This document shows positions 1 to 64,000 of a stretch of DNA of 64,000 nt, piece after piece (position 1 is the stretch's first letter; each line of letters begins with the position of its first letter). Made by a program: the position numbers and the translations under genes. The DNA is from Hydractinia symbiolongicarpus (Eukaryota; Cnidaria; Hydrozoa; Anthoathecata; Hydractiniidae). The notes under the pieces are model-generated. The model searched no databases. It was not told where the DNA came from and saw only the letters and a program-made list of their open reading frames with translations. The stretch is taken from positions 2,418,001 to 2,482,000 of the forward strand of contig NC_079882.1 of NCBI RefSeq assembly GCF_029227915.1, given 5' to 3'.

Positions 1-416
1 CTTGCTGTCTCTAATACGGTGCGATTTAAACAAAGAATATTAAAATCTTTATGCAAGGTAATACATGTATTCTCTTCCAGCTTTTCTCCCAGTAAAGTTG
101 TAAACTCCAAACAACACTTGCATTCTGCAACAGTCATTAACTCGTGTATATCACATTTTTTACACTTACACCAATGTAAGTTTTCTAACCTGCTTGAGTC
201 TAAATCCTCATCTTCGTCGTCGTCTGAAATATCATTCGCAGTTTTTGATGAACAAATGTTTTTCAACTGACTTTCAGTATATTCAGGTTCGTTATCATAA
301 CACCCTTTGCAAATACTTTCATCTGTTTCAGAACTATATACTTCGCTATGTTCACTAGCACAACTACTTTCTTCGCTGCTATCCATGTCTAAGTGATTTT
401 GAGTCTCGCGGCTCAT
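1..416 (-). CDS. Partial gene: acidic protein with P2X7-C-terminus-like cysteine-rich domain
   Basis: An open frame enters from the left window edge and starts at ATG 416 (an in-frame ATG at 386 is an alternative). 138 codons are visible. Residues 1-78 are Ser/Asp/Glu-rich with an acidic run near 65-72. From about residue 79 comes a cysteine-rich block: HWCKCKKC at 81-88, ECKCCLE at 99-104, then CITLHKDF at 118-125 and CLN at 129-131. This WCxC-xx-C ... ECxCC ... CI-x2-H-x2-F ... CLN order is what I know from the P2X7 C-terminal cysteine-rich domain and from stand-alone invertebrate proteins that carry it. There is no visible membrane segment, so it is probably not an ion channel. The family assignment is from motif memory only. 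The 3' part lies outside the window. Confidence 0.6.
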   Translation of the reverse strand, partial: MSRETQNHLDMDSSEESSCASEHSEVYSSETDESICKGCYDNEPEYTESQLKNICSSKTANDISDDDEDEDLDSSRLENLHWCKCKKCDIHELMTVAECKCCLEFTTLLGEKLEENTCITLHKDFNILCLNRTVLETA

Positions 417-1314
417 ACGTCATAATTCTGTATGGTTCACGAGGAACCGTGAATGGAGTACACGGTTAATTTCAGAAAACCTTAGAACTTTAATGGGCTA
501 AAACAGCCTAAATAATGAAAATTAAGAGTTAATTTTTTTTTCAATAGTTTATTTAGATGTTATACAACGTTCTTAATTTTTTTTTAATAACATTTTTTTT
601 TGACCTTAGTTTCCCTTTAAACTACATGGACCTAAATTATTCATCTACTCATATCTCAGACAGCTTTAATTTTTCGTTAACCTAATATTTTGTCACTTGT
701 TTAAAAATTTTTCACCACTACTACTATATAAACTACAAAAGCGAACGATAAAGTTTGTTATCATGCGATGGCGCCAAATTTTATTGTTAAATCACTGTGT
801 ACATTGACCCGTGACAATCACAATAAAGAGAAATATATCCTGTTATTTTTTAATTTAGCTACTTGTTGGGCAAATGTGTAAAAGTATTCAATTATTAATA
901 ATTCAGCACTTACAAAGATATAAACAAAATTGATTTACAGTGAGGGCCAGACGACCATTGCCGCAGAGCAGTACGCTTCTCCTTTAAAAGTTCAATACAA
1001 GGTGATTTCGTATTAAAAGCATATTCTGTGATTTAAGTTTAAGGGTGTACTTGTGGATTATATTTATTCTTATTAGCAAAAAAATTTTTCAAACTTGCAA
1101 GGTATTTACATCACTTTTATTACTTCTAACGAATAAACAGATCCATCCGTTGCTGTATATTTCTCTATTAACAGATCTATTAAGCTATTTATAAATTTAT
1201 ACACATTAACCCGGTCATTGATTCAAAGACCAAATTGAAATCTACATCTTTTACATCTCTTTACATTGATAAATATTTATTACTTTAATAAATAATTTTT
1301 GATGATTATGAAAA
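417..1314. other. Intergenic spacer
   Basis: Between the start of the P2X7-like gene and the 3' end of the first receptor gene. AT-rich with T-runs around 530-600. A small perfect hairpin (TTCACG ... CGTGAA) lies near 437-454, upstream of the leftward gene. No convincing coding exon seen. Confidence 0.4.
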
Positions 1315-4300
1315 TTAGACTGCACCAAACGGAACATCTTCCTCTTTTACCCTAGTCAGTATATTGTCGTAACTGTAATATTTGTTTCGCCAAAATTGCT
1401 TCGACTTGTGAAAACCTAGAATATCTAATTTGCTGTTAACCAGCAGTTCAGGTTTTATGTCGCATGCTATTGATGTGAAAGATGAACATCTTGAATTGAT
1501 TGTAGATGACCATATTGATGACAGATTACTTCTGCTGATGTAAACTTCTCCCTTAAAATAAACAATAAAATAATCTTGAACTAATCAACCAACAGACTCT
1601 ATCAATGTGGTCAAAATAAATTAGTGAACCTTATTGTTTCCCGCAGGGCGACTTAAGTTAGAAAGCTCCCCTCTGTAAATTACCCTATAGTGCGACATTT
1701 CACGCAGGCCCTTTTACGCTGCGTTAAAATGTTTACCCCTTGAAACAACGTGTAAAAGAGGGCCGATACGAGAGTTAATTAAGACGTTATAGAACCTCAA
1801 GTTTTTTTGTTTTTTTTGTGGTGAAATTTTGAAATAATGTGACGCCATTGTCCACCTTAACCATAAAAACAAATGTTCTGACGAGGTAAACACAGAAAGA
1901 TTGTTACGGGGACAGTTTGTAATCAAAACTTTGATTCTGATAATCCTTGTAAAGGAGATATATGTACTAAAACGGTTATTCTTCCAGTTCACAATTAAAT
2001 CTAAAGTTTTACCTTTCTGCATTTTTCCCCATAACATTCTTGGTGAGATTCTTCGAGATATTTTTTTGATAAAGTTTCCATGCGTTTAAATATAATACGA
2101 TTATGGTTTTTCTTTTTCTCTATTGTATTTTCATCCACACTTGGAGATAGTAATGCTATAACGTCTTTAAAATCATCTGGTATTTTAAATCCTTTATGTT
2201 TAGCAGCAAGTAAAAAACTTGGAAACCAGCTCACTGTCTCTTGGTAAGAGGATAAGTAAAGTGGGAAATATCTAGAACAATTATTGGTATTTAATGCTAT
2301 TCCACTGATGATTTGAAGAGCAAATTCGTACGGTTTATGTTTCAGTAAAGGAGGTTCTAAAAAGGGAAAAGAAATAAAAACTAATACCCAAACACTTATG
2401 CAACATAAGATTTTTGATATTTTGCGCATGTTGTCATCTGATGTAGTTTTTATAATATTAGTCTAATTTTAAAAATCGGTTTAAAACAAGTCTCTTTTAC
2501 TTTATTTATACCTTCTTTTTGCTCTGTTAATAATGTAAATATGTAATCACATGACTGTAGATTTCTTTGCAGATATGAAGCTATGCCACCTTCATTATCC
2601 AACGTTGACTGCTCCAGCAATGCCACCTTTACCTCAACACCACAAACTGTTAGCACATATGCAAAATCACGAATAAATTTTTCGAGAATATCACATCCTG
2701 GACGATGTAGTATTAATACTGATTTCTGCTGATCTAAAAAAGGTAAGTTCTGAATTATAGTTATGTAGGCTTACAGCCTTTCAGGTGTTTGATGCTGGGC
2801 AAATAATCAACCTGCATCTGTATTATAATTCTCTCTATGCGTTTATCTTTGAATTACAATGTTAACTGCGTCAATACTCGCAATGATTTCACAGACCAAT
2901 GCCCGTAGATTTTTCATGGGTTAATGTCTAGTATATTAATGTATACTACTAGATAATCCCGTGAAAATATCCACTTTGTCAGAAATACAATGGTGAACAT
3001 TTGTCATTTGAATACTGATGACGTAAACAATGACCTGTCCATAAGTTTTGTAAACTTTGTTAAAATATATTGTGAAAAGTATAATCTAATTTGCGGAAGT
3101 CACAGGGAGATATGCAGACGTAGCCCATTATTATATCCCGATAACATTGTATATAAAACGTTCGGCAAACTTTCCCGCTGAACTTACCATTGAGAGCACA
3201 TTCATCACGTTGAAGTGGCTTTAGTCTCCTCGGGAATAAAAGACATTTTCCATAACGAACACCTCGTTTTAGCATTTGAAAAACCGCAACCGCTAACACA
3301 AGGAGAAACACTAAGATTCCAAGAACTACGTATAAAATGTCTTGCGTATTTTTTATTTTATATGTTACGGATGGTACAGGTCGAAGCTTTCCATCGCAGT
3401 CCATAGTTGATAAAAGTTTAATTCGTTGACTAAATGATTTAGGATGTTCGTAGCAAATTCGAGTAGCAATGCTGTTGGCAGTATTTGTTTCGATTTGGGC
3501 ATAACCTAAGCAAAAACACCTGCAATCATATCAACGTAGACAAATCAACGTTATATAGATAAAAGTTGTTATTATTCCTTGTCACACGTTTCTAAGCAAG
3601 AAAAAAATTTCTAGTGGGGACATTTTAAAGATAGGAACATGTGAACATAAACAGCTAATACCTTTATAAACTACCAGTTTGTACAGACGTATTAATAAAC
3701 GTTCAGGAAAACGGTGTAGGATTTAAAAACTGTGTAGGATTTAAGAAAGATGTATTTGCGTACCTTTGCACTTCTCTTCAAGGTTTTTTACACTTTCTAA
3801 ATAAAAATGGTAATTGTAGTAGTTATTATTGTGCATTGGCAATGTCTATAATAAAAATAGCAATATTAGTAACATAAAATTTCACAAATAAAACCAGCAC
3901 TACAATAACTATATTTAAACAGTATTTGGAAACACATAATGCCCTTCTTTTAACTTTCGGTGTAAAAATAAATAAAAATCTTACGATTGTAAACACTTAA
4001 CACCATTTCCTCTCCACATTCATCTAGAAAAGAAGCAAAAAATTTAATTAACCATGCACAAAAATGTTTCTTAGCTCCTGTGTAGTAACTTATGGAGTGA
4101 ATTTTTTTATTTTTAAAAAGTTATCCTAGCTGGATCTTACCAAGAGATGTATATTCTAATTTTCTGCTAACCATTGTAGGAAGGGAAATTATGTCTGCTT
4201 CATATTTTTGGCTTGGTTTTAACATAATCGCATTTGATATGTAATGGGTCTTGGAACTCTAAAAAAAACTAAAATAAGTAAGGTTTGTTCTTTTTTCAAA

Positions 4301-5672
4301 TAACCAAAATTTTTTTTCAATTAACCAAAAAATTGATTTTGTTGGCATTAATATATGCATACATTTTTGGAATGTAGAAGGAAATAGGTATATGTTTCAT
4401 ACCTTGTTTCTTGGGATGTACATCTGTTTATATGAAGTAGGCGTCCATATATTAATAAGATACCCCCAGCAATCTAACATAAGAAAACTTTGCATTGACT
4501 AAGTCCCCAATATTTAACCCAAATATTAAGATTAAGAAAATATACCACAAATGTAGTAACTATTCACCTTTGTTGTCTATCATGTTATCCCTAAACACTA
4601 AAAGCATCAGGTATGATCCGTTATGAAGGAATGATGCTTCCAACACTGCTTTATCACACTTCAAATTCTGATGAGCGCAAGCTTGAGCAAGTTGGTTGCG
4701 TGTGTCATTGCCAATAAATATTGCTGAAAAGAACATTATCGTATGAATTTTTACGTTTGTTTTTGTCAAACAGTATGGTTGTAATTCTGTTGCATATTTA
4801 AGCAGAAAGCTTTTTTGCACTTCTTAAATGAAACAGTAAATATATTGTAATGGTTAAAGTATTGGATCAGTCACGCAATAGTTCAAATGATCAGTTTTTT
4901 TGGTATTCTTTATTGCGTAAATATCTTTCTCAGAGATTTTAAAATGTTTTCTTGGTATTTCCCTGATGACATGGGCTCTCTTATCAAAAACATACTAAAA
5001 AATGGTAGCATAAGACTATCATAAAGCAAAAGGTAATGGCGGGTGTAAGCACAGACACGTCATTACTTAGAAAATTGAAAAAGGGTATGTTATTGACGAA
5101 AACAAAAACAACTACAAAATTAAAAACGTGTGTCTATCAAAATAAATATCGGCACGCTTACATTTGTCCATGTACTGGTTTTTAAAATAGGCAGCATCGC
5201 ACGTTAAGTTGTGATCTAAACCATAAATAGTTTATTAATGTACATGAAAAAAAACAAAAATTAATTGTAAATAAAAAAATTATTATAAACAAAAGAAAGG
5301 ATATTCATAAATACCTTGGGATGAATGGACTGTATCGTTCTTTAAATATAGCTAAAATTATACACAACATACAAGTTTATCAATGTCTCCAAATTATATG
5401 CATTTAAGTCTCGAAAAAAAAGGAAAACTATATAAATTCGTAGTCAGAATGTTTTCAAGTGAATTCTATACGCGAACTTAGAGCAAGCAAAAATAAAATC
5501 ACGCTCATTATCCTACGGATTCTCTTAAGCTATAGAATCCCCGTGATAAGATCAAAATTGATAAAAAATAAAGACAAACACACAACACATTTTACAGAAA
5601 TAGGCTTACATGCACTGGTACAATGACTTCAAGCAACAATAGGAACCATATCAGATAAAGGCAGTCTGCCAT
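1315..5672 (-). CDS. IL-17-receptor-like transmembrane receptor with SEFIR domain (paralogue 1)
   Basis: Predicted single-pass cytokine receptor. Twelve exons (minus order): 5672-5610, 5351-5315, 5215-5162, 4723-4568, 4473-4403, 4258-4141, 4023-3985, 3796-3764, 3505-3188, 2733-2512, 2356-2013, 1551-1315. All junctions are GT-AG and in phase, giving 563 aa. Exon 1 is a signal peptide (hydrophobic WFLLLLEVIV). The ectodomain contains NLTC, a DCWGY motif and a paired-Cys segment. The membrane helix is near residues 248-270 (VVLGILVFLLVLAVAVF). The SEFIR domain spans about 300-430: VLILHRPGCD, DFAYVL, LLEQSTL, GGIASYLQRN, CDYIF, FALQIISG. SEFIR is the cytoplasmic signalling domain of IL-17 receptors and Act1. 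The last exon encodes a Ser-rich tail (GEVYISRSNLSS...) whose counterpart exists in paralogue 2, which supports it. A TIR-domain reading is less likely given the sequence pattern. Confidence 0.82.
2179..2364. repeat. Near-identical 186-bp tract shared with 11037-11222
   Basis: This segment covers most of the second SEFIR exon, its splice acceptor and a few intron bases. It matches 11037-11222 at 185 of 186 positions; the single difference is T/C near 2340. Sequence beyond both ends diverges at once, and the preceding SEFIR exon (2512-2733 versus 13235-13459) is clearly diverged, roughly 70% by eye. Confidence 0.95.
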
Positions 5673-8600
5673 TTAAACTGTGTCTTGTTCTTTTTATGTT
5701 TTCTATAATGAACCACAAGAAAATTAGTTCAACACTTCACTGCATGTAAAAATACATATTTCTAAAACAAATTACCTAACAATAAGCATTCAAGAAAAGA
5801 TTAGGTATTGTATGATGTCGTGTTACAAAGACATGGGGTCCTAAATCTCCTTTCAACAACACTAAAATACGCGAATTTTTCTTATTGTTGCGACATTTTA
5901 AGATTGCTGTGTTGCCCGAGCGATAATATAACATTCTAATATGTCTTCGCATTGCAAACAGCGCTATTGAAAGGCTATATACCCTGTAATCACCCACAGT
6001 AGCTTAGGCATTGTTAATTAAATTAGTCACAATAGACATTATGACTACCCTTTTTTATTAAAACTCAGACCAAAAACTCATCGTGCAAAATAATATCAAG
6101 CCATCCTGATGAATTTAGCATTGATGACGAAAAATAGAGTGAAACATTTGGGCCAAGGAGAATTAAGGCCAGTGAATATGAATCTTTTTGACTAAAAAGG
6201 ATAGTCTGGTTTAAAAAACCAACTATAACAACAGTGCCATTTTATTACTTGGTTAAAGCCATACAACTCGTAAGCCAATTAGTGCGTCTAATTGCGACCA
6301 TAGGTGTATAAAACGAAAGAACAATACAGGTCCATTGTTTTGTTGACTAAATGTTTTTGTGAGTCATCATGATTTAGATTGCAATCAAGATAAACGAATT
6401 ATTGGGGCGAGACGAAAATTACAAATATTTGTCTAACCTAAAGTTTTAATTACAAACTTTGTATGATGCAAAAAAGAATGATGATGATATATTAAATTGA
6501 ATTACATTTAAAAAATAAGCTACATTCTCTTGTTTTGTAAGAAACCATGTTACTTTAAAGCACTACGCTTGACCAAACTTGACTGAGCTTTTTTTCGTCA
6601 TAAAAAATTGTCATACCATAACAGAAATATCTCTCCTGATTTGAATGATGAAAACGAGTTATAAAATCGTACTGTCAACGATATCTTATACACTAAATTT
6701 CACAAGGAAGAATTAAGTACTCCACAAACCATAACAGACAACACAAGAAGAATGTTAAAAATAGTTAATAAATTAGGGTTAGCCAATCAAAATGCGCGTT
6801 CAAGATTGTATTTAGATCTATTTTTAATATTCCCTCTAATTGGGCTCGTCGGTGACTCTCACTTCCACAATATGACAAATGTTTTTCCGAAGCAATCTCC
6901 GAAAAAGGTTTTTCTTTGAAATTTTTTCTAAAAACGTTATTGGCCATAATGTATGTTTTGAACAAGTATGCAACACTATCCTGGAATTAAACTGAAACTA
7001 AACTGAAAAAAAACAATCAAGTGCCATGTTCGTGAACAAATTATAACTATTTTAACAACGCATTTCAACATAGTAGAGTCACAAATTGGAGAAAAAGTTA
7101 CTAAATTTTGCTTTGTACGCATTTTTAAGTTGTTTTATTATTATATTCACAGCTCTCACCAGTTGTGCGGTAAATTATATTCCTATTGTCCTTTTCTGTC
7201 GTCAATGGCAAAGCTATTAAAGTTATTGTATACCTACAATACACTAAATGTCATTGACAGTGCTTGCCAAAAAATTAATCTTTCGGATTTTATTAGCTTG
7301 CAGAAAAAAAAAATCTATAGCCATGAACTGCACGAGTTAATGGGTCTTAGTCCATATTTGTTTGTTTGTTCTTAACTTATTAATAACACTTAAAAGAGGC
7401 TGCATGTCATGTAGTGCTCTTTGCGAATTCTTTATGTAACTTATTCTCTTTTATATTGCTAACTAAACTAATTGAATCAATTTAATACATAAAATAACGC
7501 AGAATGATAACTAGACCTTACGAGTAATTCGTATTTGATAAAAGCAAAGGTTGGAAGATTTTGTGTTGCATCTACTAGATTAATTTTAATAAATACGACC
7601 ATTTCGATGAATAGATTCGATTGAAGCTGTAACAGTTTTATAAATTCCACATTTTAAACGAACATGTGCTGTAAATAACAAAAGAAAGAAAACATACTTC
7701 AAAAACAAAATCACATGAAACAAAGTGTTTGTAAAATTTAAAGAATTATGTTCATTCATGTTTTTATTTGTCCTTCATTGAAAAACCTAAATTATTTTAG
7801 CAATCTGACACCTTAGGTTGAGAGCGTTTATAATCAAGTGTGGTTTGAAACATATATTTAAGAAAGCGTGTTGTTTTTCTATCTATTTGAACCATAAAGT
7901 GATCCTGCCCATATCGAGTGGGTTACTAGGTGCTTATGATACAATTTTTATATTAAAAATAAGTTCGTATTTTCGTGTTAAAAACTACAAACAAAAAACA
8001 AACATCATTACACGGACTGAGCACCACAAACAAACATGCAGAACACAAAATCTGGCAAAGACTTTAGTTCCAAAAGTTCTCTGTGAAATTTCACTCTGTG
8101 AAACTTCACTTTTGAAAGTTTCTTAAATTTAAAAGCAAGTAGAAAAAGTGCATTATTGTTCTTGAGAATCTGTGTTAAAATTACACCAAAATATCGCTTG
8201 TTGTTGGGTTTACAAATACTGAATCTACAGGAGTAACGAAAACAACCTTGTTCAGTTTTTAAATGTTTTCATACAAAATTTTTAGCCAGATTTATGTTTG
8301 AGTTTTCTTACAAATGAACTTCCTATGAAAAGGTGTTTAAACATACGAGACAGACAGTTCAAAAATAAAAAATGGGTTTCCTCTCTCAACTTTTTGTGTG
8401 ATTCTTTGACCTATGAGATCCCAACATTTGCTCAATATTGTTAACCCTACAGAGAGCTTTCGTAACAAAATTCCGCCACTAGTAGCCTTTTGTCGAACGT
8501 AGCAATAGCAAGAGGGGTAAATAAGGCAAAATCATTGGTTTTTCTTCTGATTTGGTCCTGATTTGTCAAGCAGCTTTTTACTACAATCTTAAAGCTGAAC

Positions 8601-10374
8601 GAACACACGCATTCGTGCATTTTATGTCCGCTTATTAGGACATACTTCCTTGTACAAATATTAATAATGTAGTGTGTGATAACTAATACCAATTAACATG
8701 AAGTTGTTTTGTAAATCGTATTTCTAGCCTAACTAATGCTAAACTTTGTAGGTACATACACATCAACACATTTATCAGAAAGTACAGTATATGCAAAAAT
8801 TCTTCGGCTGCCGTCTTTTTTAAACCATAGTATTGTATTGTATACTATGGTGCGGGTTTAAACACTTGACACTGAATAACCTTTAGAGGAAATCTAACGT
8901 TTCTAAATAATTGTGTCGGGTAATATACAACACACGTCGTAGCATATACATATGACGCGTCATATAAATTAAAAAAAAATAAAAACACGCAAAACTTTTC
9001 TAATATTTCCGAACCATCACCACCACATGTGCTTGCAAGTAAATCTTTAGTTTGTCCGAATACAACTAACAAAAAAAAAATTCAACTTCAATTATCATCA
9101 CTCTCGTGTTGTTAATAACACATGAGCTTCCAGCTCCTCAGCGTAGCACTTAAAACGCCATCAGGGTAAGAAATTGTGTTTGCTTTTTATTAGACACTCT
9201 CCACCGTTGTGATTTTTAGACATCTCTAACGCTTTTGTTTGCAATCTATTAAACACAGAGCTGGAGTTTTAATGCGCTTAATCTTATATCGGAAGGCAAT
9301 TACAAGGCCTTGGTTATAAAGGCATTAATTTCTGTGGTAATTTCAACATTTTTATGAAGAAACAAGAAAGACATAGGCTTATATTTGTTTATTTATTTAT
9401 TTGTATATCTTTCTTAATCTTAACAATTTTAGCTTCAATAAAAAGCTTCTAGCGCTTCATGTAACTATAACCTAAGATAAACAGGATCTCGATAAGAAAA
9501 CATTTTTACAGCGATATTTGAAGAAAGATGTAAAGACTATAACAGAGATATTTTTGTATCGCAGCCTCTTTTAAATAAATACGTCAATTGATATTAAAGT
9601 TTGATTTGTAACTTTAAGGAATTGCGTTTCTATGATTTAAGAACAGAAGTTTTAAACATCATATCAGCGCGCGCAATTAAATTTGATAATCAATACATTG
9701 CATAGTGAACGATCCTTTATTTTTCATCTGATTAAATAATAGTCATAATTTTATAGCCAATTTCCACGTACGTTACATGTTTATAGCTTATAATAAGTCA
9801 CTCCATATTTTAGTTTGCAAGCTTTTTCGCTATTGGGTTTAATAAAGAATGCAATCATTTATTCGGACATTGTAACTCATATAGCTAACTATGTCACCTA
9901 ACTACCCTGTGAGATGAATGTGTTTCCAAAATAAACATATTTTGATAATTTTATTAACAATGATACTAATTAAATGGTAATTACTACGGTACCTTGACTA
10001 ATGAGAATTGTAATCTTGACTTGACTGTTTAAGAATTAATTCATCATCAAACAATTTTTTATTAATACTTTTGATCTAAAAGCGTGCATAATTATTATTA
10101 TTGTTCCCTTGGCAAGAAGTAATTGAGATCAATGACAATTAAATTGGAGCCCTTCTCTATAAGTTTATTTCATCTTCCAAGAATTAAATTTTTTTTTCCA
10201 AAACCATCGAAATAAGAGTAATTCTTGCTGGGTAGCTATTTATTTTTATGGCAAAATATGTAAGTAAGTGAATAAGTGAATAAATAAATACAAAAAGTAA
10301 AAAATATCAGCTAAATCAATTTTATACATGACTTGTTAAGCTCTCTCACTTTTAAATTCTTTGCAGAACTCTTG
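5673..10374. other. Intergenic spacer between receptor paralogues 1 and 2
   Basis: About 4.7 kb of AT-rich sequence. Open frames here are short and lack recognisable motifs, signal peptides or paired splice sites. A perfect hairpin (CCATAGTA ... TACTATGG) lies at about 8825-8850. A low-complexity TTTA run is near 9385-9405. The 5' control region of paralogue 1 presumably starts just right of 5672. I found no further receptor exon here. Confidence 0.35.
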
Positions 10375-13300
10375 TTAGATAACATGTGTCTTTAAATTAT
10401 ACACACTGTTCCATTTATATGTGTGACTGTTGCTTGAGATCTGCGACGCATGTGACATAACGTCTGTCTCTAAATTTATTCTCTCATTTAATACTCTGCT
10501 GCATATAGAATCAACGGATTGCCAAACCGAACACAAGCTGCTTGCACTGATAAATCGTTTACCCTGAAAGAAGCAAAATTAAAGTTGTTAAAACATGATG
10601 ATACGAATTGACCGGCAGAATCGCGTTGTGACGTCAGTGGATTAAAAAGGATAAGAAAAGATTGTTAATCTGAACAAAAATAATATCTCAAAGAACAACA
10701 ATAATGTTTTTACACTGTGATAAGGGGCAAAGGGAGTTTAAAAAAAAGTTATTGAAAATATTGATGGTAAAATTTACCATTTTGAAAAGTTCATTTATTT
10801 TGCGACAAACGTTCTAGCGTTGTTGATGGCAAGTAAGAGAAACTTGAGAGCTGTGTTAGTCCACTATCAGTAACAATGTTCTAACCTTATCGCATTTGTC
10901 TCGAAAGCAGCACAAGTGTTCCTTTTCTTTCATCTTTTTTGCTAGCGTTTTCATCCTGTTGAGAATAATGACGTGTTTGTTATCTGGGTTGCTTATTTTA
11001 CCATTCAGCACTCTCAATAGTTTTTCCAGTTCGTCAGGTATTTTAAATCCTTTATGTTTAGCAGCAAGTAAAAAACTTGGAAACCAGCTCACTGTCTCTT
11101 GGTAAGAGGATAAGTAAAGTGGGAAATATCTAGAACAATTATTGGTATTTAATGCTATTCCACTGATGATTTGAAGAGCAAATTCGTACGGTTTATGCTT
11201 CAGTAAAGGAGGTTCTAAAAAGAATATAGAAAATAATGATATCAATTGCAATCATGCCTTAAGGGAAGAATTCGTTTGCGAACAATTCTTTTATTCCGGA
11301 AACAATTTCTTTCGTCACGATATTCTTTTTAATTAAAGCTAATTTATAGCGAATACTTCTTCCTATTTCTCAGGCACATAAATACATAGTTTGTTCCTTG
11401 TACGATTATTTTTAGATGAAATAGATGACAATTATATTCAATCGTGACAATAGGAAACATGTCTGCTTTTGTTAAAACAAAAGAAGATTGTATTTTCGGA
11501 TTAATCTGTTTTTGTAAAAAACATTAGGAAGGATGTCTAGCGAATGTTCCTGTTTTGTGCTTAGCGTTTTTTTATAAGAACACTTGTTTAAGAAAGCCTT
11601 GAAAATTTAGTTGCATTTTGAAGTTCTTTGGTTTACCAGTTCTTCTTTTGTGCGATTTTCTTAAGTAACAAGTCATTCTAATCCTACAATATCTTTAATA
11701 CATATAAAAGTTTTGACCAATTGTTATTACAGTTTTTGTGAAGAAAACATAGCAGTTTTCATTTTGAGCTAATCTTAGTCCAAAATGTAATTTAGGTAAA
11801 AAAAACAATCATCATCGTGACGTCACATTCGTTTAGCATGCTTTTTTGCTTGTAATGTTTTTATAGTATGTCGCTTTGTGACAATGTTTGACGTTATAAA
11901 GGAAAATACAAGCGTTTGAAAAGAGAGTCCGATTAGCCAACATATTATAATACGTTTATTTGCTTAAAAAATAAACGTAATGTCATTATTATCAATGAGA
12001 AGAAAGGGACCGACTGTTTTTGTTTTGTGATGGTTGCAACCGGTTTTTAACTGTTCTTGCTGACGTTACCAGGCTATTTGGCAAAAAAGACTTTGTAACG
12101 GTTAATTAGTTCTATGATGTACTTTCACAAACAAACTAGATGTCACAGTTAAAAAGCTTTACCGAAAGCACGAAATGTCAAAAAAGAGGAAAAATAAGGC
12201 CTCAGGCTTGTAAAGTAAACATACTTTATCACATTGTGTGTCTTGTCAACTAATTTAGGTAGTCAATGAAGATATATATCGTACCTAACGAATTGTTGTG
12301 AAAAGGTTAGAGGTATCACATGACTAACCTATACTTTGCCCTGTATTCGTAGCAGTTGCAAAATCAGCACTGTTGTATTGGCCAATTTTTTTCGTCCAAT
12401 AAATGTGAAGGGTATGTTTTGTTTATTAAAGTTGTGACGTGTTAAAGACGAGAGATGTAATTAATACTATTTTTATCATAGAGCTTAAAATTGACCGCAG
12501 TATCATCAACTAGTGACTAACAATGCACGTGAACATCATTTCAACCACGTGATGCAAATATGTTGAAACAAATTAGCGAGTCAGTGACAATGCAAACGAA
12601 CGTCAAACTGAAATTAATTAAAAAATAAACAAAATAAAGTAAAACCAGCTTAAGGTTCAAATCAATGTGTTTTCCAATCCATAAACAAAGCAGTCTTAAT
12701 TTTGCCATAAATTAAGAACGGATGTAAATTCGTTTTTTCTTTTCTCACTTGTTATTCATGTCGGTTTGATTGTTAATAAAAGCAATTGCAAAGCTCAGTT
12801 AGCAACAAAGCATTAAATTATTTCATAAACCTAAATTTTAAGGAGATTTAAAAGAAAGTACATAAACAAGAACAAAATAAGGCCGACTTGAAATATAAGA
12901 ACTGTCAGTCCCAAGTCAGATGTTACTGGTTCTGATAGAAAAGAAAAGTTTTAATTCCCCTTCGATAGATAAAGGAATAACTTTTATTCCTTTCTGATGA
13001 GTCATGTCTCATGTAGACCAATGGAAACAGTAAAATAACCTTAATTTTATAATTTGTGCCAATGCGTTACAATTAATAAAAATTAATGCTACCGTTTGGA
13101 ATTCGTTGTTTATTATCCTTATCAGACAAAAGAATTCGTTGGATAAATTTTCGTCACCTGCAGAAAATTTTGTCACTTTTGTCCAACAGTTTTTGTCTGA
13201 TAATGTAAGCGAGATTTGAAGAAAAAGTTTTAACCTTTTCTTTGCTCTGTAATTAAAATCAATATATAGTCACAGGATTGGATATTTCTCTGCAGGAATG

Positions 13301-16300
13301 AAGCTATTCCACCTGCAGAATCTAAGGTTGATTGCTCTAACAATGTCGTTCGCACTTCAATGTCATGGATGGTGAGAATGTAGGCAAAATCACGAAGAAA
13401 TCTTTCTAGAATATCACAACCAGACCGATGAAGAATCAACACTGAACGCACATTCTTTTCTAGAGAAAAAAAATGTCACTATATAGTTTTACAACATCAT
13501 AAGTTCTTTTACAAGATATATTATATGCTGCTTGTTATGGTTCAAACGGAGCAAATAGATAGACTGCAATAAGGACCTGTGAATAGGCCAATTAATATCT
13601 TTACAGAAGAGACTTTTTCCTAACTCAACGTGTGATATTTAGGGCATTTAGGCAGTAAAAATCAAACAATGCATCATACTCGACATTTGACAATTTTTAA
13701 TTTGTTTCAGTGTCATTTTCAAGCACAAGTCGAACAGTACAAAATCAAATAGTGTCAAATCTAATTGATTATTCGTTATACGATTCTTAAAAATTTAGAT
13801 ATGAGCAAGCTTCAAGATTTTAAACATAGAGTCTAATTTCTGCAAAAAATATGAAAAGGCTGCCGTTGGTTAAGAAAAAGTAAAAAAGAAGAGGAAAACG
13901 TATCACTTACCCTCTAAGAGTAGAGTACTTGAACTTCTCATATTGGAAAACAATTTTATGGAGATATGTTTAAACATTTTTACAAATGTAATGCTTAAAA
14001 TGATCAATGTGAGCGAAAGGATGACAAAGGCTAGTGGAATATCAACATTGAAGATATTTTTGTCCTCCTCCTCATTTTTGTTTTTGTTATTAAAACCTTC
14101 CAAATTATAATCACAATAAGTTCGTCTGACATTTTGCAAAGCTTTAAACCTATCCTGACCAGATTCTGGATGTATGTTGCAGAGCTGTTTGGCAATGCGT
14201 CTCTTTTGGGAAAATGCTGGAAATAAAATTAATAACAGCAAAATATAAGAAGGTCTATAAGTAAAAGTGAGCACATATCATGTTCATGCAGACAAAATTT
14301 TTTTTGCCTGTAGAAAGCGTTTTGCTAAATTTAATCAAGTCTCAAACAGCTTGTCGGATATAGAAATAATTTAATAATCGGAACAATTAACATTACAAGT
14401 CTTTTTTGGGCACGAACATTAATCAAAGAGAGCTGTTGACGAATTTGAGGAAGTTAAATCCCTAAGTAATTAGTCAATCATAAGTTAACGATGCTTGCTT
14501 AAAAAATTAAGTATGTGTATTGTGGTTAAGCCTTAATTTTCAAGTAAATAAAATGTTTAGTCTCATCAAGATATGTTTAACTAAGGTAGCCTTTACTTGA
14601 AGTTTTATTTCGGGGTCGAAAGTAAAAAGCTATTGCGCATGCTCAAAAAGTTATTGCACATGTGTACAAAGTTATGGCGCATGTGCAGCTCACACAACCC
14701 CGTTACGAAACACTTGATGTACGATATTTCGGATCCAACGGGTCCAAATGATCCGTTTTGGAATATCTTATCTTTTGTTAACGTCAGCAATATTAAGAAC
14801 GTTAACTTTATGACGTTCCAATTTGTGTGTTCCTAATAAGCATTTCCGTTGTTGTTGTTGAAGATAAAGAATCTAAACTTAATTAGTAAAATATTGTTTT
14901 GTCAATAGAAAAGGTATTTTAAGAACAAATTAATTTCATAGTTCTCAAACGCCGACAAAATTTGATTAATGTCTGTTCTGGTAAGACTGGCTAATTGCTC
15001 CTCAAAGAACTTGTTTCCACGTGGCAGATTTAATGTTTCGTCATCAAAATAAAAACATAAATATCAGATCAGTGGAAAAACTTCAGAACTAAGCATCGAT
15101 GTTAGCCTGTACTGAATTGAAATATTGCCAATTATTGCAGATATTCGCAGAAATACAGACATAATAAAAGTGAAATAAAAAGATTTCCAGTCTAGATTTT
15201 GTAATTATTTGTAAATTTAACATAATAGTAAGACAGATAAGTGATGCATGTAATTTTAAGATAGTGGGGTCAGCTCATTTTTAATACAATTTTTACTGAT
15301 AGATTTGAGTACCATGGAAAGATAGTTGACATACCACTGTATTGATTTTGAAGTTTCTTTACATGACATGTTGAGTCAATTAGTGATGGAAAATCTATAA
15401 ATAGATATATAATTAAAATTGAGGTTCCTCGAGCTGTCAACATTTTGCGTCATATAAAGCTAGTGAAATTACAGAGCGTGGTTTTTGTAACTTATCTTAT
15501 CGTTAAAAAAAAATCGGTATACTGTATCGAACAAAATCTTTCACTGACCATTCATTTCTACCAACTTTATCTTTTGATGACTAAGTGTTGATTTTATTTT
15601 GAGACCAAATGCATATAGTGATCTTCTTTTTCAACTCAAAAGTGACCGACATTATTTAGAAAATTTACTTGGTAAAAAATGTTACCAACCCTTTTTATGC
15701 GACTTTTTTTTGGTGATTAGCTAATAATGTATCGAATTTACGAATCAGGATTATAATTTAGCCGTAATTGACAACACTAAATTCCAAAGTAAGATTTTAT
15801 ATTCTTCAAAGTTTATTACTGTTCATTGAGCAGAGTTAATTTGAATGACGCAAAATTTTTACAGATTTAAGAGTTCTCTTAAGGGTGCCAGTATGCTCGT
15901 TATATATATTTGCTTCACTTTGTAAAATACATCTTTCTAGAAGTTGATTAATTTCCGATCCAGCTTAGTTAGTTACACGCCACTGATTTAATCCTTTAAT
16001 CAGAAAAAAATGAGAATGAATAATAAGAAGTATAAAAACTCACTATGATGCAATTCCAGCAGCGCGTCTACTTCACATTGGTCTTAAAACGAAATAAATT
16101 TAATAAATTTTAAATTGAGACTAAAATATGCATTCTTTTAGTTCGTATATTGGTCGAAAAACATGACTAAAATGGCGCGAGTTGCCCAGCGAGAATAAGG
16201 CATGGCATTCTGTAAAGACAATAAATGCATTATGTTCGCCAATTAGTAGGCAGTAATTGTGCCAAACGTTTTATTTGTTAGACTATGCATCACAACTAAG

Positions 16301-18536
16301 ATTAGTATGGCCTGGAATAACGCCTTGTGTCTTTATCCACCGTTAGTTTTCTCAACAAACACTTTGTCTTCTATAAGAAAATCCTTTATAAGAATATGAT
16401 GGCTGCGATTTCGGGTTAAAAACAATAGGTCTATTGTTTAAAACAATAGAGAGATAAGAATAATAATGATTAGAATTTTTGTATTCTTTTTAAAAAAGGT
16501 TGTAGTACCTTATGTAGTACCAATTGCAAAATTTCTTGTTTCGCACACTGGGTAAGAAACAACAAAATATAACTCACTTGGTACGTTCAGCGTAAGTTGT
16601 GCTTTAATATTTGCAGGTATGGAGGTGATGCTGATTACATATGTAGAATTAAACTCCACTTTTTTAATAAGTTCAATTCTTGATGCCTATTGAAAGACAA
16701 AAGGTTGTTGGTTTAAGTGACGGAAAATATGGCGGCGAAAGTAGAAAAAGTATTTAAATCACTTACCTTTTTGTAGACATTTATGTATTGAAATGAAATG
16801 TGTGACGAACCTTGGACTTCTGCAATATATCCCCAACAATCTTAAAAATGCAAGATTATTACATTTACTTTCAAGTCACAGTAGAATTATTCTACTTCAA
16901 CAAACTCCAGCATGCCTACCTTGATTTTCATTGGTTGAAAGGTTTAAAATAATTATATTTGTATGTGGCACCGACGTGTGCTCATCTGTCATAAATTGCA
17001 ATTGAATTTTCGCACTGTTGCACAAAAAAGAACGCGATGAACATTTCTGTTGAAGTTGCTTCATCGAGGCTTCATGGAAGAACAAGTCTAAATACAAACA
17101 GACCAAAAGTATAGAGGGGAACGTACCGACTTGTTTTCGGGCCTTCTTAAATTTTTGTAACGCTACGGAATCCGAAAAAAAAATAGCCCCGAGATTTAAA
17201 AAACTGGCGTCAAATGAAGGCTTTCCTAAAAACAATAGATAGAACCTTGATGTCGCCAATAAAATAAAAGAAATATTAACTGATTTTTGACGTAATTTTG
17301 TAAAAAAAAGAGCTTTTTAGAGAGAAGGTTTTCGGAATCGTCCTAACAAAAAATCGTAAACCAAGTCTATATTTATAGATGGCGAAATGTATGGTGATTA
17401 TTATGGCTAGTGATGTGTTTACCTTTATCCACGTAAGTTTTTGTGAAGATACCCCTCTCGCATGAAATATCTACAGATAGAATGTGTTATGCAAGTTAAG
17501 TAAATTTAAAAGTAAAAAACAATGACTATTTCAATTAAAAAAGTCGCGATAGCTTTAGTAAAATTGTTACAGCGCTACAGTGACGTTATTTTAACGGTAT
17601 GGTATGAACGTTGTTCAAACAGCATCTTCGCAACATTGTTATTGCGTTCGAAAACCATATCGTTGCAGTTTTCATTCGCAACTTTCATGTTACAATGTTT
17701 CTGTGTTTACTGCGAGACAATATCATAATTAACGTTTACTTTGATGCTGTTTCGTGGAGTTCTTTAGCCAAACCTACAGGGAAAAAAATGATAAACCACG
17801 TAATAATTTACTATGCGAAAGGTACATTTTTTGATTATATTATTTCAATGCAAATAAACGGTGTGAAGCATCGCAATAAATTTCCCTTGTTATTATTGCT
17901 GGCAAAGTAAAGAATAAAAAAAGAAATACTAATATTTAAAACAAACAAAGGAATCTTATAAAGATATTCTGGACTGGCCACTTATTTAATTTAGGCGTTT
18001 AGCTACACGATTTTTTTTATAAAAAACTTTACTCGCTTCAAAAAATTATTAAGCAACTTCAGTTCTGTACAAGTATAAGCACGAGCCACACAAAATAATA
18101 TTTGTTGGGAAAATAGCACGCTTTCGAAATAAGAGAAATCAAATTACAAAAATAGAACTTCATTGTTGCACACTTCAGTTCATATTTCAAGAACTTTTTT
18201 TTTACCAAAAATATGAAATTAGTTGAATAAGACCAATAAAAAACTTCAGATTTAGATATTGACTAAAAATTAAGCTAGTTGAGATCTGACGAAAATCCTA
18301 ATTGGTTTAAAAAAATCGTGAATTGAATTTCTTTGAGTTGCATAAGCGCTGATTCTTTGAGATCACTTGATTGATGCATGATTGATACTGGGAGGTATAT
18401 ATATCACTAAGAATTGGAAAATAGTTTATTACAATGAATAACATGTACAAACCTTCCAAGATAACGTCTCTGAAATTGCATAAATATTCAACAGAAGCAG
18501 AAGATTACAAATAAACCTTTTCACTGCCATTGGCAT
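10375..18536 (-). CDS. IL-17-receptor-like transmembrane receptor with SEFIR domain (paralogue 2)
   Basis: Exons (minus order): 18536-18453 (signal peptide, CNLLLLLNIYAIS), 17470-17423, 17087-16920, 16840-16767, 16686-16578, 16082-16044, 15394-15335, 14216-13911, 13459-13235, 11214-10886, 10563-10375. Phases agree from 17470 onward. The exons listed sum to 3n+2, so one small exon of 3n+1 nt is missing between 18453 and 17470; paralogues 1 and 3 have 37 and 34 nt there. Ectodomain: DCWGYIAEV, an FNSTYVISIT strand and paired Cys. Membrane helix AFVILSLTLIILSITFV. SEFIR: VLILHRSGCD, DFAYIL, LLEQSTL, GGIASFLQRN, CDYILIL. The terminal exon (GKRFISASSLCSVW...) aligns with that of paralogue 1. Exact exon lengths (74, 109, 39 nt) are shared with paralogue 3. 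Confidence 0.78.
11037..11222. repeat. Near-identical 186-bp tract shared with 2179-2364
   Basis: The paralogue 2 copy of the tract described at 2179-2364. It includes the splice acceptor and the first ~60 codons of the second SEFIR exon. Confidence 0.95.
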
Positions 18537-21500
18537 TCTCTAAACAATATAAAATGTATTAGACAGATAACGCGCTAAAGAGTTAACAGTATTAAGTAGT
18601 TTTTGCTCATATTTTTATCATTTATATAGGTGGTTTGCCTCGAGAGTAAAGATTCTACTTTTTACACTTAAAGTTTTGGTAAAAATTGTAATTTTAACGT
18701 CGAAAAACTTTCGATGTGAAAATCATTTTATTTGTCCTAGGTTGTCGTTTTCACTGTTCTTAAGATCTCAGCCTGCCTACCAAGACAGGCTTGCATATAA
18801 AAACGCAATATAATAACCATCTCCGCAAGGCATAAGTTTGTTTGGCGCCTAGCCTGCCTTTACACAAACAGCCCAATATCAATTTGATAATCATAACTTA
18901 TCACATTACGGTGTAACTCACCTACGAAAATACACAGTAATCAAAAATATCACGTTACGTAAAATTACTGAAAACACACAAATAAGACATTCTCAAAACC
19001 CTCTAAAGGTTTTTTTTTAAAGTATTTTTCAATCAAAAATTACAATAGACGACATGACATTACAACATATTATGTATTTCGCCACCTTTTCGTTTTTTCA
19101 CATCGCCACGCACCTATCAAAATATTTTTTTTGGTTAACTACATCTAGTATTATTTTCATAAAAAAAATCAGAAGCACAAATGAGCGCTAAAAAATGAAG
19201 AGAAAAATTAAGGATGCTAAAAATTAAATGTATTGTTAATTTGTTTCAAGAAGTTTTAACGCTATTAAAAATCCGGCATATAAACCTGAAAATGTAACTG
19301 TCTAAAGAAATGTAACGAAACAATGAAATGAAGAAACACTTAATATAGCATGATAAAAATAAAAAGTAGTACTAGCCTATATACATGTATATATTTGACT
19401 ACGAAATTTATTAATTATGGTAATCAATGCATAAATTATGTATTTGATGTAAATGAGGTGCTGTTTTAAGGCAAGCTATACTAACTTTATGCTGATGTAA
19501 ACATGTTCTTCACTGTCCAGTTTGATAATTTGAACATAATACATAAATATTAACATATAGTTATTCTGTTTTTCATATGTTGAGCAGCATCTAACTTGTG
19601 ATGTCAAAATTTAACTTTTAAGGACAATATCTCGAAACCCAATAAAAGTGTTTTTCAAAAGGTAAGAAGATTCATTGACAACTTTTAAAACTTTTTCTTC
19701 TGAAGCCAACTTGTTTTTTCACGAGAGGTAAACTTTAAACAAACTTATAACAGTATAAAAAAGTTTAAAAAAATTTAAAAAGCATACTTTTCTAAAGATT
19801 TTGAAGAGGAACATACTACCGAGACTTACAACAGCCCAACACTTTAAGATTGGGCCACCCTTTTGGTTGTTCCAACCACAAAAAAACGACTTACACCACA
19901 AAAAAATATATTATAAACAACACATAGTTTCTAAAAACAATAAACCACCAACCTTTTATAAAATACTGTATCAAAACACTGTTGACGTATGAAAAATCCG
20001 ATCCAAATTTGAACTGTCAAACTTGAACTTTTCCTTGATTTATAAAGAAACAAAAACAATAAGTGGAACCAGGCGCGTTTTAAAAAAAATCATATTATTT
20101 TAGTATGAATGCGAAGAATAGCTAATTAGGTACAAGTCCCTTTTTTTAAAACTTTGTTCTGTAAAAGATTTATTCCTGGGTAGAAGGTTCCAGAGTGTGA
20201 ACTTTGCTTGTTATTTTCAGTATAAAGATCAGGAATTTGTTGTTAGCGATCAGTATAGACATGTGAACCCATGCGGAACACTTCGGCTTCAATTGCTGAA
20301 AAAGTGCTGAAAATGATAGTAGCTTTCCAAGGTATAGTTCCTTTATTTAACTTTGTGAGAATAAATACATATTATATATAAAAACTAAATAATACACCTT
20401 TTCCTACCACATGTTTTAAAAACCTTTGATGATTTAAAAAACGTTTTAAACAGTATAAAGTACTCACACAAATGTTGAAATTAGCATGTATAAAAAATTG
20501 TCAACGCTATGTCACAAGGGAATGTAATAAACAGGTTCATTGTTAACGTTTTAAGGCAGATATTTATTAACGTAGAATTGTAAAACAATAGCTGTAACTG
20601 GTTTATTTATTTTGACACATTCAAAATTCATCAAGTTTTTTGTCAGGATTTCAAATATTACCGTGATATTATTATGAAATTACAACTATTTATTGGACCA
20701 TATTATTCCCCATATCAAGCCACCTATTGAAAAGCTGGAAAAGATTCGGTACTTCAAAGAACATACATCTAGAAAAAGGAAAGAGAAAGAGAGATAGAGA
20801 GACAGAGAGAAATGAAGAACATAGAACAGATGTTCTACTCATGGTCAAAATCACTGAATGTTTTAAGAGGCAGCACAAGTCCAAATGTGATGTAAATTTT
20901 CTAAGAAGTTCTGGCACCGTTAAAATTTTTGGTGTTCTTATCATTTTTTATATTATTGTAGTCGTGTAATGTAAATATGTATCTCTTTCTATCTTTTGGT
21001 TTCTGATGGAGATTTTTATCTAAATTTTGATGCCAATTAAACAATGCAGCTTTTCTAAATTACAAAAATATGAAAACATTTATCGTGGTTTTAACATTGA
21101 ACCATGAGATCGTTGACGTCTTGAAGGGCATTTTCCGAGACGTAAATTTTAAAAATTTCCCATTTGACGCCCATCAATTATTGTTGGCTACGTTTCGACT
21201 ACGTTTTAGCCTAGAATTAAACTCACTTGTTCATGACAAATTAATATCTATATTATTCAATGACAATGACTGAAAAGGTAAGTGGTATGTAGTATTTTTA
21301 AAGATATTTTCTATTGTCTAGTATTCTTTAAGGTTTTATCTTTAAAAGGAATACGAAACAATAGAACATATATTATTGTGAAAAAAGTGTAAATTAAAAA
21401 TAAGTTGTATAAGTAAATAAATAAACAAGTTTAAAAGAGGAAACAAATTAAAAAAGTAAGTCCATTTTCAACATTGTAGATCTTAAAATGAAATTCAAAG

Positions 21501-22539
21501 TTTTCTTCCGTTTGTTCAATTTTTTTTTTGGTATTTAAAAACATGATTTCATATAACATGATGATAAATAGCTACGGAAGCTCATTAGTGCCAATTTAAA
21601 AATAGATTTTACGATTTCTTCTACTATTAATGCTACTTTGGGTAAAAACCTTCGCGGCCAGAATGTATAAAAATTGCGAAAAGATCATGTTTTTTGCAGA
21701 TTTAGGGGAGAGGGGTTATGGGGAGGGAGGGGTACATTGACGCGTAGAACTAGAAATCAATTTATATTTGGCTTTGCCCGCACTGGATACATGGACACAA
21801 TACGCAATCATCGCTTTTTTATGTTGCAGGATTAAAGGGTTCATTAATAAGGTACTTTATCTGCCCACTCACGCAGCAGAGAGAATCTTTTTCCAAATAA
21901 TAACAATTCAAGAAAAAATAATGTTTTTTAAGAATGGTCGAAAATTGTCTTTAAGAACTAAAAATAAAACTAGCAATAATATAAAAAAGAAAACTTACGG
22001 AGAAAGAGAGAAATCACTTATTGAATATTATGGATGGTGAAAAAACAACAACAACAACAACTTAACTGCTTAGAAGAAACAAAAAACTATAATTACAAAA
22101 CTGAAATAAAAACTAGACGATGAATTCATAAGATTCCTGAAATAAAATAGCAAAAAATGTAAAACAATAGAAAATATAATAATGTATACAGGATGTAAAT
22201 GAAAAAATATATTGAAAATAAATAAATGCATAACCTGAAGAAAGTTAAACAAAAAATATCCACCATGAAATATGACACAACCTTCCGCATTCGTACTTTT
22301 ACGTTTATTTGAAAGAAGGAAAGTGTAGTGGTTTAGACTCTCTTTCTTCTTTCTCTTCGTCCTGTTTTTAAACCGATAAATTTATAAGCTAAGTACGGAA
22401 ATTTATCCGCACGTCACTGTATCTTCAATTGTATTAAATTGTAGTGTAATAACCGAATGTCTGATTTTCTCAAACAGTAAGTATGTGCAGCTACAGTGCA
22501 GCTCTATAACCTGTTATACTGTAAGTTATCTAGCTCACT
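18537..22539. other. Intergenic spacer
   Basis: About 4 kb upstream of receptor paralogue 2. Contains purine-rich low-complexity sequence near 20770-20820 and many homopolymer runs. Open frames here (for example 20727-20969 +, 21070-21273 +, 21768-22040 +) have no motif, signal peptide or splice context I can support. Confidence 0.35.
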
Positions 22540-22683
22540 ATGATACGATGGCTCTGGGTGGTCACTTTTATTATTTGTATTTGTTTGATGAATGGAGCTA
22601 CTCGGTCAAAACACAAGTGTGCCCTGATATTCACCCCCCCAGAAGAAACAACTAACCAAATAATCAATAAGTGTATGTATTAA
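22540..22683 (+). CDS. Candidate small secreted protein (unassigned, possibly first exon)
   Basis: ATG at 22540 opens a 47-codon frame starting with a strong signal-peptide-like segment (WLWVVTFIICICLMNGA). A short polar stretch with one Cys follows (SKHKCALIF), then a stop at 22681. A good donor (GTATGT) at about 22673 and a strong acceptor (CTGCCTTTACAG) ending at 22720 could extend it in frame by about 22 residues. I do not recognise the product. It may be chance: the frame is short and the downstream structure is guesswork. Confidence 0.25.
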   Translation: MIRWLWVVTFIICICLMNGATRSKHKCALIFTPPEETTNQIINKCMY

Positions 22684-22845
22684 GCATCCTGGCTCGAGAC
22701 TTATTTCACTGCCTTTACAGTAATAGGAAACATCCCGCTGGATCTCCTGGCTATTTACATGATTAAAAGTTACAATTTAAGTGCCTAAACTCGTGAAGAT
22801 CAAGATAAATGATGTTACTGACATATCTTAATAGAACTTGTCTAA

Positions 22846-23235
22846 TACCTTGCACAATTGATGGAAAAAAGGTCCCCGAATCTGACGCCATTGATATACA
22901 TCATTGAATCAATTTTCGTTTGCGTTAGTCCACGACAAAATAAGATGTTAGATATAGCTTTTTATCGTGAAGAAGAACTAGAAAACCAGTCACTACCGAA
23001 TGCAACAGATTTCATTTCACAGATTTATTGCGTAAAGTCTTGATGTCAACGATTGGGAGAGATTGGAAGAAAGCAAGTCCTTGCTGAAGACAGCACTTTA
23101 TATTTTACCGCATTTATACAGAAGACGAAGTTTTTTATAGTAGACGAAGCAAATAAAACGTATTACGCCGTTACTTGTGATCTTGATAATTTTTCCAAAT
23201 TATTTTCGCGCAAACAGAATAGATTTAAGTTTTAA
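22846..23235 (+). pseudogene. Unassigned reading frame broken by one in-frame stop
   Basis: Two open segments lie in the same frame and are separated by a single TGA at about 23041-23043. Together they would encode about 128 residues with non-repetitive composition (for example EEELENQSLPNATDF, and FIQKTKFFIVDEANKTYY after the stop). No domain recognised. It could be a decayed gene, two exons of an unknown gene, or chance. Confidence 0.2.
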
Positions 23236-24557
23236 GTAATAAAGTCAAACTTGTCACAAAAACGGATTTATATGACCCATTACTAAGCGTATTTCCTATG
23301 GAGAGATCAGGTCTAGGGGATGATGTAAGTTGGGACCTTAAATGACGTCTGCAGTAAAGAAGCCTCCGCGATAAAGTCTTCTGCTACGTGGTAAGAGCTT
23401 AACCGCAATTTCATTAGTTCCTGAGCAGAAAGGTGTCCGCTGTAAGAAGGTGTCACTGTTTATGAGTTACATGACATTTCATTGCAGTCCGATACAGTTT
23501 CTTGCGTTCTCGTGTGTCGAATTAATTTAATTAGGACGATCAGTGAATTGGTTTGGTGCTTCAAATAAGTTGAATACTTTTCCTATCTTATTAAAATACA
23601 TAACGTAAGAGGCAAAGGAGGGATGGAAGAGACTATTGTTTAGTACTCTGGATGTTGTGAACGGACAATATGCGCCAGATTATGTATTGTTGACTTAGTC
23701 TTCAGCATTGAGAGATCTCAAAAAAGTACGTCTCTAGCACCGAGTCTTAAGTAGGTGGGGGCACTATATACTGATTTAAATTAGAAAATTTGTCGTCTTA
23801 ACCACTGAAGAAAATAATGCAATGGTGTTTTTCTGTCTGTCCACAAGAAAAGTGTCGTGCAACGGGCACACGAAATAGCGTGTAATTTTAAGACGGACGC
23901 CCCGTGTATTTTTTACGGGTTAACAACTAGTAATTTATAATTATTGCCCTCCAATATACTAACAAACATTTTGCTAAGTGTTTTGGCAATATAACCTCTT
24001 CTTTGTCACTTTTAAACACCGCCTAACTCTATACAGTGCTCCTAAATTCCAAGCCTGAATGGAGTTAACGTAAAGTTTCAACTATCTTCAGTATACATAA
24101 ATATTTTGATATTTTTTATACATATATTGTAAGCAAAGAATATACTGTTTTCTGAAAGAAAAAATAATTTGTTTTGGTTGAAAATTAAAAAAAAAACACT
24201 TTCTAACCATTATAAGGATAGAAGATGTTAAATTACAGTAACCTTGTTTTTACTGAAAGTAAAATGAAAAAAGTGCAAACAGTAATTATAAACATAAAGT
24301 AATATGTAAAATACAAACATTATTGTTAATTAAAAACTAAGAAATAATAATGAAACAAAATATATAATCACACATAATCATAATAAAAAAAAAAGGCGAG
24401 AGAAAATGTTATGTGAAGTTAATTATAAATATTTCTCACTAATATTCTTTTTTTTTTCTTTTTTTTTTTGCCTAAACAAAATATTCAATCACGCTTTAAA
24501 AAAATAGAGAAGAAGAAATCATCAAAAACATCGAAAAATTCCAGATAAAGTTGAAGG
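23236..24557. other. Spacer upstream of the GPCR gene
   Basis: AT-rich. The last 400 bases are rich in A and T homopolymers, including a long T-run at 24448-24470 just upstream of the receptor start. No coding signal seen; presumably contains the GPCR 5' UTR and promoter. Confidence 0.35.
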
Positions 24558-25517
24558 ATGTCAGCCATAACTTGTTTTCCTGGCACATGGGCGCCATACG
24601 AGCTTTCTATCACCACATCAATTATTTCAGTTACACTAGCAGTAACAGCTTGTAGTGGAAACTTGTTAGTCATAATTTCTGTTATCAAAGATCCAAAACT
24701 ACAAACACCTTTCAATTATTTTCTCACGAATTTAGCTGTAAGTGATTTTCTTTTTGGTGCCATTGCGTTACCGATATCAACTTACGTACATTATAAAGAG
24801 TCCCGGAGAGAGCTGAGTATTCCGCTAATGCAAGCTGTTCATATGTCCTATTTCATTGCTGCTACAGCAAGCCTGCTAAGTTTGATTGCATTATCAATTG
24901 ATAGATTCATAGCTATTGTATACGCTGCAAGGTATAAGTGCATTGTATCTCCAAAGCGAAGTCACTTTGCATCTTTTATGATTTGGTTGGTGTCATTGAC
25001 CGTACCATTTGTGTACTTTAAGTTAGGAATGATCAATTATCTCATGTTTTTTGCCAATACTGTTTTGGTTATTGGTCTTTTCTTACTGATTGTTATATAC
25101 GCAAGAGTCTATAATTTTCTTCAACGTCAATCGAAAGAAATGCGGCAGCATTTAAATCTGTCAAGAGCTGTTGATTTGGATAAACTTGCTCTGAAGAAAG
25201 TTCTTCTAGAGAAGAAAATTGCCGGAGTTTTTATCACAATTCTATTGGTGTACATACTAACCTACCTACCTGCCATTGTGATGGTATATACACTGCATTA
25301 TTGCACACAATGTAATTGTATATTGCGTCACGTTTTCCGAGATGGTCAGTTCTGGTTGATTTCATTGCATTGCGCTGTCAATCCGTTTATATGCACTATT
25401 CGATTAAAACATTTTAAAAGAGCAATAGTTAGGCTGTTTGGTTGCCTGTCAAGAAATAAAGTCGCTACTAACGAATTTATAAACACACAAACAAGTATTG
25501 ATATGCAAGCCCTTTAA
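24558..25517 (+). CDS. Intronless class A (rhodopsin-like) GPCR, MECA-group-like
   Basis: 319-aa seven-helix receptor in one exon. TM1 has the GN motif (SGNLLVI). TM2 has LAVSD. TM3 ends in IDRF in place of DRY. TM4 has a single Trp (FMIWLVSL). TM6 has LTYLP. TM7 carries NPFIC in place of NPxxY. The loop between TM4 and TM5 is almost absent, and the usual Cys at the top of TM3 and in that loop are missing. TM5 lacks its conserved Pro. Extra Cys (CTQCNC) lie between TM6 and TM7. This combination is known from melanocortin/adenosine/lipid-type (MECA) receptors, so I infer that broad group; the ligand cannot be read. The gene sits between receptor paralogues 2 and 3 on the opposite strand. Start chosen as the first Met before TM1. 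Confidence 0.9.
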   Translation: MSAITCFPGTWAPYELSITTSIISVTLAVTACSGNLLVIISVIKDPKLQTPFNYFLTNLAVSDFLFGAIALPISTYVHYKESRRELSIPLMQAVHMSYFIAATASLLSLIALSIDRFIAIVYAARYKCIVSPKRSHFASFMIWLVSLTVPFVYFKLGMINYLMFFANTVLVIGLFLLIVIYARVYNFLQRQSKEMRQHLNLSRAVDLDKLALKKVLLEKKIAGVFITILLVYILTYLPAIVMVYTLHYCTQCNCILRHVFRDGQFWLISLHCAVNPFICTIRLKHFKRAIVRLFGCLSRNKVATNEFINTQTSIDMQAL

Positions 25518-27126
25518 AGCTATAACTTCTGCTTAAAGTTTATAAGCAGTCTAAAATACTCGCGAAGAACTTTACCAAAAGCTTTAAAGAGAATTACGAA
25601 AGCTGAAAATATTGCCATAATTTTCAGGAATATATAAAAACTGATTTGATTAAAAGCACAAACATTTGAAGAAAACTGAGGTATTATTTGTTTAATAATA
25701 GGAAGACATTGTGCGTGTTTTATTGTCGGATTTTTGTTGGCGGAAGAAGAAGAAGAAAGTTTTGATGCACTGGACTTCTTACGGATCTTAATGTTTGATT
25801 TGTTTTTCTTTATTGTTAATATATACATAGTTTTTCGATTAACTATTAATTTGTGTGCCTGGAACAGTATTTATTTTAAATATATAACAGCCTTCACTAA
25901 AATGTAAAAAGCAGCATGGTCAACAAAGATTTTTTAGTGAAATATTTTTTGGTGAAGGAGGCCTATACTTAATGGTGTGTTATATCTAAGTACTATTGAT
26001 ATTAATGTTATCGACGTTTAAAAATTATAATTTGAGCATCTGTTGTTTTTATTTGTTAGCGATTAACCATGCACGATTCTTGTACTTTTATTCACTGTGT
26101 CAGAAAATTACATTAATGTGTCTTTAATGAGCCAAACCACATCTTTCAAATCCAGCAATCACTGCGACCTTAGAGGTCTTTTTTAATGACTAAAAATAAC
26201 CAAATTTGGTAAGTATCTGTCTGCAAAAGCAAAAACGTCTTTAAGCTTTTCAAACAGGGTATTCTAGATTAACTATAAACATACTGTGAGCTATTCCTCT
26301 TAAATATGCTTTTAAAATTTATACAAGACCCGCCTAAGCTACCTAGCTCCTGTCATACAATATATGTCAACAATATTTATTTGCTGCCCAGCATCTTTTG
26401 AACTCACTTCACATACATTTCAAGGTTTTGTCTTTTTTAAAACTTTTGGTGAATTTCCAACAAACATGGCCTCGCAGCAAACGATACTTCGCAAGTCAAT
26501 GCAAATAAAAAAATTCAGGAAAAGTGAATCTATGGGAATAATAACTGTGCAAAGAACTTTACGCGGAAAAGTATCAGAGGCGGTTTAGTGTTATAAAGGC
26601 ACTACGTGCATTATTTTTTTAGCTTTCTAAATCATATCCATCAATATGTTGTTCATGTTCGTTCTCTCTTCGTAAAAAAAAAACAACGTGGTTGACTTTT
26701 TTCTTTCCTTTTGAAACTGAATACAATATATTATTTTACAAAAATCAAATTTTATATGCCAGCATATATATGCTTACAAAGTAACTAAAAATGTTCAATT
26801 TATTGCCGGTAAAATCTAACGGTGAATTTCCAATCACAAGTGACGAATCAGATCGAATTGGAAAATTAGAATTACTCGAATCTGGTTGGTTAGTAAGATT
26901 TTTCGTTCCGATCCAAACTGAAAGTTGAAATCATGTCAATATTTCTTGTGGAGAGGAACGAAAAAATCTCTATCGACTAATAATTACCAGAAAGCCAATC
27001 AAATTAAGGTATTACTATTTCCAATTTGAGCTGTCTTTTTCTTGAGCATAAGTTCAGTTTAATAAATACATTATTACTTTTAAATATATTAGTAGGTTTT
27101 TTTTAGGTTATTTTAAGCAATGATGT
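25518..27126. other. Intergenic spacer with hairpin-forming sequence
   Basis: Holds the probable 3' UTR of the GPCR. An imperfect inverted repeat (CCTTCACTAAAA ... TTTTTTGGTGAAGG) spans about 25890-25960. A second inverted repeat (GATTTTTCGTTCC ... GGAACGAAAAAATC) lies at about 26897-26970. Both could be MITE remnants; no target duplication was established. No SEFIR or transmembrane exon for paralogue 3 was found here. Confidence 0.4.
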
Positions 27127-29193
27127 TTATTGCTTTGACCAATCCAACATACAGCTGATGTTTTTTAACTCATTTCTGATGATATACGTCTGCATTTTCT
27201 TGTTGTCAGGATATGATTTGCAAATCTTTTCAGCTGCTAACCTTCTCTCTGCAAATCCTAAAATTAAAAACGATGAAATTAACATGTACTTTGCGTAGTG
27301 GACGCCAAAATGCAGCCTACACAGTAACAAACAAGTATCTCCTATATACGGAAGTATTTTAATAAGTTTGCCTAAAAACAGGTGCATCCAGTCTAATTAT
27401 GATTTGGCGCTCTTTTTCTATACAATCAGACGGGGATTTTTATTACGAATAAGCACGAATATACTAATTTTTCCATTGTGTTTCACAAAAGCAAAAGCAA
27501 CATAAAATAGACTACCTGGCAATTCACAACCGTCAAATAGGTTAGACTGTTGGACTTCTAAAATATAAATAAAGTAACATAAGCTTTACAATAAGAAGTC
27601 TAGTCGTAATCAATTGTGTTTAAAGCACTTAGAATCCCTTTTGCTGTAAACAGTCTCTTAAATATGATATAATTACCAAACAGGCTCCTAAAAATTGGAG
27701 AAATGTGAGAAGAATTTTTCGTTTATTTTTTTTGCTTTTGCTACCTACTGTTGCAAAAAAGGAAAAGATGCCAAGCGAAGTTATGCTTACCAAGGGTTAT
27801 TCCTTGCAAAACTTCAGATACGCATGTACCTAAAACACAAAGATATCATTTAAAAAATCAAACAACAGTATATATGTTATATATATATGTTACAAAAATT
27901 AACAGAATATTAATTGATATTTTACTGAAGGTAACTTACTTGGTGATTTGAAGACCAACTTTTTAGATGGCCCATTTGGTAATGGTATCACTGTAAAATT
28001 ATAGGGAGTACCCATTTTGAGATAAACAACTTTTTTAAAATCTTTGTTCTATAATTAAAGAAAAAATGTATTTAATGAAAAAATCTCAACCAATGATGTA
28101 ATGCAATCTGGACTAAATATAACAGCGTAAATCTCTACATTTCATTGGACGCGAAGTATACTGTAATTCAGAATCTCAGACAGTACAGAAATGATCATTG
28201 TACATTTTATTACTTACAATGTCATCGAAATTGAAGTATTCTTGTGTTACTTCTGAACCTTCCCGTATTTGCAAATAAAATCCCCAGCACCCTACAAAAA
28301 TTTATTAATTTGGTACTGTATCTAGTCCCTTGCTACGGTTACATAAGATGTGTTCAAAAAAACTTTACGATGGCCAGAAAGGTTAAATCAGTGTTCTTCT
28401 ACCTACCTTCTGCAGAAATTTTATCAACATAAAATATCAGGGCCGTTTTTCCTTCTTGATTTCTTGCAAAAACACCGCCAACAGACATCTTTGTTTTAGC
28501 ACATCGTGCTGGTAAGCTCGGATTGGAAGTCAAGTGTAGGTAATGCATATCTGTTATCCTGCTACCTATAAGAAAAATGTTTTAAAATTTCTATATTGTG
28601 GCACTAGAGTGAAATATAATTAAAAAATCTATAATTCCAGCCATTTTAAATCTAAGTATTGTCGCAAATAGTAAGCAAACTGATAGCGAATAATACCAAT
28701 GCTTCTTGATCCCTTTTTAGCATTGTGCTTCTTTTTTTAATATGTGCAAGATTTATTCTCATTTTTATTGATGAAAATAGAAGTCAAATGGTGTAGGCGA
28801 AAATTGAAACTCATATAATACTTGATACTTACTAGTTTCCACAAATGATGCTACAAATTGACTCTTTGAATAGCCTGAAAAAAAAAAATTTGCAACATTT
28901 TTAGAAATTAATGCTTTAGTTATACATTCTAAAGGTATATGCGGGATAAGATTAAATTAAAAATCACCTTTGCTATCAGTTGCATCTTTCGAAATTTTGT
29001 CCTAAAGAAAATTTAATAGAATATTTTAAATCTAGAACATTGATTGTATTCTTGATCTGAAGATTTTGCTATTTTTCTCACTGCATTGCATAACGTTGCA
29101 TTGCAGCCACGACACACAATGTTAACTTACCAATGGATTTCCTAAAGTTACTTGGAAGAACATGAGAACTAATACATTTGCTGTATTCATCAT
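27127..29193 (-). CDS. Secreted IL-17-receptor-like ectodomain protein (paralogue 3)
   Basis: Nine exons (minus order): 29193-29131, 29001-28968, 28874-28833, 28565-28407, 28291-28218, 28048-27940, 27829-27791, 27557-27516, 27257-27127. All are GT-AG and in phase, giving 230 aa. Exon 1 is a 21-residue signal peptide (ANVLVLMFFQVTL), and like paralogue 1 it is exactly 63 nt. The ectodomain keeps the CWGFYLQI counterpart of the DCWGY motif and the same phase pattern and exon sizes (74, 109, 39 nt as in paralogue 2). The last exon is homologous to the start of the membrane exon of the other two genes but reaches TAA at 27127, before any hydrophobic helix. No membrane or SEFIR exon is visible downstream. 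Inference: a soluble binding protein, perhaps a decoy for the ligand of paralogues 1 and 2. The alternative is an unseen alternative 3' exon. Confidence 0.78.
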
Positions 29194-31167
29194 GCGTTTT
29201 TTTTTCAAGTAAAAATATATTATTCCAAGATTCCAACGAAAGTGATGTTCCTAAGGTGCTGGTAAATGAATTTATATGGTTAAATGACTTTGTATGGTAA
29301 ATGAATTTATATAGCACCAATAAAGGCGTAGGTTGGTGATCTTGCAGAAAAATATTCACTAGTATTCGAACTGTGCGTCACAATGCAAACAGTAATAATT
29401 TAGAAGTCTAAAAAAAGTAATATTGTGTATGATGTACAGTTTGTTTACTTAAACATACAGAAAGTGTATTCTTAGTGAAATTTGAGTAAAATAAATGAGT
29501 AATGGGGAACATTTTCGCCTACACATTTCATTTTAGCTTGCAAAAATATTTTCTGTGTGGGAACTTCGTGTAAATACATAAAATATTTACAACAAAATCG
29601 GGAACAATTGTTTCTTTTTAGACTGACTCAATAAACTAATTTAACAAATTAATTTATAATGAGGTAAAATCACCTTTTTGTTGTGGGAGGAAAAAATATG
29701 TGCGAACTGTCATTTGTAAGTTTGTATTGTATTTCAACGCCTTTAACCTGATAACGGTTTATAGATTACATTCCTGGTATACACTTCTCTAAAGACGCCT
29801 GCAAGGTAACAAAGCTGGAAACTCAATAATATATTTAAAAAGCATGTCGGATAGGAAAAATGATTTTGTTGCTAGTTCTTATATTCCTAAGCAAAACAAA
29901 GTAATGACGTAGAATTTCTGTCTGATAAAATTAGCCACTTTCTACATGTCCTCAGATTCCAGTAACTATAGCAAAACTCTGTCCCCTAAGCTAATTATTT
30001 TTCTTCAGCTACTAAAGGAAATTAAAAGTTAATGTCAAAAATAGATGCGGGACATTTTTGTTGTTGTTGCAAGAAATTTTACCTAGTGTTGTTTGGTGAT
30101 GACTATTACTAAAGAAACGCATTTATACGCGGCTGCTGTATGTTATTATTTTATCTTATTTTTTAGATTTTGATAACATAAAACAACTTGTAGGCTACCC
30201 TTTAAGTTCCTCGGGCCATGTAAAAAACATGTCCGCATACTAAAACTAAACTGGTTGTAGTTAAAGAATTGTGCAATTAGACTCTAGTCTTTAGAAACAT
30301 GGGGACATCTGGCAACACCCTAAGAACTTGCCGTTCCTCGTGTTAGCAAACAATAGTAAGAACAAATTTAATTTAGGATTGGGTTTAGTGTTTCTCATCT
30401 CGTTTTCAAAACAGAAAATGTGAAAAAAATCGGGTATACAAGAACGTATTGAAAATCACATAACAGCTATCAAGCTTTCTTGCATTATCGAAGAATTGTT
30501 TGGATACAATGTATTGAAGACAGCTTCGGCCTTGATCCCTTAAAAGAAGCATAAAAAATCACAATCAAGACGTAGCATATCATTTTTTTAATAATATATC
30601 CTCTTGCAAAGGCATGGATAATACGTTACTATTAACCCGACGGCTCGGAGCCAAAAAAGGGTCATAATAAGTCAAATCTTGGAGGGAAGGGGAAATCAAG
30701 AAATTATAGTCATATTTAATCACTAAGTTTTTATGCGGTAGCTTCATTGATTTAGAAAAAGAAAAATTTTTGAAGATATTTGGCACTCGTGGCCTATGCA
30801 AAAATTCATACAGTGGAACTTCGACAAGACTCATAGTTTGAAATGTCCCGAACTTTTTCTTTGAGAAACTCTTACAGCGCTACCCTTTAAATGAAGCACA
30901 CACTTCCTAAAGTGGACATTTTTTATTTGTTTATTTTTAATTATATTAGTTACCTTTCTTCGGGCTTTTCTTTAGGCATTTAGTAATGATTGCAAGGTGT
31001 TTTATAGTTGAATTCTATGAGTTGTGTGAAATATCTTGAACAAATATACTCAAATCAGACACCTTAAAACGGACAAGATTGTTTTCTCGTACGTAGCTGC
31101 TTAAAAGAGCTTCTTAATAACATATTTAATTCATTTAAGTCTTTTTTTATTTTCCCACTAAATTCAG

Positions 31168-31230
31168 TTGTTTGTTTGTTTGTTTGTTTGTTTGTTTGTT
31201 TGTTTGTTTGTTTGTTTGTTTGTTTGTTTT
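31168..31230. repeat. TTTG tetranucleotide microsatellite
   Basis: About 15 uninterrupted copies of a TTTG/GTTT unit. Confidence 0.95.
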
Positions 31231-32002
31231 CCTGTTTTCTAAGTTATGATTTATGTTTTTTAAGCATTTCAGATGTTTATATTAAAGTAATGTAGAAAGC
31301 TGGAGAAACTTGAAGCCTACCCATATCTTATTCATTAAAACGATATTTTTAAGAATCCGTATATTTAGAGTCCGACATTTTCTTATAAGGGACGATAAAT
31401 TTAGAGTGCTGACATTTTCTATAAAAAACGATAAATTTGGAGCTCTACACGAATCTAAAGTTTGATATGCCGATGCATTCGCTGCTTTAAGTGCTGGCCG
31501 ACTTTTTACGGAGATTTAGAACTCTTAGAAAACGTTTTTACAAAAATTTCAGGAACAACTACCTACCGTTAAGTTTAATATAAAGGCAAAATACGCTGAG
31601 AACAACGTTAACATAGGGACTCTTTCCACACGGTCCAGGTCAAACACATTTTTAGCCTTAGCTGGGGACTTTCTATTCCTTAGAAAAAAATTGGTTTCGC
31701 TTCTGAAGTAAGTCTACATGAATGTAAACAATATTTTTATACTTCTAATAAAATCATTATAATCACACACAAAAACTTCAACATAAATAGGTGGAAAAAC
31801 TCAGCTGTCCACAACTTCTTCGTAATTCGTTTTAGAAGTTCACATAGTCTTGATTTCTTAAATTTACTAAAAATGACATTACTAAAAATTCAAGATGCCC
31901 TACAAAAATGCTCCAAACACAACTAATTTATTGCGAGACAATATACAAACTTTTATGAACATATCTATAAGAAACCTAGCGAAGAGTCTACACGCTGCTC
32001 AT

Positions 32003-32250
32003 CAGGGGCGGCGCTACAATTTCTAAAGTGGGGGGGGGGGCTTAGGCATAGTTAGGGATTTTGAGATTTTATTGACAATCAATCAGCCAATCAAGTTGCC
32101 GAAACAGCAGGGGTCCAGGGGGGTAAAAACGCATTTTTAGAGTCCTAAAACACGTAAAACGGCTATACCTTGGACTTCAGAAAAGCTTTGTTTATTAGCA
32201 GTAAATATAAATCGTTACTTAATAGAAAAGTGGAGGGGGGGGGGGGCTGT
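32003..32250. mobile_element. Possible hAT/MITE-like remnant with G-runs
   Basis: Begins with CAGGGGCGGCGCTAC, a form common at hAT-like element ends. Two related blocks ending in long G-runs (32030-32041 and 32235-32246) follow. No matching opposite end or target duplication was found, so this is only a remnant at best. Confidence 0.25.
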
Positions 32251-33200
32251 TCATAATATTTGATTGTGTTTTGGCTATTTTTTGAAATGAATGAAAGCAT
32301 CACTTGGCCAATACTTCATTTTGGTTTAAGTATAGGTTAAGTAACGAACGTCAAAGATGCGCTTTTCCATAATGTCTTCATTATGGATAAATCAGATTTA
32401 CGACTCGGAAAAGTTCAAGAAATAAGGAAATTGAAGGTTGCTGACGCTGAATCTAACCAAATAAACTAAGCTCCAGATTTCTAGTCCCAAGTCTGGTGCA
32501 AACATTGCCAGCAATTTAGAAATGGGTGTTACTTAGACCTATCTATTCTCCTAGCTAAGACAGGAACGGCGTTACTAATCCTCCGTCAGAGTATACCGTT
32601 CCACTAGTTTATGTTCGGAGTTGTCCTCCAAAATGCCATGTTTCTGTTTTTTATTTTACTTCTTAGTATTTTGTAACTTTTCTTATGTGTTTTTTCGTTT
32701 CATGGCGACTGTCTAACAAAATGACAAAAATAATTTAATCAATTAAAATCACATCGCGTTTAATTAAAATCATTTAATCTCAAAAATTCTTCCAGATTAT
32801 CGCCATAAAGGTGTCAAAAACATTTATTATCGTATTATTACTACTAGAAAATCCCTAATCTTCAAAATCCTGCATGTCTTTCTTTTAAAAAAGTTTCATA
32901 TCAAATAAAAAGTGTTATGGACTAAAACTAATTAACGTTAAAAATACGCACCCATGTTTGTAAAGACCTGTTTTTTGGTCAAAAAAGATTTAGCTTGCTG
33001 ACATTTGAGCTGTAATCTGTGACTAAGTAAAATTTGTGTTGAACATCATGCGTGGGAGATTAAGGTTTCACATTATATCTTCATCCTCCCTCTCCTTCCT
33101 CCTTTTTTAAAAGTTAGGTTTAAAGCTTTCACTAGTAGGAAAAAACACGTCAATGCTTAAAGGGTCCAATTCTTTTTTAATCCTTCTTTTATACTTTCAT

Positions 33201-33266
33201 ACTGCCCTGTTCTTTAGCTCGTACCGCCCTGCTCTTAAACTCGTACCGCCCTGCTCTTAAACTCGT
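33201..33266. repeat. Tandem repeat, 3 x 22 bp
   Basis: Unit ACCGCCCTGCTCTTAAACTC plus GT. The second and third copies are identical; the first has several differences. Confidence 0.9.
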
Positions 33267-33919
33267 ACGGCTAACTTAGTAAATACCTCGTTCTATATGA
33301 AGCTAGTTAATTCTAGTTAACAATTCTTTAAACGAATGCTACAATTGACTTCTGACCATGAGACCCATTTGGAAAAGACCGCTCACATGCAAGTGCAACG
33401 TCATGGTTGTTATGTGGTCAAAGGAAGCCAACGTAAACAAGATTATTTTTTAATGAAACTCAGTGTATATTTTATTCCTGTTTTCCAGCACTCCTTTCCT
33501 TCTTAAAATAATTAGATTGATCAAATGACCAAATCACAATTTGATTATAACATTATGGATAGTGTGAACGGTTCTTAGTATAACATAAGAATTTAAATTA
33601 CAGTGACACACCTTTACTAAAAGTAAATTCGGTATCGCCAGTTACCACATTAAACCTACGTAGCTGCAAGGTGGTATCACATATTTTGTGATCAAGTCAT
33701 TTGCAACTATCAATTCTATCAATTCTTACCTCTTTTACAAATGTGTGGCACGCGTCATATTTTTTCTGATTTTGACAAAATGGAATTTGTTACTATCGTA
33801 GGAAAACATTGCTTCGTGTCCCATTGGTTGAGGAAACATGTGGAAATTTTGATTCAATTCCTTGCGACATTAGCTCAAAACAAAAAATATTGTAAAAAGC
33901 ACAGTATGGTGTTACTTAA

Positions 33920-34257
33920 AGGGGCTACGAACCAGTTAAAATGCTCACATTCCGTATATCCCACGCACATATTAAAAATCCGGCAAACCCGTTTTGCGCA
34001 ATGAACAGACCAGCGCACTTTGCTCGCCGGTTCAATTATTTTTTTCGAAAAGTAACAAAGAAATATTTCAGCGAGACTCATTCTGGATGAAAACATGACC
34101 AAGGCTTGAGAAGATAAAAATTCTAGATATATCTATATGCTCGAGTCTGTAAATTACATACATGTCGGAAAAATAGCCAGTTTGTTTTTCGCCGCCAACA
34201 GCTCGACTTTTGTGTAAGTCACTAAAGTCGAAAACCAACAGCTGTTCCGTAGCCCCT
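33920..34257. mobile_element. piggyBac-type MITE flanked by TTAA
   Basis: 338-bp non-coding element. Left end AGGGGCTACGAACCAG and right end (reverse complement) AGGGGCTACGGAACAGC form imperfect terminal inverted repeats. It is flanked on both sides by TTAA (33916-33919 and 34258-34261), the target duplication of piggyBac-type transposons. No transposase inside, so movement would depend on another copy. Confidence 0.8.
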
Positions 34258-34261
34258 TTAA

Positions 34262-34915
34262 ACACTGTCTCTCAGAATTTTTTGTCAAACCAGAAACATT
34301 GTTAAGTAAGGGGAAATTGTTCACGGCGTGAATGTGAGGCCTAACGGTTGTTAAGAAATTTGCTCAATTAAAGTCCTAGACCATGACGTACTTACTTGCT
34401 AAGTGTTTCATTAAATATTAAAGTTGGATGTAAAAACCATATCATAAAACCTCCTTCATAGATATTACACTTCATAACATCAGTAATCTTCGGCGAAAAT
34501 ATGATGAGCTGCTTACGTTACAAATCCGATATTAATTTGCACGCAGTAGTTGGCCAAGTGTCTCATTGTGAAAATCTGAATATGTTTTTCCACCTCATGA
34601 GGAGAGGAATAAAAACGGAGATTAAACTGAAAACTTAAAAGACGCCTGGAAAAAATTTCTTTGTACAAAAAATGCGGATTGTGATTAGACTCAATTTTTA
34701 TTTATTAGATACAATATTATATAATAATTACAAAAAACTAATTTAATTAAAAGGAGGAAATAATTATGCAAGTTATTTTCCAAAAATAATAGCTACTTTT
34801 ATAGCGTTAAATCTGTATATTGGAATGTATTCGTTAAATTTCTCTGTTGTAGACTTTCATTCAATTCTGTAAGTATTTGCGTCGAGTTGTGTCACCTTGA
34901 TCGTTTTTTCAAAAG
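34262..34915. other. Spacer, probable 3' side of the forkhead gene
   Basis: AT-rich, no coding signal seen. Confidence 0.4.
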
Positions 34916-35737
34916 TTAATAACAGTGGTAACAACCAAAACAGTATCGTTTTGAAGCATGAAAACGAGGCTCTTGGTTGGGAATAAATAATGTGTAATGG
35001 GGCAGATGCATAGGTGCAAACAGAGGAACGTTTAAATCCGATATTGCTCTGTTTGTTGAGCTATATCTAAATTCCTTTGACTGGCATAATTTAAATGCTG
35101 ATTTGCAAATTTCATTTTTATCCCCAATTAAGGTATTAATTGAGAAGTCTGTGTTTCTCTTTTCTCTCTCCTTGACTTTATAGTTAATCTCTTGTTTTTC
35201 ATGACACATGTTTGGAGATGTGTATAAATCTTGGTGTTTTCCGTGTGAAGTTAAATCCACACAATCATATCGTCGGGTAATATCATGTTTATAAGGGTTG
35301 TCAGAAATACTATGTGAATATAAATGCGATCGTTTAAACCTTTTTCTTCTTCTTAGAAAACTTCCATGGTCGAACATGTCTGAACTTTCAGGATCCAATG
35401 CCCAGTAATGTCCCTTTCCAGAATTTCCTGATTCTCTGGGAACTTTCACAAAGCAATCGTTTAAAGATAAATTATGTCGTATCGAGTTTTGCCATGATGG
35501 GAATCTATCTTTATAGTATGGAAATTTCTCCATGATGAATTCACATATACCACTTAAGGTGAGCTTCTTATGAGGAGAATGCAAGACTGCCATTGTAATA
35601 AGAGCTATGTAGCTATATGGTGGTTTTACACATTTAGTGTTTAAGTCATTTGCAATATTTTTGTCATCCTCCGTGACTTTTTGCACAGATTCTTTCTTTG
35701 CTTCAGTAATAAATACCTCTTTTCTTATTTCATCCAT
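34916..35737 (-). CDS. FoxD: Forkhead transcription factor, FoxD-like, intronless
   Basis: 273-aa protein in one exon. The forkhead DNA-binding domain spans residues 38-136: [47 protein letters not shown] and the basic end [10 protein letters not shown]. The [10 protein letters not shown] and [17 protein letters not shown] stretches match FoxD best from memory. Downstream at 198-205 is FSINTLIG, which fits the eh1-type Groucho co-repressor motif known in FoxD proteins, so a repressor role is inferred. The N-terminus is acidic and charged. Start is the only Met upstream of the domain in this frame. Related classes (FoxB, FoxE) are possible but fit less well. Confidence 0.92.
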
Positions 35738-37864
35738 TTCAGATGTAATTGCAAATTGGCTTACGTACGTTCCTTGTTTTAACTAAATAGAGATAAAATA
35801 TGTGATCAACAATACTTGTAAACTATCAAAATCCAAGATAGAGAGAACGACATTAATTTAAAATATGAGAGAGATGTCTTCTCTTACTTGCTCTCAACTT
35901 TTTTGTGATTCTGCTTACTGTACATAAGCTTATAAGGTATCGCAAACGACTAATCACAACTGAACCGCAGGAGGTCTATTTATTGTCAACCTCAAAGGTA
36001 GGTAATAAGCCGTTTGAAATAAACAATAATCTTTCCAGACAAGTTTTCTTTACAAGTCGAAAAACATTTTGTTTTTATAATTTAACAATCTTCAGAGGAA
36101 ATAAAGGTTTTTACAGTCTTACCTACTTGATTGCCTGAGTTAATCAATAAAAAGTAGTGAAATCAAGGGAAACGATTTTAAAAATCACAAAAACACCACC
36201 ATACAAGCCCATATATGATATAATATGTTAAAAGTATACGCTTACTTGGTGCAAATGGGGTCTGACTACTTTTCTCACTACCTGTATATTTTTTTGTTTA
36301 ATGATTTCCACAAATCGATTTAATTTTTTTCTTTCGCTTGCAAAAACTTGCTAATAAGCTATTAATCTATTCTTAAATGATTTTTAATGATCACTAATTG
36401 TTAGCAAGCATGATAAGCACACAAGAAAGCACAAATAATTCTATCGATGTGTAATGCCATCGAAAGAATGTATGTTTTATTAATCCGTGCTAATAAGCTT
36501 CAGAAAAGCTCTCTTTATCTCTTATTTTCACCAAACAATCAAGTTAGTTTGCGCTTTGCTATGATCTTAACTAAAATAATCATATCCTTACTAAGCTAAT
36601 TGGATCGGATTGTTTTAAAAAAAGATATCGCACCATGCGTTCTTTGCATATACGTTTGTTGTTATAACTTGCCAGTGGGTGCAACTTAAAGCTGATTAGA
36701 CTCCATACTACAAAAAAAATGCACAGCATGTGTTTTTTCTTGTTTGTCTAAGTGAATCCATTTATCTGCCAGCAGGTTTGATATTATCAATTAGACGAAA
36801 CATTTTAAGAGCATGATAAGATCGTGAATGCCAAAAGAATAATCTTGAAAAAGGATTGCAATGTGTTCGATTTTTCTAGAAATACCAAGAGGGAGAATAA
36901 AATTTAAAATTCTCTACCTCATATACTCATAACACAATAATGTTGCTATTATCGAAATATTATTTCCTACAAACATTTATATAAATTGATTTAAAGTAGT
37001 CTTCTTATGAACCTTCTAAACCTACATTTACCGGCAAACGCATGTGTATTTTAAAGCTACAGATCAGTCACATGTGCAGGAAGTGATATTAACCATTGAT
37101 GTGTCTCAAATGCTTAATGCCATACTTGCTAATTGTTGGGTTAAAAATTGACTATACCTATTTTTTTTATTGTATTTTGATATTTTTCTGCAAATATTGA
37201 CACCTATGCGAAAAACGCAACATTTGACTAATATAATTTAGCTAATTATTTCCAAAATATAGGTAACATTACTAACTGGGGCGTCGGATCATTTAAAGTA
37301 TGAATGCTTGCCCGAAATTTTTTTTAGGATTCAAAAAAAATTGACAGCAAAGTACATTTATAAAATTTTGTGCTTTAAATAAAAGTAGGTAATATACCGC
37401 CATCTAATTATTTCTTCTTTTGTGGCAACAGCTTAAAAATTAGAAAGGGGATAATATTTCTTCATTACTTTATAGATATATACAAATTGGTATAAACAAG
37501 CGTGAAGCTATTACTAACTGTGAAAGTACAAGAGAATCAAATTCCCCATGGTGTTGGGTACCATTTTGAGTAACGGTAGTTGCTAAGCAACGATAAACTT
37601 AACTTCTACTTTGCTTGGTATTTTTTATCGTTCTTAGAACGATTTTATACATCGGAACTTTCAAAAAATGATTCCACTTAGCTAATGTTCCACTTAACTG
37701 GGGTTGAACTTATCCAAAGAAATTGAGAGAGTTTGATAAAGCAAATCCAACAGACCGGGTAAAATGGTTCCACTTAGTAAAGGTTATTCGGGGTTTCACA
37801 TGTATCGAGTGACAACTGCATATAAAACCTTTTCTGAAAAACTATTTTACGTCACGTAATGCCT
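35738..37864. other. Spacer between FoxD-like gene and RAG1-like transposon
   Basis: AT-rich; probably contains FoxD-like upstream control DNA. A perfect palindrome GTTGCTAAGCAAC at 37579-37591 resembles an RFX X-box, function unknown. No coding exon seen. Confidence 0.35.
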
Positions 37865-37868
37865 TTCT
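37865..37868. repeat. Target-site duplication TTCT, left copy
   Basis: TTCT directly precedes the CAC end of the transposon and is repeated at 43821-43824 directly after the other end. Confidence 0.85.
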
Positions 37869-37915
37869 CACGGCTGTTTCAGCTAGCGAGATTTCGGAAA
37901 CTCAGACTGCGCATG
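37869..37915 (+). repeat. Left terminal inverted repeat of RAG1-like transposon
   Basis: 47 bp: outer block CACGGCTGTTTCAG (14 bp), 13-bp spacer, inner block GGAAACTCAGACTGCGCATG (20 bp). Confidence 0.92.
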
Positions 37916-38348
37916 TCAAAAAAAAATTTAAAATAAGGACTGGGGCGAGTTGCGCTTAAAAGTAAACAAATTTTAGGGTAGCTAGCACCAGGTTTAATAG
38001 GCATTTTAATCACATAAACCAACTTAAGGACTGGAAACTAAGTGGTTTAAATAAAATATAGTCCTATACCAATAAGATTAATTCAAATACAAAGCTATTC
38101 GCTTGTTGCCTAGCTAAAACAAAACAAAAACTTTCAACCTCCATTTTGAAGACTGTGGACACCATGCCAACTTAAAGCAAAATATTTTCAGATACGAAGT
38201 TATCCAACAGATAATTTTTATAAAAATCATTCCAAGATAGTTACGAGATACGAATAAAAAAAGAACTGTAGGTGTATCAGTACATTACGAATTGATATTG
38301 TATCAAACATTAGGTACTTTTTTTTCAAAATTTTTGTTAAAGTTCAAG

Positions 38349-41300
38349 ATGGCTACTGGGGATTTACACCTAGCTCGGTTGAACAAGCTGTGTCGAATAT
38401 GTGGAAACACTCTGCCTGGACGATCACATATTGTCCAAGAGCACATAAAGAACTTGGACAGTATTTTCAGAGCTGATTTTTATTCTGATCGGGCAGGCAT
38501 TCACCCAAAAAAATTCTGTCACTCGTGCTTTGCTACAATAAGTAATGTCCTAAAACGTGACTCAGCTACCGCTATTGTGCCTGTTAAATGGTATACACAT
38601 AAAGACACCGAGTGCAAAACATGCATATTAAGTGCACAAAAAAAGAGAGGTGGCAAACCTATGAAAAGAAGGGGCGGTGGTAACCCAACACACAAAGCTG
38701 TGGATTCCGCAGAAAAAACTTGGACACCCCTAGAACTTAATAAAATTTACAGAAAAACCTCTGAACTTTTTGACTATAGTGGAAACGTTCTCTCAGACAT
38801 AAATATCAGTGAAGGCAACTGGGAACATCTGATTTGTGCTTTGTGTAGCAATATTTTAAAAAGGCCATTAATGATAAACCAATGTAACCACGTGTTTTGT
38901 GCCTTGTGTTTAACAAATTGGTTGGAAAATTCAAATAGATGTCCCACCTGCAGCATCCCAACAACACCCGGGGATGTCTCGCCTGGTTTGTGCATTTCCA
39001 GGATTTTAAACACACGAGTTGTCAAGGGAACATGTGGTTGTTCATTTAAACTGCTGTCTGCACAATCGCACACATGCTCTCCAGCATTGTCATTTACAAC
39101 ACTAGAGATGATGCAGTTGAGCCCTTCCAAGCCTGTACCGAAAAAGGTAGAAGAATGCATTGCTCATGTGGTTGGAATAAAAATGCAGCAGTCAAACTTG
39201 CCGAATAAAACTGTCCAATTGCCCAGTGGAAGTTCACAAGTAAGATTACTTATGTATGGAGTGGACTCAGTAAAAGTGATTTGACATTGACTTTTTTTAA
39301 CAAGCAACTGATTTTCAAACGGCTGATCTTAGCTGATCTTTGATCTTAGCAATTTTAAGGCTGAAATCAAAACTGAAAATAAGTTGCTTTTGTATATGTC
39401 TATATATGTGCATACCTAGGTTATCATTTTTTTACAATTCCAGTGAAATGTTTCTTATACACATTTTTTATACAAAAAACAAGCCATAATAAGAACAAGA
39501 CAAATTTTAAAATGTTCAGAGTAAATAATTAAAAATAATAATAAATATAAGTAAGTGGCTAGAGGGGTCACAGAATATAGGAAGTTTTGGGGGTCAATAA
39601 AAACCATTCTATATATTAGGAGATTTACTAAAATTTTGATGTGCCCACCCTAAATGCTAAGGCGTCTACATCGTTAAGTGATCTTATATAAAAAATGTGT
39701 ATAACTACTTTATACAAAAATACAAAACTATGCTATGTTATATTAAAAATAATGTACACATAATTGTCTGTAACAATATGATAATTTTAATAGTAATATT
39801 ACATTTTACATAAAACAAATTAATAACATATGTTCCATATTTTAGCCATTGACAATAACACCCATTAGAATTCCTCGCAAGTCTTCTGATGAAACATGTG
39901 AAAGGAATGTGCGGAAAAGAGCAAATACAGCCAAGGAGTTAATCCATCTGATGTCTGGTGAAGAAACCCAATCTGTCACAAAACAGACCACAGCACTGCT
40001 AAAGTCTATGGAAGAAAGTGACAGAAATACTATCATTAAAAATTTGGGTACAGAAGTCATTATTCCAGCCAATCACATCACAGCAATGAAATCAAATTTA
40101 AACATGCCATGGAATCAACTACGTGAAATATCACGTTGGTTGAAAACATTCAACATAAAAATTGAATCAGAAAAAAAAGCAAGAAGTGTCGCTGCTGAAT
40201 GGGTAGGCCAAGGACTGAGAGTTGAGCTGGCTCCTCTCACCAAATTATCAGTTGGAAACAGGGTATCCGTTATACCTAGGCCCTGGGGGTATCTGTATAA
40301 TGTAGTTGGCCACATTCTGTATCAACTCAAAAAGCTAGAATGTCACAATTTACTTGTAAAACATAGTTTCATTCCTGACAATGAGATCCATGTTAAAATT
40401 GGTGGAGACCATGGAGGAAATAGTTTTAAAATGGCATATCAAATAGGCAATGTTCTAAACCCAAACAAGAAGGAAAACACAATAATGTTTAGCATTTTTG
40501 AAGGTAACAAACATTAATGCAATATATTACAAATATGAAAAAAAAAAAATTAAAACTGGAATTTCCAAAATTCTATGCATGTGATGTCTAATTGTGATCT
40601 AAAGTAGAAATGATCTAAGTGATCTAAAGTAGAAATCAAAACATTTTTTATATTTTTTTTTTAAATTAGGGAAAGACACAAGAACAAACTTAAGAGTCTG
40701 CCTTGAACGGTTTCGACCACAAATAAAAATGCTGCAACAAGTCAAATATAAAGAGTCGATATTCCGTGTATTTATGTATGGCGACTACGAATTTCTGTGT
40801 GCAATGTATGGTATAACTGGTGCAAATGGTAAATATTAATTACTTAAGATCTGGGGCAAGTTGCTAGTTGATAATCAAAATTAATTAATTTTTGACCACA
40901 AATAAAAATGCTGCAACAAGTCAAATATAAAGAGTCGATATTCCGTGTATTTATGTATGGCGACTACGAATTTCTGTGTGCAATGTATGGTATAACTGGT
41001 GCAAATGGTAAATATTAATTACTTAAGATCTGGGGCAAGTTGCTAGTTGATAATCAAAATTAATTAATTTTTACAGAACTTTTTTTGCAACTTCATAAAG
41101 TTCCTGTAGTTTAACAATGGGTTTTTACTACGCAGATATGGGAAATGCATAGTTAAAAATGGTTTATTTTTAAAAGTTTCTAATAAAATATGTATACTTT
41201 AACATTTGTGTTTAGGGCGTCACAGCTGTTTGTTTTGCAACATTACCTCAAAACTAATGAACATCCCAGTGTTTACTCGCAAGAAATTTAAGAAAAGGTC

Positions 41301-42992
41301 ACTGGCGACACTTGAAGAAAATTTAGCAGATTTCCGTGAAAGTGGTGGGAGCCCTAAAAATGCGAAAGAATTTTATAATGTCATTGACAACATATTTTTT
41401 GACATACCTATTGATCAAGTATACATCATATTTTTATGCTTTTCCACTGCAAGTTGATTTAATAATCCCAAAATAAAATCTATATAAACACCTAATTTTA
41501 GGTCTGTATTCCTGGTCTTCATATTTCCTTGGGTGTATATCAAAAGATGTTTAAAATGTTTGAGTCTTCTTGCCAAGACTATGATGTAAAAATAGCTCTG
41601 CTGTTGGCAACAGAAGACAATGAACTGGATTCAGATTATGGTGACTACATCGAAGTCCTTAAAGAAACAAATGACTTGCAGCAAAAGCTGGAAGATGAAA
41701 AAGCCAAATTAGCAAACCAGCAAGATCAGTTAAACTGGCTTGTAATATCTGGTGGCTTACAACGAAATATACTGACGTACGAGAAAAGTATAATAAAAAC
41801 TGAGAAGAAAATCACAGAATTAGAATTAGAAATCTCAACCTTGGGAAACAACAAAAGAATTTTAGTGGGTATGATCATTTTTATTACCTAAGTAATTTTT
41901 TGTGATATTCGCAAATGTTTTTTTGTCTGGAAATTCCAAGAAATTTAATTCCCGAAAAAAAACTTTCCAAAATTATAATTTTCATTCTGATCTTATGATG
42001 CAAGCCTTATATTCTCTCCAATCTAAAGCTATGTTTAATAGTTTGTTCATCTTATTTTAGGTGTTGGTCCTTGTGCTTCTTCAATAGATAAAACGCTGCA
42101 AAAAATGGGTGTTGAACGTCAGGCCTACCATGGCCAAAGTTTTATCGGCAACCATGTACATAAATTGCTAAAGGTTTGTTAATACTAACAATAATGTAGC
42201 AATTTAAAAATAACATATTTAAAGAAAATTAAAAAAACAATCTTGCTCTTATAGAAAGAAAACATCCAAAATTTAACATCCAGCATTAAAGAGATTGTTG
42301 CAGCACAAAAGCATGATGACCAGCTTATTCACAGTGTGAATTTAGAAATGGATAAGTACGACATGTTATTTACTTACTTTGCAGAAGTTCATAACATTTA
42401 CAATTCGGCAAAATATCTGTCATGTGAGGAAATACTGGCTTTAGGTGAGAAACTTGTTCCTTTTTTTAATAATAAATAAGTTTTTTTTAAAATTTCATGT
42501 GCCAAAAACAAAACAAAAAGAAAGAATAATATACATATAGTACATAATTCTAGAAATTTCAATTAATAAATTCATGATGCATCTGCGAACTAACTGGCCA
42601 AAAGTTAATATTTCACCAAAACTGCATATGCTTGAAGATCATGTCACTGAGTTCATAGCAAAATGGAATGTTGGATTTGGGTTTTATGGCGAACAAGGTA
42701 AACAGCCACTTAAATTTGTAACCTGGTAACACCAAAATTTGTGTTTTTTACCAAAATGTGTTATTTTTCAGAAAATGTGTAGCTAGCTAGCTTAAATGTC
42801 AAATTATAACATTTTTAAGGTGGAGAAAGCTTGCATCATGAAATCAACAGGATGTCGAGCAGGTACAGCTGCATCAAAAACCCAGTCGAGCGGTTACGAA
42901 ATACATTAAAGCAACATTTTGTTAATGTAAATCCTGAATCGAGCCAATTAAAACCAAAAATTAAAAAAAGAAAAATTGCACGTGAAGAATAA
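38349..42992 (+). CDS. RAG1-like transposase: RAG1-type zinc/RING N-terminus plus DDE core
   Basis: Exons: 38349-39239, 39846-40503, 40670-40828, 41216-41418, 41502-41868, 42061-42173, 42255-42444, 42554-42697, 42820-42992. All junctions are GT-AG and in phase, giving 965 aa without interruption. N-terminus as in RAG1: CRICGN (15-20), GIHPKKFCHSC (50-60), WYTHKDTECKTC (81-92), then a C3HC4 RING (C163, C166, C179, H181, C184, C187, C198, C201). Core: candidate catalytic D485 (KIGGDHGG), D555 (YGDYEF), zinc ligands C574/C577 and H885/H890, candidate catalytic E911 (GEQGGES). D555 to C574 is 19 residues, and H885 to H890 is 5, the same as D708-C727 and H937-H942 in mouse RAG1. H890 to E911 is 21 versus 20. 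CIPGLHISLG (639-648) resembles RAG1 IDALHCDIG. A coiled coil (about 688-755) lies between the second Asp and the Glu. The RAG1 nonamer-binding GGRPR motif is not seen. Confidence 0.92.
40596..40637. repeat. Short direct repeat in intron 2 of the transposase gene
   Basis: TGATCTAAAGTAGAAAT occurs twice about 23 bp apart, just upstream of the exon 3 acceptor tract. Confidence 0.85.
40715..41072. repeat. Perfect tandem duplication, 2 x 179 bp, inside the transposase gene
   Basis: 40715-40893 and 40894-41072 are identical by eye. Each copy contains the 3' part of exon 3 (including the YGDYEF catalytic motif) and the start of intron 3. The second copy has no acceptor before it. Using its donor would add 179 nt (frame shift) and intron stops, so it should be spliced out as intron. 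Recent duplication or assembly artefact. Confidence 0.95.
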
Positions 42993-43783
42993 CTTTTAGA
43001 CTTACAGCTTAGATAGCTAGTTATATCTTTAACTGCATATTAGCATTACTTTGCAAGCTCCTTTAGTCTTTGCATTATTTCAAAGGTGGATCAGCTGGTC
43101 TAGAAAGAAAAAGAATTGAACAGTTAATTAGCTTACTACATGCATAGTTCATTTTTATTTGACTTTTTGTCGAGCTTACGTTAGTAGTGTATGAGACGCA
43201 GAAACCTTATTTAGAGTTACAGAATTGTTTATATAGAATGTTGTTTAGTGTTGTTATTCTGTGAAATATTAGCTTAGTAAACTACAACAGTTTTAATGCC
43301 TACAATAAATCATACAGTAGATTATGTCAAAGAGGGAGTTAAAATTTTCAGGTTTTACACTAACTTTTATTGCCAGAATTCAGCGCTCTAGCATTCTTTC
43401 AGAAGTACTGATACAGTTTTTTCGTTTTTCTTACCTTGTAGATGAGCCTTTCAGCTTTCCAAAAATATATAATACACCAGCCACATAACTTCGCAACGTC
43501 CACAAAACCAAAAATTAGTTGGAACAAGTTGCCATGTTAATTTTAACAAAAAAAAGTATGCCTTCAAAACTGCCACAGTATTACTCCAACAGCATGCTTG
43601 TCGCAAAGGTAAAAGAAAGATTTAGCTTCCAGCGTGTTGAAATGCTTTAAAAAACTAAATTAAATCCACTGAAATAGATTCTATCATGCAAAAGCGATTT
43701 CAAAAAGTTAGTTACTTATTTATCATGATTGTTTTTATTTGCGCCCGCCATCTTGCGCCTCAACGTGGCCGTAATTATTGACG

Positions 43784-43820
43784 CATGCGCAGTCTTAGTT
43801 TCCGCTCTGAAACAGCCGTG
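43784..43820 (-). repeat. Right terminal inverted repeat of RAG1-like transposon
   Basis: 37 bp. On the minus strand: outer block CACGGCTGTTTCAG (identical to left), 3-bp spacer, inner block GGAAACTAAGACTGCGCATG (19 of 20 identical to left). The spacer is 10 bp shorter than on the left. Confidence 0.92.
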
Positions 43821-43824
43821 TTCT
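43821..43824. repeat. Target-site duplication TTCT, right copy
   Basis: Matches 37865-37868 across the element. Confidence 0.85.
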
Positions 43825-43889
43825 CCAAAAGGAGCATCGCAGTCATGGAAAATACAGGGACAGAGAAAGACACTCAGTTATGAGTTTTT

Positions 43890-44700
43890 TCACTCCATTT
43901 GATGCGTTAAAATGTTTGTTGCCTTTATTCTCTGTTTTACTTTACGTGACACAAAGTGATAATCTCTGCCTGTCCCTACACATCCGCCCATTCTCCTGAC
44001 CAAAAATGATTGGGTGAAAATAGCATTTGTGGTGGCAAAATTCACAGAAGGAAATTTGAGTGGATTAACAATGCTTCGTATCAGGAAAACCAAAATATGT
44101 GTAGCTATTTCTTCAAACTTCGCTTCTTGAAATGTGGCATAATTCAGTTCAATATCTTCCAAATAAACAAAACCCTTTGAATTGCAAATATATTTGCCTC
44201 ATACTATAGTCTCTTGGATTTTCATTTCATTCACTTGAATAATACCATACTTCTTAATATCTTTAAAGTATTGCTCAGCTCTTTACTTTCATTCAGTAAC
44301 GGGAAGTTTTAACGTCTTTAGAGATTCCATCGTAACGTTTGACTCTTTTACCCTTCCCACGGTAACTAAGGATTAAGTCCTTGCTGTGGACGAATATAAT
44401 TTTCATAATCCCTTAAGCATCTGCGATTAGGCAAAATCAAAAAACTCGTTTAATTCTTTTTCCATTACAATGTCTTCGTTTGCAGACAAGGCAATAACGA
44501 ATTGTCATGGGATGATATTACACCTCTTTTTCTGATATAGATAGGTACTTTTGTTGCTCTTCCCAAAATGTTTTCATAAATGGAGTAATCTCACTTTGAT
44601 CCGCACAAACATAATAATTACAGGTTTTTGTTAATCTCAATGCGTAACTGTTTATTTTCTTGTCCTACTTTTTGAATAACAAGTTTGACACGGTGCAGAG
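43890..44700 (-). pseudogene. Decayed P-element/THAP9-like transposase
   Basis: Several pieces in correct order on the minus strand recall the P-element/THAP9 type transposase family: a coiled segment (VIQKVGQENKQLRIEINK, about 44700-44624); FWEEQQKYLSISEKE and YHPMTIRYCL (about 44580-44490); RCLRDYENYIRPQQGLNP (about 44435-44375); MKIQETIV; then ELNYATFQEAKFEEIATH with ILVFLIRSIVNP (44160-44040). They are split by stops, frame changes and missing stretches; the longest intact frame is 43890-44162. The element is therefore inactive. Its ends were not identified. It starts within 70 bp of the right end of the RAG1-like transposon. Confidence 0.7.
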
Positions 44701-46123
44701 AAGGTAATTTTTTTTTGGCATTTGGTTTTGCTGTGATTTTATGTTAGCATTTTTTCTCTTCAAGCTCAACTCCTCTTTCTTTTACACAAGAATACTTTTA
44801 GAGTATTTATCATCTACTGACCGCCAATTGGCTTGTGTAGCAGGCAAGCAAGTTGGAGCAATGCTATCCGTATCTCTGGCGGTAAGGTAATATAGTTAGA
44901 GTCGGAGAGGAGGAAGAGCCAGTCGTTAGGATGAAATCCTCAAGGACGGTAAAACTTTCCGTTACTTGCTTATTAAATGTCCAAGTCATAACAATAAAAA
45001 TACTAGAAAATAAGAACTTAAAATAATTTTCACAGAGCGTTGTTGCATACTGTAAATATATGTCATGTTTTATTGGAACAGACCACAACAAACAATGTAC
45101 TGTGATCAACATATACTTCACATTTTTGACCTGAATTAGTGTGATCGTGGTGAATGAAAAGGCAAGCAGTTTGTAGATGTTGAAGATACCAGCCATCCAA
45201 TTAATTTTAACGAACTGGCTTTTAAACATTTTCAAAGGATTTGTACTATGAATAATTCGTCTGAGGAGTAAGACGTCTCTTTTATTTTTTAATCACGATA
45301 TTAAAAATTACAATGTTTATAGATCATGGATGACATTTTTGGCAAATTAAATACTCTCGGACTCAATGTTGCTTTTGTGTCACCTCTATACTGTACTGGT
45401 CCTCTGTGAAATGACGTTGGCAAATGTATAAATTGTATTTTTCAATTTGAGAACGAATAAAAACATTTGATTACACGATCTTTAGTGATGACAGAGATGA
45501 GTTTTTCCATGCAATTATTGTCCAATTCAATTCTTCAAGCTGAAATTGGAACAAAGACAAGACCATTGTACTCTGGTCGACGAGAGACTAAACAGCTGTA
45601 AATGGAACAATTAACATTCCGCATGACTGCTACCAACTTTCAAAAACAGAACCAATCTAAGCAATTTAATTTTCACTTGAAAGTGCAGCAAATTCTACAA
45701 CAACTATTGTAGAATTTGATGCATCGTTGAGAATGAGCCTGAGGTTCAAGATCACAAAAAATCAACAGAATAATAGCCGATTGTTTCTGTCCAATCATAT
45801 TTGAGAATTTAAATCTGCTTAAACTCTTTGCTTTTACCGCCATTGCTACGATATTTGTGGTCACGTGCTCGGAGCAATGACATAGCATGAGTTCTCCATG
45901 TTCCCATCGAAATTCATTGCTTGACAGTAAGCTATATTAATACGCAGGCTATTTTTTTATCTAAACGTCGTCCCGATAGAAAGGTGAAAAAACTGTGCGT
46001 ATAAAAACGTCTAAAGATGAGGTTATTTTATAGAAAATTATCATACAACGGTTAATAAAAAATAAAAATCTAATATATAATATTTACACATCTATGTTAA
46101 GAAATAATATTTTTTCTGTATAT
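44701..46123. other. Spacer 3' of the FREM2-like gene
   Basis: Contains open frames 44864-45235 (-) and 45673-45888 (-) without recognisable motifs; they may be further transposon debris. Otherwise AT-rich with no coding signal seen. Confidence 0.3.
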
Positions 46124-49100
46124 TTATATTGCGGTACCACCATCCTCTCCACTCACCTGAGAGTCACCACCACTGGCTGCGCTTTTACGTTTTATAAATA
46201 CCGCACCCAAAATGAGACCAATAAGTATAAGAATGAGGAGGATAACAATTATAATAATCAAGAGATTACTACTTGGACTTCCATCGTTTTTCTTGCCGCC
46301 ATCTTCTTTTTCGGGTTTCTTTTCCTTATTAGCTTCTATATTTGGTCTGTCCAATAAAACCATTTGTATGTTTGTACCTTTCTCATGACCAATCGAGCGA
46401 ATTTCTCGACTTGATTCACTAGATAGCTCTCTCCTTCGTCGTATTTTCTCCTTAACAATGGTTGACAGTGCATGGTAATGTTCTACATCAATGCTTCGTC
46501 GACCTAACCCTCTGTTTTTCTCTTGTTGTGAACGTAGAGTATATATAACGTGTAGAAACCAGTTTCGACCAGCAGACACCTAGGAGAAGTGCGAAGGAGA
46601 CAAAAAGTTTACAACATAACAATGTTACAAAGAGTATCCAATTTAAACAAATGCACAAAATATATGAATTGCTGGTATTTCCATTAGCATATTCTAGTCA
46701 ACACCGGAAATGTATTAATAAAATTAGGTATTTCAGATTTAAAAATTTAACATATTAGAAAAATACCTTGAAAAGTGGAGTGCTTTCAATACGAAATCCA
46801 TCTGAACCAGCTTGATTGACAAGGTCGTCTGCTTCAGGATCGTCAACTGCTAATAATGCTTTGAAGTCAATGTTACCAAATGATTTTTGTTCAGTCTCTG
46901 GATTTAAGCGATCCTAAATGAATAATTAAGTTAACTACTTTTGAAAGAACTGAATATTTAAAAAAGCTAAACTGTGAATAGGCATCAGTTTAGTACTCCA
47001 ATAGCGTCTTAACTTTCCCTTTCGCCAATAAGCAATTCGAGCATATATTTACAGGACAGTTTTATCAACTTAATAATAACTGTTTTCTATAAATAATAAG
47101 GTTAAAATGGTCAAAAGCAAATGGCAATTCCTGGGAGATACATACCAAAACTTTGAATCGGTACATGAGATTAGGAGAATCAGCTACGCAACCATAGTTG
47201 TTAGTTGTAGGGTCGAAAGTTGGAATGAAGCCATCTAAACCGCTGCACAAAAACACTTTCTCAATCACAGTGTGATAGGCGTTACCAAGAGACTGCGATG
47301 GGTCAACCATCACGCGACCAAATATTTTTTCCTCTAAAGAAAACAAAAAATAAATTGGGATGGAGCCTGAGATTATTTTATTTATTTTGCAGTACAATAT
47401 TCAAAACCTAAGCAACAATTTCTAAAAATCGCAACAATTGATTTTGCTAAAATTTCTATTGTCAAAGAGATATTTTTTTTGTGTGTGCTTTTTCAGAAAC
47501 CTTTATCCTTATTTTCTTTTCAAGCCACTACCTGGCATATTGTTCTTTTAAAATTATTTTTATAAATAAATGTGCACGGTTTTATGATGATACTTAAATC
47601 ATTTTTCTTAATAGTTAACACTAAAATATCTGCGCAAAAATCTAAATGCTGCGTAATTTACAAATTTCAAAACGACTGCCAAAGAATGGTGTCATTCGAA
47701 ATATATTTCGAGAATCCCTTTCCTGAAACCCTTTCCATATTTATCGTACCTTCCTTGAAGTAGACATCTGTTACTTGTGAACTGGATAACCGAGACGAAA
47801 GCCATTGTTCTCTACTGTTCAACAAGAAAAAACGAGTATTCAAGGTGAAAGACGCCTCCACAGGTTCACTGGTCTGTTGAATTGTGAAATTCAGATTAAA
47901 TGAAACTGGTTCGCCCGGGGTACAATCCGGTGGCAGTGAAAACTCTTCCTCCTAAAAAAAACAGTTAAATTATCAAATTCCTTGTCACATTTATTATATC
48001 CAGTGCATCAAAATTTCTATCCTTTGTTTTTTAGGTAATGCGCTTAAGCAGTAACTTACGTCAGATACAGTACAGGGTATCATTTTGAAGACGTATGACC
48101 CTGTATAATCACGCACGGCGTACTTGGATTCCATCTGCCATAACTGCTCTGGCTCAGCATAAGTTGGATCACTTCGAATTAATTTTAATGTGAACGGTAA
48201 CTCGGATCTTTCACGCAAGACAACTTCACTTTTTGCTTTCCCATCTAAATTTGTAAACAAACAAAATTATCACACTATTCGTTTTATGTTAATATTTTCA
48301 TTCCGTCAACATCATATGTATGGTCAAGAGTAGTTGCGTAATGGAAGTAATAGTTAATTTTAAAATATTTTTTTATTGAAAAATACTGAACAGCCTGGGC
48401 ATTCTCCTACTAAAAAATAGAAAAAAAATTATTCAGTTCCATAAAAGGTAGCCAGCAAATACTATAATCAATTTATTCGTTTTCTTTACTAGAAAAATCT
48501 TTTCCCTTCACCTCTTGTTTGCAGAACAAACAGTCCCCTAAATCTTGCTTTAGTACGAAAGTTCATCTGCAACTTCCGATCGTTCTTTCTAACAATAATA
48601 CTGGCTGGATATAAATTTCCCTTTAACTTGGCTTTTTCTGGCAATCCAACTCCATCTTTCCAAAGAATACCAGTGTTATACACAGCTGTTAACCTGATCG
48701 ATGATTGATGGTTGAAATCAGTCCAGCCGTCTTCGTCGTTTGGCGAGTGGTATATATACGACACAAATAACGGCAAGTTTATAGCTAAATGCGACTGGAC
48801 GGCGTCCTTTACCATTCCGTCAGTAACAATCTTTCCTCCACATGTCTGGACAAGCTCGGTCATATTGAAATAACTCTCAAACGTCCACAAGCATGCATCA
48901 AGGTTTAAATGGTTGTAGAATCTAAATCAATAATGGAAAAGGATATGGACGCTGCTTAACAGAATATCATTATCAAACTATATTAACGCCTTGTTATGTT
49001 GAAATTGTCCAAATGTTAAAATTGGGATTTTCTTAAAGCCTTACCACCAACGTGATAGTATTGTACCTCTTTAACTAAGGAAGCAAAATATAATTTTTTT

Positions 49101-52100
49101 TAATAAAAGAATTATTTTGCTTTAATTCTCTGGCCTTTAGTAACATAGAAAATATTGATAAGATTATAAATACCTGGTTGTGTCGTTGCCCCTTAACCGC
49201 CAATCATATTCGAATGGTTGACTATTAGACTGTTGGATATTGTTTTCCTTTTGTTTTGCATTAAATCCGTACTGTGTTGTCACCTCCCCAGGGTTTAAAA
49301 TGTTTGAGCAGGTATGTTGTGCGACACGGCTCGCATCTGGACTTAGGGTTAGTTCAAAGTTGGATAACCTCTTCGTGGAAATGACAGGCAAAAGACCATC
49401 GAAATGTGGAATCAATACTTTTATTTTGATCATGTTCTTGTGAGTAGGATGTGAAGCACCAGTGTAGGCTACCTGAAGATGAAGTTTCAAGTCATTTTCA
49501 TAATACTGCACATGTTTTTAAACAAGAAAACAAATTTCATTCTTGTTAAATTCTTTAATTCTTCCCATATAAGTTTTATATTGTAATTGAGTCTCATTTA
49601 GCTGCTCTTGATAATTCGATTTATTTACCTGTGCAGAGAATGTTTCTGCGCCGATATCGCTTGCTCTTTTTGGTGTGCACAGACCGACTGTTGGATTTAT
49701 AACTATGACGTCACTAGAACTCTCCACCCCTGTGTTTCCATCTTCAGAGAATGGTTGTGCAATGCAACGTATTCTGGAACCAGCACTGAAGTACACGCTA
49801 CGAAAAAAACAGTAAATATTACCAAAGTCAGTGATTTAGATATGGATGAATTGCACACCAACAACAAAGGTTATTAAAAAAGGAAAGCATAGTGGATACT
49901 TTCCATTTGGAATACAGACAGCGTTAAAAAGCCTGGAACGTAGATATAAACATGTTTTTTGAATTATAGAGTACAACATTGAATCCTTTTTTTTTCAAGA
50001 GAGATAGCAAAGTATACTCAAGCCACAGAGCTTTCTCACTTTCTTATTCGCTATAAGTGGAAATGAAAATCACGGCTGCAGTTTTGGTTGCACTGGCAGG
50101 TATTAAATAAATAGATCGTAGGAAACACTTTTTCTTAAAAAACAACGGTGTTTTTTCACTGTATAGCATACCTATCTAAAGTGATTTGATTGGGCGAGGT
50201 ATAAAATAATTTCATATTGACGTCTTTCAGTTTGTTCTCGATTCCGTCAGTGTAATCAGGAGCTGCTACTTGCCACCTGTACTTAGTAAAATTGTCGTTA
50301 ATGAGTTCTTCTTTACAAATTGATTTGATTTCGTCATATCGTGGGTGTCTTGGATTGCACGCCTGAAAAAGAAAACATAGCTTAGATATTCAGTCTTGAT
50401 ATCATACATTATATAAAGCAAATTAGCAATAGCTGGTGCGTCATGATTTCTTTTTTTAACAAAAACATTTTATTACTTCTTTTTATTAGTTTAACAAATT
50501 GGGAACGGTGAATACTAGGGGTCTGCATTAAAAATCAGGATTTACTCCTCTGAAAACTTTAGTAACTTTACTTTAATAAGACTCTTAAAAAAAGTTATTA
50601 CAAATTACAACTAGATAAGATAAAAATATAAATCTTTTAATAATGCTGTTTGTAGCTAACTTACGGTGACACAAATCACTGGATATCCCTGTGCAGGCAT
50701 CTTTCTTGCCAATTCAACTCTGTTGTAATCCATTAAAGATGCAACTACAGGTTTCAAAGGGAATGTTACACCAACTCTATGACCAATCTCCTCAATAAAG
50801 ATGACAGCTTTATTCTGACCAAGGTCATAGGTGTGTTCAGCATCTGATGTAAGTACTAACGAGAATGCTGTTCTAAGATTCGTATCTGCTACGTAATACA
50901 CTGTAACGTCGATGTCAACTCGTGTAACGTTTACATCAAATTCTAAGCGCTAAAAATGTAAAATTGTTATGCTATATATGAGTTTCTTAGAAATTTAATA
51001 TAATTGGAAAACTTGAGTTCGTTTCGAAAGCTATTTTGGGATAGCGAAATAAAATATTATTTTCTTCGCTGGAATTGGCATTAGTCTATTCTTAAAAATC
51101 AAAATTTCAATATTTTTTACTTGTAAACCGTGTTCCTGCGTGGATTATAAGATTAGTTTCATGATCATCTCATTGAGACGATAGTATTAGTACCTTTATC
51201 TTTATTACTTAGATTGATTTGTTTAGAAAAAACATTGGAGAATAAATACATGCTATATTTGTACCTTAGCCAAAGGCTCATAAGATTTTCCGGACTTGGC
51301 AGATCCATCTTTTGTGTGGACTGTTACAAAAGAAGCTTTTGAAACATCACCTTGACGCTGCACAGGTATCGTAATCGTGCGATCTTTTTCACTTGAAGTT
51401 GGTTCACGAACATAAAAACGTTTCTCTTTAAATCCAATTACAGGCACTGCAGAAAAAAAAACATGTTACAATTGTACATTATCATACTATTGCATATTTT
51501 TTTCTAAGTATATCATGGAACCACAAACCATAAAGAAGTCCGGAGTCCTAACTGTGTTTATTATATAAACTTTTGTCATACAACACTGGGACGATTTAAA
51601 ATTAGTACTGGTTTGGAGAAAGCTTAACCTTATATAAAATAAAATAAAAGAAAACAACTCACCGTCATCGTCAATAACCTTGACAACTGCTTCCTTGTTA
51701 GCATCAGTGACGATTCCACCTTTTGATTTTCCAAGAACAACTTTAAATCTTTCATCACTTTCATAATTGTTGTCATTAATGATAGTTACCTAAAAAGAAT
51801 GATTTGTTTTTGTTTATTATTTTAATACTTTAATCTTTTGTCCAATACAATGTGATTTGAGAGATATCAAGCAAGATCTGTAATTTTTCAGAGACCAAAG
51901 TTAGTAGCATCATATTATCAGCTCGTCCATTAAACAAAAAGTAAATAGAAATGTGTATGCAGAAAGCAGAAAGGACTGAGGTGAGAGGTTAACAGACACT
52001 CCTAGTCACGTCGTGCACTTTTATTTTATAACATTTTCGAACCTGACATTTAGCTTGATGTTCTTTCCTTTCAAACTTAACAAACGATACGTTCGTGTTT

Positions 52101-55100
52101 CTTCGCTCGATAAAATCTTCGTTCACGCGAGCGCTCATCTGACGAGTGTAGCAACGTACATAGGTATGGTGTCTTAAGTCACCCTCTCTTTCAAGCAGAA
52201 TAGTCACATTTCCTACGTTTTCTTTCACAGAGTATTCTGATTGGGCGAAATAAACACGTGGTTCTAAAGATAATAAAATACATGATATAGAGAATAAATC
52301 TGAAGTTTGAATAAGCAATTTCCCTCCAGCATAGAGACAACGATTTCTACAACGCATATATGATAATCCTTACGATCTGATTTTGTGTCGTCAATAATCA
52401 CGGTTGCTTCTGAAGGTTCACCTAACCTGCCATTTCTTGGTGTTCGAATTAAAACGTCAAAATGTTCTTTCCCTTCTAATCGCACGCGTCCTGTGTCGTC
52501 AAGTATCTTTACTTTGACAATTTTTTCAGTTTCGTCAGGATTAAAACGGAGCGATGTTACAAGTGGATGATAATCACTGTATGCTATAGGGGAAACAAGT
52601 GTTAAAAAAGTTAGAAATTGAGCTGCAGTAAATCAACCATGAGTTTTATATAAATCTCTCCCAGCTAACACAAACTAATACCTTTCGCTGATACTGGAGA
52701 ATTTTGTCGAGTGGCAAAAAGAACATATGACGTCATGGAAAGATCTGTTCCAACTCTTTCTACACTGATTTTCACAAAACCAGATTTTTCTTCCACATTG
52801 TAAAAGTCTGATGATAATGAGAATCTTGGTTCTAAATGTGAAAGAAAAAAGATCAAGGATCTTTAGTCAAAAAAGTGAATCAGCTATGGTCCAACATGAG
52901 TGTCAACATTATCATTACCATCTTTAGCGTCTTCCTTTATTATGACGTCACATTTTGCTGCTGAGTCAGCAACTCTTCCACCATACAAAGAAAGAATTTC
53001 GACTTTAAAGTTTTCTTCACCCTCATATAAGGAGTCATCGATTATTCTCACTGGACAAAATTTAATGATTTCGTTCTAAACAATGTGCATGTAATATATT
53101 ATTGCAGCTGGATGTTTTGAGAATCAATTTGATGTTACGTGTAATGAGGTAGTCTTAACGCACTTCTAAGTTACAAGGACTAAAGAGGTTGGGAAAGAGG
53201 GTGTTTTATGTATTTGACAGTAACATGAAGAAAATAATTACCTCTTGAAACGTGATAATGCTTGACCGATCATCTGCATATCTCGAGATATAATCTCGAT
53301 ATGACGTCACTTTTGATCTGTCAGTACCATTTGCCGTATCTAGGATCATACATAAAGCGACGTGTTTATAAACTATGGTAAATGGATCAGCAGGTTAGTT
53401 AGTTAACAGATTATATTCAAGATATTGTGACATACCTGATCGGGTTACACATTTAATTCGTATAATGCTTGAGACATCTCCTTTTCTTCGTATCGGAATG
53501 TTGACCGTTCCAATTGATTCGGATATTCTAACAACTCTTTCACTGATCATCACGGTTGGTTCTAAACAAAACATGAACAGGTGTTAAATTCATGTTCGAA
53601 AAAGCTGGAACACGTGATCTGGCATGATGGTAAATTCATAATGGCCTTAATTTTTATATCATGTTCAAACTCTCACGGATAAACATCACGCGCTGATGTT
53701 TTAAGCCATGTCTTAAAAATTACCGCCATTAAAGAAGCGGCGTAAAAATGAGTTCATAATGTTGATAACGTTAAAAGTAAACGAGGCAAGGAAAGGGGTT
53801 GACTCGTTTCTTCTAAAACATAGTTGCATAACAATAATGACATTTTTGTGAGGTCTTGCATGAAGAATCTGTGTTTTAAATAAGCGAATGAAACAACAGT
53901 TATATAAATCATACCGTCTTCAGGATCATAAATCTCTATCGTAGCGTTGTTTCGTGATGAAACGAGTCCATTGTAAGATTTCTTCAATAAAACTTTCACA
54001 GATTTTACTTTCTCATACATATCATCGTCAAGTATTGAAAAATGGAAAGAAGCCTTCGTTTGACCAGGACCAAACTGAATCTGTCTTTTACTCCTTGTAT
54101 CAGGTTGATTGTTTTTGCTTCTTTGAACAAATTCTACAGTGACGAACGAAGTTGTCCCTAAATACCCGTTCCGGTGAAAATCTAATTTTACGTGCTTATC
54201 AGTTTCATTTGCTTTGTAGTGGCTGTTAGCTATTGATACCCACGACCATTTAAAATGGAATGTTTGTCCGTATAATACATTCTTTTTCTCGTCATAAATA
54301 TCAAAATGAAAAAAGTCGTTCACAGCTGTGCTACCCACATCCAAAATATAAGCAATCTGTTTTTTATTGATATCCTCTTGAGTAAACTTTCTCACAGGTT
54401 TCTTCTTATTTGTCATGCGTACTATTTTTCCATGTTTTGGCTGTTGTTTTATAGAAAATTTGATGTTACTGGCTGCACTCGCATAGTCTTCTGCTTTGAG
54501 GTACGAACTTGTAAATTTAAAGAGAGTATACGATCTTCGCACTCGCAAACTTGATGCGCCAGTGTTGGTCACTAAAACTGGAGCATGAGTGTCTACCTCT
54601 TTAATTTCTATGTCAATTTTTACGGGGTGTATCGTGCTTGCAGTTCTATCAGGACTCACAAAGAAATCAGTATGTCTTCCATCGGTTGCCGTCACAGAAA
54701 ACGAGTCAGATTTACTGAGAGATTTATCATGCTGGTACGATATTTTGTTCATATCAAGATCATATTGTGAAAATACAATCACTGGTTGAGAATTGAGCAG
54801 AATTTTACCATGCTTCGGCATGTCATGAATTTTAAATCTAACATGCACAGCTTCAGTATCATTATCAACTGCTTTTAACTCAAATGGTGTTATAACAGTC
54901 TTTTGTCCTCTCAAAGCTTTTATTATTTGTCGGTATAATGTCGGTTTTTTATTATTTACGTCACCAATATTTATGCGGAAAGTACGATACACTTTATTTC
55001 TGCCGTCCGTCACTTCGAACTCAAAGTTATCTAAATTTGTTTCATCCAAACTATTGTGAACATAGGATATTTTATTTGAGGCTAAATCAAGTTGAGAGAA

Positions 55101-58100
55101 TTTCGTAATTGGAAAACCAACATTGTCTAAATGCTCGACATAGCCCTTTAAAGGTGTTTTTGTGATAATAAATAGTAAATTTTCATCTGGAGTGTTCAAA
55201 TCTGAAGCGCTTAGCATATCAGTAGTTAGGATAACTCGTTTATTCTCTTTTAAAGTTACTCCTTGGTTAACTATATCTGGCATTATATTATCCAATGGTG
55301 TTATCATGATATTAAACATCTGATTGATAAGTCTATTAAATCCATCCGTCACATCCAGCCGAATAATTTCACGGTCGCCGACATCTTCGCTTGTATGAGT
55401 GTATCTAGAAAAGAAATCAGAAGCTATTATGCATTCTTGTCTCACATTGCCCATACTCTTGTAACCCCGTATTAATTTTTATCTTTTTCCTATCATGTGT
55501 GGTAAGAATAACTAGGGACCAATTCAGACTTGATGAATAAAAGCAGAAAAAACGAGAAAATCTCTAACCTAATTTTCCTGGTATTAATATCATGTTGAGA
55601 AAAATTTCCTCCTTTGTTAATATCAACAGTCATTGATGGTGAAATTACTCTTTGCAGTTTTCCATAAACCGGTTTCATCATGACGTAATACATCAAGGAG
55701 TCGTCGTTGCTATCTAAATCAACGGCTTTTAAATTGTACGCAGTGATCACTTTAGTTTCACCTCTATCCAAACGCAAGCCTGTATTGACCGTCAATCGCG
55801 GTGTTTCGTCATCCATTGATATGACAGTTATATTGACAACTTTGGTGACGTTATGAATACCGTCGTCAACACGTAATTCAAACGAATCACTCGTCGTCTC
55901 GGTACCTTTATGTTGATACATAACTGTAGCGCCTAAATCACCCATCAACGCCGTTTTTGTAAAAACGTCGGCAAGCTTTAACTCCGTTGTCTTTTGTAGC
56001 AACAGTTCTCCATTGATTGGTTGCTTAGTGACAGTGATAGTTAAGTTGTCTTCCGGTTGGTCTTGATCATAGGGATTTATTTTTGATAGATCAAGTAGGA
56101 TTAAATCGTCTTCAACGCATATTATGTTCGGTTGGACGAAAATCATCGGTACTTCGTCGTTAGTCGGTGAAATTACGACATTTATCGTTATTGTACTTGC
56201 AGTATTGCTTCCATCACTACATCTTATATCCAATTCGTCCATAACAGGTTCAACTTTCTTGTGTTTGCTTTGAACATAAGAAATATGGCCATGCTTAAGG
56301 TCATATGCTGAAAATGCTTTAACAGGGATTCCTAATTTTGTTACTTCAGATCCTTTCCATGTCGCAGAAGTTTCGATAAAACCATGCTTTGAAAATTTTG
56401 TTATGTTGCACAGCACATGTTTAAGATTGGTATCCGCATCAGTAATGTTCAGTTGTTGTTTAGCTATTACTGTTTTTCCACCTTCATCAACTTCAACAAG
56501 AAACGTTCCGGAGACAGTTGGTGGCTCACTATCAACAGGCTCAACTACAACTTCAATTATGATCCCAGAAACAAGATTCCCGCCAATAAATAAGTCTTCA
56601 GACATATCAGTTAAAGTCAAATTTAGTAGATCCATTTTATGCTTAGTGCCGATCTCGCCACTTGTGTGTTTGTATGAAACAAAACCGCTCAAGATATCTG
56701 TTAGTTTAAAAGTGTCAGTGGGTTTACCTAAATAGACAGTCAGATATTTAAATATTGTTACTCTCAGTGTAAACCACTTATTCTTATTGCTAAAACGTTG
56801 TGTTCAAATTTCCAGCAAAAAATAGCTAAAAAAATAATAAGAATGATAAAAAAAACCAACAAGATAAGAACAAGTTGTAATGAGCTAAAAATGGTTTTTA
56901 ATCACAAGTTTTGGAAAAAATATATACAGAAAAAATGCCGTCAATCAAACTAGAGCTGACGAATGTCTTACTTGCTAAGTTCAAACATGTGCAAAAAATA
57001 CCTTTAACTTGTAATTGTCCATGCTGTAGAGGTTTGGTGACTAGAAAGGTTAGTTTCTCATCAGCTGAATCTTTATCTGTAACCTCCATGACGTCACTGG
57101 CAATTTTAACAACGCCATTTTCAGGCACTGTCAATCTTTTCTTTAGAAGTTTTAAAACAGGACGCTCGTCATCCGATGGTGTTATGACTAAAGTAGGGTA
57201 TAAATAGTACTAATTTGATGATAGTTGAGAAAAGATAAATGATAAAAACAAAAGTAATTATTAGGCTCCATGTTACAAAATTTAAGTTTTAAACCTCAAT
57301 TTAACTTGAACGTTTATAACAACGTTTAGTCAGGGTCCAAACCCAAAACCAGAAGACCTCCGTTCTTGTAACTATGAATCAGTGTGACTACCTATGAGTT
57401 TGAGATTTTTGTCTCCCAAAATCTCTCCAACGAATAATTTTTGTGAGAAAAAAAACGCATTATTTAAAAAACTCTTTGTTACTTGTGATTGTCAGAATTT
57501 GGGTGTTGGCGATCGCGAAAGACGTTAAGATTAGATTGAAAGCGAATATGTAAAAACTGATGAAACTTGTTTTCGCTTTACACTGGTATGTCTTATTTCA
57601 ACTTGCAAGTTATGCTTATAGGAATTTAAATTTTAAAGTTAGTAATTGACTCATTAATAGCGTGCTTACCTACGGGAAGTTCTATATGCACCATATGAAC
57701 AGTATCAGTAAGAATTAACTTGATTTCGTCTGCCGTAGTTTCTGATGAATCATGAACATACTCCACTCTTTGTTGTTTTATATCGTCCATGCTAAATGAA
57801 GCGCCAATAGTCAGTTTTTGTTTGTTTAACAACACCTGTCCATGTTTTGGTAATTTCTTTAATCCAAATGAAAGTTCTTCGTTTAAATTATCAGGATCAT
57901 ATGCTCGGAGTTGTTGTGCTGATATTAAGCCTCTTTTTCCCTCCTTTAATGTTATTGTATTAATGACAGCAACTGGTGCCATGTTATTCACAGGTTGAAT
58001 GTCAATCATGAAAGTCTGTCCCGCAATAGAGTTACCAGCGTGATCGGAAACCGTAAAGTTAAACAGCACTTGACGTATCTTTCCACCGATTTCTGTCACT

Positions 58101-60271
58101 GGTGGTACATAAATCACTTTAAAGTGGTTTACTTGTTTCTGTGTAAATGAAGAGATTTCTTTTTGTAGTTGATGACTAAACGCAATCTTTCCGGCGTTAG
58201 TTTCCCCTGTTGTATCGCCGACAAAGTATGGTTTATTTGTGACGACGTATCGAAGTGATTCGTCGAGGGAATCGCCATCTGTGTATTGCAGAACCTGCTT
58301 TGAAAACTCTTTAGGTTTGCCCTCAATTACTTTCATTTTTAAGGGACAATCTACATGCAACGTTGGCTGTAAGTCATCTTTTGGAATAACGTCAATGATA
58401 AATGTTTTGAGTCCAGACTGGTTTGGTGGCTCAGCTCCGTCTGACAAGCGAAAAGTAAAGACGTCATTGAATATTTCCTCTCCGAAATGACGGTAAAATA
58501 TTCTTCCCAGAATAACGTCGACTTGAGAGAACTCTGTAATACGATCCTGGTTGTTGCCGTCGCGTACCACAACGCCTCTATTTGTATTGACCCGAAAGAG
58601 AACTCCAGCGACAGGTGGATCAACAACTTTAAACAAAACTTTTGTATCATCAGAGTCAACATCACGCGCACTTAAATCAAATTGATTAATTTTGACCAAA
58701 GATCCTTCATCTACCGTAACTCCTGTGTTATAAGCTAAAACTGGAGGTTCGTCATCCACTGGAACGATAGTGATAGCGAATAATAAATCCACTGAGTTCG
58801 TTCCGTCTGATATTCGTATTAGTAAGCTATCACTGTAAGTATCTGAATCATCATGGACGTAACGGACCAATTTGTTGACAATGTCATTTATTGTAAAATG
58901 GCTGACTTCCTTTCCATTCTTCTCAAGTTTTCCATGGAAGAGACCACCCACCACGACAATTTTAACATCCTCTTCGTTATCAGGATCACGAATTTTTAGC
59001 ACATCTTTTGTTATCGGGCGAGATTGTCCCTCAAACATGGCCAATCCGGAGTTTTTTATTACTTGGGGTGCGTAAGTGTTCATCGGCTTAATGACGATAA
59101 TGACATAAAAAGGCTGGGACGAAGCACCATAGCTATCACGTGCTTCCAACCATACTTGTTGTAATCGTTGATTGGTGCTTAACTTGTCAGGTGGTTTAAA
59201 CGCAATTTTTAGTTGGTCGATTTCTTTTTGATAAAACGTGGTTAAAGGCCGTGTTGGGTCATCTGTATGCACTAAATAACCTTCACCTGGAATATTTTGT
59301 GTCGTAACGTTGAAGATAATCGAACCTGATTCGGTTTCACGGTCCTCTGCTTTTAAAACTGTGGAGGTTAATGCTGTCAGTACAATTTGGTCCACCTGTA
59401 AACTGTAACTTGCTGAATTGTAATTTACTATCGGTGGTGTGTTTTCAGGTGCTCGTCGGATCCTAACCGGCACTTGAATAAATTCGCGCTTTTGGACTGC
59501 TTCAGTTTTCTTATCGGACAATTCAACCATTAGAGGAACATAGTCACGGTTAGAAGATCTTCCACGTCTTTGATGTGCATACCGTAACATTCCACTTAAA
59601 AAATCATCACAAGGGATATATTTGTACTCCTTTCGATGCAATAAATTTAAGCCATACTCTCCATCGCTGGTGTTAACAATTGATCCAAAAAATGGTGGAC
59701 CATTTTTTCTTGGCAGGAAACATATTCTACATACTTGATTTTCTTTTGTATATCTTACATTCAAAATTTTGGGATCTATGGGATCAGAAAGACCTCCTAT
59801 TTCGTCAACAAATAAGTTTTGAACTTTCTGCAAAATATCAAGAGGTTTGGTGAAAATGACTTTAACTTGAATTGTAAATGGAGCTATTATAGTTTCATCT
59901 TTGGTATCCAGCCTAACTTGCAGTCTTATTGTGTCTGTTGTCCGTGTCAAGCTACCAAAATGTTGATACGATAAAGTAAACATGTCGAATTTGCACGGAA
60001 ACGAAGATGGTGTGATTTTTCCTAATTGGGAACTCATAGGATCGTTTTTAAGAACATAAACTTGACAATGTCCTTCAATGTCATACGATATAGTCAAATT
60101 CTTTGGATTTAAATAAACCTCCCTGCCATAAGGTACATTAATTTGAAAATTTCGAACAATTTTAACCTGCGATGATTGTCTTTCCACAACATATACGTTC
60201 GCTTCACATGAGTAATGTATAAACATCAGACACATAACACACGCGCGAAAAATTAAACTACTTCTCTCCAT
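46124..60271 (-). CDS. FREM2: FREM2-like extracellular matrix protein (CSPG repeats, Calx-beta, transmembrane)
   Basis: 22 exons (minus order): 60271-57670, 57187-57002, 56727-55569, 55404-53915, 53561-53436, 53339-53242, 53075-52919, 52831-52682, 52583-52374, 52263-52043, 51789-51663, 51446-51265, 50949-50665, 50362-50172, 49797-49629, 49505-49174, 48921-48512, 48244-48060, 47951-47750, 47333-47146, 46913-46767, 46579-46124. All GT-AG and in phase: 3,090 aa, close to vertebrate FREM2 (about 3,170). Signal peptide at the start ([17 protein letters not shown]), then 12-14 CSPG repeats to about residue 1690 (recurrent EG...I....L...D.D and Y.H patterns), five Calx-beta units from about 1700 to 2330 (exons 4-13), a conserved C-terminal region, RRRR at 2986-2989, membrane helix about 3045-3068 and a 22-residue tail ending GTAI. 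FRAS1's VWC/furin N-terminal modules are absent. Family role: basement-membrane adhesion of epithelia. Confidence 0.93.
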
Positions 60272-63200
60272 TGTTCTGAGATGTCAATTTCACTGCATCT
60301 ACAACAAAATAAATTTTGTACAAAATGGCGGCAACTCAACACAGCCAGGAGTAATCGTATTCAGATTTCCCCTGCGTTGGCTGCTAATAAAACGCGTGTT
60401 AAAATAAATCTATTCTTGTTTGTCATATTGCTTATAAGTAAAAATTTTTAAATAGACGCCTTTATCTAATCAATTTCGTAAGAAGTTATTTCAATTTCCT
60501 AGCGGGTAATTAGACTAATTAATTTGGTTTCCTATTTTAATCAAGCGTTATGGCTTGACGATACCACAAACACCTAGCAAGCACAACAAAATAAAAAACG
60601 TGCACATGTTTGGATCAAAAGGCGAAGTCATTGGATTAATCCTGAGCAATTGTCCTTAGAATTACATTAGCAACCATTTGTTATTAATTACGGATTAAGA
60701 AAAGTACACAGAAGAGGAAATAACAACCTACTATCTAAATGAATGAAGAAATAACTTAAAATTATCTTGGTGCCTGTATGTTTAAAATTGTGATGCTCTT
60801 CTGACCTAAGGTTGTAAATGCCGTTACAATAATACACGTGTATTAATAGCTTCTAAAAGTCATACTGCCCATACCACTCATTCAGACGAAAACTATGGAC
60901 TATACTTCTGAAGTCGAATTCTTTCAGTAAATAAAAGAATAAGTCAAAGCAATGAGAAATTATTGTTCTATAAAAACGATAAATAAATAATGTGGATAAG
61001 AGAATGATTTTACTACATTTCAAAAGCCCTACATTTCAAAAACCCTCACAAACACAGAGTAGACACAGACACGAAATTACAACATGCGTTTCATACCAAG
61101 CTTTTTAAACTTTGGTTGGAGTAAAATAAAATTCTATCAACATTGCAGGTGCTCAATGTATACACTTTTTTATAAGAACACCAAAAAGACTAACCAGGCT
61201 GTTCATTATTCTTATTTCTCTATTAATTTAGAAAATTGTTTTTAACCTGAAATCCCAACCTGATATTTTTATACAATGTCGTGTACTCCAATGTTAAGCG
61301 TCCAAGCAGTTCGATTATTTTTCTTTGTCTTGTAGTATTACTTTTATTTTGAATTTTTTTGAGTAGAAAATGACATTTAAGGAACCTGAATTTAATTCAA
61401 TTCCAAAATATTTTTTCATTCGATGTAGAATGTTCTTATAAGGAAAGGTCACCCGGCTTGTTACACTCACAGGTTGGGAAGGATAAAATATATATTGTGA
61501 TCATGTACAGTTTTTGTCCCACTGAGCTTAATTGACAGCCTTTCTATGTCACATGAGATGCATTGTTTCCTTCCCCTTAGTCTGGCTGGCATGATTCCTA
61601 GTTTATTTGTAAGATAAGTGAGAGTCCATTGAAATGAACTGGTCTACTTATCATACAAACATAATTTTTTAAATAACATCTCGACCGAATAGACCAGCAA
61701 TAAAAACCGGATCAGCTCACCTCTACGTAAGCAACGTCTTGGAAACGCTGACTGACTTGTGCCAAAAAAATTCTCGGTATGCCCAATTGTGCAAATTCTC
61801 GGTATGCGCAAAAACGAAATGAGTTTCTAGTCATGTTTTAACGATATTTCAAAAATCAGTGCATATGAATTGGAAAACATATAAATATATAAATATAACC
61901 AAATGAGGTTCACTCCCTTTTAATTTTAAGTCACTGGCTAGAGTTAATGCAAGCAAACTTATCGCCGGCGTGGAATTTGCACGAACTCATTTGGAATGTA
62001 AAAATACTTTTGAAATTTATTAGCGTAAACCACACAATTTTATCTTATAATAAACGTTGTCTCGTTCTTTCGATACTATCAGGTAAATCTTTAACTTACC
62101 AAACACCACAAAAATGCAATTAAAACTACCACAAGTTTGACCATGCACGCGTGCGTGCCAAATTCTTGCAAATTCCGCTTCGCTTTTATTACTGCTAACT
62201 CCTTTATCGCGTTGTCTTCTTTTATACTTGCACCATTCCCAGCGAAGTTTTTTCTTCGTGACAGCTTTGTAAGAAAGCTTAAAAAAATAATTTGTGCAAA
62301 TTACTTTTTTGAGATTGTTGTTGTTGTTGTTGTTGTTGTTGTTTCAAAGCTTTATTACTCCTTAGCATTTTCACCTTTTTAAACTCATCATCTTTTAAGA
62401 AGACAATTAAAATCCGATTTTTCTTTTGTGTATTTATTATATTATTTGTCTCCTATAAGTCTATTTTTTCTTTCATCCTTGCCTCCCGAATGATGTAACA
62501 AAAATATCTTGTACATAGTACTCAACAAAAATGTCAACATTTAGACTCCATGAATAAGAAACAGTCATCAATCTGAAATTAGAGTGTCTGTGTAAAAAGA
62601 TTAAAAAAAATTTTGTAACACAGAATAGAATTTTTTTCCTTTCCTAAATCATCAAGCTTTATGAATAAATGGAGAAGAAAAAAAAAATCAAAAATAATAT
62701 TTTTATAAGCTATGTACATAGTTTATGTACAGGTCTGTCTGATGTTGATATCAATTACGTCAGTCCTTTAATTAGCTAGTCGCCAGCTTGAATAATAATG
62801 AGTTTTTCGAGCCATCCTTATTGCATGATGTATTATTGTTGTGCAGAGCCTATATACGTGCTTGTCAGAAAGGGTGGAGACTCCTATATAAATGAAATCG
62901 TTTTCATGTAGAATGAAGAGTAAAATATTAACACATCTTAACCGGACAATCTCTGGTATGCTTTAAAAAATGTTTTCATCTTCTGCAACAGTAAACCAAC
63001 ACGGGTAAAAAGTTGCAAATTTTTAATCCATTAAGTGGATAAAACAGAATGCAAATATCCCAATCCATTTTATTTAATTTTTCCCTAAATGAAAAGAATT
63101 CTGATTTTTTTGTTGATTTTTTAGGTACCTTAAATTGCTTTGCCGGTTTTAAATATTATATATCGGTTTTTGCCATATCTGGACACATAACAATCAACGT

Positions 63201-64000
63201 CACACTTTATTTGCAGTAAAATTTTTGTACTTTTGGCTTTAGTGCCAGCATGGATGTATAAGAAATCAAATGTAGTTATCTGAATGGCGTTAACTTACAA
63301 GGAGAATTCAACTGAACAATTATTTTTACCAAAATTAGTGAGTCACATTGAACCAGCTAAAAATAGATAACTGTCTTTCCTCCCCGCTATTGTTATCGCC
63401 CTGCATTTTGTTACAATTTGAAAAAGAAAAAATGGCGGGTTTAATTCATTAGACTATGATCTAACTACACGTTTCATGTTTTATGTGTAGGGAAAACAAA
63501 ACATGTAAGAAGTTTGAGCGTGGTTATTCGGTGCAAAAAAATGAAAACACGGTGAGCACGAAATTTTCTGCACGGTTAATTGAGTGTAAAATTACACCGT
63601 AAAAATACAGGAAATCACAAGTTTGTTCACAGTTCTTGTTTTGAACTCAACATTAAATGTAAGTTTATTAGATAGGAAGTTCCCTGGGTTGATTCATTGT
63701 TACACGTGCTTGTAAGAAATGATTATATTTGTAGCCGTTGTAGAAAAAGCTGGAAGCGACGTGTGGAAAAAAAACATGTTTAAATCTATAATCCGTTTAC
63801 ACTCGTCGTTTTGTTGCTATGGTGATATTGTTATTGTTATTTTAAGCCCATTATGAAATTAGATTCTTATAACACCGACCAACGTTAAACAACAACGGCT
63901 AAGCCGAAAATAGCATCATTTTTTCTTTTATCTATTTATTTTCAATATAGGATACGCTCTTAAGTCGAGTGACTGATTGTTCTAAAATGATTTTATTTTC
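60272..64000. other. Upstream region of the FREM2-like gene
   Basis: About 3.7 kb without a supportable gene; presumably contains the FREM2-like promoter near 60.3 kb. A short duplicated phrase (AATTCTCGGTATGC) lies near 61770-61815. AT-rich throughout; open frames are short and motif-free. Confidence 0.35.
62314..62344. repeat. TTG trinucleotide microsatellite
   Basis: About ten uninterrupted TTG units. Confidence 0.95.

Follow-up and report, generated by a model that had tools for sequence, protein, structure and literature searches.

Where the N-terminal region of RAG1 came from, and whether a mobile element may carry it joined to a catalytic core, is the question raised by a locus of the cnidarian Hydractinia symbiolongicarpus that lies in a 64,000-nt stretch of contig C8 (hereafter the window). 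A preliminary description had reported inverted repeats and a TTCT duplication around an element whose ends we place at 37869 and 43820. An exact 14-mer (CACGGCTGTTTCAG) is common to both ends, a second end block of 21 nt matches between them at 95%, and the end-to-end alignment scores 58.5 against a maximum of 32.0 for 2000 random pairs of window stretches, which confirms the repeats; the TTCT duplication next to both termini is perfect (Table 1). A neighbouring host gene at 53754-60283 is FRAS1/FREM-like, its named relatives (3/22) all being vertebrates, and frames at 24555-25517 and 34916-35782 are, by motif, presumably GPCR-like and forkhead-like host genes.

Table 1. Features of the Hydractinia element in window coordinates.
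Feature	Position	Strand	Remark
5' target site duplication (TSD) TTCT	37865..37868	.	
5' TIR terminal block CACGGCTGTTTCAG	37869..37882	+	exact match to opposite end
5' spacer, 12 bp	37883..37894	+	long end
5' TIR second block CGGAAACTCAGACTGCGCATG	37895..37915	+	
Exon 1	38349..39239	+	start codon; Chapa/RAG1_imp_bd zinc region, aa ~14-103; RING and zinc motif, aa ~158-246
Exon 2	39846..40503	+	NBD/DDBD-like region and start of catalytic core; D485 codon 40407-40409
Exon 3	40670..40828	+	D555 codon 40783-40785
179-bp unit, copy 1	40715..40893	+	exon 3 end, intron 3 start
179-bp unit, exact copy 2	40894..41072	+	inside intron 3
Exon 4	41216..41418	+	C574 and C577 (C-x2-C)
Exon 5	41502..41868	+	aligned to start of long-helix stretch in model of relative P0009
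Exon 6	42061..42173	+	
Exon 7	42255..42444	+	
Exon 8	42554..42697	+	H885 and H890 (H-x4-H)
Exon 9	42820..42992	+	stop; candidate catalytic Glu E911, 42825-42827
3' TIR second block	43784..43804	-	
3' spacer, 2 bp	43805..43806	-	short end
3' TIR terminal block	43807..43820	-	exact match to opposite end
3' target site duplication TTCT	43821..43824	.	

The nine exons, with GT..AG splice sites, give a continuous frame of 965 codons and a stop when joined, and in the homologue alignment, judged by eye, reading runs on across each of the eight joins, so that the gene model proposed earlier is borne out. The RAG1-type N-terminal zinc region and the C3HC4 RING of that model both exceed their profile cut-offs (RAG1_imp_bd, PF12560, 26.2 bits for a cut-off of 23.3; PF13923, 44 bits for a cut-off of 27), and the core matches the Pfam family DUF1280 (4.3e-15; 56.4 bits, cut-off 25). 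In profile alignment, RAG1 152-1000 is matched collinearly by the transposase; RAG1 D600, D708, C727 and C730 correspond to D485, D555, C574 and C577, and H937, H942 and E962 to H885, H890 and the Glu candidate E911. The D-19-C-x2-C and H-x4-H spacings are indeed those of RAG1, and the claimed relationship of the core to RAG1 holds. The domain order is a Chapa zinc region, a RING, an NBD/DDBD-like region and a core of RNase H type whose zinc ligands are C2 and H2.

The RAG1 profile PF12940 is absent among the matches of the joined protein at E<=1, which gives no support for placing the protein in the RAG1 family proper; a search of the genome with PF12940 gave no match, and its controls were equally without one. 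Core identity to mouse RAG1 is ~18.6%. A RAG1 fold appears in the model of a relative 36% identical to the transposase, the fold being the relative's. Residues 300-965 retrieved 35 homologues, the 13 named ones coming from Hydra, sea cucumber, crinoid, amphioxus, sea urchin and acorn worm; precomputed labels give DUF1280 for 33/35, PF12560 for 9/35 and RING for 5/35. The N-terminal protein search had no match at E<=0.001 among 1293 candidates.

As given in PMC4079192, the hallmarks of Chapaev are a TSD of generally 3-4 bp, 5'-CAC...GTG-3' termini and a DDE transposase with C(2)C and H(4)H motifs, and PMC3985635 assigns DUF1280 to Chapaev transposases, in one clade with RAG1. The element has all of them (a 4-bp TSD, CAC/GTG termini, C(2)C and H(4)H, a DUF1280 core), and its RAG1-like N-terminal domain is followed by a RING, as in the Chapaevs that carry Chapa and RING. 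We regard it as almost certainly a Chapaev transposon that moves autonomously by cut and paste, has multiplied recently in Hydractinia symbiolongicarpus and encodes one 965-aa DDE transposase with the domain order of RAG1. The relative's RAG1 fold and the RAG1-type N-terminus might instead suggest ProtoRAG/RAGL or Transib, but the duplications are of 4 bp, not 5 bp, and the core is DUF1280; for ProtoRAG/RAGL, moreover, the convergent RAG2L gene is absent and the space outside the transposase gene is too small (480 bp before the start codon and 828 bp from the stop to the 3' end, no other frame of the element exceeding 129 codons, a length reached antisense to exon 1). An assignment to either group is accordingly very improbable. 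The earlier proposal of a mobile cnidarian element with RAG1 domain order therefore stands, but not that of a Transib-type core joined to an N-RAG-TP-type N-terminus, since a 4-bp TSD and DUF1280 indicate Chapaev.

The element had also been called intact and possibly still mobile. The genome that we searched comprised 76 sequences and 480.9 Mb (HSymV2.0 is given as 84 sequences and 482.9 Mb in PMC10411563), and the complete element recurs at 99-100% identity in at least 14 further places, in agreement with that description. We extracted 26 stretches spanning 40 matching places; with 26/103 candidates scored, the copy count of this family (family A) is a lower bound. An exact 4-bp duplication flanks 25/26 stretches, the remaining one (L040) being rearranged and unscoreable. 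Among 23 copies the divergence averages 0.07% and reaches at most 0.25%, and the exons and 965 codons are kept in 19/23, with 961 codons in one and truncation in three; an older relative (L039) is 6.4% diverged. Judging from these near-identical copies, the burst of family A is evidently recent, as past spread. Two copies on C9 (L031 and L032, 30.957-30.978 Mb) lie ~15 kb apart with identical flanks and were therefore counted as one insertion; they are most simply a segmental duplication that contains the element. L040 (C6:22.13 Mb) is a diverged family A copy with a rearranged 5' end, in which the terminal block recurs 23 bp further on.

A 179-bp sequence that runs from the end of exon 3 into intron 3 is duplicated exactly in tandem, a feature absent from the preliminary description, and the unit contains the codon of the second catalytic Asp. 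Unit number varies among the 23 copies (two in 15, one in five, three in two and zero in one), and we therefore rejected an assembly artefact as its source.

Further Chapaev families are present in the genome. Family B (4.55 kb) was recently amplified, and three of its copies (L042, L043 and L044, at C1:8.35 Mb, C11:10.19 Mb and C8:17.86 Mb) are 99.9-100% identical; its protein is 48% identical to that of family A over 864 aa, its first exon is Chapa-like, and no RING was seen. Genome-wide, 17 family B end pairs were found, 12 of them exactly 4549 bp long, and the TSD is 4 bp in 13/13. Family E (L069-L072, at C6:3.19-3.20 Mb and C8:28.53-28.54 Mb) comprises at least two copies, 99.3-99.5% identical, with TSDs of 4 bp in 2/2 (CAGG and GGCG), and the pieces of it that were compared with family A are 34% identical over 77 aa and 48% identical over 157 aa. 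All three families have CAC/GTG termini. The DUF1280 profile matches at least 77 places in the genome and the RAG1 N-terminal profile at least 60; at C10:10848539, C3:33682376, C3:18954628 and others the latter has no DUF1280 match nearby among the matches listed, and such places may represent degenerate Chapaevs or else N-terminus-only elements like N-RAG-TP. L045:3143-6232 is a single frame of 1030 codons that matches DUF1280; Chapa was not recognised in it by eye, it has what we take by motif to be a PHD-finger-like stretch, a domain also present in RAG2, and L045:2-1786 is by motif presumably a USP-like frame. For D elements (beginning CACGGCTGTTTCAGCGGGCAATATTT) partner ends were not found within L048, and the element in L046 likewise yielded no 5' end. 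Viral contigs were considered as a source of relatives, and none of 38 pattern stretches was confirmed; TIR pattern matches in one phage-like and six bacterial contigs were judged to be chance, ~10 being expected in the genome collection by a rough estimate.

The two ends of these elements are unlike. All 24 script-scored stretches of family A have spacers of 12 and 2 (L041 was scored at its 3' end only), and the offsets from terminus to second block are 26/16 in family A, 26/16 in B and 27/16 in E, i.e., bipartite ends whose spacers differ by about one turn occur in three families of one genome. A genome-wide end pattern, built from A and B with the spacer free over 0-30, gave 101 matches, and its reversed control gave 0. 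In the 100 listed of these 101 matches, 13 bases precede GGAA in 54, 3 in 44 and 12 in two, and among them all 41 convergent end pairs closer than 9 kb (24 of A, 17 of B) are 13/3. Asymmetric ends are reported elsewhere for the RSS (12/23), ProtoRAG (27/31) and AanRAGL (4/13) (PMC8289069, PMC9435367), and no description of asymmetric Chapaev ends appears among the open-licence literature matches listed (titles and abstract starts, with Repbase Reports outside this scope). The transposase may follow a 12/23-like rule under which a long end (26-27 bp) must pair with a short one (16 bp), their lengths differing by about a helical turn; the unlike offsets, the uniform pairs, the empty control and the asymmetry of these other ends favor this. 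However, the pattern was made from A and B and all 41 pairs are copies of those two families, 18/100 listed matches have no partner, the separate observations amount to three families of common ancestry, all from Hydractinia, no partner ends of the D elements were found in L048, and asymmetry need not imply obligatory unlike pairing. We consider such a rule possible, if somewhat doubtful, and treat long/short pairing as a hypothesis.

By analogy with RAG1 and Transib, the CAC at the termini would be read by the core of a transposase dimer and the second block (CGGAAACT..GCGCATG) by the NBD-like domain, the dimer might pair one long with one short end, cleavage could proceed via hairpins and be followed by joining with a 4-bp stagger, and the RING may act as a ubiquitin ligase. 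What the present data show directly is the domain order, the correspondence of catalytic residues, the fold of the relative, the 4-bp duplications and the near-identical copies.

The joining of these domains has been recorded before. PMC4411706 (2015) reports that Chapaevs carry a RAG1-type 'Chapa' domain, with a RING as well in two subgroups, and infers a fusion of Chapa, RING and core in an ancient ancestor. Since the joined Chapa-RING-core is already on record there, the Hydractinia element is an added member of that evidence, and what was once claimed for it about where the RAG1 N-terminus originated holds as one more case but not as something new. How the N-terminus and core of RAG1 came together was weighed with several comparisons. 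They may have separate histories, an ancestor having gained Chapa and RING by recombination from a Chapaev-like or N-RAG-TP element: phmmer found RAG1 only with the N-terminus of the Hydractinia transposase (residues 38-229, E 4e-11), the core stretch scoring below 0 bits, and Chapa and RING are nearly as close to RAG1 as among Chapaevs (24.6% vs 26.8% and 25.9% vs 28.2%), whereas the NBD region is not (15.2 vs 31.1). Distance ratios of 0.98 for the N-terminus, 1.84 for NBD-DDBD and 2.83 for the core point the same way, but the distances are saturated (~4 changes/site) and the bootstraps number 40, 5 and 0, respectively. We had favored a separate N-terminus origin from these identities and ratios and no longer did so once NBD-DDBD served as control in a regression with core identity as yardstick, in which Chapa (+10.5 points) shows the same excess as NBD-DDBD (+10.9), a region expected to travel with the core; RING alone stands out (+22.9), yet the RINGs of many proteins match that of the transposase. 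Separate histories now appear rather unlikely.

Chapaev and RAG1/Transib probably had a common ancestor that already possessed the whole architecture, with loss of the N-terminus in Transib, a reading with which the collinear profile match and the absence of a Chapa excess over the control agree, as does the inference of PMC4411706, although the comparison, of RAG1 with Chapaevs, is unrooted, and the RING excess is not explained by it. A stronger version has Chapaev transposases enforce the pairing of one long with one short end, a helical turn apart, and places 12/23-type asymmetry, NBD and Chapa-RING N-terminus together in the Chapaev-RAG/Transib ancestor, before RAG2 joined. It seems quite unlikely; the near-identical copies in a laboratory cnidarian would allow it to be tested. 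A recently mobile element with a transposase that aligns to RAG1 all the way between zinc N-terminus and catalytic Glu, and an RSS-type spacing asymmetry seen outside the RAG/Transib lineage, make both the origin of the RAG1 N-terminus and the age of 12/23-type asymmetry open to experiments and trees.

Compared with known systems, the element shares with Chapaev (CMC group) the 4-bp TSD, CAC/GTG termini, C2C/H4H DDE transposase, DUF1280, Chapa and the RING of two subgroups, and adds to known Chapaevs the new Hydractinia families A, B and E and bipartite ends that are asymmetric by one turn. The P element belongs to a different superfamily, with an 8-bp TSD. Mouse RAG1 is no part of a transposon and has RAG2 as partner, whereas the Hydractinia protein is transposon-borne and without RAG2; ProtoRAG/RAGL elements combine a 5-bp TSD with RAG2L, in contrast to the 4-bp TSD and lack of RAG2L here. 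HzTransib (Transib) has no N-terminal region and a 5-bp TSD, differing in both (PMC8355894). N-RAG-TP, by its description in PMC8355894, consists entirely of RAG1 N-terminal-like sequence, to which the Hydractinia element adds a catalytic core.
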